Shown here: positions 1 to 64,000 of the stretch, in pieces
Layout of the letters: each line of letters opens with the position of its first letter
Position numbering within the stretch: the stretch's first letter is position 1
Assembly: GCA_938009235.1 (NCBI GenBank)
Contig: CALLIK010000007.1
Coordinates: 62,001-126,000, forward strand
Direction of reading: 5' to 3'
DNA: 64,000 bases
DNA from: an uncultured Caulobacterales bacterium
GTDB taxonomy: Bacteria > Pseudomonadota > Alphaproteobacteria > Caulobacterales > Maricaulaceae
Translations under genes and position numbers: made by a program
Notes under the pieces: model-generated
The model's input: only the letters and a program-made list of their open reading frames with translations
Databases searched by the model: none
What the model was told of the DNA's origin: nothing

Positions 1-2064
1 CTTGGCCCATAGAATACGTGCAGAAAACACGACTAATGAAAGACTAGTTAAAACAAACACAAAGACGGACAAGCCTTCAGCAATATTTTTATCTGGCATC
101 CCGTATGTAATGGCTAGGACAGTAGAAAATGTGCCCATAACAGGCACAAACCATCGCAAATTCGAACTGATGGTCTGTCGCAACCCATCTGACACTTTGA
201 AATGAGCATCAAACAGACCATTTCCATTATCCCAACGCACCCAAGCGCCGCAGACAAGAGCAAACAAGCTGAGGTAAAAGGCTCCATTAGCTAAACCTTG
301 GATCAACCGATCTGGCCGTTCTGACATGTTATAAAGCACCCCAATCAGTAAAAACATGAGCGCCAAAGGCAGTGAGTTAAAAATGCCTGCCCCAATGACG
401 GCTGGTGTATGCCAAACAGTATCTTCTTTCACGCGCCCAACCAAACCCGCACGCCGATTAACGTCAGCCTTCAAACGCGGGCGGAGCCGATAGATCACAC
501 CGATCGACATAAAGACGACCAAAACAAGTAGGAAATAAGATCGTCCCATCCGTACAAGTTCTGTTGTCGCTAGGTTTATGTTTTGCGGAGACAATAGCTT
601 CAATACACCTCGACCAACTTTCTGAGGAAACTCAGAACCAATGGCAGGAACAGATCGCACCCAAAGCAGGTTTTCATCCAAGAGCGTTTGCAAGCTTTCA
701 GTTTGTTCAAAAAGTGACTTTTGCGCCGTCAACAACTCTCGGACTTCAGTACTTTGACCACTCGCCTGCGCCGTGATTTGTTGGAGTAAATTACGACGTG
801 TCTCTAAAATCTCATTTAAAGTGTTTTTTTCACCCGCTGTAAAATCAGGAAGGTCCAAGTTATCTCGGCGCGCAGACGCCAAAATCCCATCATAGTCCAC
901 GACACCATCAGGAAGATCGCGAAGACTTTCTTGCGCTATAAGACGTTGCCGCGTTGCGTCAGAGAACGCGTTCTGCGTCTTGCCCATATCGGCCCGAATT
1001 GAGGGAAGCGATTGCAGTTGATTTCCAATGCGCCGTAAAATCGCACCTTCTTCACGACCTAGGCGGCCTTGTTCGACGAGGCTAATCGCGCCGCTAAGGT
1101 CATTCTCGACATCAATGACACGCCCGCGAACCGACGCTGTTGATTGCGAGATTGCAGGGGCGCCAGCTGCGATTTTTACAATTTGCTCAGCTAGCCCAAG
1201 ATTATAATCTGCATAGCTCGCAACAACAGGATGCCCGACTTGAGCAATAGTAGCTGTAGTTTCGACTGCATCACGCTCAACGCGGGCTTCATTGACACGC
1301 TTCTGCCCCGTAAGCGTACTCAGGCGCGCCACATCTAGACGTAAAATTTGCGCACGAATATCCGCGACAGCACGTCGTCGCGATAACAACTCTTGCCGTA
1401 AGGGTAGAGTTCCAGTTTCAAGATCTAAGGCTCGAATTTGATTGCGACGATACCAAATACTGGCACGGACTTCCGTACGGCGAGCCTGTGACAACGTCTC
1501 CAATTCTCCATCCCCAAAGGCATTCAGACGGGTTTGCAAATCCCCAAGTGCAGCACGGGCTTCCGATAATTCCTGTGGCGCAGCTTTCTGACGTATCGAT
1601 AAGTTTTTGAGCGTTTCTTGTAGGCTTTGAAGTCGTATCTCAATTGTAGCCAAATCGGATTCTTTCGCGAGCAATTCCTTCTCAAGCCCAAACAGTGCAT
1701 CAGCGCCGATCATTTGAACCTCAGGCTCAACATCTGCAGCCAATACGGCTTGTGCTTCTTTTATATCATCATCCAATTCCGCTTGAAGCCCTGCCGCATT
1801 CGCGACGGCCGTTTCGAATTGAGCGCGGCGTTCTGATTGTCGTGTCGCTTCCACCAAACGGTCTGTTGCCGTTTGTAAAGCAATCCGAATTTGATCTTTC
1901 TGTTCGTCAGATAACTCTGCTGTCACATCGAGCGCTTCAATGCGCGTTTCAAGCGTTTGAGCCGTAAAATCTGGAGCGGTAAAGGTTGATGGGTCCTGTG
2001 CCCTAGCGAGCGTAAAAGTCGCAAAACATATAAAAAAACCAAGACTGAAACGTAGAAAAACCAT
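1..2064 (-). CDS. MscK/KefA-type mechanosensitive channel, N-terminal part (runs off the window)
   Basis: The frame is open from an ATG at 2064 down to base 1, giving 688 codons without a stop. It starts with a signal peptide (MVFLRFSLGFFICFATFTLARA, cut after ARA). Residues 30 to about 480 are charged, Ala/Gln/Glu/Arg-rich and strongly coiled-coil, like the periplasmic porin-like domain of large MscS relatives. From about residue 500 hydrophobic segments follow (YFLLVLVVFMSIGVIY, FNSLPLALMFLLIGVLY, FYLSLFALVCGAWV, FVFVLTSLSLVVF), matching the inner-membrane helices that precede the MscS pore. The pore and beta domains would lie left of the window. The likely role is release of solutes on hypo-osmotic shock. 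The family call rests on architecture, since the MscS core is not visible. Confidence 0.75.
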   Translation of the reverse strand, partial: MVFLRFSLGFFICFATFTLARAQDPSTFTAPDFTAQTLETRIEALDVTAELSDEQKDQIRIALQTATDRLVEATRQSERRAQFETAVANAAGLQAELDDDIKEAQAVLAADVEPEVQMIGADALFGLEKELLAKESDLATIEIRLQSLQETLKNLSIRQKAAPQELSEARAALGDLQTRLNAFGDGELETLSQARRTEVRASIWYRRNQIRALDLETGTLPLRQELLSRRRAVADIRAQILRLDVARLSTLTGQKRVNEARVERDAVETTATIAQVGHPVVASYADYNLGLAEQIVKIAAGAPAISQSTASVRGRVIDVENDLSGAISLVEQGRLGREEGAILRRIGNQLQSLPSIRADMGKTQNAFSDATRQRLIAQESLRDLPDGVVDYDGILASARRDNLDLPDFTAGEKNTLNEILETRRNLLQQITAQASGQSTEVRELLTAQKSLFEQTESLQTLLDENLLWVRSVPAIGSEFPQKVGRGVLKLLSPQNINLATTELVRMGRSYFLLVLVVFMSIGVIYRLRPRLKADVNRRAGLVGRVKEDTVWHTPAVIGAGIFNSLPLALMFLLIGVLYNMSERPDRLIQGLANGAFYLSLFALVCGAWVRWDNGNGLFDAHFKVSDGLRQTISSNLRWFVPVMGTFSTVLAITYGMPDKNIAEGLSVFVFVLTSLSLVVFSARILWAK

Positions 2065-2133
2065 GTATGCGTTCAACGCGAAAGACCGTCCAAAGTAAAG
2101 CGTAGCGCAGACCTAATACAGCCAAGACACATT

Positions 2134-2165
2134 AAAAAACCACCAGACCCTGAGGATCTGGTGGT
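2134..2165 (-). terminator. Rho-independent terminator after the S9A peptidase gene
   Basis: On the minus strand a perfect 9-bp stem (ACCACCAGA / TCTGGTGGT, arms 2139-2147 and 2157-2165) is followed by a run of five T. It lies 28 bp after the peptidase stop and about 70 bp before the next minus-strand start, so it separates the peptidase from the channel gene. Confidence 0.85.
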
Positions 2166-2192
2166 GAATGAGTCTAACGTATAAATTTTAAG

Positions 2193-4394
2193 CTATTTTC
2201 CGTCTTTGAGTTTCTGCATCAAATAGACATGCTGGAGCGCCAAGCGGTTCGCTGTTTCCTTCAAATTGGCGGCTGCGGAATGACCGCCATCTATGTTCTC
2301 ATAGTAAAAGAAGTCATGACCTTGATCTTCCATACGCTTCGCAAATTTGCGCGCATGTCCGGGATGCACACGATCATCTTTCGTTGAAGTGATGAGGAAG
2401 ACTTCGGGGTAATCTGCGTTTGCATCGAGATTATGATACGGTGAAATTTGACGAAGAAACTTGCCTTCAACCGCGTCTTCTGGATTGCCATACTCCCCCA
2501 TCCATGACGCCCCAGCGAGGAGCATATGAAAACGCTGCATATCCAAAAGTGGCACTGCGATAATCGCAGCATTAAAGAGGTCAGGGCGCTGCGTCGTCAT
2601 AACGCCAGTCAACAACCCGCCATTCGATCCGCCTTCAATACCCAAATGTTTGGGTGACGTTATTTTCTGCGCGATCAAGCTTTCAGCCACAGCAATAAAG
2701 TCATCATAAATCCGTTGACGATTAGTCTTTAGTCCAGCTTGATGCCACTTTGGACCATATTCACCGCCGCCTCGAATATTGGCCAACACGTAAACACCAC
2801 CATTTTCTAACCACAACTTTCCGCGTGTCGCAGAATAAGAGGGGTTCAGTGAAATTTCAAAACCGCCATAGCCATAGAGCAATGTCGGATTCGTTCCGTC
2901 CATCTTCGTGTCCTTGGCGCGCACCACAAAATACGGGACTTTCGTTCCATCAGGGGATGACGCGAAGAACTGCTCACTGACCATATTCGACGCATCAAAC
3001 CAATCTGGCAGCGACTTGGCTTTAGCTCTCTTCTCGGTCTTCGTGTTATAGGTCCATAGCGTGTCTGGGGTTAGGAAAGACTCGGAGCTCACAAAAGCTA
3101 CATCTTCCTTGTCGTTCGTCGCTCCGATGGAGACAGTTCCATTGGCTGGAAAGTCGAGCTTTTCCGATGTCCACTTTTTCCCGTTCCAGTCAAAGGCATA
3201 AGCTGCGCTTTTTACATCGCGTGAAATCGACACGAGGAGTTTGGACTTCGTTCCGCCAACGGATCCCAATGAAGATTTTTCGTCAGGGCGGAACACCAAT
3301 GCGATCTCATCAATCGCGCCATCTTTCATAAAGTCATGAATATCAAAACTGATCAAATCACCCGTTTTGAAGTCGCGCCAATCTTCATTCAATTGCACAA
3401 GAACTTGATCTTTAAACGCTCCATACATGTTAAGTTTTTCAGGTAACGGCAGACTGACAGTTTCACCCAAAGAGCCATCCGTATTTCGTTTTACCCAATC
3501 ATAACGCGATGTGTAAAACGTCTTGGAGCGCGCATTCATGATTTCACGTGTGCCATCTTCAAGCTCAAACGTTCCTGCCCAATATCCAACATCAGCTTGC
3601 TCGCCGCGTCCAATTTCGACAGCTGCGGACAACGGTGTTCCGCGTGTCCAAAGCTTAGCTACCATCGGGTAGCCTGAGTCTGTCATCGTGCCGTCACCAA
3701 AATCAACGCCGACAACGACGGTGTTCTCGTCCACCCAATCAATCGTGCCTTTGGACTCTGGTGTCACAAAGCCGTCTTTGACGAATGATTTTGTCTTCGT
3801 ATTAAACTCGCGGCGGACAACGGCATCTTTGCCCCCATCAGACAAGTTGACCATACAAAGTTCATTCGCAGGCGGCAGGCAACTATTGCCCTTATAGACC
3901 CAGTTTTTGCCTTCGTCCTTAGCGAGCTTATCAATATCGAGAACAGTCTCCCATATTGGGGCATCAGACAAATAGGAGTCCAAAGTCGACTCGCGCCAAA
4001 TGCCGCGAACATGCGTGTCGTCCTGCCAGAAGTTATGCACTTCGCCATTGCGGTAAGAGACATAAGGAATTTTGTCTTTGGACTGCAAAATTTCCAAAGC
4101 GTCTGCATAAAAGGTCTGATAGCGCGCGTCGGCTTTTAACCCTTCCAGCGAGCGCGTATTCCACGCTTTAACTTGATCGAGGGCTTTTTCGCCTTCGACC
4201 TCTTCTAGCCAAAGGTGGTCTGCATCGGTCTGGCCGACAGTATCGTAAGAAATCATTTTATAAGGCCTTGGCGTTTTTGAAGGTGTTTCAGCTTTGTCGG
4301 AACTCGGAGCTGTCGTGCCTGCGTCAGAGCAAGCCAGTAAAAGCGCCGAAGCTCCCAAGAGTAAAGCGATTTTGGAAAATGCGGTTAAGGTCAT
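2193..4394 (-). CDS. Prolyl oligopeptidase family serine peptidase (S9A), lipoprotein
   Basis: The 733-aa protein has a lipoprotein signal peptide with lipobox LLAC (Cys about 22), so it is probably tethered in the periplasm. An N-terminal S9A beta-propeller spans about residues 45-460 and an alpha/beta-hydrolase domain follows. The nucleophile sits in GGSNGG (Ser590), the acid in TKDDRVHPGHA, and the catalytic His in GGHSAA near residue 707. YGYGGFE and NIRGGGEYG are classic S9A motifs. The family cleaves short peptides after proline (EC 3.4.21.26 type); exact specificity cannot be read from sequence. Length is normal for the family. It is a single gene with its own terminator, divergent from dapF. 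Confidence 0.93.
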   Translation of the reverse strand: MTLTAFSKIALLLGASALLLACSDAGTTAPSSDKAETPSKTPRPYKMISYDTVGQTDADHLWLEEVEGEKALDQVKAWNTRSLEGLKADARYQTFYADALEILQSKDKIPYVSYRNGEVHNFWQDDTHVRGIWRESTLDSYLSDAPIWETVLDIDKLAKDEGKNWVYKGNSCLPPANELCMVNLSDGGKDAVVRREFNTKTKSFVKDGFVTPESKGTIDWVDENTVVVGVDFGDGTMTDSGYPMVAKLWTRGTPLSAAVEIGRGEQADVGYWAGTFELEDGTREIMNARSKTFYTSRYDWVKRNTDGSLGETVSLPLPEKLNMYGAFKDQVLVQLNEDWRDFKTGDLISFDIHDFMKDGAIDEIALVFRPDEKSSLGSVGGTKSKLLVSISRDVKSAAYAFDWNGKKWTSEKLDFPANGTVSIGATNDKEDVAFVSSESFLTPDTLWTYNTKTEKRAKAKSLPDWFDASNMVSEQFFASSPDGTKVPYFVVRAKDTKMDGTNPTLLYGYGGFEISLNPSYSATRGKLWLENGGVYVLANIRGGGEYGPKWHQAGLKTNRQRIYDDFIAVAESLIAQKITSPKHLGIEGGSNGGLLTGVMTTQRPDLFNAAIIAVPLLDMQRFHMLLAGASWMGEYGNPEDAVEGKFLRQISPYHNLDANADYPEVFLITSTKDDRVHPGHARKFAKRMEDQGHDFFYYENIDGGHSAAANLKETANRLALQHVYLMQKLKDGK

Positions 4395-4534
4395 ATGTGC
4401 TATCCCTCATATCATGGCCCGTTTTGGGCTTTGTCTTGATAAAGCTGAGTTTCATGCAAAGGGCAAGTCAGCTCTTCCCTTCTATCAAGCATGCGCACTT
4501 GCCTATGAGGGCCGCACACATATATGAGCGCCTT

Positions 4535-5374
4535 ATGAAATTCCTAATTATGAATGGTGCGGGCAACCGCTTTGGTGTGTTTGACGCCCGCGATGTCCCT
4601 GGCTTTCTGCTGAGTGATGCGCAGACGATTCAAATTGCGAAACCCGGTGGTAAAGTCATGGGCGAAAAAGGCGCGGACCAGATCGTTATCTTGCGCGCAC
4701 CAAAATCTTCTGATGCAGACATATTCATGGAAATCCGAAACCAACAAGGCTTCGAAGTTGACGCCTGCGGGAATGCGACTCGTACAACTGCGTGGCTACA
4801 TATGCGCGATGCTAAAACGGATAGCTGCGTTGTCGAAACCAATGACGGGCTTCTGTATTGCACCCGCGCAGGCGAATTTGAAATTGCTGTCGACATGGGA
4901 CCACCGAAACTCGACTGGTCACAAATCCCACTTGAAGAACCGATGCACACCCATCATGTCGATGTGAAACTCGGCCCGATTGATGCGCCAATCCTGTCGA
5001 ACCCTGGCGCGGTCAGTATGGGTAATCCGCATTGCGTCTTTTTTGTCGAGGATTTCGTAACGGTCAAACCTCACCTCGCGGGGCCAATGATTGAGTTTCA
5101 TCCGCTGTTCCCGCAGCAAGTTAATGTTGGCTTTGCTAAGGTCGAAAGCAACAGCCGTATTCGCCTAAAAGTCTGGGAACGCGGCGTGGGTATGACCCTC
5201 GCCTGCGGGACGGGCGCTTGCGCCGCCGTTGTTGCGGCCCATCGCCAGAAACGCACAGGCCGTGACGTAACCGTCGAAGTCGACGGCGGAACGCTACACA
5301 TTCATTGGCGCGAAAAAGATGACCACGTTATCATGACAGGCCCCGTTGAGTTGGAGAGCGAAGGCTCGATTTAA
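4535..5374 (+). CDS. dapF: Diaminopimelate epimerase
   Basis: DapF interconverts LL- and meso-diaminopimelate (EC 5.1.1.7) in the lysine and peptidoglycan pathway. The ATG at 4535 gives 279 aa, the usual family length, and places MKFLIMNGAGNRF at the N terminus where relatives have a similar M-x-G-x-GN-x-F motif. A frame extending upstream to 4268 is open but does not resemble the family. The two catalytic cysteines lie in ACGNATR and ACGTGACAA. NPHCVFF and the ERGVGMT loop are also conserved. The gene converges on the Y-family polymerase gene and their stops overlap by 4 bp. Arg replaces the more usual Asp after GN in the first motif. Confidence 0.95.
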   Translation: MKFLIMNGAGNRFGVFDARDVPGFLLSDAQTIQIAKPGGKVMGEKGADQIVILRAPKSSDADIFMEIRNQQGFEVDACGNATRTTAWLHMRDAKTDSCVVETNDGLLYCTRAGEFEIAVDMGPPKLDWSQIPLEEPMHTHHVDVKLGPIDAPILSNPGAVSMGNPHCVFFVEDFVTVKPHLAGPMIEFHPLFPQQVNVGFAKVESNSRIRLKVWERGVGMTLACGTGACAAVVAAHRQKRTGRDVTVEVDGGTLHIHWREKDDHVIMTGPVELESEGSI

Positions 5375-6681
5375 CGCTGACGCTCAGTGTCTAAAGACGA
5401 CCCCATAATATCGGCCTTGCTCGGGATACGGCCAAAGGCGATTTTCACGCCGTCATAACCACCGGGCAATTCCGCGGGCGCGCCAATTTTTAACACGACC
5501 TTGGCGTATTTTTGATTGAGCGCATCCATCGCCCGTACGGCGCGGTCTTGCGGCGTGTCATCACGCGGCCCTGAAAACAGATCACCCACGATATTATCCT
5601 CATGCACAATCCCCATCAGTGCGATGGAGACTTGGCCGACGCTTCGCACACGACCTTGGCGGATGAGCGCCCTGAAACTTTCATCGGCAATACGGTGCAA
5701 GGCGAAATCATCCCGCACCGCTGGGAACTCTCGCTGCACGCCAATGCGTTCACCTTGCAGCGTCCGCAGGCCCACACTCATACGTGTGCAGAAATACTGA
5801 TCCGCTCGCAAACGCCGCGCGGCATGGGTGCATAAAATACGCAGACATTCATTGGCCTTTGCGGGCGAGCGCCATGTGCGGTCCAGCACGCGCGAATGTC
5901 CAAACATGCTACGTTTCGTGTCGGGCCGCTCTGTGTGTTCTCCGTGTAGTGCCCGCGACAGGCGCTCGCCTTCGACGCTGCACCAAATTTTGCGCACATG
6001 TTTCGGCGATAAGTTCAGCAGCTCTTGGGTTGTCGTCACCCCCGCGCGGCGCAAGCGCACAATCATGCCATTGCCGACACCCGGAATATCACTCAACGGC
6101 AGCTGCGCGATCTTCGCGGGCATATCGTCTGGATGCAGCACAACAAGACCGTCAGGCTTATTCATCTCGGCGGCAATTTTCGCGAGCAAGCCCGTCTGCG
6201 CAATCCCGAAACTCGCCGTCACGATTGGGCCAAGTTGTTCGCGGAGTTCTGCTTTTATTTTACCGACAAGCGCGACGGCCTCCGAGAGTTTCATCTTTTT
6301 CAGATCGATCGACATCTCATCGACGGACCACGCTTTCTCGATGGGAATGTATTTTTCAATCGCCTCTAAGATGGCCCAATGGCGGTATATATATTCGTCG
6401 TGCCGTGCGTGACGAAAGACAATGTCGGGACATAAAGCTTGAGCCTCGGCGCGCTTCATCCCCCGTTTCACGCCCATCGCCTTGGATTGATAACAACAGG
6501 CGATCACGCCAGAGGCATGCGACTTTAACGGCGTCACCGCGACGGGGGTGTTCCAGAGTTTAGGGTCATCCTGTTTCTCGACATGCGCAAAGAAACTATC
6601 GAAATCGAGAAACATCTTCCAATGCCGCTTTTCATCACGGGAGTTGGGCGTGTTCGCGGGGACTGTGTTAGGGGTTTGCAT
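5371..6681 (-). CDS. Y-family (DinB/ImuB-like) translesion DNA polymerase
   Basis: This 436-aa protein has the Y-family palm and fingers: FLDFDSFFAHVEKQDDP carries the first metal-binding Asp, SVDEMSIDL the second acidic pair, and ASFGIAQTGLLAKIAAEMNKPDG matches the helix-hairpin entry. PLSDIPGVGNGMIVRLRRAGV is the thumb HhH motif and a little-finger domain follows. It would copy damaged DNA during SOS stress. Relatives in this group are sometimes misnamed type VI secretion protein ImpB. The ATG at 6681 lies 4 bp from a LexA box, so the transcript may be leaderless or translation may start further in, for example at the Met of KMFLDFD. An open extension to 6762 would run through the operator and is unlikely. 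Confidence 0.9.
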   Translation of the reverse strand: MQTPNTVPANTPNSRDEKRHWKMFLDFDSFFAHVEKQDDPKLWNTPVAVTPLKSHASGVIACCYQSKAMGVKRGMKRAEAQALCPDIVFRHARHDEYIYRHWAILEAIEKYIPIEKAWSVDEMSIDLKKMKLSEAVALVGKIKAELREQLGPIVTASFGIAQTGLLAKIAAEMNKPDGLVVLHPDDMPAKIAQLPLSDIPGVGNGMIVRLRRAGVTTTQELLNLSPKHVRKIWCSVEGERLSRALHGEHTERPDTKRSMFGHSRVLDRTWRSPAKANECLRILCTHAARRLRADQYFCTRMSVGLRTLQGERIGVQREFPAVRDDFALHRIADESFRALIRQGRVRSVGQVSIALMGIVHEDNIVGDLFSGPRDDTPQDRAVRAMDALNQKYAKVVLKIGAPAELPGGYDGVKIAFGRIPSKADIMGSSLDTERQR

Positions 6682-6685
6682 GATA

Positions 6686-6700
6686 GAACAAAAACAGAAC
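6686..6700 (-). promoter_or_regulatory. LexA operator (SOS box), alphaproteobacterial type
   Basis: On the minus strand the sequence is GTTCTGTTTTTGTTC, an exact GTTC-N7-GTTC direct repeat, which is the published LexA site of alphaproteobacteria. It sits immediately upstream of the Y-family polymerase start. This predicts damage-induced expression. Confidence 0.88.
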
Positions 6701-6878
6701 AAATGTAACCTGTCGAGCCGAATAAACACCGCCCTTGTGGATAAGACTATATTCCTACTCACGTTTAGACACTTCGGGCACCTTGGACTCAGTAACCTCT
6801 TCGTGCAAAGAATTACTGACCTTAGGCGAACTTAAAATCGTTCGCTTAAAAATTTCTTGAAAGTTTGGAGTTTCTGTA

Positions 6879-7532
6879 ATGGAAGAAAAGTCTTGGGATT
6901 ACAGAGAGGCATATGGCTCTAAAGACCAATTACACGCAATAGGGGCGTTCATCACAGCGTGGAACAATGTAGAACTAGCAATGTTTCGAATGCTGTACAC
7001 GCTACTCCAAATAACTCCAGAAAAATTTTCTCCAATTTTCAGCGATCAAAGTAACAGCGCAAGGTTAAAGTTATTACGATTGTTGGCATCTGAAAAAGAA
7101 CACCCTGCTGTCTCAGAAAGGGTTGATACATTTTGCAAATTTGCAAATATCTGCGTGGGCAATCGAAACTTAATAGCGCACGCTATGATAAAAAATAAAG
7201 AAGGCAAAGTGATAGCCAATAAAATCGCATCGAGCACTCAACTTTATACAAAGTACGAGTTTTCGTTAGAGCAAATCCAAAATGCCGCTGATGAAACACG
7301 CGCAGTATATGGGTTTGGGATTAACTTGTATGGATTTATGAATTTTGGATTGCAAATTAAAGACATTAGTCAAGGAGCACAGAGAGTTCGAGCTGAAAGG
7401 CCTGGCACTGTAAAAGGAAATATAATCCTAAAGACAGTGTCAACACTGCCAGAAGCGCCCACTCAGCCAGCGGCCCTAACTCATCCTCCCCGTAAAAGTA
7501 ATGAATTGAAAAGTAAAAAATCTCAAACATAA
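6879..7532 (+). CDS. HEPN-like protein of unknown function, AT-rich
   Basis: The 217-aa protein has a helical core (about 15-130) containing VGNRNLIAHAM, where Arg96 and His101 form an R-x4-H motif as in HEPN domains, many of which are RNases in toxin-antitoxin or defence systems. An earlier segment, FITAWNNVELAMFRML, resembles the first helix of that fold. The tail from about 170 is low-complexity and basic. The gene is visibly AT-richer than dinB and mtaB on either side and stands alone with no obvious antitoxin partner, which suggests acquisition by transfer. RNase activity is an inference. The HEPN assignment rests on one motif and helical context. Confidence 0.7.
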   Translation: MEEKSWDYREAYGSKDQLHAIGAFITAWNNVELAMFRMLYTLLQITPEKFSPIFSDQSNSARLKLLRLLASEKEHPAVSERVDTFCKFANICVGNRNLIAHAMIKNKEGKVIANKIASSTQLYTKYEFSLEQIQNAADETRAVYGFGINLYGFMNFGLQIKDISQGAQRVRAERPGTVKGNIILKTVSTLPEAPTQPAALTHPPRKSNELKSKKSQT

Positions 7533-7627
7533 CCTCTGTAACAACGACACTATTTTTATGTAAACTATGTTCAAACGCTTAAACACGCCTGCCCCCAAAC
7601 CTTGACCCTCACCCCTATCTCCACCAC

Positions 7628-8962
7628 ATGCTGGCTATGGCTGATGCCCCTGACATAACTCCCGTAGAGGGCAGCGCGAAAGCGGCGACGAAAGTCATTA
7701 CGCTTGGCTGTCGTTTGAACGCCTATGAGTCTGACGTCATGGCGCAGAATGCGCGCGATGTTGGCGACCGCGGCGCGGTGGTGATTAACACCTGCGCGGT
7801 AACAAATGACGCCGTCGCCGAGAGCCGCCGTCAGGTCCGTAAAGCCAAACGCGATAACCCCGACGCCCGCATCATCGTGACGGGCTGCGCGGCGCAGATA
7901 AACCCGACCATGTTTGCCGATATGGCCGAGGTCGATCAGGTCTTGGGTAATCATGAAAAAATGAGCCCATTGTCCTTTGGCCCCGACGCACCCACCGAGC
8001 GTATCCGCGTGAACGACATTATGAGCGTCCGCGAAACCGCGCCGCAATTCATGGGCACCGACAATGCTCTGCCATTGAAATCTCAAAACCGTAGCCGCGC
8101 CTTTCTGCAAGTCCAAAATGGCTGCGATCATCGCTGTACGTTTTGCATTATTCCCTATGGCCGTGGGAACTCGCGGTCTGTGCCTGCGGGCGAAATTGTT
8201 GGGTCAATTAAATCTCTCGTGCGGCAGGGCTATAATGAAGTTGTCTTGACGGGCGTTGATCTGTCGAGCTGGGGCGGAGACTTGCCCGGCACGCCGCCCT
8301 TGGGTGATCTCGTGCGGCGCATTTTGAAATTGGTACCAGAGCTGCCGAGACTTAGGTTGTCATCAATTGACCCAGCCGAAGTCGATGAGGTTCTGTTCAC
8401 CCTACTGACGACGGATATGCGCATGAGTCCGTATTTGCATCTGTCCCTACAAGCGGGTGACGATATGATTTTGAAACGCATGAAGCGCCGTCATTCGCGC
8501 GCTGATGCGGTTGAGCTTTGCAAACGGCTGCGCGCGCTGCGGCCAGAATTTACATTTGGCGCAGACATCATTGCAGGCTTCCCGACGGAAGACGACGCGA
8601 TGTTTGAGAACTCATTGAGCGTTGTCTCAGAAATCGGTATTCCGTGGCTGCATGTATTTCCTTTCTCTCCGCGTGAAGGCACGCCCGCCGCAAAAATACC
8701 GCCCGTCAATGGCGCCATTGTCAAAGCCCGCGCCAAACAATTACGCGACGCGGGAGCCGCTGAGAAAGCCGCGCATCTGCAAACGCGCATTGGCGATGAA
8801 GACGAGGCCTTATTTGAAGAAACAGGCTTAGGCCGCTTGCCCGATTTTTCGATGGTGAAGGTGGATAACCCTGCCCTTGATATAAAAAAAATGGCAGGTA
8901 GCTTAGCGCGGGTCCGTATTACGGGCGCGACTGACACCCAATTACTTGGGACCGTGATCTAA
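7628..8962 (+). CDS. mtaB: tRNA t6A37 methylthiotransferase
   Basis: MtaB adds a methylthio group to N6-threonylcarbamoyladenosine 37 of tRNAs reading ANN codons (EC 2.8.4.5). The N-terminal UPF0004 domain has its three cluster cysteines in LGCRLNAYE, NTCAVT and VTGCAAQ. The radical-SAM cluster motif CDHRCTFC lies near residue 165, and a short TRAM-like segment ends the protein. The 444-aa length fits. LGCRLNAYE is typical of MtaB rather than MiaB. It is followed by ftsY with a 16-bp gap. Translation may also begin at the internal Met (MADAPDIT) three codons in. Confidence 0.93.
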   Translation: MLAMADAPDITPVEGSAKAATKVITLGCRLNAYESDVMAQNARDVGDRGAVVINTCAVTNDAVAESRRQVRKAKRDNPDARIIVTGCAAQINPTMFADMAEVDQVLGNHEKMSPLSFGPDAPTERIRVNDIMSVRETAPQFMGTDNALPLKSQNRSRAFLQVQNGCDHRCTFCIIPYGRGNSRSVPAGEIVGSIKSLVRQGYNEVVLTGVDLSSWGGDLPGTPPLGDLVRRILKLVPELPRLRLSSIDPAEVDEVLFTLLTTDMRMSPYLHLSLQAGDDMILKRMKRRHSRADAVELCKRLRALRPEFTFGADIIAGFPTEDDAMFENSLSVVSEIGIPWLHVFPFSPREGTPAAKIPPVNGAIVKARAKQLRDAGAAEKAAHLQTRIGDEDEALFEETGLGRLPDFSMVKVDNPALDIKKMAGSLARVRITGATDTQLLGTVI

Positions 8963-8978
8963 TGGGAACCACGATCTA

Positions 8979-10703
8979 ATGGCTGAAAAGAAAAAAAAGG
9001 GGTTTCTGTCGAAGCTTGGCTTTAAATCCAAGACCGACAAACTCGCCGTGGAAGCCGCAGAAAAAGCGGCGGCCCAGCAGCTTGTCGATGATAAAATGGC
9101 CGCAAAAATGGCGGCGATTAACGCGGCCGCCCTCGCCTCTGCACGCCACCAAGATGAAGGCTCACAAGGTCTCAGCGCCGAAGAAACGGCTGCACGTGAA
9201 CTTGAAGAAAAGCGCCTGGCCGAAATCCAAGCGGCTCGGGATGTCGCCCGCGCCAAACAACTCGCTGAAGAAAATGCACGAAAAGCCCAAGACGCGGCTG
9301 ACGAAAAGCTACGTAAAGACGCAGAAGCCGCGAGTCGCGCCGCAGCAGACGCTGCGCGCAAAGCTGAGGAGATAGCGCGTCTTGAAGCCCAAGCCACAGA
9401 GACAGCGCGTATTAAAGCCGAAGAAGACGCAGCCCTTTCAAAGGTCAAATCCGAAGCGGAAGCTACCGCTCTAAAGGCGAAACAAGACACCGAAGCGAAA
9501 GCCCGCGAAGGCGCACAAATCGCAGCAGAGGCCAGACGTAAAACCGAAGACGCCGAACGCCTTGAAGCCGAGCGTCTTGCCGAAGAAAAAGCCCAAACGT
9601 TACGTATCAAACAAGAAGCCGAAGAAGCAGACCGCCGCGCTGCGGTCGCCGAAGAACGCGCCGCACGCGACATCGCCGAACGCGAAGCTGCAAAAGCCGC
9701 CGACGCAAAACGTGCCGAAGACCGCGCTGCTGCTGGCTTACCCAAGATCAAACCAGAGCCTGAGCCTCTCGATGCGGGTGGTTTCATGGGCCGTATCAGT
9801 GCGGGCCTACGTAAATCTACCACGCGCATGTCCGACCAAGTCGGCGCGGCTTTCACTCAGCGCAAACTGGACGATGCCGCAATTGAAGAATTAGAAGACA
9901 TTCTCGTCATGTCCGATTTGGGCTATGGCGTCGCCACCAAAGTCACGGACCGTCTACGCGAAGATAAATTCGACAAACAAGTCACAGACCTTGAAGTTAA
10001 AATTGCGCTCGCTGATGTAATTTCTGACATTTTGGTCCCGCTGGAGCGTCCCATCGTCTTCGGCATGGCCAAGCCTCAGATCATGCTCTTTGTTGGCGTG
10101 AACGGATCAGGTAAGACAACAACATTAGGCAAGATCGCAAACCAATATACCGCTCAAGGTAAAAAGGTTTTGATCGCGGCAGGTGATACTTTCCGCGCAG
10201 CGGCAGTCGAACAACTCACCGTTTGGGGCGACCGCGCAGGCGCACCCGTGATGAGCGGATCGCAAAACTCTGATGCCGCAGGACTTGTCTTTGACGCGAT
10301 TAAACGCGCTCAGGATGAGGACGTCGATATATTGATGATTGATACAGCAGGTCGTTTGCAAAACCGAACTGAGCTGATGGAAGAACTCTCGAAGATCATT
10401 CGCGTCATTCGTAAACAAGACGCAACGGCTCCGCATCATTCTATTCTTGTTCTGGATGCGACTGTCGGCCAGAACGCGCTGATACAAACCGAGGCGTTCA
10501 AAGACACGGCTGATGTGACGGGCCTCATCATGACCAAGCTCGACGGTACGGCCAAAGGCGGCGTGCTCGTCGCATTGGCAGATAAATACGTACTGCCCAT
10601 CCATCATATTGGAATTGGCGAAGGGATTGATGATCTCGAAAACTTCAGCGCGCCAGTCTTCGCCGCAGCCCTCTCGGGCGTTGCGGATGCGCTTGAGAGT
10701 TAA
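8979..10703 (+). CDS. ftsY: Signal recognition particle receptor FtsY
   Basis: FtsY is the SRP receptor GTPase that docks ribosome-SRP complexes at the inner membrane. Residues 1 to about 270 form a very Ala/Glu/Lys/Arg-rich acidic coiled-coil A domain, longer than many. The NG domain follows: P-loop GVNGSGKTTTLGKI, DTFRAAAVEQL, the DTAGR switch, and TKLDGTAKGG. The 574-aa total is long because of the A domain. The start ATG at 8979 lies in the second copy of a short near-duplication that also covers the mtaB stop, so the two genes are probably co-transcribed. Confidence 0.95.
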   Translation: MAEKKKKGFLSKLGFKSKTDKLAVEAAEKAAAQQLVDDKMAAKMAAINAAALASARHQDEGSQGLSAEETAARELEEKRLAEIQAARDVARAKQLAEENARKAQDAADEKLRKDAEAASRAAADAARKAEEIARLEAQATETARIKAEEDAALSKVKSEAEATALKAKQDTEAKAREGAQIAAEARRKTEDAERLEAERLAEEKAQTLRIKQEAEEADRRAAVAEERAARDIAEREAAKAADAKRAEDRAAAGLPKIKPEPEPLDAGGFMGRISAGLRKSTTRMSDQVGAAFTQRKLDDAAIEELEDILVMSDLGYGVATKVTDRLREDKFDKQVTDLEVKIALADVISDILVPLERPIVFGMAKPQIMLFVGVNGSGKTTTLGKIANQYTAQGKKVLIAAGDTFRAAAVEQLTVWGDRAGAPVMSGSQNSDAAGLVFDAIKRAQDEDVDILMIDTAGRLQNRTELMEELSKIIRVIRKQDATAPHHSILVLDATVGQNALIQTEAFKDTADVTGLIMTKLDGTAKGGVLVALADKYVLPIHHIGIGEGIDDLENFSAPVFAAALSGVADALES

Positions 10704-10803
10704 GCAAACACCTTAAAAAGTTGCTTCAAAACCAATCTTCATCCGCTTGACGCTGAAACAGATACCCTTCAAAAACACTTATAAATTGTTTTGGGAAATC
10801 AGC

Positions 10804-11469
10804 ATGTTACACAAGCGCGCCTTAATCACGAGTACGCTCACATCGGTTTTTCTAATTAGCTGTGCAAGCGGACCAAAATACTCAAACCTACCTCGATCAG
10901 AGCTAGAGGTAGGTAAAGTCGTCAATGGGTCTGCCATTGCCTTTCAAGGTAAAGCGGCTGGGTGCGCCCAAATGACGCTCAGCTTAGCGCCCGAATTAGA
11001 ACCTGGGAAATTTGGGAAAACGAAGAAGCTAGGCCTAGGTTGGACAAATATTGCTCTACCCACAAATTGGAGTTTTCATGGGAATGGTAAAACATTACAT
11101 CGCTATGAACTTGCACCTGGCAAATACGCGGTCGCACATTTAGCCTGCACCAACAGCCAATCCGTAATGGACACCCCACCTGCACTTAAAGTAAAATATG
11201 GTAATTTTGAAGTCGTTGCTGGGAAGACGACTTACATTGGAAACATTCAAACGGGTGCCAACCAACGAACACGGCGTTTCAATTTTACAGTCATTGATGA
11301 TTCAAATCAGGCGAAAATTGATTTTGCTAAAAAACACCCAAAACGCTCGGATGAATTCCAAATAGGCCTTATGACAACAAATGCGGCGATTGACGATACA
11401 TTCAAAGAATTGCTGGATCAATTGATGAAGACAAAGGCTGCCAAAGCTGCGGCGACCAACTCACCCTAG
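10804..11469 (+). CDS. Predicted lipoprotein, unknown function
   Basis: Starting at the ATG at 10804, the 221-aa product has a lipoprotein signal peptide ending in LISC. An open frame upstream to 10747 adds 19 residues that would disrupt the signal peptide, so the shorter form is preferred. The mature part is a small predicted beta domain with HRYELAPGKYAVAHLAC and FEVVAGKTTYIGNI. These resemble the beta-sandwich of proteins that describe their value as derived from a function of surface or stress (DUF2846-like pattern), but the match is weak. The C terminus is Lys/Ala-rich. It lies about 100 bp after ftsY. No function is assigned. Confidence 0.75.
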   Translation: MLHKRALITSTLTSVFLISCASGPKYSNLPRSELEVGKVVNGSAIAFQGKAAGCAQMTLSLAPELEPGKFGKTKKLGLGWTNIALPTNWSFHGNGKTLHRYELAPGKYAVAHLACTNSQSVMDTPPALKVKYGNFEVVAGKTTYIGNIQTGANQRTRRFNFTVIDDSNQAKIDFAKKHPKRSDEFQIGLMTTNAAIDDTFKELLDQLMKTKAAKAAATNSP

Positions 11470-11514
11470 AGTTGGCGCCATAAATATCAGTGGCTTCACC
11501 TTTATGACATTAGC

Positions 11515-12717
11515 CTAACGGCGCTTGCGGTGCGGTGCGCGGCGCTGATACGCGGGATTATGCTTTGTGCCGTAATAGCCTTTGGGAGGTAGTTCATGAC
11601 TCGTTTCAGTGGACCCAGACGTTCCATAAGAGCCGCCTGTTTCATAGGAACCGCCTGTTTCGTAGGAATCATTGGTTCCATAAGAGCCATGACTTCCGCT
11701 ATAGGCCTGTCCCGAATAAGGTGAGCCTGTGGTCGACGCCACATACCCGCCTGATGAGACTGAATTTGTATGCGCGTTGGCTCCGCTATAGGTTACGCCA
11801 TCAATCGTGCCACCGTTAGAAAGGGCGCCAACGACTGTGCTTGAACCACTTCCTGGTTGGCATAAAACTCTGCGCCATTCATAGCTTTCAGGACTAATCA
11901 GAGTCTGCGTTGCAACAGAGCCATATTCCGCAGGCACATTGACTTCATAGACTTCCGCAGGTTGCACCAAATCATCAACAGTCACCGTTTGATATTCTGC
12001 TGGCACTGGAATTTCTTCGACGCCGCCAGGATTCTCAATGACTTGCTTAGAAAGAGTGCGATATTGCGGCGCAACAGGTGTTCTGATGACGCGAGACGGC
12101 GAACTCATTACGCGGCGCGTTGTCGTGACGGACGCAGCAGGCTCTTCGACCAGACACCAAATTTCGCATAAATCTCCGCAAGTATCACCATCAGATTGGG
12201 TGCTTGCATAGCTACCGCCTTGATAGCCTGAACTGCTACGCAAACGGCCATCAGCCGTCGAATGAATTGTGTACCCCTGTCGGCGAAGCTCGCTCGGATT
12301 TCCACGTTTCCATTTTAGATGCGGCGCGCTCGTTTGCAAATTTTCAGAAATTGTTGAAAATTGCGGCGGTGCAACAGAGAGGCGATCATGGCCCGGACGT
12401 GTCAGAATACGGTCTGTGACAGTGCGGTATGAAGGCTGTTGCACAACATAACGAATACTTGGTTCTTTGGTCATAACGTTTTCAGTACGGCGCTGGAATT
12501 GCGGTTCCGTAACGTCTAATTTGGCATAACCATCAGATGTGATGACCTGCTGTGAGCCTTGTAAGTATTGAGCCGCTATGTTGACCTGCGCATAACATTC
12601 ACCCGGATTCGCTACGGGCGGCAATGCGGATGGAAAGGATGTTGGGCCATTTGCGAATGCAGTGCCAGCCGTCCCCATAACCAGTGCGAATGTGAATGGG
12701 GTCGTTAGTCGGCGCAT
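11515..12717 (-). CDS. Secreted protein with repeated YxTV segments and a Gly/Ser/Tyr-rich tail
   Basis: The ATG at 12717 is preceded by GGAGG five bases upstream, so it is preferred over the ATG at 12729. The 400-aa product has a signal peptide cut after TAFA. Its body consists of repeats of about 35 residues with the pattern (A/P)xYxTVxxxxLxxP, such as PSYRTVTDRILTRPG, APQYRTLSKQVIENPG and AEYQTVTVDDLVQPA. A final segment ends in WRRVLC. Residues from about 340 are Gly/Ser/Thr/Tyr-rich tandem repeats. Five or so cysteines suggest disulfides. Similar YxTV repeats occur in proteins related to peptidoglycan-binding OmpA types, so a cell-envelope role is likely. It is followed closely on the upstream side by the VanZ-like gene. 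Confidence 0.75.
   Translation of the reverse strand: MRRLTTPFTFALVMGTAGTAFANGPTSFPSALPPVANPGECYAQVNIAAQYLQGSQQVITSDGYAKLDVTEPQFQRRTENVMTKEPSIRYVVQQPSYRTVTDRILTRPGHDRLSVAPPQFSTISENLQTSAPHLKWKRGNPSELRRQGYTIHSTADGRLRSSSGYQGGSYASTQSDGDTCGDLCEIWCLVEEPAASVTTTRRVMSSPSRVIRTPVAPQYRTLSKQVIENPGGVEEIPVPAEYQTVTVDDLVQPAEVYEVNVPAEYGSVATQTLISPESYEWRRVLCQPGSGSSTVVGALSNGGTIDGVTYSGANAHTNSVSSGGYVASTTGSPYSGQAYSGSHGSYGTNDSYETGGSYETGGSYGTSGSTETSHELPPKGYYGTKHNPAYQRRAPHRKRR
11620..11700 (-). repeat. Imperfect 18-bp tandem repeats inside the secreted protein gene
   Basis: About four imperfect 18-bp units encode six-residue blocks of the type GGSYET/GGSYGT. The units differ by a few bases each. This is a likely site of length variation between strains. 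Confidence 0.7.
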
Positions 12718-12730
12718 GTTGGCCTCCATG

Positions 12731-13084
12731 TTAAATTTGAAGTCGTTTTCGAATTAAGTGAAAACCTATCAACGCGCAGGCTGCGCCAGATAAGTTGGCG
12801 AGTGTGTCTGCCAGTGAGCCTGTACGGCCAAGATCCATCATGTGTTGAGTGATCTCGATTGAAATTCCAAACACGGCGAGCCCTATGAAGAGCCATCCTG
12901 CCCACATCCGTAGCCATCCTAATCGCGCAAGTCCCGCGAGGACGCCATAGGCGCCAAAATGCAAAATTTTGTCCATATGCTGAACACCGCCCACGGAAAA
13001 CGAAGGCCGCAAGCTCATATAGGCTACGGTCAGCACCGCGGCGAATGTCAGTAGTCGAAATATCCATCTCATGTTGACCGCCAT
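12731..13084 (-). CDS. VanZ-like family membrane protein
   Basis: The 117-aa protein has four hydrophobic helices and the short VanZ-like signature: MDKILHFGAYGVLAGLARL, then a central helix, then EITQHMMDLGRTGSLADTLANLSG. VanZ-like proteins are small integral membrane proteins found widely outside glycopeptide resistance loci, and their biochemical role is not settled. Starts at 13084 or at the Met four codons on (MRWIFR) are both possible. The gene lies upstream of, and in the same direction as, the secreted repeat protein, only 13 bp away, so the two may be co-transcribed. A CtrA-type site lies about 90 bp upstream. Confidence 0.82.
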   Translation of the reverse strand: MAVNMRWIFRLLTFAAVLTVAYMSLRPSFSVGGVQHMDKILHFGAYGVLAGLARLGWLRMWAGWLFIGLAVFGISIEITQHMMDLGRTGSLADTLANLSGAACALIGFHLIRKRLQI

Positions 13085-13175
13085 AAGGTAGGACTACAGG
13101 CAAAGCGATGACCAAGGTAATGTCTTTTTGCGTCAATTTCACGTTTGATAATGTCCCACAACCAGTCACTTATGG

Positions 13176-13190
13176 TTAACACGACCTTAA
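13176..13190. promoter_or_regulatory. CtrA-type site, TTAA-N7-TTAA
   Basis: The sequence TTAACACGACCTTAA exactly fits the TTAA-N7-TTAA consensus bound by the alphaproteobacterial cell-cycle regulator CtrA. It lies between the divergent VanZ-like gene and phhB, where it could act on either. Occupancy is inferred from the motif only. Confidence 0.5.
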
Positions 13191-13241
13191 TGTGGCATGA
13201 ATGTGGCTAAGACTGCATTGATTTTAAAGAGAACACAAAAA

Positions 13242-13319
13242 ATGAATATCTTCACTGCGCTAAAGTCTGCTCTTGGCAAAACGCTCTGGACAGGCCAAAA
13301 GCAATTTTTCCCCTTTTAG
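13242..13319 (+). CDS. Possible small protein of 25 aa
   Basis: An ATG at 13242 opens a 25-codon frame (MNIFTALKSALGKTLWTGQK and five more residues) ending in TAG. It is amphipathic and lies 25 bp before phhB, downstream of the CtrA-type site. The ribosome-binding site is weak. Nothing else supports translation, so it is listed only as a candidate. Confidence 0.25.
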   Translation: MNIFTALKSALGKTLWTGQKQFFPF

Positions 13320-13343
13320 GGGCAATGTGGAACAGGATTCTCC

Positions 13344-13616
13344 ATGACAGTTTTAAATCCAAAAGACGTTGCAGAAGATTTATCTGGATGGACAGGCGGC
13401 GATGACTTCATCACCAAGGTCTTTCAATTCACAGATTTTGCGGAAGCTTTTGGCTTCATGACACGGATCGCAATCCTTGCCGAAAAAATGGATCATCATC
13501 CAGAATGGTATAATGTCTATAATCGGGTTGATGTAACCCTAACGACACATGACGCAGGCGGCGTAACTGAAAAAGACGTTACCTTAGCCAAGGCTATGGA
13601 ACAGGCCGCACCATAA
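13344..13616 (+). CDS. phhB: Pterin-4a-carbinolamine dehydratase
   Basis: The 90-aa protein carries the family signature [20 protein letters not shown] followed by [12 protein letters not shown], which holds the active-site histidines. It dehydrates 4a-hydroxytetrahydrobiopterin (EC 4.2.1.96) and so recycles the pterin cofactor of aromatic amino acid hydroxylases. No such hydroxylase is seen in the window. Its stop TAA shares one base with the ATG of the following DUF885 peptidase (TAATG), which indicates translational coupling. Confidence 0.93.
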
Positions 13617-15496
13617 TGCGTCGCGCGCTCCTTCTCTCGACTTTCAGCCCACTTTTGGCCTTAGGTATAGCTTGGCCGTTTCAAGCGAATAGCCAAGTTT
13701 TACCGCTCTGTTCGGGCGGCGAGGTCATCGAACTCGACGGCGCGTTTTCTTGCGAACAAACTGATACCTTAGCTTCGTTGATTGCAGATTTCGAAGCCTC
13801 AGAGCTAGACGGGGATATCTATCGCCGCGGGCAGGAGGGCGACATGGAAGCCCTGAAGCAATTGCCCGACATTTCTCCAGAAGCCAAATTGGCAGAGACT
13901 AAAAAAACAACTGATTTTTTAGCGCGTCATGCCTCACTTTCAAAACTGCCTCTCAATGACACTGAGCGTTTAAATCATAAATTATTAGGCTTCGTTCTGA
14001 CTCAACGTCAACGCCTCGCCCCTTTCGATACGGCTCGCGTTCCGTTCACAAATGACAGTGGGTTTTTCAATGAATTAAGCTTTATCGTCCGCCGAACAGA
14101 CTTTCGCACGATAGAAGACTATGAAGCATATGCGGCAAGATTAACGCGTCTGCCGCGCTATTTCGCGCAGGCTAAAAACAACATGCGCCGTGGGATAAAA
14201 ACAAAGTTTACGGCCAGCTCAGAAATCCTCCCAGGCATTCAAAGTATGATTGATGCCATGGTCGACACATCTGTGCAGGAGCACCCTCTGTTTGCACCTT
14301 TCAAAGACATGCCTGATACGATTGCAGAAGCAGACCAAAAACGCTTGCAGGCGTTAGGCAAAGCCGCACTCGATTCCGCCGTCATCCCAGCTTATCGCGG
14401 TCTCTCAAAATTCATGCGAGATGAATACTCACCTGCAGCAAGAGCGACAGCAGGCCTTGGCGAGAGCGAAACTGAGCGTGAGTATTACCGCGCTTTGACC
14501 CGCTATTTCACAACACTAGATATTGGTCCTGACGAAGTTCACGCATTAGGACTCTCCGAAGTTGCCCGCATCCGCGGCGAGATGGATAAAATTATCGCAG
14601 AGGTCGCGTTCAAAGGTAGCTTTGCAGACTTCCTAGCATTCTTGCGAACAGACCCACAATTTTACGCGACGAGTCGCGAAGATTTACTGATGCGTGCGAG
14701 TTATATTGCCAAGCAGCTTGATGGTAAAATGCCAGAATATTTCGCGACACTCCCGCGATTATCTTACGGCGTGATCCCTGTTCCGCGAGAGATTGAAGAA
14801 TCCTACACAACAGGCCGTTACTTTTCTGGAAACGCAGAACGTGGCCAAGCCGGGAATTATGTTGTGAATACGTATAATTTACCCAATCGTCCTTTGTATA
14901 ATTTACCGGCTCTAACCGCGCATGAAGGTGTTCCAGGGCATCATATGCAAATCTCGATGGGACAAGAATTACAAGGTCTCCCTAAATTTCGGAAAAGCCT
15001 TTACCCTAGCGCTTTCGGTGAAGGGTGGGGTCTTTACGCAGAAAAATTGGCGGGCGAAATGGGCATATATAAAACGCCCTATGAAAAATTTGGTCAACTT
15101 TCCTATGAAATGTGGCGTGCTTGCCGTTTGGTTGTCGACACAGGATTACATTGGAAAGGCTGGACGCGAGAGCAAGCTGAGGCCTGTTTCTTAGACAACT
15201 CCGCACTTGCGCCGCATAATATTAAAACGGAAGTTCAACGCTATATTTCTTGGCCTGGACAGGCTTTGTCCTATAAAATCGGTGAGTTGAAAATATTGGA
15301 ACTTCGCGCGAAAACAAAAGCAGCTTTAGGCGCAGACTTTGACATTCGCCGTTTTCATGATGCTGTCTTGTCTCGCGGCGGACTGCCACTGAGTGTTTTG
15401 GAATCACAGATTGATCAATTTATTTTCCAAGAACGGCGCCGTTTGAATAAAACCGATGTTGCGAAATCAACGACTGTCAACTCATCTGGACAATAA
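13616..15496 (+). CDS. DUF885 family metallopeptidase, secreted
   Basis: The 626-aa protein has an N-terminal signal peptide (ending ANSQ) and the DUF885 zinc site: TAHEGVPGHHMQ near residue 440 (HExxxxH type) and GEGWGLYAEKLAGEMG with the downstream Glu. LSYEMWRACRLVVDTGLHW is the other conserved block. Members are uncharacterised or poorly characterised periplasmic peptidases with a thermolysin-like fold; the substrate is unknown. It overlaps the phhB stop by one base. The hairpin after its stop has its T-run on the opposite strand. Confidence 0.88.
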   Translation: MRRALLLSTFSPLLALGIAWPFQANSQVLPLCSGGEVIELDGAFSCEQTDTLASLIADFEASELDGDIYRRGQEGDMEALKQLPDISPEAKLAETKKTTDFLARHASLSKLPLNDTERLNHKLLGFVLTQRQRLAPFDTARVPFTNDSGFFNELSFIVRRTDFRTIEDYEAYAARLTRLPRYFAQAKNNMRRGIKTKFTASSEILPGIQSMIDAMVDTSVQEHPLFAPFKDMPDTIAEADQKRLQALGKAALDSAVIPAYRGLSKFMRDEYSPAARATAGLGESETEREYYRALTRYFTTLDIGPDEVHALGLSEVARIRGEMDKIIAEVAFKGSFADFLAFLRTDPQFYATSREDLLMRASYIAKQLDGKMPEYFATLPRLSYGVIPVPREIEESYTTGRYFSGNAERGQAGNYVVNTYNLPNRPLYNLPALTAHEGVPGHHMQISMGQELQGLPKFRKSLYPSAFGEGWGLYAEKLAGEMGIYKTPYEKFGQLSYEMWRACRLVVDTGLHWKGWTREQAEACFLDNSALAPHNIKTEVQRYISWPGQALSYKIGELKILELRAKTKAALGADFDIRRFHDAVLSRGGLPLSVLESQIDQFIFQERRRLNKTDVAKSTTVNSSGQ

Positions 15497-15527
15497 AAAA
15501 GCCCGCGAGTGAATTTCACTAGCGGGC
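15495..15527 (-). terminator. Terminator of the barrel lipoprotein gene (minus strand)
   Basis: The stem pairs GCCCGC with GCGGGC and AGTGA with TCACT around a three-base loop (15501-15527). Reading the minus strand it is followed by TTTTTT. It lies between the convergent DUF885 and barrel genes and may slow transcription from both sides. Confidence 0.85.
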
Positions 15528-15553
15528 CCTTGCCCCAACGTAAAGTCGGACGT

Positions 15554-16399
15554 TTAGAAGCGGTAACGACCACGTAATGTGAGTGGGATAGTCAGCTGTC
15601 CCTGATTATTATTCAGACCGCCTAGTCTGCTGCTCGTGCCTAAAGCGGATGTATCCGTTTTCAAGCCACTTTGATAACGAAGACCTGTCTCCAGACCGAT
15701 TGTTGAATATTTCGTCAAAGGCGTTTCAACACCAACGAGACCCGCAGCCGTACCAACCCAGCTGTCTTTATACAAAGGCACCTCGACTGTAGTTACGTCT
15801 ACGCCGTCTAGTTGCACGCCTGTCAGGCCGATATCATTCACTCTTGATACACCCGCGCGGCCCTCGACATATGGACGGAAGCTTTTCACGATAATGCTGT
15901 CTACAGGTTTGAAATACTGACGAAGACCGACTTCGCCTCCCCAAGCCTTATAATCTGTCAACGCGCCTGTAAGCTGTTCGCCGTCGACCGTACCCCAATT
16001 TTTAGAGCCGTCATTATCAGCTTGCGCATAATGGCCTAATACTGTGACCTTCGTGTTTGGTGCCAATGCATACGATCCGCCGAGTTCACCGCGAAAGCTA
16101 GAGCTATAGGCATCGCCGAATGAGATCGAGTTGTAGTCTGTGCCGTCTACATTGTGTGTACGGCTGGCTGTAATGATATTTTTCCCTGCTGGGAATGCAG
16201 TGCCTAGACCACCTTCAATGTTCCAACGCGACAAACAATTGCCAGAATGACATAGGCTTTTGGAAGCAGGTTTAGCTGCTTGCTGACCGTAATATCCAGT
16301 TTTCGCATTATATTGAGTGTTGTTCTTCTGGCCACCGAGACCAAGAAATGAGCAACCGGAAAGTGCGATTGCGGCTGTGCCGAGTATAAGTAGACGCAT
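15554..16399 (-). CDS. Outer-membrane beta-barrel lipoprotein, member A of a tandem trio
   Basis: The ATG at 16399, preceded by a purine-rich GGGTGAAAA, gives 281 aa. The lipobox is LSGC. A Gln/Asn/Tyr-rich linker is followed by alternating beta strands and a C terminus of TIPLTLRGRYRF, ending in Phe as expected for BAM-assembled barrels. It shares with its two upstream neighbours the MRL...LSGCSF leader, a GxxxGxRQYFKP block, a FRPYVEGRAGVSRVN block, and the IGLETGLRYQ-n-TIPLTLRG ending, so the three arose by duplication. Function unknown; a structural or adhesive envelope role is plausible. Confidence 0.8.
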   Translation of the reverse strand: MRLLILGTAAIALSGCSFLGLGGQKNNTQYNAKTGYYGQQAAKPASKSLCHSGNCLSRWNIEGGLGTAFPAGKNIITASRTHNVDGTDYNSISFGDAYSSSFRGELGGSYALAPNTKVTVLGHYAQADNDGSKNWGTVDGEQLTGALTDYKAWGGEVGLRQYFKPVDSIIVKSFRPYVEGRAGVSRVNDIGLTGVQLDGVDVTTVEVPLYKDSWVGTAAGLVGVETPLTKYSTIGLETGLRYQSGLKTDTSALGTSSRLGGLNNNQGQLTIPLTLRGRYRF

Positions 16400-16543
16400 G
16401 GTTTTCACCCTTACTGTTCCGGATTGGCACAATTGCCAGAAAATCCGTTATCTTCAGGGGTAACTTTGCAATGCAGGGGCCAGTTCCCCTGAAACGTAAA
16501 AATGGAGATGAAAGACAAAGTTGAACAGTAGGATATGAAATAC

Positions 16544-16572
16544 AAAAAAACCCGGCCACAAGGACCGGGTTT
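16544..16572 (-). terminator. Terminator after barrel lipoprotein gene B
   Basis: On the minus strand AACCCGG and CCGGGTT form an 8-bp GC-rich stem around a nine-base loop, followed by TTTTTTT. It lies 25 bp after the gene B stop, so genes A and B are probably separate transcripts. Confidence 0.88.
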
Positions 16573-16596
16573 GATATTCAAATATTATGTGTCGTC

Positions 16597-18093
16597 TTAG
16601 AAGGAGAGGCGACCACGTAATTTAACAGGGATTGAGAGACGAGCTTCAGAATCTGCATTCGCATTCAATTTATCGCGCCAGCGTACTCCAGTTTCAACGC
16701 CAACTGCAGCGCGTGAACCCACAGCCATTTCAGCACCGACTAGACCAGCCGCCGTAGGGCTCCAGCCACTAGCGATGAATTCTTGCTCGTTAAAGAGTGT
16801 TCCATCATCAGAATGAACCTGCGTTAGATTGACAGCTTTGTTATATCCGACACCAGCCGTGGCACCGACATATGGACGGAAGCCAAGGTTCTTACCGACA
16901 TACCGGCGTATGCCGCCTTCGATAGTATATTGCTCGAGGTCGCCAAACGTACCTTGAAGGTCACGCGCCGTTGAACCAGCATCCGGAACGAATACATCTG
17001 CAGTGGTACTGCTTACACCTGTTGGTGTAACGTAAGTACCTGATTGGAAAGATCCCGTCGAAACAACGTTACCTTCCTGCTTGGAGTATCCAGCCGAGGC
17101 GAGAAGTGTTGTATTACGGGAAAGATCGTAAGTTGCAGCTCCGCCGACTGTGTAACCTTCTTTGAAGGCATCAGCATATTCGATTGAGTCGAATGCGCCA
17201 GCTTCTCCGCCGCCACCATCAGAAGGGCCTCCGTCTTTTCCTGGCTTCAATACGCCGTCGAGAGCATATTCAGTTCCGCCAAATAATTCAAAGCCGAATG
17301 GCAATGATCCGCCACCACTACGAAGCTGTGGAGTCCCAAATGATTGAGCATAAGGCTGAATGTATGGTTGAGCATAAGGCTGAGCAACATAGATTGGTGC
17401 GCCTAGCACGTCTTGAACTTGAGCGCCCTGAACATATTGACCATTTGTCATTTGTGTTCCGGCTACGTTTTGACCGTAAGCCGCTTGGCCGTAGTCAACT
17501 GCGCCATATCCAGCAGTTCCGTAAGAGGAACCATAGACATCGCTGCCATATCCGCCGCCGATACCTTGAGCCGCAAGACCTGAGCCAATAGCTTGTCCGC
17601 CGTAACCGTAAGTTCCAGCTCCGTTAGCGCCTGTACCATATGCGTCTGAACCGTAACCCGCTCCAACAGGACCGTAACCTTGAGTACCAGCATAACCAGC
17701 ACCTTGAGCGCCGTATCCCATACCCTGAGCACCAGCATAACTAGCACCTTGAGTTCCGTAGCCCATGCCTTGATCGCCGTATCCAGCACCGTAGCCAGCG
17801 TTTTGAGCGCCATAACCTACTGGGCCAGCACCGTAACCTGCGCCTTGAGCTCCAGATGCAACGCCGTATGAACCGCCAGCACATCCTGATGCTGCGCCGT
17901 AAGCGCCCTGTTGACCGTAAGCACCTTGAGCGCCATACATGCCTTGTTGGCCATATGACCCTGATTGACCAGTGGCACAATTTGTACCGTAGGCTCCGTT
18001 AGATGTTCCGTAGGCAGCATTGTTGCCGCCGGCACCAAGCCAAGAACAACCCGATAATAATACTGCTGATAGTGCGCAAACTGCTAGCCGCAT
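16597..18093 (-). CDS. Outer-membrane barrel lipoprotein with Gly/Tyr/Ala/Gln-rich repeats, member B
   Basis: The start at 18093 has a clear TAAGGAGG ahead of it and gives 498 aa; an upstream extension to 18267 lacks this. The lipobox is LSGC. Residues about 25-210 are imperfect repeats of GYGAQGAGY, GYGTQGASY and similar units, a flexible aromatic-rich segment. A predicted barrel (about 230-498) ends in LSIPVKLRGRLSF. FRPYVGATAGVGYNKAVN and VGVETGVRW match members A and C. The repeat block is unique to B in length. Surface-layer or matrix roles can be imagined, but no function is known. Confidence 0.82.
   Translation of the reverse strand: MRLAVCALSAVLLSGCSWLGAGGNNAAYGTSNGAYGTNCATGQSGSYGQQGMYGAQGAYGQQGAYGAASGCAGGSYGVASGAQGAGYGAGPVGYGAQNAGYGAGYGDQGMGYGTQGASYAGAQGMGYGAQGAGYAGTQGYGPVGAGYGSDAYGTGANGAGTYGYGGQAIGSGLAAQGIGGGYGSDVYGSSYGTAGYGAVDYGQAAYGQNVAGTQMTNGQYVQGAQVQDVLGAPIYVAQPYAQPYIQPYAQSFGTPQLRSGGGSLPFGFELFGGTEYALDGVLKPGKDGGPSDGGGGEAGAFDSIEYADAFKEGYTVGGAATYDLSRNTTLLASAGYSKQEGNVVSTGSFQSGTYVTPTGVSSTTADVFVPDAGSTARDLQGTFGDLEQYTIEGGIRRYVGKNLGFRPYVGATAGVGYNKAVNLTQVHSDDGTLFNEQEFIASGWSPTAAGLVGAEMAVGSRAAVGVETGVRWRDKLNANADSEARLSIPVKLRGRLSF
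17450..18010 (-). repeat. Imperfect coding repeats in barrel lipoprotein B
   Basis: Repeated motifs of the kind GCCTTGAGCxCCGTA / GCACCTTGAGCGCCGTA recur about every 24-36 bp, encoding GYGAQG-like units. The copies are diverged but in register. Such arrays are prone to slippage. Confidence 0.75.
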
Positions 18094-18223
18094 ATCGGCC
18101 TCCTTAAATTCGAACTTTCGTCCTTCTGTGAATACATTTAAACACAAGAGGTTTAAAAAACCGTTCCCACCCTGGAAACGAAGACTTAACGATTCAAAAG
18201 CTCTGTTTGACCAACATTTTCCA

Positions 18224-19630
18224 CTAGAAGTTGAGAGAGCCACGAAGTGTGAGCGGGATAGAAACATTTATATCACCGTTAGATCCTTCAAAGGCATTAC
18301 CCGATGAATCCGTGTAATCGGCATAATCCCGACCATCTTGGAAACGAAGACCTGATTCTAGAGCTAAAGCCCATGTTGGCGTGACCTGCCATTCAGCACC
18401 CACATTTAATTGGGCCTGAGCCAGCAACTGTGCGTCATATAAACGTACCGCGCCTGATGATGGAACTGTGAAGCCTTCAGTGTCTACAGTGCTGCCAGCT
18501 TCAAAGGCGTTCTGATAAGACTCTTGAGTTTGATTCAATGTTACGTCCACCGCATTCACATGAGAGATGCCTACAGACGCTCCAACGAATGGCGTAACCG
18601 TTTTATAGCCCTCAGACTTGACGACAGGTTTAAAGTAATGTCGCGCACCAACTTCTACATCAAAGCGCTTTAGATCAGAGAAGTCATATTCAAATGTTGC
18701 GATTTGTTGGTTTGGGATATAGCTTATCACAGTATTTGAGGCACCATCTGTCAAAAATTGACCTGGAATGACGTCGCCCGCCGCAGTGAGAGCAGGCGTG
18801 TATGGCTGCTCTATGACTTCTTTGTATAAAGTCGCGGAAACAGAACCTGCTGTGCCGGCATTGCCCGCGGCATAGGAATACCCGCCATTCGCGAAGACAG
18901 TTGTCTTATCATCAACGATATATTCGACACCGCCTTTCACATTTAAAGGCGTCAACCAAACATCATCAAACTCAAGCTGTGATTCCGTCGCACTTTCATA
19001 ATGATGATCTGTACGTATATTTGCAGGTGAAATTTGATTGGCGTCAAGCAATGCATTCGCTGTATACGTCGTTGTTGTAATGTTTCCGCTTGCCTCTGTT
19101 CCAGTGTCAAAACTTTCATTGAAATCCTGCGGATTATATAATGAGTTAATTCTCAAATCCGGCCGTTTATCAAAATCAATTGCATTACCATTTGTGCTGC
19201 GTTCAGCACCTATAGAAAAAGAGGCACGGAGTTTTGGTTTGCGTTTTTTCGGACCTGATGTGTTAAGCGCTACGGCAGACGTTTTTTCGACGGCCGAACC
19301 ATATGCGCCATCTGTATATTGTGGCTGTTGCGGGAACCCGCCACCGTAGGCCATTTGTCTACCCTGAGGAGCAACGGCTTGAGTGATCTGTTCTGGGCGA
19401 CACCCTCTTGGCATAGCTTGTGCGCGAGAGGCGACTTGGCAACGGTTACCTAAATGAGCCTGCTGATTGCGTACGTCGTATTGGGCATACTGAGCAGGAT
19501 TTTGATTCATATAGGGGGTATTATTATTATAGGGGTTATTATCAAAACCCAATTGACCGCCAATAAATGAGCAGCCTGAAAGAAGAACGGCCGACACTGT
19601 AGTCGACACTGTTAAAAATCCCAGACGCAT
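18224..19630 (-). CDS. Outer-membrane beta-barrel lipoprotein, member C of the trio
   Basis: The ATG at 19630 (GGGGACGAT upstream) yields 468 aa with lipobox LSGC; the frame is open to 19678 but that extension is not signal-like. An Asn/Gln/Tyr-rich linker (about 25-110) is followed by barrel strands such as TVFANGGYSYAAGN, DVEVGARHYFKP and TPFVGASVGISHVNAVD, and the C terminus is VSIPLTLRGSLNF. These blocks align with members A and B. It is the first gene of the trio in transcription order. The gap to gene B (130 bp) has no clear terminator, so C and B may be read together. Confidence 0.8.
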   Translation of the reverse strand: MRLGFLTVSTTVSAVLLSGCSFIGGQLGFDNNPYNNNTPYMNQNPAQYAQYDVRNQQAHLGNRCQVASRAQAMPRGCRPEQITQAVAPQGRQMAYGGGFPQQPQYTDGAYGSAVEKTSAVALNTSGPKKRKPKLRASFSIGAERSTNGNAIDFDKRPDLRINSLYNPQDFNESFDTGTEASGNITTTTYTANALLDANQISPANIRTDHHYESATESQLEFDDVWLTPLNVKGGVEYIVDDKTTVFANGGYSYAAGNAGTAGSVSATLYKEVIEQPYTPALTAAGDVIPGQFLTDGASNTVISYIPNQQIATFEYDFSDLKRFDVEVGARHYFKPVVKSEGYKTVTPFVGASVGISHVNAVDVTLNQTQESYQNAFEAGSTVDTEGFTVPSSGAVRLYDAQLLAQAQLNVGAEWQVTPTWALALESGLRFQDGRDYADYTDSSGNAFEGSNGDINVSIPLTLRGSLNF

Positions 19631-19748
19631 ATCGTCCCCTAACATCAAGACATGGGAGACGCGTGTCATTCCCATCATAGTTAACGCAGGAATGAAGTAG
19701 TATGCTTAACAAGCCGTTTAGGTCTGCGACTTTCGTAAGAAAAATTTG

Positions 19749-20093
19749 CTAAATAAGGCTATTTATAGCTTCCGGAGGCCGTCCGATAACCGCAAACTCC
19801 CCATTTGTAACCACAGGACGCTCTATCAAGATCGGATTCGCCGCCATTGCCCGTAGCAGTTCATCAGGGTTTTTGACGTCTTTTAGGCCCATGTCTTTAT
19901 ATATGCGCTCTCCACGACGCATCAAATCACGCGGATCATCAACGCCGAGTCGGCGTATCATAGCTTTGATTTCAGCAACATTTGGCACATCATCCAAATA
20001 ATGACGTATCGTGACATCACCTGAGGCCGCCTCAAGGAGGGCCAAAGCCTGACGAGATTTTGCGCAGCGGGGATTATGCCAGATTATCAGCAT
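19749..20093 (-). CDS. arsC: ArsC-family arsenate reductase-like protein
   Basis: From the Met at 20093 the 114-aa product begins MLIIWHNPRCAKSRQAL, with the catalytic Cys in the HNPRCxKS motif, and ends with NPILIERPVV, which holds an anion-binding Arg. This is the glutaredoxin-dependent ArsC fold (EC 1.20.4.1 type), shared with Spx/YffB proteins. No arsenite pump or ArsR is adjacent, so a YffB-like housekeeping role cannot be excluded. The frame continues upstream to 20156, but the family begins at the chosen Met. Confidence 0.87.
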   Translation of the reverse strand: MLIIWHNPRCAKSRQALALLEAASGDVTIRHYLDDVPNVAEIKAMIRRLGVDDPRDLMRRGERIYKDMGLKDVKNPDELLRAMAANPILIERPVVTNGEFAVIGRPPEAINSLI

Positions 20094-20175
20094 GATGAGG
20101 TCATTAGCATGAAGAGGGGCCACTTCTTTGACGTGAAATATTGCGTTTGATCTCACTTAGCGTCAAAGTACGTGT

Positions 20176-20991
20176 GTGACCACGCCCATCCCAAAAGTCC
20201 TTATCATTAGCTCGACCGTTGCCAGCTCTCGTGTTGGCGCGAGTGCGGCTAGTTTTTGTTTGCAACGCTTAGGTATTGAGACCGTCGTCTTGCCAACAAC
20301 CCTCATGGGACGGCACCCAGGATGGGGCGCGCCAGGTGGTGGCGCCGTCGCAACGCAACAACTGCGAGATATTTGGGAAGGCGTGAAAGCCCAAGACATT
20401 CACTTTGATGCCGTTCTGACAGGATATATGGGCGAGACCTCACATATCGACCTCTGTGCAGACATCATTAGCCACCTGCGTGTGAAAAACCCGAAGATCA
20501 CAGTCGCCGTTGACCCTGTTATGGGAGACGGGCCAGCTGACGCCAAGAATATAAGCGACGGCCGACTCTATATACCCGAAGATCGCGCACTAGCGATGAT
20601 CACGCGCCTTATCCCGCTTGCTGATTTTATCACGCCCAATTTATGGGAGCTTGGCTATATAGAAACGCGGCACGACGCCCTGCCCGCACGCTTGATCACA
20701 TCCGTCCCTGACGGAGATCAAATCGGAGCCAGATGGGAAGATGACGAGACCACCCTAAGCGTCAGTCATTCCAAATTCGCATCCGTTCCGCATGGCGGCG
20801 GAGATAGCTTGGCCGCGCTCTTTCTCGGGCGTCGCCTCTTGGGTCAGACCCCGCGCCAAGCTTTAGCTGCCTCCGTGTCATCCGTTTATGAAATCATGCG
20901 CGCCGCTGACGCTCTAGACACAGGTGAGCTGCCTCTAGTTAGAATGCAGGCCTTTATAACTGACGCAGTACCCTTACATATAAAGTCATGA
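20176..20991 (+). CDS. pdxY: Pyridoxal kinase (PdxY type)
   Basis: The 271-aa ribokinase-fold protein begins at a GTG (20176). It phosphorylates pyridoxal in vitamin B6 salvage (EC 2.7.1.35). Recognisable parts are LPTTLMGRHPGWG, the VAVDPVMGD strand, ITPNLWELGYI and the anion-hole/catalytic motif HGGGDSLAALFLG, in which Asp is kept although GGGDSL replaces the common GTGDLF. It is the first gene of a tight operon: its stop overlaps the next start by 4 bp. Confidence 0.88.
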   Translation: MTTPIPKVLIISSTVASSRVGASAASFCLQRLGIETVVLPTTLMGRHPGWGAPGGGAVATQQLRDIWEGVKAQDIHFDAVLTGYMGETSHIDLCADIISHLRVKNPKITVAVDPVMGDGPADAKNISDGRLYIPEDRALAMITRLIPLADFITPNLWELGYIETRHDALPARLITSVPDGDQIGARWEDDETTLSVSHSKFASVPHGGGDSLAALFLGRRLLGQTPRQALAASVSSVYEIMRAADALDTGELPLVRMQAFITDAVPLHIKS

Positions 20992-22124
20992 CAGATTTTC
21001 CACTCCACGGCCTTTTGCCTTCCAAATTTTCAGCCCTCAACGATGTGATTGCGAATAATTTCGCCGAACATGACGAATTGGGGTTTCAGTTTTGCGTAAA
21101 ACAACACGGCGAAACCCTCATTGATATTCGCGCAGGCTGGACGGACCGCCAAAAAACGGCAGAGGTCGCAGACGATACGCTCTTTGCCGTGTTCTCCTCA
21201 GGTAAAGCTATGGCGGCGCTCGTCATCGCGTGGCTCGTGGAAAATAACAAAATTGGATACAACCAACTGGTTGAGACAATTTGGCCTGAATTTGCACAAG
21301 CAGGCAAAGATGGTCTCACGGTGGGGCAACTCATGAGCCACCAAGCAGGGCTCTCAGGTATCACCAATCTCGAATGGGCAGCCAAAGACTGGTTCGACTG
21401 GGACAAAACAATTGCGCAGTTAGAACAGCAAGCCCCGATTTTTGAACCGGGTAGCGCGTCTGGCTATCACCCCGTGACCTATGGTTTCCTCGCGGGCGAA
21501 ATTGCGCGCCGTGTCGATCCAGAGCAGCGGACCTTGGGCGCGATACTTCGCGAAGAGCTGTGTCAGCTTACAAGGGCTGACGTCTGGATTGGACTACCGC
21601 CATCAGAACATGATCGCTGCGCACAAATGCAAAAGCCCAAAGCCCTCGCTGAAATGGGCGACATCACAGACGCGACACGCTGGGCCTTTATGAAACCGTG
21701 GTCCTCACCCGGCGGCAAAGGTACAGCGGCGTGGCGCGAAGCCGAACTGGCAGGGTCCAATTGTCATGCCACCGCACGCGGCCTCGCGACCCTCATGCAA
21801 ATCGGCGTAAATGGCCGGATCAAGGATAGCCACGTCGTGTCAGAAGATACCCTCGAAAGTTTTTCCGAATCCCGCATCAAAGGCCAAAACCTCGTCCTAC
21901 CGTTCGAGCTAGATTTCGCGGCGGGCGTCATGCGGAATGATCCGAATTACTTCTACGGTCCAAACGCAGCCACATTAGGCCATAGTGGTTGGGGCGGATC
22001 TTGCGTCTTTGCGGATCCTGTTACAGGCCTTCACGGGGCCTATGCTATGAACCGACAACGCAACAGTCTCCTGGGCGATGTTCGTCCCCGCGCGTTAATC
22101 GACGCCGTTTACGCTTCACTATAA
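20988..22124 (+). CDS. Class C beta-lactamase-related serine hydrolase / esterase
   Basis: The 378-aa cytoplasmic-looking protein (no signal peptide) has the SxxK motif in VFSSGKAM near residue 70, a Tyr motif in SGYHPVTYG near 165, and HSGWGG in place of the KTG triad. This pattern fits EstB/family VIII esterases rather than true beta-lactamases, and the substrate is probably a small ester. It overlaps pdxY by an ATGA and is followed after 10 bp by a thioesterase gene, so it is part of the same operon. Confidence 0.87.
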   Translation: MTDFPLHGLLPSKFSALNDVIANNFAEHDELGFQFCVKQHGETLIDIRAGWTDRQKTAEVADDTLFAVFSSGKAMAALVIAWLVENNKIGYNQLVETIWPEFAQAGKDGLTVGQLMSHQAGLSGITNLEWAAKDWFDWDKTIAQLEQQAPIFEPGSASGYHPVTYGFLAGEIARRVDPEQRTLGAILREELCQLTRADVWIGLPPSEHDRCAQMQKPKALAEMGDITDATRWAFMKPWSSPGGKGTAAWREAELAGSNCHATARGLATLMQIGVNGRIKDSHVVSEDTLESFSESRIKGQNLVLPFELDFAAGVMRNDPNYFYGPNAATLGHSGWGGSCVFADPVTGLHGAYAMNRQRNSLLGDVRPRALIDAVYASL

Positions 22125-22134
22125 GGACCGTCCT

Positions 22135-22623
22135 ATGAGCGCACTAATAGAAAGACTCTGGGAATTAGGTCCCACAATGGTCGGCAGCACGCCTCATGCC
22201 AATGAGATTGGCATGAAATTCGTCGCCATAGATAAAGGCCGCGCTACATTATCTTTGCCATACAACACGGCGCTTATTGGCGACCCGCGCTCTCGCGTGA
22301 TAGCGGGAGGAGCCGTGACGACATTACTCGATCAAGCCTGCGGCCTCGCGGCTATGGCTGGGTTTGATAAATTAGGTCCCGTCGCCACCATGTCATTACG
22401 GATTGATTATCAACGTGCCGCCACACCAGGCGAAACAATCATTGCCGAAGCGGATTGCTATAAGACAACGCGCAACATCGCCTTTATTCGCGCCGTCGCA
22501 CATGACGGTGATCCCGATGATCCCGTCGCAACCGCCCAAGCGGTGTTCATGGTCACAGGTCCACAAGTTGACATTACAGCCGCCGACATTTCAAACGCGA
22601 TCACAAAAGGGAACGCGTCATGA
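22135..22623 (+). CDS. PaaI-type hotdog thioesterase (first of two)
   Basis: The 162-aa protein has a single hotdog fold: IAGGAVTTLLDQACGLAAM is the long central helix, and TMSLRIDYQRAATPGETIIAEA the following strands. PaaI-like enzymes hydrolyse acyl-CoA thioesters. The usual Asn/HGG entry is IAGGAV here. Its stop overlaps the start of the next hotdog gene by 4 bp, so the two products may act as a heteromeric pair. Specificity is not predictable. Confidence 0.87.
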   Translation: MSALIERLWELGPTMVGSTPHANEIGMKFVAIDKGRATLSLPYNTALIGDPRSRVIAGGAVTTLLDQACGLAAMAGFDKLGPVATMSLRIDYQRAATPGETIIAEADCYKTTRNIAFIRAVAHDGDPDDPVATAQAVFMVTGPQVDITAADISNAITKGNAS

Positions 22624-23030
22624 TGAAACGTAAAATTGACGACCTCATCGCCTCTATTCCCTATGCGAAAACGCTCGGCATCGAAGCCCGTCTCATGGGC
22701 GACGATCTCCTGCTCGTTCTGCCATATTTGCCGACGAATATTGGTAACCCTGCCATTCCCGCGTTACATGGCGGCGCTGTTGGTGGATTTATGGAAGTTT
22801 GCGCCATGGCGGAAATTCGCCGCCATAATCCTGACCTTCCCTTTGCCAAACCTGTTGGCGTGAACATCGACTATCTTCGCCGTGGTAAACCCATTGAGAC
22901 ATTTGCCCGCGCCGAGATCGTCAAAAAAGGACGCCGCGTTGCCAATGTCCGTGTCCGCGCCTGGCAGGAAAGTTTCGACAAACCTATCGCCGCCCTCAGT
23001 GGTCACTTTTTATTGCCAGTCGACAAATGA
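22620..23030 (+). CDS. PaaI-type hotdog thioesterase (second of two)
   Basis: At 136 aa this is the shorter paralogue-like partner of the preceding gene. PALHGGAVGGFMEVCAMAEI carries the HGG motif and central helix, and VGVNIDYLRRGKPIETFARAEI the core strands. It overlaps its neighbours on both sides by ATGA (22620-22623 and 23027-23030), which indicates translational coupling along the operon. It probably hydrolyses acyl-CoA esters; the substrate is unknown. Confidence 0.87.
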   Translation: MMKRKIDDLIASIPYAKTLGIEARLMGDDLLLVLPYLPTNIGNPAIPALHGGAVGGFMEVCAMAEIRRHNPDLPFAKPVGVNIDYLRRGKPIETFARAEIVKKGRRVANVRVRAWQESFDKPIAALSGHFLLPVDK

Positions 23031-23659
23031 GTGCCGCTCAGGAGATTTGCAGCATTGCGCGCTGGAACGCGCTTTGCCAACGGTTTGACATTGCTGCTGA
23101 CGGCGGAACCTATACGTCGCTGATTAAAGAACACGCAGATAAAACCCGCGCCTATCATACACTCGATCACATCGCGGCCTGCCTCCGCCACTTAGATACG
23201 GTGCGAGACATCACGGATCGCCCTGATGAAATCGAAATGGCGCTCTGGTTTCATGATGCCGTCTATCAGCCGTTTTCCAAAACGAATGAAGACGACAGCG
23301 CCGAATGGGCCGCAGATTGGTTACAAGATCGCGGCGCACCTAGAGATGTCTTCTGCCGTGTGGCGGATCTTATCTTAGCGACCAAAAGCCACAAAGCCCA
23401 CGAAGACACAGACACGCAATTCATGCTCGATATTGATCTCTCAATCCTCGGCACGGACGCGGATACCTATGACGAGTTTGAATTAAATATCCGCCGCGAA
23501 TATCGCCACGTCCCTGCTTTCATCTTTCGCAAAAAACGCAAAGCGATTTTGGAAGGTTTCCTGAAACGTGACCGCCTATATATGACAGGATATTTTCACG
23601 ACAAATTCGAATCCAGCGCCCGCATAAATTTAATCCGTACCATTTCAGATTTGGATTAA
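23027..23659 (+). CDS. HD-superfamily metal-dependent phosphohydrolase-like protein
   Basis: The 210-aa product fits the COG4339 group of predicted HD hydrolases: RAYHTLDHIAACLRHL supplies the first His, ALWFHDAVYQPFSKTNEDDSA the HD pair, and MLDIDLSILGTDADTYDEF the late Asp. Automatic annotation sometimes carries misleading receptor-like names for this family. Enzymatic activity is inferred from conserved metal ligands. It is the last gene of the pdxY operon. Confidence 0.85.
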   Translation: MSAAQEICSIARWNALCQRFDIAADGGTYTSLIKEHADKTRAYHTLDHIAACLRHLDTVRDITDRPDEIEMALWFHDAVYQPFSKTNEDDSAEWAADWLQDRGAPRDVFCRVADLILATKSHKAHEDTDTQFMLDIDLSILGTDADTYDEFELNIRREYRHVPAFIFRKKRKAILEGFLKRDRLYMTGYFHDKFESSARINLIRTISDLD

Positions 23660-23754
23660 AGCGAGGACCTCAACAACAACGCCAGTATTCATGTTCATAG
23701 GGTGAAAAAAATACATCTTTAAAACAACGACATTTGTGATAGCCTAAAATTGTT

Positions 23755-24369
23755 ATGACACATGCACCTAAACACATCGCTTTGGCTGGAGATTCGATCT
23801 TCGATAATGATGGCTACGTCCCAAATGATCCGGGTGTGATTGAGCAGTTACGAAAGTCTATCCCAGACAACTGGTCTGCTTTGAAAATTGCCGTAGATGG
23901 TGACTGTATCAGACATGTTTACAGTCGCGTCGAAACTCTACCTACTCATCTCACCGACATGGTCTTAAGTATCGGTGGGAATGATGCACTTGGTTATTCT
24001 GACTTTCTGAATCAAGCTAAGTCAATTCAAGATATACCTGACCTCGTCGCAGGGCCTGCTGCCGAATTCAAAGAGAATTATAAAACGCTTCTAACACACC
24101 TGAATAGTTTAACCCCGAACCTACATGTCTGTGCAATATATACAGCCGTTCCTTTTGAAGACCCTGTCTGGCGTCAGCTTGTACCTCTGGCTCTCAAAAT
24201 ATTTAATCAGGTCATCAAAGAAGAAGCCGCAGCTCTTGGAATCGGCGTCATTGAAATTGATAAAGTCTGTACAAATGACGAAGATTATTCAAAGGCGTCA
24301 CCTATTGAGCCTTCGGCTATTGGGGGTCAGAAAATTGTTGATGCTATTATACGGCATTTAAAAGCCTAA
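23755..24369 (+). CDS. SGNH/GDSL-fold hydrolase-like protein with atypical last motif
   Basis: The 204-aa protein starts with HIALAGDSIFDNDGY, which contains the nucleophile block, followed by VLSIGGNDALG, the block V/GxND-like motif. The final block reads ASPIEPSAIGG; canonical members have DxxHPS here, so the catalytic His is replaced by Glu. This same IEPS variant occurs in a subgroup of SGNH proteins, so it need not be inactive. There is no signal peptide. The gene lies 95 bp after the HD gene and is likely transcribed separately. Confidence 0.8.
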   Translation: MTHAPKHIALAGDSIFDNDGYVPNDPGVIEQLRKSIPDNWSALKIAVDGDCIRHVYSRVETLPTHLTDMVLSIGGNDALGYSDFLNQAKSIQDIPDLVAGPAAEFKENYKTLLTHLNSLTPNLHVCAIYTAVPFEDPVWRQLVPLALKIFNQVIKEEAAALGIGVIEIDKVCTNDEDYSKASPIEPSAIGGQKIVDAIIRHLKA

Positions 24370-24499
24370 GAAAAAGTGTGTCCTTATTTTGGATGCACCA
24401 GTCCTCCTAAATGTAGCGTTCTAGAAAACTTAATCCCCGCTTATAGAAAAACGATCTCATTCATTTTCAACCCCTTACAACAAAATCACAGAGATGCAT

Positions 24500-24900
24500 C
24501 CACGGTATCAAAACCTGTGTCATTCTAAGTCTGTTCTTTCGGACATTGGACAGGTGAGACGTCGCTTACTGGTTCCGAAGACGGTGGGGTTGAGCATCTG
24601 GCTTTGACAAGCTGGACTGTGCCGGGCCTTGATGTAATGAGCGTTGACCGCCTTATGTTACTTTGGAGTTGAGGGTAATGCCCCTCAGGAGCCTTGGGAC
24701 GTGAGACTGCGGGACCCCGAACCGTTGCATCTACAACCATCGCCGCAGGATTATGATCTGCGTAAAACAAAACACTTCTACTTCGGTATCCGTCGCGGGT
24801 ACTGATCCTGCGGGCAGTCCTGCCTAAATTGATATTCGGCAGTCACTCATGTTGAAACAGATGTTTCAACGGGGACTGCGGACCTATAAACTCGCGCTCA
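24500..24900 (-). ncRNA. Structured non-coding element R1 (inverted, diverged copy of R2)
   Basis: This part of the 570-bp gap between the SGNH and MATE genes has no convincing gene. It contains at least seven blocks that also occur, in the same order, on the opposite strand at about 50624-50966 (R2), for example 24606-24630, 24705-24725, 24779-24800 and 24584-24598. Between the blocks lie hairpins: 24851-24870 is a perfect 9-bp palindrome (GTTGAAACA / TGTTTCAAC), and 24744-24762 pairs CGCAG with CTGCG. The matching R2 hairpins have changed sequence but still pair. Strand is inferred from R2, which ends in a terminator on its plus strand. The RNA class is not recognised. Confidence 0.55.
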
Positions 24901-24941
24901 TATAAGATGACATCCTTGCGGCTTAGACTTATGGCGACCTT

Positions 24942-26285
24942 ATGATGTCCTCCTCCCATACCCTCACCCGCGCCCAAGTATTTCGCCAATCTTGGCCGAT
25001 CATGTTAGCCAATGGTGCCGCGCCGATTGTTGGCATTGTCGACACATTGATGGTCGGGCGATTTGTTGGTACGCAGGCCCTCGCGGGGATTGGGTTGGGC
25101 GCGGTAATTTACAGCATCGCCTATTGGGGGTTTGGATTTCTGCGTATGTCGACGGCGGGCCTCGCGGCGCAAAGTGACGGCGCGGGAGCGGAGGCCGAAG
25201 TCCAAGCACATATCCTCCGCGCCATTCCATTGGGGCTCTTAATTGGTCTGCTGATCTTCGCCCTGCAAATTCCGCTACTCGCGGGGGCCTTCGTGATTTT
25301 CACGGGAACACCCGACATCGAAGCCAGCGCCCGCGCCTATATCGGGGCGCGTCTTTGGGGTCTGCCCGCAACGCTCGGCACCATTGCCCTGATGGGGTGG
25401 TTTGTCGGTATCAGCCGCGCAGGCTTGGCGCTGAGTTTGCAAATTGTCTTGAACATTGTGAACATCATTTTATCGCCGATTTTCGTGATCGTCCTTGGCG
25501 GCGGATTGGTCGGCGTTGGCCTCGCGAGTGCTGCCGCAGAATGGGCAGGCTTTGCGATGGGTCTGTTCCTGATGATCCGCGAAGTGAGGCGACGCGGCGG
25601 ATGGCGCGCGGGGGCGTTCACACGTAAAGTTATTTTGGCGCGCGACGCGCTCTCCAAACTTGGCGTCGCGAATGGTAATATATTTATTCGGACAATGGCC
25701 CTGACGCTCGGCTTTAGTTTCTTTGGCAATGCCGCCGCAAGCGAAGGCGAAACATTTTTGGCGGGGTATCATGTGTTGATGCAATTCATCACGATGGCCG
25801 CGCTCGTGCTCGATGGATTTGCGCACACCGCCGAAGCCGTGACAGGCGCAGCCTATGGCGCAAAAGACAAGCCACGATTTGACCGCGCCGTTCGATTGAC
25901 GAGTGAGTTCTCAGTCCTGTTTGCGGTGTTGATTAGTGCCGCCATATTCTTTGGCGGGCCGACGATCATACGCGTGCTAACAACTGACCCTGCGGTGATT
26001 GAAAGCGCGATGACATATCTGCCCTATTGTGCGCTCGCCCCGATTGCAGGGTTCGCTGCCTTTCAAATGGACGGCGTTTTCATTGGCACGACCCGCACCG
26101 CCGCCATGCGTAACGCCAGTATCGCCGCCGTCATTATATATCTCGCCGCGCATTACATGATCTATCCGATCCTCGGCGCAGCAGGTATTTGGGTCGCGTT
26201 CTTGATTTATTACGTCACCCGCGCGGTGACATTGGGGATAGCCTATCCGTCTATTCGAAAGCATATGGAACGAGAAAGTATATGA
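24942..26285 (+). CDS. MATE family efflux transporter
   Basis: The 447-aa protein has twelve predicted membrane helices in two homologous halves. The N-terminal half contains WPIMLANGAAPIVGIVDTLMVGRF and the conserved LAGIGLG, features of the DinF/eukaryotic-like MATE subgroup. Such pumps export cationic drugs or metabolites in exchange for Na+ or H+. Its stop overlaps the start of the following AT-rich HNH-like gene by an ATGA, so the two are read together. Two adjacent ATG codons could serve as start. Confidence 0.93.
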   Translation: MMSSSHTLTRAQVFRQSWPIMLANGAAPIVGIVDTLMVGRFVGTQALAGIGLGAVIYSIAYWGFGFLRMSTAGLAAQSDGAGAEAEVQAHILRAIPLGLLIGLLIFALQIPLLAGAFVIFTGTPDIEASARAYIGARLWGLPATLGTIALMGWFVGISRAGLALSLQIVLNIVNIILSPIFVIVLGGGLVGVGLASAAAEWAGFAMGLFLMIREVRRRGGWRAGAFTRKVILARDALSKLGVANGNIFIRTMALTLGFSFFGNAAASEGETFLAGYHVLMQFITMAALVLDGFAHTAEAVTGAAYGAKDKPRFDRAVRLTSEFSVLFAVLISAAIFFGGPTIIRVLTTDPAVIESAMTYLPYCALAPIAGFAAFQMDGVFIGTTRTAAMRNASIAAVIIYLAAHYMIYPILGAAGIWVAFLIYYVTRAVTLGIAYPSIRKHMERESI

Positions 26286-26812
26286 ATGAAAAAGTTAAAG
26301 TTGTAGCTCAAGTGCTTGCCGATTTAATTAACAACGATATTCCACTGAGAGGTATGAATCGAAAATTATTAGACTCGATAGCTGGCTTGAAGATCGACCC
26401 AGAAATTAGTCTAACCAAAAGATCTTGTTATGTTAAATGGCTAAACAAGGCCGACCTTAGAAAGAAAAGCTATCGCGGCTACGTAAATCTCATTGATCAA
26501 TCACCAACCGTGCGCGACATATATAATACCAATGGTGATGGTGCGCTTCCTAAAGGCTGTAATCTTATTTGTGACCATGTTGTACCAATAGCTGAAATCA
26601 CAAACATGCTTTACGCAGAGAAAGGCTGCCTTACGGCAGCTCATGTCATGAAGTTACATGATAAATACTATCACCGTTGTATTTTAACGGATTTACAAAA
26701 TTCAAAATTAGATAAGGCTGGGTATAAAAGTAAAATGCCCGAAGATTGGGACGGAAAAGACATTTATGCCCGATATAGAAAAGTAAAGTTCACTTGGGTG
26801 GAAGACTTCTAA
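26282..26812 (+). CDS. HNH-like protein, AT-rich, coupled to the MATE gene
   Basis: The ATG at 26282 overlaps the MATE stop by 4 bp and gives 176 aa. The motif CNLICDHVVPIAEI (Asp98-His99) followed by HRCILTDLQNSKL (His131, Asn140) resembles the HNH metal-finger order D-H ... H ... N, and the end DWDGKDIYARYRKV is shared with small HNH-type restriction-like proteins I have in mind from memory. The gene is markedly AT-richer than its neighbours and likely acquired. It converges on pyrD with a 4-bp overlap of stops. Nuclease activity is inferred. Confidence 0.65.
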   Translation: MNEKVKVVAQVLADLINNDIPLRGMNRKLLDSIAGLKIDPEISLTKRSCYVKWLNKADLRKKSYRGYVNLIDQSPTVRDIYNTNGDGALPKGCNLICDHVVPIAEITNMLYAEKGCLTAAHVMKLHDKYYHRCILTDLQNSKLDKAGYKSKMPEDWDGKDIYARYRKVKFTWVEDF

Positions 26813-27873
26813 TTCAAATCCGCCCCAACCGCTTCGCCTATCGATTTAAAGCCGTCGGCTTTGGCGCGGGCTTCTACGTCGGCGCAAATGGCGGCGACGA
26901 GTTGCGGACCGTGATAGACGAGCGCGGAGTAGAGTTGGACAGCTTTCGCGCCTGCACGAATTTTGGCATAGGCTTGCGCGCCATTGCCAATGCCGCCAAC
27001 GCCGATCAAATCGATGGAGCCATCGGCGGCATCTGCAAATTCGGCGAGAATGCGTGTGGATTTTTCAAACAAAGGCTGACCCGATAACCCGCCGCCTTCG
27101 GCGTTATGGACGCTCTGTAAACTCTCCGGACGGTCCAGCGTCGTATTGGAAACGATGATCGCGTTCATGCCATAGGTGCGGGCCTGTTCGACGATGCGGT
27201 CAATTTGCGTGACGTCTACATCTGGCGCGACTTTGAGGAAAATCGGAACACTTGGCGCGTCGCCTGTGAGGGTCGCGCGCGTTTCTGCGATACGGCCGAG
27301 CAGGTCTTCCATTTCATTTGCGCCTTGCAGCTCGCGCAAGCCCGGCGTGTTCGGCGAACTAATATTGATCGTGAAATAATCGGCATGACCCCACAGACGC
27401 GTTAACCCGAGAACATAATCACCGGGGCGATCGTCGCTGTCCTTATTCGCGCCAAGGTTCGCGCCAACTATTCCGCTATTACCTTTGCGCGCGATGAGGC
27501 GCTCGGAGAAATGCTCTAAGCCACGATTGTTAAATCCCATGCGGTTGATGACGGCTTCGTCTTCGACCAATCGAAACAAGCGAGGTTTTGGATTACCAAC
27601 TTGCGGGCGCGGCGTGACCGTACCGCATTCTACAAAGCCAAAACCCGCGCCGAGCATGGCATCGGGAACATCGCAATCCTTATCGAAGCCAGCCGCAAGG
27701 CCGACAGGGTTCGGTAGATCAAGGCCGCCAACATTTGTCTTCAAAAGGTCGGACGTAATGACGCCGCCCTTTGGACCTAATCCTGCGCGTAGTAATTTCA
27801 CTGTCGTCACATGTGCACGTTCCGACGGCAGGCGGCGCAAAAGGGCGGTTCCAGTTTTGTATAAGAGGCTCAT
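26809..27873 (-). CDS. pyrD: Dihydroorotate dehydrogenase (quinone), class 2
   Basis: PyrD oxidises dihydroorotate to orotate at the inner membrane with a quinone acceptor (EC 1.3.5.2) in UMP synthesis. The 354-aa length and N-terminal amphipathic helices (LYKTGTALLRRLP) mark class 2. NPVGLAAGFDKD, NISSPNTPGLRELQ (catalytic Ser), NTTLDRP and GVGGIGNG are the FMN and active-site motifs. It lies just downstream of the DUF952 gene on the same strand (15 bp gap), so the two may form an operon. Confidence 0.95.
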   Translation of the reverse strand: MSLLYKTGTALLRRLPSERAHVTTVKLLRAGLGPKGGVITSDLLKTNVGGLDLPNPVGLAAGFDKDCDVPDAMLGAGFGFVECGTVTPRPQVGNPKPRLFRLVEDEAVINRMGFNNRGLEHFSERLIARKGNSGIVGANLGANKDSDDRPGDYVLGLTRLWGHADYFTINISSPNTPGLRELQGANEMEDLLGRIAETRATLTGDAPSVPIFLKVAPDVDVTQIDRIVEQARTYGMNAIIVSNTTLDRPESLQSVHNAEGGGLSGQPLFEKSTRILAEFADAADGSIDLIGVGGIGNGAQAYAKIRAGAKAVQLYSALVYHGPQLVAAICADVEARAKADGFKSIGEAVGADLN

Positions 27874-27888
27874 GATCTAGGTCGCATT

Positions 27889-28266
27889 CTAATTATTGGG
27901 CAAATCACCAGTTAGATTATCTGGCAGCGTATAGACGCCGTCTTCGGGCGAGACCAGAAAGACGTGCTGTACGGATGACATCGGCAAATCTGCGAATAGA
28001 TGCGGAAATTCTGCCCCGCCGCGAGAGACTTCATATTTCAAGTCGCTTGAAACTTGGGCCGCCTCGATTTGTAGCACAGCCACTTCGGTTTGGTCCGCGT
28101 ACCATTTATCCAAAGTCGCCTTCAGTTGGGGCGCGCAAGACAGGTGAATAAAGCCATCGGAGAGATCAACGGGCGAGCCTGTGAACATATGGCTCACTTG
28201 GAAGGTCTCCCATTGTTCGGGCGTCAGCACTTTATAAATTGATTGATCACGTTTCACTGTCGGCAT
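27889..28266 (-). CDS. DUF952 family protein
   Basis: From the Met at 28266 the 125-aa protein shows the DUF952 pattern: IYKVLTPEQWETF, then DLSDGFIHLSCAPQ and HLFADLP. Relatives are small cytosolic proteins of unknown biochemistry, sometimes compared with the ART-like fold of RNA 2'-phosphotransferases. It precedes pyrD by 15 bp and is often found with pyrD in alphaproteobacteria, which may reflect linked expression rather than function. The frame also opens further upstream at 28305. Confidence 0.85.
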   Translation of the reverse strand: MPTVKRDQSIYKVLTPEQWETFQVSHMFTGSPVDLSDGFIHLSCAPQLKATLDKWYADQTEVAVLQIEAAQVSSDLKYEVSRGGAEFPHLFADLPMSSVQHVFLVSPEDGVYTLPDNLTGDLPNN

Positions 28267-28446
28267 CGTCTTAACCCTGATTACTTCTGATTCTGGCGCG
28301 CACATCTATAGGGCATTTTGGAGACCAAGGCGCACATAAAATGCGCATGACCCAAAACTGTAGCCTTCGATGCCTTGGGAGACTCGCTCTAATCTCAAGC
28401 TCCTGCACAGGACGAGTTAATACATTCAATAAAAGGGAACATCCAC

Positions 28447-29745
28447 ATGCGGGAATTGGTAAAAATCATAGGAGGCGCAGCTATATTCGCGGCGGTTCCC
28501 ACTATAGGCTGGGCACAAGATGCGCCTACCTTAGAAAGCCTCGCGGCTAACGATGCATTTGTGTTCAACACGCTGCTCTTTTTGATCGGCGGGTTCCTTG
28601 TGATGTGGATGGCCGCAGGATTTGCGATGTTAGAAGCGGGCTTTGTTCGGACCAAAAACGTGTCCATGCAGTGCTTGAAGAACATAACGCTCTACTCTGT
28701 CGCTGGCCTAATGTTCTGGCTCGTCGGATATCAGCTTATGTATGGCGGTGGTGATTACTTTGGGAAATTCGCGATCATGAGTTTCGCGACTGAGGATGTT
28801 GCAACAGGCTATTCGTCTTATTCCGATTGGTTTTTCCAGATGGTCTTCTGCGCAACAACCGCCTCTATCGTTTCAGGCACAGTCGCAGAACGCATTAAAT
28901 TTTGGCCTTTCTTTATCTTCGTTGTCGCACTTACAGGCTTTATCTACCCTATCGTTGGTAGTTGGGAATGGGGCGGCGGGTTCCTAGATTCAAAGTTCGC
29001 GTTCTCTGATTTTGCTGGCTCTACACTGGTTCATTCTACGGGCGGTTGGGCCGCATTGATGGGCGCGATTATTTTGGGCGCACGCAAAGGTAAATACGTC
29101 GACGGCAAAGTCATACCTATCCCTGGATCTAACATGACATTGGCCACGTTAGGTGTCTTCATTTTGTGGCTAGGGTGGTTCGGCTTTAACGGCGCATCAC
29201 AACTCGCCATGGGAACCATCACAGATGCAGATTCGATTGCGAAAGTCTTTGTGAATACAAATATGGCTGCCGTCGGTGGTGTCCTTGTTGCTGTGGTCTA
29301 TACGCAGCTTCGCTATGGCAAAATCGATCTCACGCTGGCCCTCAACGGCGCACTTGCAGGTCTTGTGGCTATTACGGCTGAACCGCTAACGCCTTCTGTT
29401 CCTGTCGCTTTGCTTATTGGCGGCGCGGGGTCATTACTCGCCTGTCTCGCTGTACCTCTTCTCGATAAATTGAAAATCGATGATGTCGTGGGCGCTATTC
29501 CTGTTCACTTGGTTGCAGGCATCTTCGGCACTATGGTCGTGCCTTTGACGAATGACGGCGCAACATTTGGCGGTCAATTCATTGGTGTCCTCGCAGTTGG
29601 TATCTTTGTCTCGCTTGTCTCCGCCATCATCTGGTTCGCCATGAAAGCGACGATCGGTATCCGCGTCAGCGAAGAGGACGAATATACCGGTCTCGACCAA
29701 GCTGAGCTCGGCGTCCCTGCTTATCCTGAATTTGTCTCAGGCTAA
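28447..29745 (+). CDS. amt: Ammonium transporter (first of two)
   Basis: The 432-aa protein begins with a cleavable signal peptide (ending IGWAQ), as in E. coli AmtB, and has eleven predicted helices. The Amt signature is seen in DFAGSTLVHSTGGWAALMGAIILGAR, which holds the first pore His, and in GAIPVHLVAGIFGTM, which holds the second. Such channels take up ammonium when nitrogen is scarce. No glnK (PII) gene is next to it, although this is the usual partner. It ends in a good terminator and is followed by a second, clearly different Amt gene. Confidence 0.95.
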   Translation: MRELVKIIGGAAIFAAVPTIGWAQDAPTLESLAANDAFVFNTLLFLIGGFLVMWMAAGFAMLEAGFVRTKNVSMQCLKNITLYSVAGLMFWLVGYQLMYGGGDYFGKFAIMSFATEDVATGYSSYSDWFFQMVFCATTASIVSGTVAERIKFWPFFIFVVALTGFIYPIVGSWEWGGGFLDSKFAFSDFAGSTLVHSTGGWAALMGAIILGARKGKYVDGKVIPIPGSNMTLATLGVFILWLGWFGFNGASQLAMGTITDADSIAKVFVNTNMAAVGGVLVAVVYTQLRYGKIDLTLALNGALAGLVAITAEPLTPSVPVALLIGGAGSLLACLAVPLLDKLKIDDVVGAIPVHLVAGIFGTMVVPLTNDGATFGGQFIGVLAVGIFVSLVSAIIWFAMKATIGIRVSEEDEYTGLDQAELGVPAYPEFVSG

Positions 29746-29794
29746 AACGTCCGCCAGACTCGGCTTCCCCTGGCTCGACGTCTGGCTGACACCT

Positions 29795-29837
29795 ACCCGA
29801 CCTGCGCACCAAAACTGTGCAGAGTCGGGTTTTTTTT
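29795..29837 (+). terminator. Terminator between the two amt genes
   Basis: A stem of ACCCGAC with GTCGGGT plus an inner GCGCA/TGTGC helix is followed by eight T (29830-29837). It shows that the two amt genes are not a simple operon. Confidence 0.9.
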
Positions 29838-29949
29838 GCCCTAAAAAGGGCGCGCATCACTTACGCACACAGATTGGCCGCGTCAGCACAGGCATAAGGC
29901 AACAGACAGCCTAACTCTCTCCTCACAGTAAAATTTGAGGGGAAGCCGA

Positions 29950-31221
29950 ATGTCACGCATCTTTAAAACGGTAGGAGTCGCAACTGCGGCGGCTCTAATG
30001 CCATCACTCACCTTTGCCCAAGACGCAACAGCCAACTCTGGCGACACGGCTTGGATCTTAACCGCAACTGCTCTTGTCCTGTTAATGAGCTTGCCAGGTC
30101 TCGCCCTCTTTTATGGCGGCCTTGTCCGCGCAAAGAACTACTTATCCGTCCTCATGAAAGTCTATGCGATTGCCGCATTAGCTTCGATTATTTGGGTTGT
30201 CGCAGGGTACTCCATTGCCTTTGGCGGCGCGAATGAGTTCTGGGGCGGGTTAGACAATCTATTCCTCAAAAACTTGGGACGCGATGCTGTATCTGGAACA
30301 ATTCCTGAAAGCGTGTTCTTGTCCTTTCAAATGACATTCGCGATCATCACACCTGCTCTGATCGTCGGCGCATTTGTTGAGCGTGTTAAATTTCTGCCTG
30401 TACTGATCTTCACGGCTCTTTGGTTGTTAGTTGTCTATGCGCCTGTCACGCATTGGATTTGGGGCGGCGGTTGGTTGTCCACATATGGCGGCGGCGTTGT
30501 CGACTTTGCTGGCGGTTTGGTTGTCCATGCAACGGCGGGTATCTCGGCGCTTGTTTATGTCTTCATGTTGGGCGCACGTAAGGGTTTCCCAAATGACCTA
30601 GCTGTCCCGCATCGCCCTGCGATTGTCATGATTGGTGCATCTATGCTTTGGGTCGGTTGGTTTGGATTCAATGGCGGCTCGCAGCTCGCAGCCGATGGCG
30701 GCGCAGGCATGGCGCTTCTTGTGACACATATATCAGCCTCAGTTGCGACCCTCGTTTGGGTGGGCATTGAAGCCATGACAAATAAGAAACCAACCTTGGT
30801 TGGCGCAGCGACAGGTACAATTGCTGGTCTCGCTACGGTCACACCAGCAGCTGGCGTTATCGGACCCGGCGGCGCATTACTCATCGGATTGGCAGGCGGT
30901 CTTGTTTGTTATTTCGCTGTCCACCTTATCCGCGTGAAATTGAAAATTGACGATAGCTTGGACGTGTTCGCTGTCCATGGCGTCGGCGGGATTTTGGGTA
31001 TTCTAATACTTCCATTCCTATCCGCTGAATTCCTAGGCGGCACAGGCGACGGTGTCTTCACGACACAGTTGGTTGGTACACTTGTTGTTATCGCATGGTC
31101 GGCGATTGTTAGCTTTATCATCCTTCTAGGCTTGAAGCTCACACTCGGATTGCGCGTAACTGAAGAGCAAGAGTTTGAAGGTTTAGACGTCAGCCTTCAC
31201 GGCGAAGCGGCTTATAACTAA
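29950..31221 (+). CDS. amt: Ammonium transporter (second of two)
   Basis: The ATG at 29950 follows GAGGGG by seven bases and gives 423 aa with a signal peptide ending in TFAQ. DFAGGLVVHATAGISALVYVFMLGARKG and VFAVHGVGGILGIL carry the two pore histidines. It is of the AmtB type but diverged from the first copy: the N-terminal FYGGLVRAKNYLSVLM is the classic AmtB form. A TTG 15 bp upstream (29935) is in frame but lies before the ribosome-binding site. No PII gene is adjacent. Two terminator-like hairpins follow. Confidence 0.95.
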   Translation: MSRIFKTVGVATAAALMPSLTFAQDATANSGDTAWILTATALVLLMSLPGLALFYGGLVRAKNYLSVLMKVYAIAALASIIWVVAGYSIAFGGANEFWGGLDNLFLKNLGRDAVSGTIPESVFLSFQMTFAIITPALIVGAFVERVKFLPVLIFTALWLLVVYAPVTHWIWGGGWLSTYGGGVVDFAGGLVVHATAGISALVYVFMLGARKGFPNDLAVPHRPAIVMIGASMLWVGWFGFNGGSQLAADGGAGMALLVTHISASVATLVWVGIEAMTNKKPTLVGAATGTIAGLATVTPAAGVIGPGGALLIGLAGGLVCYFAVHLIRVKLKIDDSLDVFAVHGVGGILGILILPFLSAEFLGGTGDGVFTTQLVGTLVVIAWSAIVSFIILLGLKLTLGLRVTEEQEFEGLDVSLHGEAAYN

Positions 31222-31270
31222 CCTCTCGCCAGAGCCAATCTTTCGGCTCTGGCACACTCGCTAATATTTG

Positions 31271-31312
31271 AGTCAGCCTTCGTACCCCCACTTGCGAAGG
31301 CTGACTTTTTTT
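31271..31312 (+). terminator. Strong terminator after the second amt gene
   Basis: A 12-bp stem (AGTCAGCCTTCG with CGAAGGCTGACT) is followed by a run of seven T or more. A second hairpin without T-run (CCAGAGCC/GGCTCTGG) lies just before it at about 31228-31252. Confidence 0.93.
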
Positions 31313-31348
31313 GTTTGACCCGATAGGCATTTAGTCCTAGCCCGCCTT

Positions 31349-31975
31349 ATGCTTTCTCACGCTGAAATTTGGGGCGCGCTCGACCGCCTCGCGACGAAAC
31401 AATCCATCTCGCCCTCACGCTTGGCGCGCGATGCGGGTTTAGATGCGACCAGCTTCAATAAATCTAAACGGATCACCACATCAGGCAAACCTCGTTGGCC
31501 TTCAACAGAGTCGATCTCCAAAGTCCTACGAACCGTTGGGATGGATTTTGAAGACTTCGCCTGTATGGCCAAAAACAAGGGCGCGTCTGGACCTGCCATT
31601 CCAGTTATCGGCCTCGCGCAAGCGGGCGACGAAGGTTTTTTTGATGACGCAGGGTTTCCCTGTGGCGGCTCTTGGGAAGATGTTCGCATCCCTGGCGAGC
31701 TTGACGAAAATGTCTATGCGCTCGAAATTGCAGGCGATTCAATGGACCCTGTTTTACGCGCTGGCGATAAAGTCTTAGTGGCTCCAAATGCGAACGTTCG
31801 GCGCGGTGACCGCGTTGTCGTAAAAACACTCGCGGGTGAAGTTATGGCCAAAGAGCTTCGTAAGCTGACTGATACTGTAGTAGAACTAAGTTCACTAAAT
31901 CCAGAATATGAGGACCGTATTCTCACGCGCAAAGATGTGCAGTGGATCGGACGCATTATCTGGGTATCGCAATAG
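31349..31975 (+). CDS. HTH transcriptional regulator with S24 LexA-like peptidase domain
   Basis: The 208-aa protein has an N-terminal helix-turn-helix (about 1-70, ISPSRLARDAGLDATSFNKSKR) and a LexA/UmuD-type domain. Ser131 in AGDSMDPVL and Lys168 in EVMAKEL form the catalytic dyad, and Ala92-Gly93 is a possible self-cleavage site. Such regulators respond to RecA or to other stress signals. It follows the amt terminator on the same strand, so it is transcribed on its own. Targets are unknown; the LexA-type dinB box elsewhere in the window is of the classic LexA type and need not be bound by this protein. Confidence 0.85.
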   Translation: MLSHAEIWGALDRLATKQSISPSRLARDAGLDATSFNKSKRITTSGKPRWPSTESISKVLRTVGMDFEDFACMAKNKGASGPAIPVIGLAQAGDEGFFDDAGFPCGGSWEDVRIPGELDENVYALEIAGDSMDPVLRAGDKVLVAPNANVRRGDRVVVKTLAGEVMAKELRKLTDTVVELSSLNPEYEDRILTRKDVQWIGRIIWVSQ

Positions 31976-31987
31976 TTTAGCCTACGT

Positions 31988-32782
31988 CTACTTGGGTGTC
32001 TTACCGTCCAGAAACAGGCCCACATACTCGCGTGCGGAGTCTCTATCATCTAACCGCGTAAGGGCTTCGCGCGCATACGCCTGTAAGGTTAGGCTCAAGT
32101 GATCTTGAGGTGTTAATCTTGCGATGTCTTGCAAAATTATCCGTGCATCGTCTGTCGTATCTAAATCCTTATCTTTGAGGGCGATCAGCGCAAAAGCGTA
32201 ATTCACCCCGATCACGAGTTTCTGTGGCTGGTTCTTATACGCCGCCAGAAATAATTCCTGACCTTCTGTTATGTTCGCGCCAAACCACTTATTTCCATCC
32301 TCGCCCCCAGTCTTACGAACAATGGCGAGATGCCAAGCTCCAAGAATTGCATGCCCGCGAGGGTCGTCTGGAAAGTCTTCCCGATAGGTCTGTAAAATGG
32401 CTAAGGTTTTCTGCGGTAGTTTTTTCATCCATGCAGAAACGTCACCCGTTTCTCGCGTCACAAACCCGTCTGCAATCGCATATTGAAGGCGAGCATTCTG
32501 GTTCAAAGGATTCATCATTAAGCTGTCTTCAGCGAGTTTTCGAGCGCGTTTCGCTTGCTTTTTATTCTTCTCAACTTGCCCCAGCATGATTTCTGACAAT
32601 AGAGCCTCAGCCGCTAGCGCATAGCCCTCTGATGTTTCCAAGGTTATAGCTTTAACATAGGCCGTCTTATAATCGCCCGCAGACAGATCATCTCGCAGGC
32701 TAGATTGGTTACCCGCTAAAGCCGTGACGCTCAGACTCAGCATTAGAACCACGACTAAGAACGATTTATAAAGAGGCATCAT
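31988..32782 (-). CDS. Exported protein with TPR-like helices, unknown function
   Basis: The 264-aa product has a signal peptide (LSVTALA) and a helical body with repeated Ala/Leu patterns such as KTAYVKAITLETSEGYALAAEALL and KAKRARKLAEDSL-like helices, resembling tetratricopeptide repeats. The segment LGAWHLAIVRKTGGEDGNKWFGANITEGQ is conserved in alphaproteobacterial TPR proteins of this size. It probably works in the periplasm as a scaffold. It converges on the S24 regulator gene. The initiator may be the first or second Met. Confidence 0.7.
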   Translation of the reverse strand: MMPLYKSFLVVVLMLSLSVTALAGNQSSLRDDLSAGDYKTAYVKAITLETSEGYALAAEALLSEIMLGQVEKNKKQAKRARKLAEDSLMMNPLNQNARLQYAIADGFVTRETGDVSAWMKKLPQKTLAILQTYREDFPDDPRGHAILGAWHLAIVRKTGGEDGNKWFGANITEGQELFLAAYKNQPQKLVIGVNYAFALIALKDKDLDTTDDARIILQDIARLTPQDHLSLTLQAYAREALTRLDDRDSAREYVGLFLDGKTPK

Positions 32783-32850
32783 GTTCGCATCTTCACACAG
32801 TTAATAGGCTAACGTAACCAGTTACCTGATTAGCAAATGGTTACAGTTTG

Positions 32851-34449
32851 TTAGCCTAACTCACCGTTCAGTGCCGTCTCAATGAGATCAGATGTCGGAT
32901 CGGGGCCATAAATCGCTACGAATGAGCCAAAGCGAGGGCCTTGGCTTTGACCAAGACAAACTTCGTAAATAGCCTTGAACCAATCGCGAAGATTTTCGAA
33001 CGTATGGTCTTTGCCAACCGAGAAAATGAGTGTCTGCAAAGCTTCACCGTCTTGCGCATCTGCATCGTCAACCGTGCGTAAGCGCGCGACCAAGTCTTTT
33101 AGGGCTGCGCGTTCTTGATCCGTTGGAGCGCGATACGCCTTGTTCGGTTTCACAAAGTCTTCGTAATAGCGAACCGCATATTCCGTCATACGATCTAGGC
33201 CAGGATTGCTCTCTGGCGTCGCATCTGGCGCATATTTACGGATAAAGCCCCATAGAGTTTCTTTATCCGATGCGTTGGCTGCACTCACAAGGTTGAGCAA
33301 TAATGCAAAGGTCAGAGGCGGGTCTTCCGCCGGCGGGTTTCCGTTATGAATATGCCACACAGGGTTCGCCGCACGTTGTTTCTCGTCCTGACGTCCATAG
33401 GCTGACAGGTGTTGATAATACTCATCAACCGCTTTCGGAATGACATCAAAATAGAGTTTTTTCGCAACGCGAGGCTTCGAGAAATTAAACAGCGAGAGGC
33501 TCTCTGGCGGCGCATACTTCAACCAGTCTTCGACTGAAATACCATTGCCCTTTGTCTTCGATATCTTCTCGCCTTTTTCATCGAGGAAAAGCTCATAGAC
33601 ATATTGAACAGGCTGATTGCCGCCAAGAATTTTACATATGCGTGAATAGAGTGGCGCATTATCCTGATGGTCTTTGCCGAACATTTCAAAATCGACACCC
33701 AAGGCGACCCAACGCATGCCAAAATCTGGCTTCCATTGAAGCTTCACATTGCCGCCTGTCACGGGAAGCGTAATTTCTGTGCCGTCTTCATCATCAAATG
33801 TAATCGTGCCCGCCTTCGCATCGATTGATTTCATTGGAACATAGAGAACGCGGCCAGTCGTTGGACTGATTGGCAAGAAAGGCGAGTATGTCGCGCGGCG
33901 CTCTTCACCCAGCGTTGGCAACATCACTTTCATAATATCGTCAAACTTTTCTAAAGCTTTCAGCAAATAGGCATCATAGGCCCCAGAGCGATACAGCTCT
34001 GTTGCAGACTTAAATTCATACTCGAACCCAAAGCCGTCCAAGAAGGCCCGTAGGCGCGCATTCATATTTTGGCCAAAGCTGTCATGTGTTCCGAATGGGT
34101 CGGGAACATCTGTCAGTGGCTTTTGTATATGTTGCTGCAAGTCGTCTGGGTTTGGAACAGTCCCTGGGATTTTACGCATGCCGTCCATGTCATCTGAGAC
34201 ACAAATCAGTCGTGTTTCGATCTTACCTTCGGTCAGCGCAATGAAAGCATTCCGTACCATTGTTGTTCGTACGACTTCTCCAAATGTTCCAATATGTGGT
34301 AGACCTGATGGGCCATATCCCGTTTCAAAAACGACAGGACGCCCTGCGCGGTCGATGCCGCGTTTCTTTTCAATATCAAGACGGCGTAAAATTGCGCGTG
34401 CCTGATCGAAGGGCCAAGCTTTAGAGGTCATATATGCATCAATGGTCAT
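32851..34449 (-). CDS. lysS: Lysyl-tRNA synthetase, class I
   Basis: This 532-aa enzyme is a class I LysRS (EC 6.1.1.6), the archaeal type that many alphaproteobacteria use instead of the class II enzyme. The HIGH-like motif is in [14 protein letters not shown], and the KMSKS-like motif is [10 protein letters not shown]. The alpha-helix-cage C-terminal domain ends the protein. No class II lysS is visible in the window. It stands alone on the minus strand. Its presence helps place the organism in the Alphaproteobacteria. Confidence 0.95.
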
Positions 34450-34547
34450 GACTGGCGGGTAGACCTTGAGCGCGACAGGGTCAAGATTTCAAGCGCGTTA
34501 CAGCTCGGTTTACCTTTGTTAAGAATTTACCACTTAAAGTCTGTTTT

Positions 34548-35942
34548 ATGCGTTTCGTCGTTCACATCAAAGCCGCCCTCTTTCTTATGGCCTTGGCGAC
34601 ACCTAAGATTGCGATGGCCCAAACAAATGTCATGGTCTTGGACACCTTCATAGAAACTCACCGAATTTCCTCTGTTGGTTCCACTTGGGAGACGATTACA
34701 TTAGCCAATGGCTACACTGCGCCAGTCGTGACGTGCACATATGTCCTCACATCCAATAGCAATCCTGATGCGCTTACCCGCGTGCGAAATGTTGGTCCTT
34801 CAAGTTTTGAAGTTCGTGGGCAGAGATTTGATGATTCTTCCATATTCTCTTCGTCAGATGTTCATTGCTTAGTCGTTGAGACAGGTGCGCACACGCTGTC
34901 TGATGGACATAAAATAGAAGCTAGAACCGTTTTTTCAGACGGCACCAGCGGAGGCTCAATAGGGTGGGATGAAGCCCCAACAGAGGATGTTACCACCTCA
35001 ATAACCTCTGGGTTTTCTTCTATGGTTGTTTTTGGTCAGGTCATGACATTCACTGGGGCCAATGCGAGTGTATTTTGGACAAATACCTGCGGAAGCAGGA
35101 CCACTCCGCCAACGCCTACAAATTTTTGTGTTGGCAAGCACTCAGGACGATCTAGTCTAACGCGCGCAGATGAAACATTAGGGTTTATTGTCACTGAACC
35201 GGGGACAGGAACGGTTAATGGCGTTAGTTACGCCTTTGACCTAGGTAGCGACACTGTCGCAGGAACTGGCAACAGCCCACCATATAATTATAGTGTGACA
35301 GGTGATTTTGATACAGCCGTTTTACAGCAAGCCGCTGAAGATGGGGGAGATGGAGCCTGGGCTGTCCTATATGGTAGCGACCCGCTTCCAAGTAATAGCA
35401 TAGCACTCGCCGTAGAGGAAGAAACAGCAGCGGGCGATACGACTCGCAGGCATACGACTGAGGAAGTCTATTATGGTGCCTTTGACACGGCGCAAACTGC
35501 ACTTTTTACAGCCTCTAAGACCTTTGCCATGTCTGCTGACAATGCGACAGTCTATGCCATTCCCGGGAGCGATGTCGTCTACACCATCACCCTCCAGAAC
35601 ACTGGCGATGGCCCAGCTGATTTAGACAGTGTTTTTCTGGTGGACAGTTTGCCTGAAGAAGTTGTGTTTTTTACGGGCGATATGGACGGCACTGGCCCCG
35701 CTACTGGCCCTGTACTTTTTGAAGCAGGCACAAGCAGATTGACCTTCACGGATGCAACAGACCTAAAATACTCAGACCTTGCTGCCCGTCCGACAGACTT
35801 GACACAATGTACATATACGCCGTCAGGAACTTATGATGCCAATGTGAGGCATATTTGTTTCGCGCCGAAAGGCTATGCGAGTCCAGGCACGCTATATACA
35901 GGGAATACGGCCAGTATTAGCTTTAGAGTGCAAATACCTTAG
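34548..35942 (+). CDS. Exported surface-type protein, lectin-like N terminus and DUF11-like C terminus (paralogue 1)
   Basis: The 464-aa product has a signal peptide (ending AMAQ). Residues about 25-130 resemble an H-type-lectin-like strand pattern (WETITLANGYTAPVVTCTY ... TRVRNVGPSSFEVRGQ). A middle part has the acidic block EDGGDGAWAVLYG followed by TTRRHTTEEVYYGAF, and the final 130 residues (VVYTITLQNTGDGPADLDSVFLVDSLPEE) are DUF11-like. A protein with the same order of parts lies at 57104-58516. Both resemble the MshQ-like part of pilus-associated proteins, by memory. Probably a surface adhesin or matrix protein. Confidence 0.75.
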   Translation: MRFVVHIKAALFLMALATPKIAMAQTNVMVLDTFIETHRISSVGSTWETITLANGYTAPVVTCTYVLTSNSNPDALTRVRNVGPSSFEVRGQRFDDSSIFSSSDVHCLVVETGAHTLSDGHKIEARTVFSDGTSGGSIGWDEAPTEDVTTSITSGFSSMVVFGQVMTFTGANASVFWTNTCGSRTTPPTPTNFCVGKHSGRSSLTRADETLGFIVTEPGTGTVNGVSYAFDLGSDTVAGTGNSPPYNYSVTGDFDTAVLQQAAEDGGDGAWAVLYGSDPLPSNSIALAVEEETAAGDTTRRHTTEEVYYGAFDTAQTALFTASKTFAMSADNATVYAIPGSDVVYTITLQNTGDGPADLDSVFLVDSLPEEVVFFTGDMDGTGPATGPVLFEAGTSRLTFTDATDLKYSDLAARPTDLTQCTYTPSGTYDANVRHICFAPKGYASPGTLYTGNTASISFRVQIP

Positions 35943-35981
35943 TCGTTTCAGATAGGTAACATTTATCTGTAAGAAGCGGGT

Positions 35982-36719
35982 TTAACGCTTCCATGTAAAG
36001 GAAAGCGCGGCAGCATCTTCCTTAAAGGTGAATTCTTCTGTCGAAGCTTCACGGCGCATATAGGACAAAGACACATCCGCATCACCGATACGGTAACCAA
36101 GTCCTGCTTGCGCATCTCCCACAAGGATACGGTCTTGTAGATGAAATTCACCAGACGTAATTTGTCGAATAGCGCCGGGAGAATAGCTTAGAGCTTCCGC
36201 ATCTGCGCCAGCAAAGAAATACCATGTATTGTTTTCAAACCCAGCTCCACTGCGTAGGTCTTCACCAATTTCAATCACGGCCCCAACTGCAGTCGATGTA
36301 AATTCATCATCAAAACGCATAGACGCGCGGGGTGTTAGAGATAAATCAAGGCCTTTTCCAGACCGTACGCGAAATGTATCGGTTAACCCCATATCCATGC
36401 GATCCGCGCGATGTACACATGAATTCGATCCTGCCGCACACCCTGGTGCCGTTATATCCAATTTGAATAAAGTTGGACCGACTACATCGGTAGGTAACTC
36501 TAGTAGAGGTCCAGTTTCACTCATGAAACTTGAACTAGAAGGTAAGTTAAAGTTCAAACCTTCACTGAGCTCAATCGTTTGCAAACTCTCGAGCGAGTCT
36601 ATGGCAGGGGAGCTTTGGGCGAATGTGACAGACGACAAAGACATGCACACAACAGCCATTGCAGCAACGGTAAAACCACGCTGAAAACATGCTAAATGTA
36701 TGAGTCCCTTATGGGTCAT
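35982..36719 (-). CDS. Exported protein, predicted outer-membrane beta-barrel fragment
   Basis: The 245-aa product has a signal peptide (ending TFAQ). Its second half, WYFFAGADAEALSY ... DRILVGDAQAGLGYRIGDADVSLSYMRREASTEE, recalls the last strands of LpxR/DUF2219 lipid A deacylases and ends in FTWKR. The first half lacks the rest of such a barrel. A deacylase role is unlikely without the missing part. It is divergent from nothing nearby and lies between the DUF11-like gene (convergent) and nrdA. Confidence 0.6.
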   Translation of the reverse strand: MTHKGLIHLACFQRGFTVAAMAVVCMSLSSVTFAQSSPAIDSLESLQTIELSEGLNFNLPSSSSFMSETGPLLELPTDVVGPTLFKLDITAPGCAAGSNSCVHRADRMDMGLTDTFRVRSGKGLDLSLTPRASMRFDDEFTSTAVGAVIEIGEDLRSGAGFENNTWYFFAGADAEALSYSPGAIRQITSGEFHLQDRILVGDAQAGLGYRIGDADVSLSYMRREASTEEFTFKEDAAALSFTWKR

Positions 36720-36895
36720 AGTTTACGCCACACTCCTCTTTAATCCCACATCATCAGAGGATGAAGTGAGTCACTAACAGAATTTGGTCATTTGGCCAGA
36801 ATAATTTGGCATTGTTCAGGCTCTAACTCGCCTTAATGCAACCATAAATTACAATTCTATAATTATATATTAAGAAACCCCGATGAACATTCAAT

Positions 36896-36928
36896 GAAAA
36901 AGGGCCTCCACGGTTAATGGCGACCCTT
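36896..36928 (-). terminator. Terminator after nrdA
   Basis: On the minus strand AAGGG pairs with CCCTT with an inner CC/GG pair, followed by TTTTT. It lies 64 bp after the nrdA stop. The remainder of the 272-bp gap between nrdA and the barrel gene shows only AT-rich promoter-like sequence. Confidence 0.6.
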
Positions 36929-36991
36929 ATATTTACAATTTTTAGCTGCGCATCCGTATCAAAACAGGCGCAACCTCAATTAGACTTCAGA

Positions 36992-38953
36992 TTATTGGCA
37001 GGCTAGGCATTCATCATAATCTGTTGGCGCAGCCGCCTCCATAGATTTCTCCATGTCAGTCTTAGCCTCTGATCCTGCAAAAGCAGCCCGTTGAATGGAT
37101 TTCGAGCGGCAATAATACAGGGACTTCACGCCTTTTTCCCAAGCGCTCCAATGCAACATGTGCAAATCCCATTTATCAACATCACCCGGAAGGAAGATAT
37201 TGAGCGATTGCGCCTGACAAATGAGCGGCGCACGGTCTGCAGCATGTTCGATGACCCAACGTTGATCAATTTCAAAAGCCGTGCGGAATGTCGCTTTTTC
37301 ATGTTCGTTTAAACAAGCAAGATGCTGAATAGAGCCTTCGTTCTCAAGGATTGTCGCCCAAATACCATCGGTATTCTTACCTTTGGATTCCAACACAGCT
37401 TCGAGGTGCTTATTACGGACCGTAAACGAACCAGACAGCGTTTTATGCGTGTAGATATTCGCAGGAATAGGTTCAATTCCCGCAGATGTTCCGCCGCAAA
37501 TGATGGAGATCGACGCGGTTGGCGCAACAGCCATCTTATGTGAGAAACGCTCCATAACATCCATGTCGGCAGCATCAGGACAGGGTCCGAGCTCTTCAGC
37601 CAACTTAATTGAGGCAGCATTTGCATCACCGCGAATTTTGGAAAAAAGACGCATATTCCAAGATTTCGCCATAGCGCTCTCAAATGGAATTTCCTTGCTC
37701 TGTAGCATGGAGTGAAAGCCCATAAGACCCAAACCGACAGACCGTTCACGCATGGCCGAGTATTTTGCATCAGCCATGTGGGCGGGTGCATCTTCAATGA
37801 AGCTCTGCAGGACATTATCGAGGAAACGCATGATGTCTTCGATGAAGCCTGGAATATCTTTCCACTCTTCGTAGGTCTCAGCATTCACAGAGGATAGACA
37901 GCACACCGCCGTACGTTGGCGATCATATTTATCACGCCCAGTCGCAAGCATGATCTCAGCACATAAATTCGATTGCTGCACTTTCAAACCTGCATCGCGT
38001 TGATGTTTTGCCAGCGATTTGTTCACAGTGTCAGAGAACACCATATACGGCTCACCCGTTGCGAGGCGCATTTCTAAAATTTTCTGCCACACTTTACGTG
38101 CATTTACGCTTTTGATGACTTCGCCCGTATGTGGACTCTTAAGGTCATATTCCGCGCCAGCTGCGACTGCTTCCATAAAGTCATCTGTGATATTCAGACC
38201 ATGATGCAAGTTCAAAGACTTACGGTTGAAGTCACCTGATGGCTTACGAATCTCGAGGAACTCTTCGATTTCTGGATGATGGATATCAAGGTAAACAGCG
38301 GCAGACCCACGGCGTAAAGAGCCTTGAGAAATAGCCAGTGTGAGACTGTCCATCACGCGGATGAATGGGATGATCCCTGAAGTCTTGCCTGCACGGCCAA
38401 TTTTTTCACCGATGGAGCGAACGTTGCCCCAATATGTACCAATACCGCCGCCGTTTGACGCGAGCCAGACGTTCTCATTCCAAACATTTACAATTGAGTC
38501 CAAGCTATCATCCACTGCATTTAGGAAGCAGGAAATAGGCAAACCACGAGCCGCGCCGCCATTAGACAGAACAGGCGTGGCGGGCATGAACCAAAGCTGA
38601 CTCATGTAATCATACAGACGTTGCGCATGCGCTGTATCATCAGCATAGGCTTGTGCCACACGACCAAACATGTCCTGAAAGCTCTCATCAGGCAGCAGAT
38701 AGCGATCAAGTAGCGTGCGCTTACCAAAATCGGTTAGCAGCTCATTACGCGCTTTTACTTGCTTAGGGCGATCAGGGCGCGGCTTGAACTCAAGCTCAGG
38801 CTCGCGAGCCACGACTGCATCGCTCATCGGAATACCAGATGGCGCATTCGGGTCGTCGAGGTCAGCAGCAAGTACGTCCATGTTTTGTGTATCCAATTGG
38901 TTGAGTTCCGCCGTCGCTTCAGTCGAGCGGAAGTCTTCGTTTGATTCTGTCAT
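36992..38953 (-). CDS. nrdA: Ribonucleoside-diphosphate reductase, class I alpha subunit
   Basis: The start at 38953 gives 653 aa; a 16-codon upstream extension to 39001 is not conserved-looking. It reduces ribonucleoside diphosphates to deoxy forms (EC 1.17.4.1) with a radical from NrdB. PISCFLNAVDDS and CCLSSVNAE supply the redox-active cysteine pair, SNLCAEIML the Asn-Cys-Glu radical site, and the C-terminal DECLACQ the CxxC that is re-reduced by thioredoxin or glutaredoxin. No ATP-cone is evident at the N terminus. The nrdB partner is not in the window. The upstream region contains DnaA- and NrdR-like motifs. Confidence 0.93.
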   Translation of the reverse strand: MTESNEDFRSTEATAELNQLDTQNMDVLAADLDDPNAPSGIPMSDAVVAREPELEFKPRPDRPKQVKARNELLTDFGKRTLLDRYLLPDESFQDMFGRVAQAYADDTAHAQRLYDYMSQLWFMPATPVLSNGGAARGLPISCFLNAVDDSLDSIVNVWNENVWLASNGGGIGTYWGNVRSIGEKIGRAGKTSGIIPFIRVMDSLTLAISQGSLRRGSAAVYLDIHHPEIEEFLEIRKPSGDFNRKSLNLHHGLNITDDFMEAVAAGAEYDLKSPHTGEVIKSVNARKVWQKILEMRLATGEPYMVFSDTVNKSLAKHQRDAGLKVQQSNLCAEIMLATGRDKYDRQRTAVCCLSSVNAETYEEWKDIPGFIEDIMRFLDNVLQSFIEDAPAHMADAKYSAMRERSVGLGLMGFHSMLQSKEIPFESAMAKSWNMRLFSKIRGDANAASIKLAEELGPCPDAADMDVMERFSHKMAVAPTASISIICGGTSAGIEPIPANIYTHKTLSGSFTVRNKHLEAVLESKGKNTDGIWATILENEGSIQHLACLNEHEKATFRTAFEIDQRWVIEHAADRAPLICQAQSLNIFLPGDVDKWDLHMLHWSAWEKGVKSLYYCRSKSIQRAAFAGSEAKTDMEKSMEAAAPTDYDECLACQ

Positions 38954-39054
38954 TATATCAGCCTTTTCACCAAACGGTTCCCACAAATCCATCCCCCACA
39001 CGCTGATTTACGCGCATCCCTTCAGAGACAATATGTAAGGTGAACCGAACTGTT

Positions 39055-39070
39055 CCACTACATATAGTGT
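39055..39070. promoter_or_regulatory. NrdR-box-like palindrome upstream of nrdA
   Basis: The sequence CCACTACATATAGTGT resembles the NrdR box (ACACtATATATaGTGT), differing at two positions. A second, weaker ACAC-n3-GTGT palindrome lies at 39091-39101. NrdR represses ribonucleotide reductase genes. Spacing between the two is not ideal, so only the first is proposed. Confidence 0.45.
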
Positions 39071-39177
39071 TGATTTGCCCCAAAGGGTCAACACCTAGTG
39101 TGTCACTTAAACACGGAAAAAGGTTACTAGAGTCTTAAGTCTTTGGATTTCCCACGTATTTTTCGATTCGTGCAAAG

Positions 39178-39245
39178 CTATCCACATTATGTCCACAGCA
39201 TCGCATGTAGAGCGTTACACCACTGAAAAATAACAGTTAGCCACA
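39178..39245. promoter_or_regulatory. Cluster of three DnaA-box-like sequences upstream of nrdA
   Basis: Three 9-mers resemble TTATCCACA: CTATCCACA at 39178-39186 (8 of 9), ATGTCCACA at 39189-39197 (7 of 9), and TTAGCCACA at 39237-39245 (8 of 9). DnaA is a known regulator of nrdAB in several bacteria. They lie in the 518-bp gap between nrdA and the glycosyltransferase gene; apart from these and the NrdR-like box nothing else is recognised there. Confidence 0.45.
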
Positions 39246-39471
39246 GTCATCTGCCTTCATTTAAGAGGTGCTATAAATGATAAGGTCTCATAAATTCGGC
39301 AAACGCAGCTAAACTAACCCATTAAGTCGTGGAAACGTCGAGATTTCATAGAGCTACGGCGCAATAGGGACGAAACAGGTTGCCTCTCGGGTCAGGTTTC
39401 ATTGACGAATAGAAATACTGTGCGGTATGGTTAGATAGGCTTTACTGCCACATGGGGTATGTCGACAACGT

Positions 39472-40608
39472 ATGAAAATTCTACTCGTCACGGATGCTTG
39501 GCATCCTCAAGTCAATGGTGTCGTTAGGACACTTGACCAAACCGTGGCTCAATTACGTAAACGAGGGCATGACGTTGAAGTCATCGCGCCGTCAGATGGA
39601 TATTTCACCATCCCACTACCCACATATCCCGACATTCGATTAGCGCCTTTCGCCTATAGAGACGTGAAACGCCGGATGATCTCCTTTGCACCAGAGGCTA
39701 TTCATATTGCGACAGAGGGTCCTCTGGGCCAAATGGCGAAAGCCTTATGTGTCAAATGGGCGATGCCATTCACGACCAGCTATCACACTAAGTTCCCAGA
39801 ATATGTAAAAGCCCGCATGCCCTTTATACCGATGAGTTGGACCTATCGATTTGTACGTGGGTTCCATAATGCAGGCGGCCGAACAATGGTCACAACAGAC
39901 TCAATGGTAGAGTTTCTTTCTAAACGCGGATTTACAAAGCTAGCGCCTTGGGCCCGCGGGGTAGACACTGTTTTATTCAATCCTGATAAAAAATCAGCCC
40001 CAGAAAATCTATATGCAGACCTAGAGCGTCCCATTTGGATCAATGTCGGGCGCGTAGCCGTTGAGAAAAACCTCAAAGCTTTTCTGGATTTAGAATTGAC
40101 TGGTACAAAAGTTGTGGTTGGAGATGGACCACAATTAGCCGAGCTCAAACGCACCTATCCTGACGCGGTGTTTACAGGCCCAAAGTTTGGGACTGAATTG
40201 GCCCGTCATTTCGCGGACGCAGATGTCTTCGTGTTCCCGTCGCGCACAGATACCTTCGGCTTGGTCATTATAGAAGCTATGGCCTCTGGCTTGCCCGTTG
40301 CCGCTTATCCTGTATCAGGCCCGATTGATATCATTCCAGGATCAAAGAGCGGGATCGTCGATGAAGACCTTCTGAAAGCCTGTCTTCAGGCTCAGAATCT
40401 GGACTCTAACGATGCAATTTCTCATTCAAAAGAATATAGTTGGACAGCCGTAAGCGACGTCTTCTACTCCCTCTTAACACCACAATATGCGCCTAGAAAA
40501 AGATGGCGCAGAGTTCGGCGTGCGAGCCGCATCGCATCCAATCCATTCCACTTGTTTAAAAAATTAATCCGAACGATCTCTCAAAATTTACGAGGACTTC
40601 GCAAATAA
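39472..40608 (+). CDS. GT4-family glycosyltransferase
   Basis: The 378-aa protein starts with KILLVTDAWHPQVNGVVRTL, the typical opening of GT-B family 4 enzymes related to mannosyl- and sulfoquinovosyl-lipid transferases. NVGRVAVEKNLKAFLDLE and VVVGDGPQLAELKRTYPDAVFTG form the nucleotide-binding half, and FPSRTDTFGLVIIEAMASGLPV is the EX7E-like donor site. It has an extra basic C-terminal tail that may hold it at the membrane. It likely makes a glycolipid. Donor and acceptor are unknown. Confidence 0.88.
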   Translation: MKILLVTDAWHPQVNGVVRTLDQTVAQLRKRGHDVEVIAPSDGYFTIPLPTYPDIRLAPFAYRDVKRRMISFAPEAIHIATEGPLGQMAKALCVKWAMPFTTSYHTKFPEYVKARMPFIPMSWTYRFVRGFHNAGGRTMVTTDSMVEFLSKRGFTKLAPWARGVDTVLFNPDKKSAPENLYADLERPIWINVGRVAVEKNLKAFLDLELTGTKVVVGDGPQLAELKRTYPDAVFTGPKFGTELARHFADADVFVFPSRTDTFGLVIIEAMASGLPVAAYPVSGPIDIIPGSKSGIVDEDLLKACLQAQNLDSNDAISHSKEYSWTAVSDVFYSLLTPQYAPRKRWRRVRRASRIASNPFHLFKKLIRTISQNLRGLRK

Positions 40609-40634
40609 AACAGCGCCGAAGAGATAGACCCAGC

Positions 40635-41603
40635 TTAAATATTTTGAGTTTTGAAAAACTCATCCAGCTTGGCGAAGGCTTCATCCCGAAGGGAGTCCCG
40701 CTCTAAAAACAACTCATGTAGTGCACCTGGGATAACATTATATTCACAACCAGAGTTCCTAGCGAAGCGCTTCACACTGGCTGGATCTACAATTGGATCT
40801 GCGCCAGCACCCAGCATTAAGCCAGGCACTTTCAAGTTACGCGCGTTTCGATTAACATAGGCCATCGAATTGACCGCCGCGCGAATCCACCCATATGTTG
40901 GCTGCCCAACACGCAACCGAGGCGTCGTTTGAAAAAACGCAGCCCAACTCCGATAACGGGTTTTATCAGATGTCAATTTATTGCCTTGAAAAGGAATTGG
41001 GAGGCCGGACCGTTGGCGCTGGAACGGCAGGTTATGTTTATCAAAGCCTATACGTGCTAAAGCCACTATAGCGACACGCATCAAAGATGTTTCCAATTCA
41101 AACAACCCTAACATTGGCGCGCTACAGACAACAACATCAGGGTTTAGAGCACCAGAAATGATAGATTGCAGGACGATAGTTCCGCCCATCGAATGCCCCA
41201 TGGCAATCAGCGGGCGAGGCAAAATAGCGGAAAACTGCTCTGCGACATAACCCAAATCATCCGCATAGTCTTGGAATGTTTCTACGTAGGACTTTAAATT
41301 ATCCTCTAGCAGTCGGTCAGAAAGCCCTTGCCCTCTTGGGTCAATCATCAAGACGTTGAACCCGCGTTGAATCAGGTCCGCCGTGGTTTCGAAATATTTT
41401 TCGATAAATTCTGTTCGTCCCGGCGAGAACACAATCGACCCGCGCGGATTATCTGTCGCAGCACTCGCGAACATGACTCTTAGGCGGACACCATCTCGCT
41501 CTACGAAATAGGTCTTTAGCCGCGGTTCTAAAATCGCAGGCAAAGCTCTACCGCCCGGTAGGACGATTTCAGCTTCTTCAAAATTTGGAAGAATAGTAGC
41601 CAT
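40635..41603 (-). CDS. Alpha/beta hydrolase, lysophospholipase / monoacylglycerol lipase type
   Basis: The 322-aa protein has the fold's nucleophile elbow GHSMGGT, the Asp in GADPIVD and the His in PGALHELFLE, and SPGRTEFIEKYFE, which is typical of PldB-like lipases. There is no signal peptide. The ATG at 41603 follows directly after a terminator hairpin of the SCP2 gene. The GGAG that could serve as ribosome-binding site lies inside the stem, so expression could depend on readthrough of that hairpin. Confidence 0.88.
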   Translation of the reverse strand: MATILPNFEEAEIVLPGGRALPAILEPRLKTYFVERDGVRLRVMFASAATDNPRGSIVFSPGRTEFIEKYFETTADLIQRGFNVLMIDPRGQGLSDRLLEDNLKSYVETFQDYADDLGYVAEQFSAILPRPLIAMGHSMGGTIVLQSIISGALNPDVVVCSAPMLGLFELETSLMRVAIVALARIGFDKHNLPFQRQRSGLPIPFQGNKLTSDKTRYRSWAAFFQTTPRLRVGQPTYGWIRAAVNSMAYVNRNARNLKVPGLMLGAGADPIVDPASVKRFARNSGCEYNVIPGALHELFLERDSLRDEAFAKLDEFFKTQNI

Positions 41604-41640
41604 AAAAAGAGCGCGATCTCCCTTTAAGGAGGTCGCGCTA
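41604..41640 (-). terminator. Terminator/attenuator between SCP2 and hydrolase genes
   Basis: The stem pairs AGCGCGAtCTCC with GGAGgTCGCGCT (11 of 12 pairs) around a short loop, and the minus strand continues TTTTT. The T-run ends at the start codon of the hydrolase gene, so it can end the SCP2 transcript and limit readthrough. Confidence 0.82.
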
Positions 41641-41648
41641 ATTTAAAT

Positions 41649-41942
41649 TTACATGTTCGAAAACAGGCTTTGCAAGCCCATTGCGACAGACATGTCGCCA
41701 GCAACTTTTAGTTTACCAGACATGAAAGCCATCATCGGATCCAAAGAGCCCGACGCCAAAGCCACGAAGTCTTCTTTCGTGACGCTGATCGTACAATCAG
41801 CTTCATTATCAGCAACTTCAGCTGTTGTGCCTGATGCGAAAACTTGTCCATCATCACCAAAGTCAAATTTAACAGATTTATCTAGACCGCCAGCCTTTGC
41901 GAGGGCTTCAGTCATTTTCGCTGCGATTTCAGCATTTTCCAT
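41649..41942 (-). CDS. SCP2 sterol-carrier-like domain protein
   Basis: The ATG at 41942 follows GGAG and gives 97 aa; ATG codons further upstream (41984, 41954) also lie in frame. The sequence VKFDFGDDGQVFASGTT ... DCTISVTKEDFVALASGSLDPMMAFMSGKLKVAGDMSVAM is the SCP2 signature. Such small proteins bind fatty-acyl or other lipids. It ends in the hairpin before the hydrolase gene. Confidence 0.88.
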   Translation of the reverse strand: MENAEIAAKMTEALAKAGGLDKSVKFDFGDDGQVFASGTTAEVADNEADCTISVTKEDFVALASGSLDPMMAFMSGKLKVAGDMSVAMGLQSLFSNM

Positions 41943-42015
41943 GTCGATCTCCATAATGTCAGAGGATATTTTTCTCTGGATCATATATGGGGACGGTAAG
42001 TCCCCATGACTAGTG

Positions 42016-42882
42016 CTATTTTGGTTTACGGAACTTCAAAGTTGCACGATCCGATTCACCGATATTTTTGAACGCAGCTGCGTTAAAATCAGCTGCTTCC
42101 GCGCTGTCTGGTTTTGGTAAACGTGAGGCCGGCTGTAACGTCCAAACACCATAGGGATGATCTGCCGTATCAAGCGGATTTGCGTTGACTTCACTGGACT
42201 CAACAAATTCAAATCCCGCGCGCTCTGCCATATCTTTCATATAGCTTTCCTGCACGTAACCCGTTTTGCCTTTTGGGTTTTGAACGGCGGTCTCAGGTAA
42301 ACGATGCTCAACAAGTCCAAAAATTCCACCCGGCTTCACAGCTGCATAAAAGCGATTAAATGCATCCTGAGTATAATCGCCGCCCATCCAGTTATGGACA
42401 TTTCGGAACGTCAAAAGGACATCTAGTTGCTCTTGTCCTTCAGCTAAAATTGATCCGGTATCCTTAAGGAAAGACGCATATTCAATGTCTCCGTAAACAT
42501 CCTTATCGCCATATGTATCTTGATACTTCGCAACGCGCTCATCGAGACGATCACTTACGCCAACCGGGTACAAAACAGCTACGTATTGACCACCATTGGA
42601 GGCGAGATAAGGTGCCGTTACATTTGTGTACCAACCCGGCCAAATTTCGCCAACTCGCTTGCCTGGACCAACTTCGAAAAACTCTAATGTTTCTTTAGGG
42701 TTACGGAATTTATCCCGAGCTGTTTCACCTGCACGGCGCGGGTGCGCTAATATTTCATCAAAGCTAACGGTTTTAACCTCAGCCTGAACCTCAGGTTCTG
42801 ACGTCGATTTCGTCTCGCCACCAGAACAAGCCGTTAAAGCGGCCGCCGTAATAACTGCCATAAGAGGGGTATAAAAGCGCAT
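42016..42882 (-). CDS. Lipoprotein related to SAM-dependent methyltransferases (COG4798-like)
   Basis: The 288-aa product has a lipoprotein signal peptide (LTAC). The body has a methyltransferase-like order: RAGETARDKFRNPKETLEFFEVGPGKRVGEI with a motif I-like GPGKRVGE, then LLTFRNVHNWM and RFYAAVKPGGIFGLVEHR. Such exported members are annotated as predicted methyltransferases; as there is no SAM in the periplasm their activity is doubtful, and the motif I region is degenerate. It probably sits in the outer or inner membrane. Confidence 0.8.
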   Translation of the reverse strand: MRFYTPLMAVITAAALTACSGGETKSTSEPEVQAEVKTVSFDEILAHPRRAGETARDKFRNPKETLEFFEVGPGKRVGEIWPGWYTNVTAPYLASNGGQYVAVLYPVGVSDRLDERVAKYQDTYGDKDVYGDIEYASFLKDTGSILAEGQEQLDVLLTFRNVHNWMGGDYTQDAFNRFYAAVKPGGIFGLVEHRLPETAVQNPKGKTGYVQESYMKDMAERAGFEFVESSEVNANPLDTADHPYGVWTLQPASRLPKPDSAEAADFNAAAFKNIGESDRATLKFRKPK

Positions 42883-43009
42883 GAAAAACTCCCGTTGAAC
42901 GCATCGAATTGCGTGAATGGATAGAGAGAGATTCGCGAAAGTCTAATCAATTCCGCGTGGGTAAAAACAGCGACAGGCCTTGAACACTGAAATCAAAACC
43001 CCATTTTTA

Positions 43010-43096
43010 TGACGCAAACGCCGATAATCGGGTTTGTTTCAATCTGGGTTGCCCTCTGGGGACCCGTTAGATCATCGCTTTTGAAAGGATGACACC
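43010..43096 (+). promoter_or_regulatory. ROSE-like RNA thermometer in the hsp20 leader
   Basis: The ribosome-binding site AAAGGA (43084-43089) is paired in a hairpin: TCATC (43072-43076) with GATGA (43088-43092) and CTT/CTTT with AAG, with a single bulged G at 43077, the hallmark of ROSE elements. Two upstream hairpins (CCGATAATCGG at 43021-43031 and GGGT...ACCC at 43046-43065) complete the usual multi-stem leader. Heating would open the final stem and free the ribosome-binding site. Confidence 0.72.
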
Positions 43097-43591
43097 ATGA
43101 GACCTTATGATTTCTCCCCCCTATACCGTAGCTTTGTTGGCTTTGACAGAACGGCCAGCTTAATCGATGCCGCAGCGTCCCAAGCCGCACAATCAAACAC
43201 GAGCTACCCGCCATATAACGTCGTGCGCTTATCCGAAGATAGCTTTCGCATTGAAATTGCCGTTGCAGGGTTCACATCAAATTCGTTGAATATTGAAACC
43301 CATAAAAACGTGTTGTCCATATCCAGTGAAAGCCCGCCAAAGGCCGAAAACGATACGGTTGAATATTTGCATCGCGGCATTGCTGAACGTGGATTCGAGA
43401 GACGTTTTCAGTTAGCGGATCATGTGCGTGTAAGCTCGGCTGATCTCTCAAACGGTCTGCTCACCATCGATTTACTGCGCGAAATACCTGAAGCTTTAAG
43501 GCCACAAAAAATCGCAATTAATGGTAAAATTCCAGTTCCTGACAAAAAATTAATTCAGTCAAAATCTGGAAAAACGAAAAAAGCGGCCTAA
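43097..43591 (+). CDS. ibpA: Small heat-shock protein, Hsp20/IbpA family
   Basis: The 164-aa chaperone starts MRPYDFSPLYRSFVGFDR, as in the IbpA class. The alpha-crystallin domain (about 40-130) contains FRIEIAVAGFTSNSLNIETHKNVLSISSE and HRGIAERGFERRFQLADHV, and a basic tail ends it. It holds unfolding proteins during heat stress and hands them to DnaK/ClpB. The leader carries a ROSE-like thermometer. A long hairpin lies about 70 bp downstream. Confidence 0.95.
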   Translation: MRPYDFSPLYRSFVGFDRTASLIDAAASQAAQSNTSYPPYNVVRLSEDSFRIEIAVAGFTSNSLNIETHKNVLSISSESPPKAENDTVEYLHRGIAERGFERRFQLADHVRVSSADLSNGLLTIDLLREIPEALRPQKIAINGKIPVPDKKLIQSKSGKTKKAA

Positions 43592-43660
43592 ATCTAACTA
43601 ACGTGGTTCGTCATCTAGAAGGCTCTCCCCCTGTCTTCAAGACCTAGTGATGACCACTTA

Positions 43661-43705
43661 GACGTCGCCTAGCTATCCCCTCCAGAGTTAGGCGACGTCA
43701 ATTTT
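43661..43705 (+). terminator. Long hairpin after hsp20
   Basis: An 11-bp perfect stem (GACGTCGCCTA with TAGGCGACGTC, arms 43661-43671 and 43689-43699) is followed by AATTTTAT. The T-run is short, so the terminator is probable rather than certain. It lies between convergent hsp20 and panE. Confidence 0.7.
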
Positions 43706-44708
43706 ATATGTCACGGTTTAATAGTTCCAGAATTTCAGACCCATTCAAGCGCGGGCTTTCTCCAGTAGAAAATGACTTTAAAACAGCTGAAAGCACGGCC
43801 GCATTATGAGGCGCGCTCTGATCAACTTTTTCAGCTTGTCTAACAATTTCACCTTGCAAGTAATCAATCTCAGGCACGCGGCCCATTTCCAAATCATCCA
43901 ACATAGATGAGCGTGCTTTTGCATCAATTTTCACTATCAACTGCATCACAAGCCCATAGGCCCAATTTGGTAACCGTAAGGTCTTTACCAAGGCGGACGG
44001 CGCACGCCCATTGAACGTTCCTACATTCACATCACTCGCATGAGCGACGCTCAACGCTTCTTGCACACAGATAGCCAGTGCGCGTCTATAGTCTCGCTGC
44101 ATCAGGCCTTCGCGTAAGGTCCCGCCTGACAGAGTGTTGAGGCCATTGTTCAAGTTCACGATCATCTTGGCCCATTGGTCGCCTATGATTTCATCCGAAA
44201 GCCGTACCTCTTGACCAGAGATTCTAAAAGCTGTCACCAAAGGCTCCACCCGAGGGTCTCGCCCAACAACCAAAGACCCTGCTGTTCCGCAATGAAAAGC
44301 ACCCGCTTCTGTAGGCGTCACGTTAAACGGTACGATCGCGGCGACGACTTGAGCCTGAGGTAAAGCCTCCCTCAAAGTTTCAGGATTGCGGATACCATTC
44401 TGAAAACTCACAACGCAGGCTTTAGGCGCATATTTCGCAATCTGCTTGGCCGCACTTTTGGTGTCTTGGCTCTTTACACACAGCGCCACTATATCTGCGC
44501 CGATTAAAGCCGCAGGGTCAGTGACAAATTCTATCTTTGGCAGATAGACCTCTTCTCGCTCAAAATGCGTAAGCCTCAGACCATTGTCAGCAACGGACTG
44601 CGCATAGCGACCTCTTCCGATCAAAACGACATTGGCTCCGCCCGAGGCTAAATACCCGCCTAGCCAACATCCGATAGAACCCGCGCCTAAAATTACAATT
44701 TTTATCAT
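43704..44708 (-). CDS. panE: 2-dehydropantoate 2-reductase (ketopantoate reductase)
   Basis: Starting at the Met at 44708 (MIKIVILGAGSIGCWLGGYLA), the 334-aa protein has an N-terminal Rossmann GxGxxG motif for NADPH. The second half has KMIVNLNNGLNTLSGGTLREGL with the catalytic Lys, and the final segment SMLDDLEMGRVPEIDYLQGEIV, both typical of PanE/ApbA. It reduces ketopantoate to pantoate (EC 1.1.1.169) in CoA synthesis. Several paralogous reductases share this fold, so the substrate is likely but not certain. Confidence 0.85.
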   Translation of the reverse strand: MIKIVILGAGSIGCWLGGYLASGGANVVLIGRGRYAQSVADNGLRLTHFEREEVYLPKIEFVTDPAALIGADIVALCVKSQDTKSAAKQIAKYAPKACVVSFQNGIRNPETLREALPQAQVVAAIVPFNVTPTEAGAFHCGTAGSLVVGRDPRVEPLVTAFRISGQEVRLSDEIIGDQWAKMIVNLNNGLNTLSGGTLREGLMQRDYRRALAICVQEALSVAHASDVNVGTFNGRAPSALVKTLRLPNWAYGLVMQLIVKIDAKARSSMLDDLEMGRVPEIDYLQGEIVRQAEKVDQSAPHNAAVLSAVLKSFSTGESPRLNGSEILELLNRDI

Positions 44709-44888
44709 GGGATCACCATCGCGCGCGTGCACGGGATGTCAAACTTAATGCGCGTGATATACGACCTATCACCTTAGCAGGTACAAGACGCGCATAGTCT
44801 GTCATTGATTTTGACGCTTCCCATATATGCATGATGTCTTCAGAAACCATCCGAAGCAAAACTGGCATTAGGTTAAGAGGCGAAATTT

Positions 44889-45719
44889 ATGACAGACGAC
44901 ACATCCTCCACATTGCACCACAGTCAAATGGGGTGGGCGAACATACGTAACAGCCTTCAACGCAGCGGCGAAACTTATTCTGCCGATATTCCGCCCAATT
45001 GGAAGCAAGGTCGTACGATGTATGGGGGCCTCACCGCGGCCCTTATGTTGGCGGCGACACATGATCATATTGACGAACTGCCGCCTTTGCGCTCTGCGTT
45101 GATCAATTTCGTTGGTCCCGTCAAAGAAAACCCAGTTCTGTCCGCGCAACTGGAACGGCGCGGGCGTAATGTCACCAATGTCAGCGCGGTGGCGCGAAAT
45201 GGTGATCAAGCCGTGGGGCGCGCAGATTTCCTATTTGGCGCGGCCCGAAGCTCTGCAATAGATATTGACTTCCCTGCTCCTGACGCACCATCGCCAGACA
45301 CGTGCGAGCCTTTCACGCCGCAGTCTTCACAAGATTTTGTTCCGTCTTTTTTCCATAATTTCGACACCCGCCTCATCGCGGGCGAGCGTCCTATGATGGG
45401 AGAGGAAGGCTATATTCGAACATGGTCTCGACATTTTGACCCTGCCGCCCGATCTGGCATTGAAGCCTTACTATGCCTCGCGGATGTCTTGCCGCCCGCC
45501 GCGATGCCGCTCATGCGGAAATTCGCGCCTGTGAGTTCAATGAGTTGGATCGTCAATGTACTGATGGACGAACCAAAAACCCAAGATGGTTGGTGGCACG
45601 TTGAATCAAAACTCACCGCAGCCAGAGGCGGGTATTCCAGTCAGGTCATGCGGGTTTGGAACACCAACGGAGAGCTCGTGATCGAAGGCCTGCAATCCAT
45701 TGCGATATTTGACGGCTAG
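44889..45719 (+). CDS. TesB-like acyl-CoA thioesterase family protein
   Basis: The 276-aa protein has two hotdog halves: SADIPPNWKQGRTMYGGLTAALMLAATHDH in the first, and DDSGWWHVESKLTAARGGYSSQVMRVWNTNGELV-like strands with catalytic-type Gln in the second. It resembles the acyl-CoA thioesterase II family of alphaproteobacteria. Cleavage of acyl-CoA thioesters is inferred. It starts 180 bp after the divergent panE gene. Confidence 0.8.
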   Translation: MTDDTSSTLHHSQMGWANIRNSLQRSGETYSADIPPNWKQGRTMYGGLTAALMLAATHDHIDELPPLRSALINFVGPVKENPVLSAQLERRGRNVTNVSAVARNGDQAVGRADFLFGAARSSAIDIDFPAPDAPSPDTCEPFTPQSSQDFVPSFFHNFDTRLIAGERPMMGEEGYIRTWSRHFDPAARSGIEALLCLADVLPPAAMPLMRKFAPVSSMSWIVNVLMDEPKTQDGWWHVESKLTAARGGYSSQVMRVWNTNGELVIEGLQSIAIFDG

Positions 45720-45843
45720 TCACCACAAGTCTCAATCATAGCGTTCCGTAGACCCTGTTTTCGTAGCCGCTTTCTGAACCTAAGGCTTTTAGTTGGAGTG
45801 CACTTCGTTTTAGTGTGAGTTCAATATTAGATATGAGGACAAT

Positions 45844-46194
45844 ATGCGCACTCAACTTTTGACATTGGCCGCTCTAACGGCGTTGACTGCTATGATTCCT
45901 ATGCAAGCAAGTGCGGGTGATATTTTACGCTCAACGCCTGTCTCTAACTTCACATGGAGGACGACGGAATGCCAAAAACCAATTCAGAATATGTCGTCGG
46001 CCATATCGAAACAGCAAAGCCTGCAAGCCTATGCAAAATCTATAACCGCCTACCTCACCTGTATTCAACAAGAGGCTCAGCGGGATTTTCAGGTCGCCCA
46101 AACTCAAATGCAAGACGCAGTTGAAGCCGAGTTAAAAGCGGAAACTGACCGCATGGACGAAATGATCAAGCGCGCCTATTTGACAGCGCGCTAG
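45844..46194 (+). CDS. Small exported protein, unknown function
   Basis: The 116-aa product has a signal peptide (ending ASAG). The mature part is a short helical protein with two cysteines (TTECQKP and TCIQQEA), which suggests a disulfide in the periplasm, and an acidic coiled-coil end. It converges on gyrB with a 17-bp gap. Function not recognised. Confidence 0.7.
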   Translation: MRTQLLTLAALTALTAMIPMQASAGDILRSTPVSNFTWRTTECQKPIQNMSSAISKQQSLQAYAKSITAYLTCIQQEAQRDFQVAQTQMQDAVEAELKAETDRMDEMIKRAYLTAR

Positions 46195-46211
46195 CGTTTC
46201 AGGTGGACAGC

Positions 46212-48707
<2,496 letters not shown>

Positions 48708-48764
48708 TTACACGCCGCGCCGTAAAGCAGGTGAGAGGCCGCCTTAGGCCCCTCAATCTAAAAT

Positions 48765-49487
48765 CTACTTCATTGTGTAGACAACGCCAAAACGTGTGAC
48801 TGTGTCAGTCTTCTCTGTACCCGTTGGTACATCTGTGTTGTGATCAAGGCGGAATGACGCGCGTGCAGCCAAGTTGCCTGCCAATGTCGCTGTGATGCCT
48901 GTTTCGTTCCAGAGATATGTGTTGCTGTCGCCCCAGATAACTTCGGAGTTGTTATAAACGGACACATTGTCGTTTACGTCGTATTTAGCTTTAGACGCGC
49001 CGCGGAGTGCGACTTCTTTTTCTGTCACGCCAAGCTGTGTTGTTTGCGAGCGATAGCCAACGCCGCCTTCAACGTCCCAGCCCAATGGCGCAGGTTCGAT
49101 GAGTTTGTAACCAAGGCCTGTGCCGACGAAATAGCCTTCTTCATATGACCCAAATTTGTCGTTGAAGTAATCAGCATTACCATAAACATAAAGACGATCG
49201 GATAGATCGCGGTCAATTTGGTAACCAACAACAAAGCGTTGCTTGTTTGTGTCATCTGACACTTCGCCAAAATCAGCAGACGCTTTTACAGTATGACGCC
49301 ATAGGCCAGATGTCTTCTGTAGGTTCAACGCCAAACCCAAATCAGTTGTGTCAGTGTTACCGCTTGTTTTCGAACCACTTAGGGATGCTTCACCTGTGAA
49401 GCCTGCAACCTGTGCAGACGCGGATGTTGCGAATGTAAGGCTTGTTGTCGCCAATACAGCGATCAGTGTTTTCGTCATCATAGTCAT
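48765..49487 (-). CDS. DUF481 outer-membrane barrel protein (YdiY-like)
   Basis: The 240-aa protein has a signal peptide (ending SASAQ). It begins VAGFTGEASLSGSKTSGNTDTTDLGLAL, the DUF481 opening, followed by paired beta strands of YVYGNADYFNDKF and FVGTGLGYKL type, and ends RFGVVYTMK. Members of this family form small outer-membrane barrels, sometimes salt-induced. An imperfect hairpin about 10-35 bp after its stop lacks a clear T-run. Neighbour gyrB is unrelated. Confidence 0.88.
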   Translation of the reverse strand: MTMMTKTLIAVLATTSLTFATSASAQVAGFTGEASLSGSKTSGNTDTTDLGLALNLQKTSGLWRHTVKASADFGEVSDDTNKQRFVVGYQIDRDLSDRLYVYGNADYFNDKFGSYEEGYFVGTGLGYKLIEPAPLGWDVEGGVGYRSQTTQLGVTEKEVALRGASKAKYDVNDNVSVYNNSEVIWGDSNTYLWNETGITATLAGNLAARASFRLDHNTDVPTGTEKTDTVTRFGVVYTMK

Positions 49488-49640
49488 AATCCTAAATTCT
49501 CCGTGTTTGGATTTGGAAGGCCAATATTGCTATAAACCTGTATAAGTTATGAACAGGCTGATTAATCTTCGTTCAGAAACCGTTCACCATGTTTTGCGCT
49601 ATGGAGGCGCAACTTTAAACTAACGGCTGGAGATTCCATA

Positions 49641-50453
49641 ATGGACGCTATTATTACATTCTTAAATCCGGAGACATTGATACCGCTCGCCATACAGGTG
49701 TTAATCGCCTTAGCCATTTTGATCGTCGGCCTTTGGATCGCCAAGAAAGTTAAGAACCTCATCATCAAAGCGGGCACGAAAAGTCCACAGCTTGACGAGA
49801 CACTCTTTAAGTTCTTCGGCAGCATCGCGCGTTATGTCATCATGGCATTTGTATTCATCGCAGTCCTAGGCCGCTTTGGCGTTGAGACGACATCTATCGT
49901 CGCAATGATGGGCGCAGCGTCTTTGGCTGTTGGTTTGGCGTTGCAAGGCGCAATGTCTAACATGGCCGCAGGCGTCATGCTTATGATCTTCCGTCCTTAT
50001 AAAACGGGCGACTTTGTTGAGGTTGCAGGCGTATTCGGCAATGTCGAAGAAATCGAATTGTTCACAACGATCTTGCAGACGTTCGACAACCAACAGATCA
50101 TTATCCCGAACGGTAAAATCTGGGGCGAGAAAATCGTAAACCATAGCCATCACCCAGTACGTGGTGTCGATATGAAGTTTAACATCGCCTATGAAGACAA
50201 CATCGATACAGCCCGCGCAGTTATTGAAAAAGTGCTTGCGGCGCATCCACATGTTAAATCAGACCCAGCACCCTTCATCGAAGTTGAGTCATTGAGCGAA
50301 CGCTCTGTTGAAATCCTTGTGCGTCCCTTCACGGATGGCGCAAATTATTTCGACGTCACTTACTCTCTGCCTGAGCAAATCAAAAAAGCGCTCGGCGCGG
50401 CAGGTATGGCCACACCATATCCGCAAACACGCATCATCATGTCTAAAGACTAA
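49641..50453 (+). CDS. mscS: Small-conductance mechanosensitive channel MscS
   Basis: The 270-aa protein has the MscS layout: three N-terminal helices (LIPLAIQVLIALAILIVGLWIAKKV, then the second), then the Gly/Ala-rich pore helix SLAVGLALQGAMSNMAAGVMLMIFRPY, then the beta domain TGDFVEVAGVFGNVEEIELFTTIL and the vestibule. It opens under membrane tension to release solutes. It ends in two stacked hairpins, the second with a T-run. A second, MscK-type channel gene lies at the start of the window. Confidence 0.96.
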   Translation: MDAIITFLNPETLIPLAIQVLIALAILIVGLWIAKKVKNLIIKAGTKSPQLDETLFKFFGSIARYVIMAFVFIAVLGRFGVETTSIVAMMGAASLAVGLALQGAMSNMAAGVMLMIFRPYKTGDFVEVAGVFGNVEEIELFTTILQTFDNQQIIIPNGKIWGEKIVNHSHHPVRGVDMKFNIAYEDNIDTARAVIEKVLAAHPHVKSDPAPFIEVESLSERSVEILVRPFTDGANYFDVTYSLPEQIKKALGAAGMATPYPQTRIIMSKD

Positions 50454-50469
50454 TTTAGATATGATAATA

Positions 50470-50527
50470 GGTTTCCCTTCGGGGAAACCCCCAGGGTGGC
50501 CCATTGTTATGATGGGTCACCTTTTTT
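50470..50527 (+). terminator. Tandem terminator after mscS
   Basis: Two hairpins follow the mscS stop: GGTTTCCC-TTCG-GGGAAACC at 50470-50489 and GGTGGCCCAT / ATGGGTCACC at 50495-50521, the latter followed by TTTTTT. Confidence 0.9.
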
Positions 50528-50599
50528 ATTGCGGTTTTTTAGGTGTGAGAAGAAAACAAGCGTCAACGCTAACTACCAATCGAGTGGCAGCAATAACCT

Positions 50600-51000
50600 G
50601 TATACCCCAACGCGGGTTGGGCAGTTGAATTTTCCAAGGAAAAATCAACGAGGCGGCGCGCCAAATAAATGGGACGGCCCGCAGTGTCGGCACCCGCGAC
50701 GGGACACCGAAGTAAGTAAGTTGTTTTACGCAAGTGATAACACTGCGGCAGCGGTTGTTGATGTGACGGTTGGGGGTCCCGCAGTCAGACCTGCCGACGG
50801 AAAGCCAAAACCGTAAAGTTTCAACAGACCCGGTTTAAGATCAGGCGGTCAACACTCATCACAAAAGGCCCGGCACAGTCCAACTTGTCTAGTGTAATAA
50901 TACACAATCGGATGCTCAACCCCACTGCCCTCACACGAGTAGGTGACGTCCTACCTGTCCCAATGTGAGGAACGAGTTTAAACATAGGTGGAAATCGGAG
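50600..51000 (+). ncRNA. Structured non-coding element R2 (diverged copy of R1)
   Basis: This interval has no convincing protein gene. Blocks 50691-50714, 50766-50786, 50843-50859, 50865-50889, 50911-50925 and 50940-50966 match the reverse complement of R1 in the same order. Hairpins between them, such as GTTGAATTTTCC/GGAAAAATCAAC (50624-50649), CGCA-A-GTG/CACTGCG (50729-50747) and GTAGG/CCTAC (50939-50954), keep pairing although their sequence differs from R1. A strong terminator follows at 51021-51045, which favours the plus strand. It does not match tmRNA, RNase P RNA, SRP RNA or 6S RNA as I know them. Confidence 0.6.
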
Positions 51001-51020
51001 GGCGTGGACGCGAAACGCCC

Positions 51021-51045
51021 AAAAAAGGTTCGGGGAACCTTTTTT
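51021..51045 (+). terminator. Terminator at the end of the R2 element
   Basis: A perfect 11-bp inverted repeat (AAAAAAGGTTC, GGG loop, GAACCTTTTTT) ends in T6. A GGGCG/CGCCC hairpin lies directly in front. The repeat is symmetric, so it could act on either strand. Confidence 0.85.
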
Positions 51046-51054
51046 AGTGTAGCG

Positions 51055-51075
51055 CCGAACAGCTAAGCTGTTCGG
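51055..51075. repeat. Perfect 10-bp palindrome downstream of R2
   Basis: CCGAACAGCT and AGCTGTTCGG flank a single A. It lies 10 bp after the R2 terminator and about 255 bp before the receiver gene. It could be an operator or a further RNA stem. The remaining 51076-51329 is AT-rich with no gene recognised. Confidence 0.6.
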
Positions 51076-51329
51076 ATATAATGATATTTTAGTGATGAGA
51101 AAATTTCACGGTAAAGGCCAATTTCGTCCCATAGCCGTGGACCGTTTTTTGAAACTGTGGTTTTTGGGGGGATTGGGGTAGTTTTGGGCATGGACGGGAA
51201 CGTCTCTCAAAATTAAAATATATACAGACACATCATATAAGTTAATTAGCCTCTACTTTATAAGTGTTTTTTCGAATAAGAAACCTATGTATTGAGTCAT
51301 ACAGAACCTAATATAGATAAGGCCACGCC

Positions 51330-52010
51330 ATGTTCAAACCAAAGTTCGTATCGATTGAAAGTGTTGAGAAGCAAACGAGTCGAAAACTCAGAAATTTGGC
51401 TGTCGACAAAAAAAGGGCCGCAATTCAAATTGGCGTGATAGATGACCAAAATTTGCCTGCTCGAGACAATTTATTAAATTACGGCTACAAAGTAATAGAG
51501 GTTGGGGACATTAACCGCATATCGGATATTCAAGACTATCAAATAGTCCTCTGCGATGTCATGGGAGTTGGAATGGCCTTTGACCCTAATGGCCAAGGCG
51601 CAGAGTTAATAAAACAAATCCGAAAGCAATACCCTAATATCTACATACTTGCTTACACAGGCAATTTAATGTCCAATCCACAAGCAGTCATAGCAAAAGA
51701 ACGGGCAGATTCTTTTATCGATAAAGATGCAGATTTAGAAAAATGGTCTGAAATTTTGGATGAGTATATTGATAATGTTCTTGATCCTGTTGAGAACTGG
51801 AAGCGTACGCGAAAAAACCTTATTGAGATAGACACTCCAACTCTAGAAATAATTGAACTAGAGTCCGCGTACGCTAAAGACATATCTGCGAATGACAAAA
51901 GCTTCACAAACCTTAAAAAACGAATTGGGTCGGGCGGAACAAGTGGTGTAATAAAATCCATTATTGGAGGATTAATAACACAAGCCCTATTAGGTATGGC
52001 TGGGGTATAA
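51330..52010 (+). CDS. Response-regulator-like receiver protein without DNA-binding domain, AT-rich
   Basis: The 226-aa protein has a receiver domain (about 33-150): the acidic pair Asp38-Asp39 in IGVIDDQNL, the phospho-acceptor Asp76 in LCDVMGVGM, Thr110 in LAYTGN, and Lys132 in IDKDAD. The rest is a helical segment ending in a Gly/Ser/Ile-rich tail (GSGGTSGVIKSIIGG), which may insert in or touch a membrane; there is no recognised DNA-binding or enzymatic output. It is one base before the kinase gene, so the two form an operon. AT content is higher than in core genes. Confidence 0.82.
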   Translation: MFKPKFVSIESVEKQTSRKLRNLAVDKKRAAIQIGVIDDQNLPARDNLLNYGYKVIEVGDINRISDIQDYQIVLCDVMGVGMAFDPNGQGAELIKQIRKQYPNIYILAYTGNLMSNPQAVIAKERADSFIDKDADLEKWSEILDEYIDNVLDPVENWKRTRKNLIEIDTPTLEIIELESAYAKDISANDKSFTNLKKRIGSGGTSGVIKSIIGGLITQALLGMAGV

Positions 52011-52011
52011 C

Positions 52012-53058
52012 GTGTATTCGATCCCTGTCATTAAGGTCGCTCCCGACGGCAGTGCTAGTTTTTTACAGGGGGCACTCCACCCTCTTCCTCCGGAATTAAC
52101 AGGTCCACAACGAATAAATACTTACCTTCAATCCAGTAACGCAGGTTGGAGTAAAACCGTGTTCGGTTACGAAAGTTTCTCTACGTACAATGACAGAGGT
52201 GTAAAATATATATTCCCGGCAATTTACCTTTGTGATGGGCACAAGCCTTCAAAAAAGTTTATGGGGTATAAAGCTCAATTTAAGCGCTCGCAGATAGAAT
52301 ATTATGCTGCAGGAATCGTTCGTAGGGAAACCGAATTTCGAGTTGGAATGCAAAAGGAACTCAACTCATTTGTACATGATTTGCGGCGACTTTCTTCAAC
52401 AATATACCATCAAGCGGTAGCAGCACAAAAAGTCATCCCTAACAGATATCCGCAAGCTCAAAGCTTGATCCAATCTGTTATTGCATCTCAAAGAATGTTG
52501 AAACTTAGAACGGATGTACTTGATCGTTCAGGAAGCCCTATCGCAGGCGAAGAAAATCAACATATTTTCGTTTATAAGAAAATTGATAAGGTTGCCAAAT
52601 GCTTCAAACCTATGGCTGCAGAGCGTGGAATTAATGTCAATATATCTGGTTCTTCCCACTCAATGACATATGGGCCAGATGTTCTAGAAATAGTTTTCTA
52701 TGTAATCATTGATAACGCCGTTAAATACTCACCGACCAATGGCGATATAAACATTAAAATTGATGAAACTGATGATAATATTTTAGTCCACATTGAATCG
52801 ATAGGACCAACGGTTGAAGCATCCGAAGTAGAGAAAATATTCCAGAAGGGCTACCGTGGCGTTTCTGCCACAAGTTCAAATATAAATGGTTCTGGGCTTG
52901 GTTTGAGCTTGGCTTCGGATCTAATTGATAAATTTGAAGGCAAAATAAAATTTTCAAAAATACACGATGAGCCAAGCCTCATTAACGTAATGCACTCAAA
53001 ACATTATTTTACTATCGAAGTACCCATCCGACAATCAATGCCCCGTCGTCAATATTAA
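52012..53058 (+). CDS. Sensor histidine kinase-like protein, AT-rich, partner of the receiver gene
   Basis: The frame starts with GTG at 52012, one base after the receiver stop. The 348-aa protein has no membrane helix. Residues 1-110 are an unrecognised sensor part. [15 protein letters not shown] contains His122, in a place suited for phosphorylation. The GHKL domain has the N-box DNAVKYSP (Asn235) and the glycine lid [20 protein letters not shown]. The G1 box reads IESIGPTV, where Ser263 takes the place of the adenine-binding Asp. This may weaken ATP binding. The 3' end overlaps ispG by 24 bp, convergently. Confidence 0.82.
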
Positions 53059-54177
53059 CCCAGCAGCCCGCTCTTCAACCGCAGCCACAATCTCATCGAC
53101 CATCACGTCATTATCCGTCTTACCCGTTTTCTTGCCTGCGTGATACATCATGCCATAGCCTGCGCTGCCGCCTGTGAAGCCTATGTCTGTGAACATGGCT
53201 TCGCCGGGGCCGTTAACGACGCAGCCGATGATGGACAGCGTGATCGGGGCGGAGATATGCGCGAGGCGGTCTTCTAGGGTTTGCACGGTTTTAATGACGT
53301 CAAAGCCTTGGCGGGCGCAGCTGGGGCAGGAAATGATATTCACGCCGCGTGTGCGTATGCCGAGGGCTTTCAGCATATCAAAGCCGACTTTGATTTCTTC
53401 GACGGGCGGAGCCGAGAGCGACACGCGGATGGTATCGCCAATCCCCGCCCAGAGCAGGTTCCCCATCCCGATTGAGGATTTAACTGTGCCGATGCGCGTT
53501 CCGCCCGCTTCGGTCACGCCCAAATGCAGCGGCGCGTCTGTGGCCTCGGCCAGTTGGGTGTAGGCGGCGACGGTCATGAACAGGTCACTGGCTTTGACTG
53601 AGATTTTATAGTCATGGAAGCCTTCGTCATCCAGCATCCGCGCATGCATCAGCGCGCTTTCCACCATCGCGTCGGGGCAAGGCTCTCCGTATTTTTCGAG
53701 GAGGTCGCGTTCGAGTGATCCGCCGTTCACGCCGATACGGATAGAGCATCCATTGGCGCGGGCGGCGGCGACGACTTCTTTGACGCGGTGTTGCCCGCCA
53801 ATATTGCCGGGGTTGATACGCAGGCACGCTGCGCCTTGGTCGGCGGCTTCGATCCCGCGTTTATAATGAAAGTGGATATCCGCCACGAGCGGGACTTGGA
53901 CTTGGTCGACAATCGCGCGCAGGGCTGCGGAGCTATCGGGGTCGGGCACGGAGACACGGACGATATCTGCGCCGGCTTCTTGGAGGCCGAGGATTTGCTC
54001 GACTGTGGCGTCCACGTCATGCGTCAGCGTATTCGTCATGGATTGGACGGCAATCGGGGCGTCGCCGCCGACTTCGATGTTGCCGACTTTGATCTTGCGG
54101 GATTTACGTCGCTCGATCGTGCGCCAAGGCCGAATGGAATTGATGTCTGCCGGAGTGTTGTTTGTTGTGCCGCTCAT
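53035..54177 (-). CDS. ispG: 4-hydroxy-3-methylbut-2-enyl diphosphate synthase
   Basis: IspG (GcpE) converts MEcPP to HMBPP in the MEP isoprenoid pathway (EC 1.17.7.x). The 380-aa protein has the TIM-barrel start [23 protein letters not shown] and [10 protein letters not shown], and the cluster-binding C terminus with [13 protein letters not shown] and [11 protein letters not shown]. Its 3' end overlaps the kinase gene in convergent orientation. RodZ-like gene lies 39 bp upstream on the same strand, so both may be co-transcribed, an arrangement also seen in other proteobacteria. Confidence 0.95.
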
Positions 54178-54216
54178 GGGGGCGCTATACCGCGAGGATG
54201 TGGCAGTTCAAAGGCG

Positions 54217-55026
54217 TTATTGCGTTTCGTTTACGCGCGCGCCTGCATCGGTGAGTTTGACTTCATGAAGGCTGATGGTGTGGACATCACTCAGCGGCGG
54301 TAACTCACGCGACAGGATCAGATTGTCGACAGGGTGACCACGTTGGCCCAAGGGCGCCATTAAGACTGTCCCGTCATAAAGCTCAACCGCGCCTGCATCC
54401 CGCAAAGAGAGGCTGTAGCCGCCATCCGCTGGGCCTTGCCACGTTTCACCCGTGACAAAAATACGGCTGACAAGGGTTGTTCCCTGCGAGTCTGTGATCT
54501 TAACCCAAGTCGGGGCGCTCGTGCGCAATGTCAGCACGCCATCCTGCATGAGAGGCGCGGCGGGGATAACTGCGTCATAATCTGTCAACGCGGCGGCTTC
54601 GATTAAAGATGGCGATGCATTCGCATCCGTGTGCGTGGCGTACCATGTGCCGATCATCGCAAATACTGCAATGACAGAGATCGCCGAAACAAAGCCGCGT
54701 GGCAAACGTAATGTGCGGTTGAAGATAAAATGTGGCGCGTCGCGTAACGGGAGACCTGTCAGGGCAACATCTGCCTTGTAGTCTTTAACCGCAACATTTC
54801 CGTCCATGCCCAGCGCTTGGGCGTAGGTGCGAACAAAGCCGAGCGTATAGCCAATCGCTGGCAAGGCCGCTTCGTTCAAGCTCTCTATGGCCGTGATATA
54901 ATCTTCACGGAGGTTCGTAGACGCCGACACATCAGCGATAGACAGCTCAAAACCTTCACGGCGCTTTTTCAAGCGCGTGCCGAAATGATCTGCTGATCTG
55001 TGATTTGTAACGTTAACGTGGGGCAT
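54217..55026 (-). CDS. rodZ: RodZ-like HTH protein with DUF4115 domain
   Basis: The 269-aa protein has an N-terminal helix-turn-helix (about 10-90; GTRLKKRREGFELSIADVSASTNLREDYITAIE), a single transmembrane helix (FVSAISVIAVFAMIGTW, about 152-170) and a periplasmic DUF4115-like beta domain (VLTLRTSAPTWVKITDSQG). This is the architecture of RodZ, which links MreB to the cell wall machinery. It lies directly upstream of ispG on the same strand, as rodZ does in several bacteria. Functional identity is inferred from architecture. Confidence 0.85.
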   Translation of the reverse strand: MPHVNVTNHRSADHFGTRLKKRREGFELSIADVSASTNLREDYITAIESLNEAALPAIGYTLGFVRTYAQALGMDGNVAVKDYKADVALTGLPLRDAPHFIFNRTLRLPRGFVSAISVIAVFAMIGTWYATHTDANASPSLIEAAALTDYDAVIPAAPLMQDGVLTLRTSAPTWVKITDSQGTTLVSRIFVTGETWQGPADGGYSLSLRDAGAVELYDGTVLMAPLGQRGHPVDNLILSRELPPLSDVHTISLHEVKLTDAGARVNETQ

Positions 55027-55187
55027 TCAAGTGTTCTATAATGTAGCGCGCCTTGCTGTAGCATTAACGAAATAGTGTTTATGCGTCGAGTCATAATGGT
55101 ACGAGCCTTATATTTATGTTTTTTTAGCGAAATCTATGTCCGAGCTGTCACGTGACACCGCGCATTCGCCCATTTATAGGGCGCACT

Positions 55188-55697
55188 ATGGTTCGCTCAA
55201 CGCTACAGTCTCTTCATCGTCATCGCGCCGCGCCGCTTGTGGCGTTGCTCATCTCGGGCGGGCTTTTGATTGGCGCGTGGATTTTCCAATATGGGTTCGG
55301 CTATATGCCCTGCACCATGTGTTACTGGCAGCGTCATGCGCACAAGGCCGTGTTGGGTCTCGCGGCGGCGTGGCTGATCTTGCGAGCGTTGGGCATAAAG
55401 GCGGAGGCTCTGCTACGTTGGGCCGTTGTCGCCGCGCTCCTCGTGAGCTTTGGTATTGCCGCCTGGCATGTCGGCGTGGAGTTTGGCTGGCTGGAAGGCC
55501 CAAAGACTTGCGCCAGCGGAGACGGCACAATCCCAACTGTTAATCTGGATGATCCGCTCGCCTTCCTTGACTCGAATATCCGTCCGCCCGCTTGCTCCGA
55601 AGCTGTTTGGCATTTCCTTGGCCTGTCTATGGCCGCGTGGAACGCGTTGATCTCCTTGATTTCCGCAGGCTGGATTGCCACATCTAAATCATCATGA
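55188..55697 (+). CDS. dsbB: Disulfide bond formation protein DsbB
   Basis: The 169-aa protein has four membrane helices. The first cysteine pair is in GYMPCTMCYWQRHAH and the second pair is Cys in KTCASGDG and in PPACSEAVW, as in the DsbB family that re-oxidises DsbA with quinone. The start at 55188 is preferred; a GTG at 55152 is in frame 12 codons upstream. It overlaps coq7 by an ATGA, so the quinone biosynthesis enzyme is translated right after the quinone-using enzyme. Confidence 0.9.
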   Translation: MVRSTLQSLHRHRAAPLVALLISGGLLIGAWIFQYGFGYMPCTMCYWQRHAHKAVLGLAAAWLILRALGIKAEALLRWAVVAALLVSFGIAAWHVGVEFGWLEGPKTCASGDGTIPTVNLDDPLAFLDSNIRPPACSEAVWHFLGLSMAAWNALISLISAGWIATSKSS

Positions 55698-56239
55698 AGA
55701 AAACTAATCCCCCTAAAACCAATCCAAGAATTGCCGAAATGCTCCGCGTTGATCATGCGGGCGAATATGGCGCCGTCGCGATCTACCGCGGACAGCAAGC
55801 CGTCTTCCGCAGAAACGCCAAGACCAAACCAATGGCCGCGCAACTGGCAGAGATGGAAGCCGAAGAACAGAAACATCTCGACGCATTTGATAGGCTCCTC
55901 GTCGAACGCAATGTCCGCCCCACCGCAATGACGCCGATCTGGAATGTCGCGGGCTATGGCCTTGGCGTTGTCACGGCGCTGATGGGCGAAAAAGCGGCGC
56001 ACGCTTGCACAGAAGCCGTCGAGACTGTGATCGAAGAACATTACGCGGAACAGGCCGAAGCTTGCGCCACTGAAGAACCAGACCTCGCCGCGACCTTCCT
56101 TGAATTTCGCGAAGATGAATTGCACCACCGCGACACTGCCATCGCAGGCGGCGCACAAGACGCCCCCGCCTACCGCGCCCTCAGCTCGATCATCACAGCC
56201 GGCTGCCGCGCCGCGATTGCGGTCACCGCGAAGATTTAA
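55694..56239 (+). CDS. coq7: 3-demethoxyubiquinol 3-hydroxylase (Coq7)
   Basis: The 181-aa di-iron carboxylate protein hydroxylates demethoxyubiquinol in ubiquinone synthesis (EC 1.14.99.60). The ligands are in MLRVDHAGEYGAVAIYRGQ, EEQKHLDAF, VIEEHYAEQ and EFREDELHHRD. The length matches the family. It overlaps dsbB by 4 bp and shares its operon. It converges with the downstream lipoprotein gene, overlapping its stop by about 4 bp. Confidence 0.95.
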   Translation: MKKTNPPKTNPRIAEMLRVDHAGEYGAVAIYRGQQAVFRRNAKTKPMAAQLAEMEAEEQKHLDAFDRLLVERNVRPTAMTPIWNVAGYGLGVVTALMGEKAAHACTEAVETVIEEHYAEQAEACATEEPDLAATFLEFREDELHHRDTAIAGGAQDAPAYRALSSIITAGCRAAIAVTAKI

Positions 56240-56994
56240 TTCGGTTGCTGGAAACTGTACCAATCAAATGGCGCACCTACACGTTCTAACTTGAACTCAT
56301 TTTTTTCGTGTCGATACGGCACATACCCTCTACAAATATCATAGGGGCGGTAGCAATAAGTTAGTTTTTCAGTTCCATATCTCCCCATTTTGAGGTCATA
56401 TTTAGAGAGCACGGCCTCAATAACTGGAGCGTGCTCAAGCTTAAAGTAATCCCACTCTTTCACTCTCATTAATCCAAGAATCTCATGATCAACTTTCATA
56501 CCCCCTTCCAAAGTTGACCGATCAATTTTATCCAATTTATCATGCAGGAATACTTCTGTTGCTGCCTGATCGATAAAGACTTTCAGCGCCCGTTCTGTTT
56601 CAGGGAAAAATCTCAAATTATTCGAGATACCTACAATATGTTGAGCGCTTTGACTGTGTGTTTTTAATACGCCATCAAAGCGCTTAAGGTCAGGCCAAAG
56701 TTTCTTGAGGTCACCCTCGCAGACGTCACCGAGTTCAGATTGGAAAGACGAATTTTCTACGAGGAAGAAGTTGAGCTGATGTTTACCATTATGCCTAGAA
56801 ATCCCAGAACTTGCGGCTAACATAATAGGACAATTCAGCGGAGGCGGCAGAGCTTCTATATCGGGCGTCATTTGCGCCTCAGTTTCAGGCACATGTTTAC
56901 GCGTATGGTTTTCGACATCAGGTAGCGGCGCATTATTACACCCCGCCAGAGCCAAAACTAATACAATAAAACTAACTTTAAAGCCGTAGATCAT
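56236..56994 (-). CDS. Predicted lipoprotein, unknown function
   Basis: From the Met at 56994 the 252-aa product has a lipoprotein signal peptide with ALAGC; an upstream extension to 57024 is not signal-like. Mature features: PPLNCPIMLAASSGISRHNGKHQLN, a central helical part, and a Tyr-rich C-terminal segment KLTYCYRPYDICRGYVPYRHE with three cysteines in all. It is rather AT-rich and is not recognised as any family. Confidence 0.7.
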   Translation of the reverse strand: MIYGFKVSFIVLVLALAGCNNAPLPDVENHTRKHVPETEAQMTPDIEALPPPLNCPIMLAASSGISRHNGKHQLNFFLVENSSFQSELGDVCEGDLKKLWPDLKRFDGVLKTHSQSAQHIVGISNNLRFFPETERALKVFIDQAATEVFLHDKLDKIDRSTLEGGMKVDHEILGLMRVKEWDYFKLEHAPVIEAVLSKYDLKMGRYGTEKLTYCYRPYDICRGYVPYRHEKNEFKLERVGAPFDWYSFQQPN

Positions 56995-57103
56995 GATGTT
57001 CCCAACACGAGGCAAGCTACACATATTTTCGTGGGTGTCGATTTTAACTTCAAATTACAGACAGCTTAAACCCTATTAATCCTTTTAGTGTACCTAAAGT
57101 GGC

Positions 57104-58516
57104 ATGATCATGTTTCGGTATATCTATGTAGGCGCTTTATTGTGGCTCTCCACTCAGGCTACATGCGCCTATGCGTGGCGATTAGAATCAGGCGAAGTCA
57201 CCACGAATGATACCAATGTAACAGCGTTGTTTACGACAGTGACCTTCCAAAATCCTTTCGACGTCACGCCGGTTGTCGTTGTGGTTGCGACGGATGAAGG
57301 CGACGAATCTGCGTCTTTGCGCATTCGCAATGTGACGACAACTGGGTTTCAAGTGACGCCTGTTGAGGCGCAAAATGATGACGGTCTCCATGAAAGCATG
57401 TCAATTCATTACGTCGCGATCGAACCTGGAGTACATTTGCTCATTGATGGCACTGAAATCGCGGCAGGCATCCATTCAACCGCGTCTGTGCAAAGTAAGT
57501 TTGCCACATCAGTATGGGATTCTGTTTCATTTGGAACGACATTGAGCGCTACCGCCAGTGTCGTGGCTTCCATACAAACAATGAATAGTGAGCCCCTCTT
57601 TGAACCCAACGCGCCCTCATCTCCATTTATGTCTGCCACGACCCGTCTGGGCACTACGATTGGCGCGGACATGTCACTTGACCGTGGGGAAGCAACAACA
57701 GGTACAGTTGTATCGGAAGACATCGGTTGGATTGCTTTTCCGTCTGGTACAAATGGCACGTTTTTGGATACGCTCAATACAAGCATTGGCTGGGATGCGC
57801 GTATCACAGCCGACACGATTGTTGGGACACTAAATGGCGGTTGCAACGATCATACGTTTTCAACGACGACTTGGTCCAATCCACATATTATAGGCACAAA
57901 GAATAAACGCGATGGCGGCGATGGCGGTTGGCTTCGGCGTTGCACTATCTCTGGGACCACTGTCGGACTCGTGATTGACGAAGATATTGCCAATGATACA
58001 GATCGAGCCCACACAAGTGAAGCCGCCGCGCTTCTGTCTTTTTCAGACTCCTTTCACGCGAGCTTTGACGGTAAAATTGTGGCTGATAAAACGGTCTCTA
58101 TGGCACCGGGCACCTACTCTCTCCCTGGGGAAATCATTTCATATACAATCGCGGCGGAAAGCACTGGCCTACTTCCTATTGATGCAGATGCCGTGGTGCT
58201 TGTCGATAATCTACCTGCCGAACTCTCGCTACGGGTTGTCGACCTTGATGGCGCAGGCAGCGGCCCCATTACGTTTAATGACGGTAATCCCGCCAGTGGC
58301 CTAACCTATACATTTTCAGGACTTTCCAGCACGAGCGACGATTTAGATTTTTCAAATGATGGCGGCGCAAGTTTTACCTACACCCCAGTAGATAACGGCG
58401 CAGGCGTGGACCCAAATGTGACTCATATTCGCGTCAATCCAAAGGGCGTGTTTGCGGCAAGGTCTTCGGCAGGAAGCCCTGCTTTTGAAATTACATTTGA
58501 CGCCCTGATTAAATAA
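57104..58516 (+). CDS. Exported surface-type protein, lectin-like N terminus and DUF11-like C terminus (paralogue 2)
   Basis: The 470-aa protein has a signal peptide (ending CAYA). It repeats the layout of 34548-35942: residues about 25-130 (TVTFQNPFDVTPVVVVVATD ... LRIRNVTTTGFQVTPVEAQ), a middle RDGGDGGWLRRC followed by NDTDRAHTSEAAALLSF, and a C-terminal DUF11-like domain (IISYTIAAESTGLLPIDADAVVLVDNLPAE). The shared blocks and order prove common ancestry, although overall identity is low. It probably acts on the cell surface. Confidence 0.75.
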   Translation: MIMFRYIYVGALLWLSTQATCAYAWRLESGEVTTNDTNVTALFTTVTFQNPFDVTPVVVVVATDEGDESASLRIRNVTTTGFQVTPVEAQNDDGLHESMSIHYVAIEPGVHLLIDGTEIAAGIHSTASVQSKFATSVWDSVSFGTTLSATASVVASIQTMNSEPLFEPNAPSSPFMSATTRLGTTIGADMSLDRGEATTGTVVSEDIGWIAFPSGTNGTFLDTLNTSIGWDARITADTIVGTLNGGCNDHTFSTTTWSNPHIIGTKNKRDGGDGGWLRRCTISGTTVGLVIDEDIANDTDRAHTSEAAALLSFSDSFHASFDGKIVADKTVSMAPGTYSLPGEIISYTIAAESTGLLPIDADAVVLVDNLPAELSLRVVDLDGAGSGPITFNDGNPASGLTYTFSGLSSTSDDLDFSNDGGASFTYTPVDNGAGVDPNVTHIRVNPKGVFAARSSAGSPAFEITFDALIK

Positions 58517-58593
58517 CGCGCCCCTCACTTACGGCTTGATACGCCGCCTCTGTCGAGTCACACACAGCCGCAACATATAATAAGGCGGCTCTT

Positions 58594-59022
58594 ATGGACA
58601 CATTTGCACACTCATTCGCCTTTTGGGTTTATGCACTCGCGACCTTTGCGACGCTCTTGATCGGGGTGGTTTATGCCACGCGGCGACAGGTTATGCCCTA
58701 TCATCTGGAGGCGCTCGAAAGTTCATGGGACGAGATTGATCCGAAGTATCAACTTTTACTCAAAGCCCTTTTAAATGGCGGCGGGTATTATGGCCTGTCC
58801 GTTGGGTTATTCATGCTCGTTTTATTGCTCATCCCCTTTCGGGGTGGCGAGGCGTGGGCGGGCTACGCGATTGGGTTGATCGGCCTCGTCGGAACACTCC
58901 CTCTGGCCTATATCGTCTATACCGTAAAAACCCGAACAGCAGGCAACCCACCCCTCGGCGTGATGGTTGTGATTAATTTGCTTTTGGTCGTGGGCTTGGT
59001 GGCCTTCGCGATTGGGTCTTAG
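58594..59022 (+). CDS. Small integral membrane protein, unknown function
   Basis: The 142-aa protein has four predicted membrane helices (FWVYALATFATLLIGVVYA, YGLSVGLFMLVLLLIPF, YAIGLIGLVGTLPLAYIVY, LGVMVVINLLLVVGLVAFAIG). A cytosolic-looking loop MPYHLEALESSWDEIDPKYQ lies after the first helix. It is not recognised as a known transporter. It lies alone between the surface protein and the M28 peptidase. Confidence 0.72.
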   Translation: MDTFAHSFAFWVYALATFATLLIGVVYATRRQVMPYHLEALESSWDEIDPKYQLLLKALLNGGGYYGLSVGLFMLVLLLIPFRGGEAWAGYAIGLIGLVGTLPLAYIVYTVKTRTAGNPPLGVMVVINLLLVVGLVAFAIGS

Positions 59023-59168
59023 CCGCATAAAATCAGTAACTTGAACATACACTATCTACCTAAGGTGATATAATTACACTTACCTGTTTTTAACACTTAG
59101 GACTTTAAGATGCACCATGCGCAAAAGTAATTTCTTCGACCTTCAGAATTTTTTCGATAACCAGTTTA

Positions 59169-60128
59169 ATGATAATCGCGTTGCTGCTTGTCACTTGGGT
59201 CGCAGTCGCAAGGCCTGTGGGGAAAATCAAATCACCAAACCCATTTTTACCATCAGATACACTCATCCAGACATTAGAAAATCACGTTAGAGTTCTGTCT
59301 GAAGACATACCAAGTCGAAATTGGGACAGGCCTGAAGACCTAGATAAAGCAGCCACTTATATTCGACAGCAATGGGAAAGCATAGGCCTCACCGTAGAGG
59401 AACAACTCTTTCAGGTGCGTGAAAACACTTACAGAAATGTGATTGTGAAATTCGAAAGCAAAACGAACAAACACAAAGAGAAAATCATCATCGGAGCGCA
59501 TTATGATGTCGCCCACAATTACCCGGGAGCTGATGACAATGCCAGCGGCACAGCCGGTTTGATAGAACTTGCACGCATGTTAAAAGGCTTGTCGCTTGAT
59601 AAAGATATCGAACTCGTAGCCTACTCATTGGAAGAGCCTCCAATGTTCGGCACCAACAACATGGGAAGCTTTTTTCATGCCGAACGTGAGAGTCTCAATA
59701 ATTCAAAAATAGATCTCATGATATCGCTGGAAATGATTGGCTATTTTAGTGACGAACCCAAGAGCCAAGACTATCCTATTTCTGTTCTGGGACTATTCTA
59801 TCCTGATAAAGGGAATTACATTGGCGTCGTTGACAAGTTATCTTCGCGTCGGGCCACTCAAGTCAAAAAAGTCATGAGAAAATCAACAAATCTCCCCGTC
59901 CATTCCATCAGTGGACCTACTGCCATTCAGGGTGTGAATTACTCTGACCATTTAAACTATTGGAATTTTGGATATGATGCCGTGATGATCACTGACACTT
60001 CATTTTATCGGAACAAAGCCTATCACACAAAAGAGGATACAGCAGATCGTTTGGATTATGAAAAAATGGCAAAAGTTGTAGGCGCGGTTGCTCAATATGT
60101 TGATAGACAAGCTGGCTCATCACCCTAA
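59169..60128 (+). CDS. M28 family zinc aminopeptidase-like protein
   Basis: The 319-aa protein starts with a hydrophobic anchor (MIIALLLVTWVAVA). The dinuclear zinc ligands are in GAHYDV, GADDNASGTAG, EEPPMFG, a Glu in SLEMIGYF and the His in AYHTKEDTAD. This is the M28 order. It likely removes amino-terminal residues from peptides in the periplasm. A second upstream ATG at 59117 lies in another frame, so an N-terminal frameshift is possible but not needed to explain the protein. Confidence 0.85.
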   Translation: MIIALLLVTWVAVARPVGKIKSPNPFLPSDTLIQTLENHVRVLSEDIPSRNWDRPEDLDKAATYIRQQWESIGLTVEEQLFQVRENTYRNVIVKFESKTNKHKEKIIIGAHYDVAHNYPGADDNASGTAGLIELARMLKGLSLDKDIELVAYSLEEPPMFGTNNMGSFFHAERESLNNSKIDLMISLEMIGYFSDEPKSQDYPISVLGLFYPDKGNYIGVVDKLSSRRATQVKKVMRKSTNLPVHSISGPTAIQGVNYSDHLNYWNFGYDAVMITDTSFYRNKAYHTKEDTADRLDYEKMAKVVGAVAQYVDRQAGSSP

Positions 60129-60190
60129 CCGCACACTATCCTCCCCAAAGGGATTGAAAATTTTGGCGGTTGCTCACATCTTATAGGTAG

Positions 60191-61288
60191 ATGTCTACCA
60201 ACCCTACATTCACCCCCGCCTTTACATTGGCCGATCTGGACGCGCGGTCTCGGGATATTTTCCGTGATGTGGTTGAAGGCTATTTGGAATCTGGTTTGGC
60301 CGTTGGGTCCAAGACCCTTGCGTTGTCGGGCGGGCGGTCACTGTCGCCTGCGACGATCCGCTCTGTCATGGCTGAGCTGTCGCGCTATGGCTTGCTCACC
60401 AGCGCCCATGCGAGCGCGGGGCGTGTCCCGACCCAAGCGGGCCTACGGCTGTTCGTCGATGGATTATTAGAGATTGGCGACCTTGGCTCATCCGAGCGTA
60501 ACACGCTCGCGGCGCAACTCTCCGCAGGCGGGCAAGACCCTGATGCGTTGATGCAAAGCGCGTCGGCGATGCTGGCGGGATTAACGGGCGGCGCAGGTTT
60601 GGTCCTCGCCCCGCAACTTGGCTCCCAAGAGCGCGCCTTGCGTCATGTCGAATTTGTCAATCTAGACGGCGATCAAGCTTTGGTCGTTTTGGTCCATGAA
60701 GATGGCGCGGTTGAAAACCGCATCATGGCCCGTCCCGCAGGCGTCCTCCCCAGCAGCCTAGAGCGTGCGGGCAATTTCCTCTCGGCGCGCCTCAAGGGTC
60801 GCCGCCTGTCCGAAGCCCGCGAAGACGTGCTATCCGAGATCGCCGCGGGTGAAGCCCAAATCGACGCGGCCGCCGCCGCATTGATAGAGCAAGGCCTCGC
60901 GCAGTGGTCAACGCAAGGCTCCGCGCCCGAAGACCGACAAAGTCGCAGCCTAATTGTCCGTGGACAGTCTCACTTACTTGACAATTTGGAGGCCCGAACC
61001 GATGTGGAGCGCATACGTCTGTTATTCGATGATTTGGAACGTAAGGAAGAGTTGATCGACCTGATGGACCGAACCGAAGATGCCGATGGCGTGAAGATTT
61101 TTATCGGCTCTGAGAACCCCTTGTTCTCATTGTCGGGATCGTCTGTTGTGATTGCGCCTTACCGTGATCGACAGTCGAACGTATTAGGAGCCTTGGGCGT
61201 GATTGGCCCAACACGATTGAATTATGCGCGGGTCATTCCGATGATGGATTATACCGCGCAATTACTGGGGCGTCTGCTACAACGCTAG
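60191..61288 (+). CDS. hrcA: Heat-inducible transcription repressor HrcA
   Basis: HrcA represses heat-shock operons through CIRCE sites. The 365-aa protein shows the N-terminal winged helix (LSPATIRSVMAELSRYGLL, SAHASAGRVPTQAGLRLFVDG) and the LPSSLERAGNFLSARLKG and IGSENPLFSLSGSSVVIAPY blocks typical of the family. It is followed after 38 bp by grpE, the usual neighbour. No CIRCE element was seen upstream; a TTGAAA-n15-CACATCTTAT stretch (60154-60184) could be a sigma-32-type promoter, which is weak evidence. Confidence 0.95.
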   Translation: MSTNPTFTPAFTLADLDARSRDIFRDVVEGYLESGLAVGSKTLALSGGRSLSPATIRSVMAELSRYGLLTSAHASAGRVPTQAGLRLFVDGLLEIGDLGSSERNTLAAQLSAGGQDPDALMQSASAMLAGLTGGAGLVLAPQLGSQERALRHVEFVNLDGDQALVVLVHEDGAVENRIMARPAGVLPSSLERAGNFLSARLKGRRLSEAREDVLSEIAAGEAQIDAAAAALIEQGLAQWSTQGSAPEDRQSRSLIVRGQSHLLDNLEARTDVERIRLLFDDLERKEELIDLMDRTEDADGVKIFIGSENPLFSLSGSSVVIAPYRDRQSNVLGALGVIGPTRLNYARVIPMMDYTAQLLGRLLQR

Positions 61289-61326
61289 GCGCGCAGTGAT
61301 ATTGAGTACCAAAGAAAGAGACGACC

Positions 61327-62019
61327 ATGACAATGGCTGACAACACACCTTCTGATAAAGACGAATGGGACGACCTGATGGGTGAAATCGAGTCTGAGAA
61401 ATCAGCCTCGAAACGCCGCGCGGCGGTTAATGCAGCTGCGGATGATATTCTGAAAGCTGACAAAAAATCCAATAAAGAGAACGCCGACCCCGAAGACAAC
61501 GACGGCGACGACACAGATGCCGAGCCTGATTTAGGCGCGATGGCCGCGGCGCGTATCGAAGAGCTAGAGCTAGAGCTCGCCACGTTGAAAGACAAAGCCC
61601 TGCGCGCGATGGCCGACGCCGAAAACGTTAAACGCCGCGCCGAGAAAGAAGTCACGGCTGCGCGTATCTTTGGTATTGAGCGTTTCGCCAATGACGTGCT
61701 GGCCACGCATGACAACCTCTCCCGCGCTTTATTGACGCTCGAAGGCACTGACAAATCCACGCTTGGCGAGAATGCCAAGAACCTCGTTGAGGGCATCGAG
61801 CTAACCGAGAAAGACCTGATGGCTGTATTGGCACGTCATGGCGTGACTGCGGTTCCGGGTGTTGGCTCTAAGTTCGATCCAAATGTCCATCAAGCCGTTG
61901 CTAATATTCCTTCGCCAGAAGACAAAGGCAATGTCGCCACCGTCATGCAGACAGGCTTCAAAATCGGTGATCGTACATTGCGCGCCGCTATGGTCGCTGT
62001 ATCCACGGGCAAGGCATAA
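61327..62019 (+). CDS. grpE: Nucleotide exchange factor GrpE
   Basis: The 230-aa co-chaperone releases ADP from DnaK. An acidic N-terminal region is followed by the long coiled coil (ELELATLKDKALRAMADAENVKRRAEKE) and the beta-wing domain (GVTAVPGVGSKFDPNVHQAVANI, VMQTGFKIGDRTLRAAMVAVSTGK). Start is at ATG 61327 or two codons later (MADNT). It is in an operon with hrcA. Its TAA stop (62017-62019) lies one codon before the ATC that begins the mutM coding region, in the same frame. Confidence 0.95.
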   Translation: MTMADNTPSDKDEWDDLMGEIESEKSASKRRAAVNAAADDILKADKKSNKENADPEDNDGDDTDAEPDLGAMAAARIEELELELATLKDKALRAMADAENVKRRAEKEVTAARIFGIERFANDVLATHDNLSRALLTLEGTDKSTLGENAKNLVEGIELTEKDLMAVLARHGVTAVPGVGSKFDPNVHQAVANIPSPEDKGNVATVMQTGFKIGDRTLRAAMVAVSTGKA

Positions 62020-62022
62020 GCC

Positions 62023-62862
62023 ATCCCAGAACTCCCAGAGGTCGAAACGGTACGGCGCGGATTGGCGCCTGTGATGGAGGGCGCGGTATTTGACCGCGTC
62101 ACCCTGAACCGTCCTAACCTTCGGTTTCCTTTCGGGGATGACTTTATCTCGCGCATTCAGGGACAGCGCCTCGTGCGCCTCACGCGCCGCGCAAAATTCC
62201 TCCAAGCCGAGTTGTCCTCGGGCGAACGCCTCTTTATGCATCTGGGTATGAGCGGGCGGTTCATCATTGAGGGCAATTCTAAACTCGCCGACTTCACGCA
62301 CGAACACGCCGCCAACCCCAAACATCATCATGTGGTGTTCGAGATGGAAAACGGTGCGGTTATTACATTTAACGACCCGCGCCGTTTTGGATTCATGGAA
62401 CTGGTCGGCGTGGGTGAACCTTACCGCCTCGATCACATCGGGCCAGAGCCATTGGGGAACAGCTTTAGCGGACCTGTTCTGCGCGAAGCCCTGAAGGGCA
62501 AGAAATCCAAAATCAAAGCCGCCCTCCTCGACCAACGTGTCGTCGCAGGATTGGGGAATATATATGTCTGCGAAGCGCTGTACCGCGCGGGTATCTCACC
62601 GCTGCGCGTCGCAGGCGGATTAAAAATCGCGGAAACCGACGATCTGGCGGGGCATATTAAAGAGGTCTTGAGCGCCGCGATTGAAGCGGGCGGAAGCTCG
62701 CTCAAGGATTTCAGTAATACAGACGGCAAGCTCGGCTATTTCCAACACAGCTTTGACGTCTATGGCCGCGAAGGCGAACCCTGCAAAAGCTGCGACGCGC
62801 CCATTCAACGCATTGTGCAAAGCGGACGGAGTTCGTTCTTCTGTGGGGTGTGTCAGGGGTGA
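62023..62862 (+). CDS. mutM: Formamidopyrimidine-DNA glycosylase, apparent ATC start
   Basis: MutM (Fpg) removes oxidised purines such as 8-oxoguanine (EC 3.2.2.23, lyase). Residues after the first are PELPEVETVRRGLAPV, the family N terminus whose Pro is the Schiff-base nucleophile and whose Glu is essential. The codon before Pro is ATC (62023), preceded by GCC and then the grpE TAA in the same frame, so no ATG, GTG or TTG can start it in place. The TTG at 62062 would delete the catalytic end. The C terminus has the zinc finger CKSCDAPIQR ... FFCGVCQ. Length with ATC is 279 aa, as expected. AAGG lies 8 bp upstream. Confidence 0.88.
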   Translation: MPELPEVETVRRGLAPVMEGAVFDRVTLNRPNLRFPFGDDFISRIQGQRLVRLTRRAKFLQAELSSGERLFMHLGMSGRFIIEGNSKLADFTHEHAANPKHHHVVFEMENGAVITFNDPRRFGFMELVGVGEPYRLDHIGPEPLGNSFSGPVLREALKGKKSKIKAALLDQRVVAGLGNIYVCEALYRAGISPLRVAGGLKIAETDDLAGHIKEVLSAAIEAGGSSLKDFSNTDGKLGYFQHSFDVYGREGEPCKSCDAPIQRIVQSGRSSFFCGVCQG

Positions 62863-62898
62863 AAAAAAATGATCCTGTGAATCGTTTTTTGTTGAACA

Positions 62899-63414
62899 TT
62901 ATACTGCAGTAAGCGACTGCTTATAATGCTTCTCAAATCGCAGCCAAAATTCTGAATAATATTCTGTATCAGGAAGCAATGAATCCATCCCTTCAGAACC
63001 GTCAATTTTTGACAAACCAGTCATAATATCAAATAATCTCCCTAACGATTCTTCAGACCAATCAGGTCCAGGACGATAGTAGAATTGTAGTTCTTTCGGA
63101 AAAACGAACACACCCAGCTCTGGAAAGTCTGCTTTCTGGTCTGACAAGGCACCATAAAACATTAAACAAAATGCTTCCACTTCATCTTTCGCGACTAACC
63201 TCGCTGGCTCTTCAACTGAGGTAAGAGAAACATCTTTCCCCAAGCGCGCGTCATGTAACATAAATGTTGAACTTATTGGCTTGGATATTGATCGCAAATA
63301 TTCAAAGGCTTCGGAAACAGCTTCCTCTGTTTCGTAACAAATCGAAAAAAGATCGGGTAACGACCCATCTTCGATCTCAAATCGCTCTCGTAAATCATTC
63401 CATGCTTTTAACAT
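62899..63414 (-). CDS. Unknown protein, AT-rich orphan
   Basis: The 171-aa cytosolic protein has an alpha/beta-looking sequence (SICYETEEAVSEAFEYLRS, EVEAFCLMFYGAL, PELGVFVFPKELQFYYRPGPDWSEES). It is not recognised. It is AT-richer than mutM and the hydratase on either side, and faces mutM convergently. The size and acidic, Tyr/Phe-rich character are similar to immunity-type proteins, but nothing else supports that. Confidence 0.7.
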   Translation of the reverse strand: MLKAWNDLRERFEIEDGSLPDLFSICYETEEAVSEAFEYLRSISKPISSTFMLHDARLGKDVSLTSVEEPARLVAKDEVEAFCLMFYGALSDQKADFPELGVFVFPKELQFYYRPGPDWSEESLGRLFDIMTGLSKIDGSEGMDSLLPDTEYYSEFWLRFEKHYKQSLTAV

Positions 63415-63566
63415 AAAAAATGAATTGCATTTAGATGGACTACTCGCAAGTTACGTTGTTATTATATGAGGAAGCGCCTTACTAACCCTATAACCCGACT
63501 CCACACCCCATTTGCACTCTCTCGCGTCTCGCGCTATGTGGCCCGCGAACGAGAGAGCCTCCCCCC

Positions 63567-64000
63567 ATGACTTATGATAATATTGAAGTGACACGTGACG
63601 GCGCAGTTGCGACGATCCAATTGGACCGCCCCAAAGCCCTGAACGCCCTAAACGTCGCGATGATGACAGAACTCGCCACGGCCTTGACCGCACTTGAAGC
63701 CGATGACGCCATTGGCTGCGTTATCCTCACAGGTAGCGACAAAGCCTTTGCTGCGGGCGCAGACATCAAAGAGATGATGCAGGACGAATATCTGGACCTG
63801 TATAAGAACGATCGCTTTGAGCAGTTCCATTGCGCAACAGAAAAATTCCGCAAACCGATCATTGCCGCAGTCTCTGGCTACGCGTTGGGCGGCGGCTGTG
63901 AGGTCGCTATGATGTGCGATATCATCATAGCAGCTGAAACTGCCAAATTCGGACAACCTGAAATCAACCTCGGCGTTATGCCTGGTATGGGCGGCACGCA
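63567..64000 (+). CDS. Enoyl-CoA hydratase, N-terminal part (runs off the window)
   Basis: The frame opens at 63567 and continues to the end of the window (144 codons). The product is a crotonase: VATIQLDRPKALNALN, the oxyanion-hole strand AFAAGADIKEM, the GGGCEVAMMCDIIIA motif with the first catalytic Glu, and GQPEINLGVMPGMGGT with the second. It hydrates 2-enoyl-CoA in beta-oxidation (EC 4.2.1.17). The remaining 120 or so residues lie outside the window. Confidence 0.92.
   Translation, partial: MTYDNIEVTRDGAVATIQLDRPKALNALNVAMMTELATALTALEADDAIGCVILTGSDKAFAAGADIKEMMQDEYLDLYKNDRFEQFHCATEKFRKPIIAAVSGYALGGGCEVAMMCDIIIAAETAKFGQPEINLGVMPGMGGT

Follow-up and report, generated by a model that had tools for sequence, protein, structure and literature searches.

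Two intergenic regions of the window, by which we mean the whole 64,000-nucleotide stretch of DNA analysed here, appear to be copies of a new family of large RNAs. We call these regions R1 and R2. The members of this family would pair with themselves, would probably be dimeric, and would be kept diverse by recombination among the copies; judging from comparative sequence evidence, we regard this account as fairly probable. The window comes from a genome (G000) of 2.79 Mb in 16 contigs, belonging to the Litorimonas group of the Alphaproteobacteria. A preliminary description of the window had read R2 as a structured, non-coding RNA of no known class, and in these respects it is borne out; its choice of strand, and its placing of a terminator at the end of the RNA, are revised below. 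To that description we add that each genome has about 40 copies, that these are mosaics built from exchangeable modules, that their loci are held in common across species, and that one loop is nearly always self-complementary.

The likeness between R1 and R2 exceeds chance. As a query against G000, R2 produces 34 BLAST matches, which merge by hand into 31 places in the genome. R1 is one of these places (70% identity over query positions 73-367, E 2.9e-29, at G000:C7:86543-86820). The ordered blocks that had been reported as common to R2 and the reverse complement of R1 are recovered in the alignment, and the block at 50865-50889, said to be nearly unchanged, is near-identical in R1. A covariance model of the 140-nt core matches R2 at 50863-51014 on the minus strand (58.2 bits, E 1.3e-17) and R1 at 24493-24632 on the plus strand (134.5 bits, E 7.4e-43).

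The same model finds at least 23 places in G000, 11 of which are new with respect to BLAST, and so the total for this genome, combining the 31 BLAST places with these 11, is at least 42. We speak of about 40 copies, because several places sit at contig ends and are possibly halves of one copy. A copy lies at or near a contig end in each of C4, C8, C9, C10, C11, C13, C14, C15 and C16 of G000. The repeat therefore probably broke the assembly of this genome, and the copy number is uncertain to that extent. The length of a copy is roughly 450-550 nt. The features of R2 and R1 are collected in Table 1, in which the ends of R2 were set by eye, at the points where likeness among the copies stops.

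Table 1. Positions in the window of R2, R1 and the features in and around R2.
Feature	Positions	Strand	Remarks
R2, one RNA copy	50559..51012	minus	5' end near 51012, 3' end near 50559
R1, second RNA copy	24431..24898	plus	ends approximate
Terminator-like hairpin of the mechanosensitive-channel gene (gene end 50453)	50493..50523	plus	separates the gene from R2
Variable hairpin named in the preliminary description	50624..50649	minus	exchangeable 3' part of the RNA
H1 domain	50679..50748	minus	CCGCAGTGT (50679-50687) pairs with ACACTGCGG (50740-50748)
H1b, within H1		minus	CACCCGCG (50691-50698) pairs with CGCAAGTG (50729-50736)
HE1-HE3, strongest-covarying hairpin domain	50866..50924	minus	overlaps the 'unchanged' block 50865-50889
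HC, candidate homodimer kissing loop	50939..50954	minus	loop palindrome GACGTC at 50945-50950
Variable-stem hairpin, the 'terminator' of the preliminary description	51021..51045	minus	5' side of the RNA
Two overlapping promoter-like sites, weak, consensus only	51081..51115	minus	upstream of the R2 RNA

The strand of the RNA can be read from the copies in two ways. Taking the minus strand of R2 and the plus strand of R1 as the RNA strand, the cells of the core helices contain 198 G-U pairs versus 2 A-C pairs, and those of H1 and H1b contain 73 versus 8; the structure was itself drawn from the scored copies on this strand, which somewhat favours both the structure and the G-U count. The folding energies agree. 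The strand opposite to that of the preliminary description has the lower minimum free energy in 77 of 92 copies, the difference averaging 12 kcal/mol, and over 24 copies the mean fold z-score is -2.13 on the RNA strand versus -1.06 on the other, the RNA strand being the lower in 20 of the 24. The G-U excess and the fold energies therefore reverse the strand first proposed: the R2 RNA begins near 51012 and ends near 50559, and the R1 RNA extends from about 24431 to about 24898. RNAalifold finds almost no structure in the 3' domain on the strand of the preliminary description. For R2 by itself, the minus strand folds with a z-score of -2.49 (0 of 100 shuffles as stable) and the plus strand with -0.97 (20 of 100); the fold of R1 by itself is unremarkable, with z-scores of -0.84 on plus and 0.75 on minus.

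The RNA strand of the element is non-coding. Its three frames contain stop codons in 41, 39 and 43 of 43 cores. On the opposite strand stops occur in 31, 19 and 33 of the 43 cores, so that one frame is open in 24 of them, which tells somewhat against the RNA reading. When ten overlapping frames of 81-151 codons, taken from R1, R2 and other copies, are compared with Pfam at E up to 0.01, no family is found for any of them. The region at 50.6-51.05 kb, which had been said to lack a credible gene, indeed contains short overlapping frames only.

The fold of the element is supported by its homologues. The core alignment consists of 43 distinct copies over the best conserved 140 nt, with 22 pairs drawn. 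Standard pairs make up 97.9% of its 946 cells, against 82.0% in shuffles, and both sides have changed in 13 pairs, against 8.0 in shuffles; by either measure, none of 500 shuffles is as high. The covariation score of the core is 0.518, compared with 0.194 when shuffled and with at most 0.119 in controls whose partners are slid. Within the HE domain, helices 3 and 4 of the core are 98.7 and 98.8% paired, with both-side changes in 9 of 13 pairs. R2 has an extra loop insert in this domain.

In H1 and H1b together (33 copies), 96.1% of cells are standard pairs versus 85.5% in shuffles, with 0 of 500 as high; the numbers of double-change pairs (7 versus 6.5) and of pair types (20 versus 19.5) are no higher than in shuffles. 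For H1 over 77 copies, 664 of 693 cells are Watson-Crick pairs, where 200 shuffles average 533 and reach 561 at most. The comparison of homologues thus comes out in favour of pairing in the core, in H1, and in H1 with H1b. With covarying pairs in homologues and no protein family matched by the frames tested, R2 is rightly described as a structured RNA and not as a coding gene. The individual helices that had been named fare less uniformly: the hairpin GTTGAATTTTCC/GGAAAAATCAAC is present in R2 at 50624-50649, as is GTTGAAACA/TGTTTCAAC in R1, and the second example of pairing had been given the wrong partners, the true pairs being CGCAAGTG with CACCCGCG and ACACTGCGG with CCGCAGTGT.

A helix H2, which in R2 would pair 50688-50695 with 50701-50709, was tried as an alternative to H1b (50691-50698 with 50729-50736) and set aside: it is 94.1% paired, barely above shuffles (13 and 23 of 500 as high). 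H1b and H2 are mutually exclusive, and each is more than 92% paired over the 33 copies; this exclusivity may indicate a conformational switch.

Elsewhere in the element, hairpins of the type GTGCAATTT...AAATTGCAC are inserted in differing peripheral loops. For example, they occur in HC of L026, L032, L036, L117, L131 and L180, and in the middle module of L035, L036, L045, L046 and L049. From their sequences, these small hairpins look as if they had been traded between positions in the RNA.

The hairpin HC deserves separate treatment. Its stem of five pairs is 94.0% paired, with both-side changes in four of the five. Its loop is palindromic in nearly every copy, and the sequence of the palindrome varies: nine hexamers occur (GAGCTC, GACGTC, AGGCCT, AGCGCT, GGCGCC, TGATCA, GTATAC, TGTACA and ACGCGT), along with shorter cores such as GGCC. 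By a loose count, which accepts any of 15 listed palindromes near the loop, tetramers too, 138 of 142 distinct cores have one. The palindromes were also compared with shuffled hairpins, using 109 of the 144 hairpins (33 of them distinct) and leaving out the 35 of differing length. Palindromes of at least 6 lie within 1.5, 2 and 2.5 nt of the centre in 17, 23 and 25 of the 33 hairpins, respectively, a tolerance that was picked after the loops were seen; the corresponding means over 1000 shuffles are 2.7, 4.0 and 4.3, and the maxima 9, 11 and 12. For palindromes of at least 4 in the same hairpins, the counts are 22, 30 and 32, with means of 8.6, 11.9 and 12.9 and maxima of 17, 22 and 21 in 1000 shuffles. 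Because they are related by descent, the 33 hairpins cannot be counted as independent trials. In HE3, the hairpin next to HC, palindromes within 1.5 nt of the centre number 0 of 85 for a length of at least 6 and 3 of 85 for at least 4.

The HC palindrome lies mostly off the centre of its hairpin. Only 3 of 31 copies repeat the hexamer at another place in the element, and so a partner within the same molecule is unlikely. Five palindrome classes stand side by side within G000, and in matches from other genera HC holds GACGTC, ACGCGT, GTAC or ACGT. That is, the loop stays self-complementary while its sequence changes, which is the mark looked for in homo-oligomers. In the paper on OLE, ROOL and GOLLD RNAs (Nature 2025; PMC12286853), switching of a loop tetranucleotide among GGCC, GAUC and AGCU is the argument for an intermolecular kissing loop; adjacent bases, as the reasoning there goes, are unable to pair inside one chain, so the pairing is intermolecular. 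HC appears to bear the same signature from which kissing loops between molecules have been deduced for OLE and GOLLD RNA, and its loop looks made for pairing with its counterpart in another RNA molecule.

The surroundings of R2 must be read anew once the strand is reversed. The preliminary description let R2 end in a perfect terminator; this hairpin, at 51021-51045, is one of variable stem, and on the RNA strand it falls on the 5' side. Its type is seen in four copies (R2, L032, L178 and L180), whose stems differ, and only in R2 and L178 is it followed by a T run of at least 5; as a terminator it is not conserved. Among all loci examined, a strict hairpin pattern has real matches in R2 and L032 only. 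Because it is flanked by A6 and T6, the hairpin could terminate in both directions. A terminator scan around R2 lists solely the hairpin after the channel gene, its rule demanding a T-run following the stem and so omitting 51021-51045.

A promoter scan of the R2 region finds 4 promoter-like sites, 3 of them on the minus strand, versus 1.1 expected. A transcript starting from the promoter-like sites at 51081-51115 would have to pass the hairpin at 51021-51045 before reaching the R2 RNA; as this hairpin could terminate transcription, its position counts against those sites driving the RNA. The 27 bases at 51064-51090 (TAAGCTGTTCGGATATAATGATATTTT on the plus strand) recur unchanged at L178, the orthologous locus of G009, and this conserved flank is possibly a promoter. 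Neither a promoter nor an intrinsic terminator turned up that the copies have in common. Beside L022, L024, L033, L039 and L048 stands another short hairpin that recurs, of the kind GAGTGTCTTACTTGAGGCGATTTTAAGACGCTC; it lies past the element's 3' end as read on the strand of the preliminary description, and it looks like a separate intergenic repeat family.

How widely is the element distributed? We count a genome as positive at E up to 0.001 per genome, with at most 23, 8 and 8 candidates scored per genome at the levels of family, order and class, respectively. Within the genus, 13 of 18 genomes are positive, G017 by a single weak match; the other 5 are without a model match, so that the RNA is dispensable. 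One genome of the same genus as that of the window, G013, which we take as L. cladophorae, has at least 23 model matches. At the level of the family, 35 of 137 genomes match, in 7 of 19 genera (two of them via weak matches only), and eight genomes have at least 23 matches. The order yields 20 matching genomes of 398, one of which (G236) lies outside the family; the class yields 1 of 385, which is the window's own genome. G236, from another family, has four weak matches (E 8.1e-6 to 4.0e-4), a hint of an older and wider distribution. An exact-pattern scan of GTDB genomes returns, among the matches listed, only Litorimonas cladophorae and uncultured Caulobacterales. Two exact patterns find no match in viral contigs, nor does blastn with R2 in plasmids and phages.

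The positions of the copies can be compared across species by way of their neighbouring genes. We compared 109 copies from seven genome groups by their 184 neighbour proteins. In 29 pairs of copies from different species (17 groups), the same neighbour stands on the same side and the same strand; most of these matches rely on one flanking gene. A mirror-image arrangement occurs in 1 cross-species pair, and any other arrangement in 0. One locus group, beside the gene for the ribonucleotide reductase small subunit, is common to four species. In G005, G009 and G012 the element stands after the same channel gene as R2 does; after this gene in G002, G004 and G016 there is no element match (one of the two G016 loci is incomplete). 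The neighbour gene of R1 has an ortholog only in G012, where there is no element match and the following sequence differs, so that this locus gives no readable empty site.

Copies at shared loci are not, as a rule, the most alike. We scored likeness for 25 of the 29 orthologous pairs. In 9 of the 25, with one tie, the element at the orthologous locus is more alike than the other copies are on average, and in 2 of 25 (L020/L050 and L044/L057) it is closer than every other copy of the species. The content of the copies is moreover mosaic. Six segments can be delimited in 49 of the 109 copies, and 41 of these, from three genomes, were used. Among the 17 copies of G000, distances in the six segments correlate with r from -0.07 to 0.27, and the only segment pairs standing out from permutations are S4-S5 (4/300) and S0-S4 (16/300). 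In 27 of the 136 pairs of copies in this genome, one segment is near-identical and another strongly different. L. cladophorae, with 13 of 45 pairs among its 10 copies, and G010, with 35 of 91 pairs among its 14 copies, show a like pattern; some of their segments are linked (r reaching 0.52 and 0.48, respectively). We infer that the loci are probably inherited vertically, with gene conversion between the copies. The pattern points to concerted evolution, at loci common to several species, of an RNA family other than the ribosomal one.

The main rival to an RNA family at inherited loci is an origin as a mobile element. On this account the element would be a selfish, non-autonomous one, an RNA or hairpin repeat that was spread by an enzyme supplied in trans and is now mostly immobile, and its structure would serve mobility and not the cell. 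We consider this somewhat unlikely, and some of our observations accord with it: there are about 40 dispersed intergenic copies in all four neighbour arrangements (25, 19, 16 and 15 of the 75 copies with both neighbours), and the element is lineage-restricted, 5 of 18 genomes of its own genus being among those where the model finds nothing. Multicopy motifs of inconsistent orientation are classed in PMC11109978 as mobile or repeat candidates; many inconsistently oriented copies are indeed what we find. Pfam searches of 20 of the 184 neighbour proteins, beside 12 copies, assign a family to 14, with 0 transposases or integrases.

Genome-wide searches for enzymes covered TnpB, IscB-type proteins and reverse transcriptase. 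TnpB, including its zinc ribbon, is found in 0 of 18 genus genomes, controls being positive in 6 of 14; the IscB-type search gives 0 of 18, with controls also silent; and reverse transcriptase is found in 6 of 18, the window's own genome included, and not in G013. The loci and orientations common across species, by 29 to 1, likewise speak against a mobile repeat, as does the lack of matches in phages, plasmids and viral contigs. Taken together, the shared loci, the neighbours without transposase, the missing TnpB and the scarce reverse transcriptase tell against mobility that is still going on; an origin as a mobile element is compatible with them.

The arrangement of neighbours also bears on regulation in cis. 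The genes beside the copies are ordinary and varied. Among 40 loci there is no recurring neighbour family apart from orthologous loci and paralogous pairs. We rejected a riboswitch or leader, for which the element has no consistent place upstream of a related gene; the four arrangements and the varied neighbours speak for RNAs that are independent of the adjacent genes, and against a leader role.

A further possibility is that the element acts at the level of DNA, its palindromes and hairpins being sites of protein binding or recombination, with no RNA acting. Palindromic hexamers could bind dimeric proteins, and the mosaic copies resemble bacterial mosaic repeats such as REP/BIME. The excess of G-U over A-C suggests instead selection on one strand as RNA, and a palindrome that is usually off-centre and comes as nine hexamers is unlike the site of a single protein; we therefore think this reading improbable. 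Least probable of all, to the point where we would be surprised by it, is a guide-type RNA (OMEGA or HEARO) or an intron or retron RNA whose protein partner is encoded elsewhere: the many copies and a size near that of HEARO (343 nt; PMC12286853) fit such an RNA, but there is no Rfam match beyond chance level, TnpB in 0 of 18 genomes tells against OMEGA (TnpB) RNA, and 12 of the 18 genus genomes have no reverse transcriptase match, G013 among those without, which tells against group II intron or retron RNA.

Returning to a family of self-pairing RNAs, we envisage the following. Each copy would be transcribed as a stable non-coding RNA. Two molecules with the same palindrome would then pair through the kissing loop of HC, the palindrome setting the specificity, and each genome would thereby hold several types of RNA homodimer of distinct specificity. 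Homologous recombination among the copies, in the form of gene conversion, would keep the core alike and re-deal the loop alleles. As for the role of the homodimer, a scaffold or an RNP platform, by analogy with OLE, seems likelier than regulation in cis, because the neighbouring genes and orientations are arbitrary.

A bolder version, which we offer tentatively as a possibility, is that the cell makes dozens of kindred RNAs, whose exchangeable palindromic loops sort them into several types of homodimer, and that recombination among fixed loci re-deals the loops and the peripheral domains, the core being under selection. Such a self-sorting repertoire of homodimers, if true, would amount to an RNA system encoded by many genes whose products recognise their own kind. 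We know of no precedent for one. The comparative support for this large RNA family is strong, and one of its carriers, L. cladophorae KCTC 23968, is a marine species that is named and in culture. The palindrome switching of the element would be a case, independent of the published ones, of this mark of RNA homodimers, with several specificities in a single genome. Why bacteria keep large self-assembling RNAs becomes testable in this way.

It remains to place the element among known systems. At the gathering score, Rfam has 0 matches in the entire 64-kb window. R2 has none at E up to 5, R1 has two at chance level only (E 0.42 and 1.7), and six further loci have none. With nothing above chance, the preliminary claim that this is no common RNA holds good. 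Nor did we find the element described, among the matches listed, in the literature on large noncoding or ornate RNAs, on Caulobacterales, Litorimonas and Robiginitomaculaceae, or on concerted evolution of intergenic repeats.

REP/BIME are mosaic intergenic repeats, dispersed copies of recombining blocks, as the element is; it is far larger than they are, its core of several helices is conserved, and its G-U pairs are specific to one strand. HEARO and OMEGA RNAs can be multicopy, and so can the element, which differs from them in having no nuclease gene among the neighbours tested and no Rfam model match. HEARO (PMC12286853) and the element are both large structured RNAs. The mobile or repeat sequence candidates (MRSC) of PMC11109978 are similarly multicopy and inconsistent in orientation to flanking genes, whereas the element keeps position and orientation across species, has no transposase among the tested neighbours, and has a multi-domain fold of about 0.5 kb.

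The closest comparison is with OLE, GOLLD and ROOL. The element is not assigned to any of these, as there is no match to their Rfam covariance models, and it has so far been found in one order of Alphaproteobacteria only. It differs from them further by its roughly 40 diverging copies per genome, by several coexisting palindromes, and by the shuffling of modules; to our knowledge, copy number and shuffling of this degree are not known from ornate self-assembling RNAs. As described in PMC12286853, these RNAs are like the element in being large, covarying and non-coding, with a symmetric loop that switches palindromes. On the evidence of sequence, then, this is apparently an uncatalogued RNA family, which would work in the manner of the ornate self-assembling RNAs.
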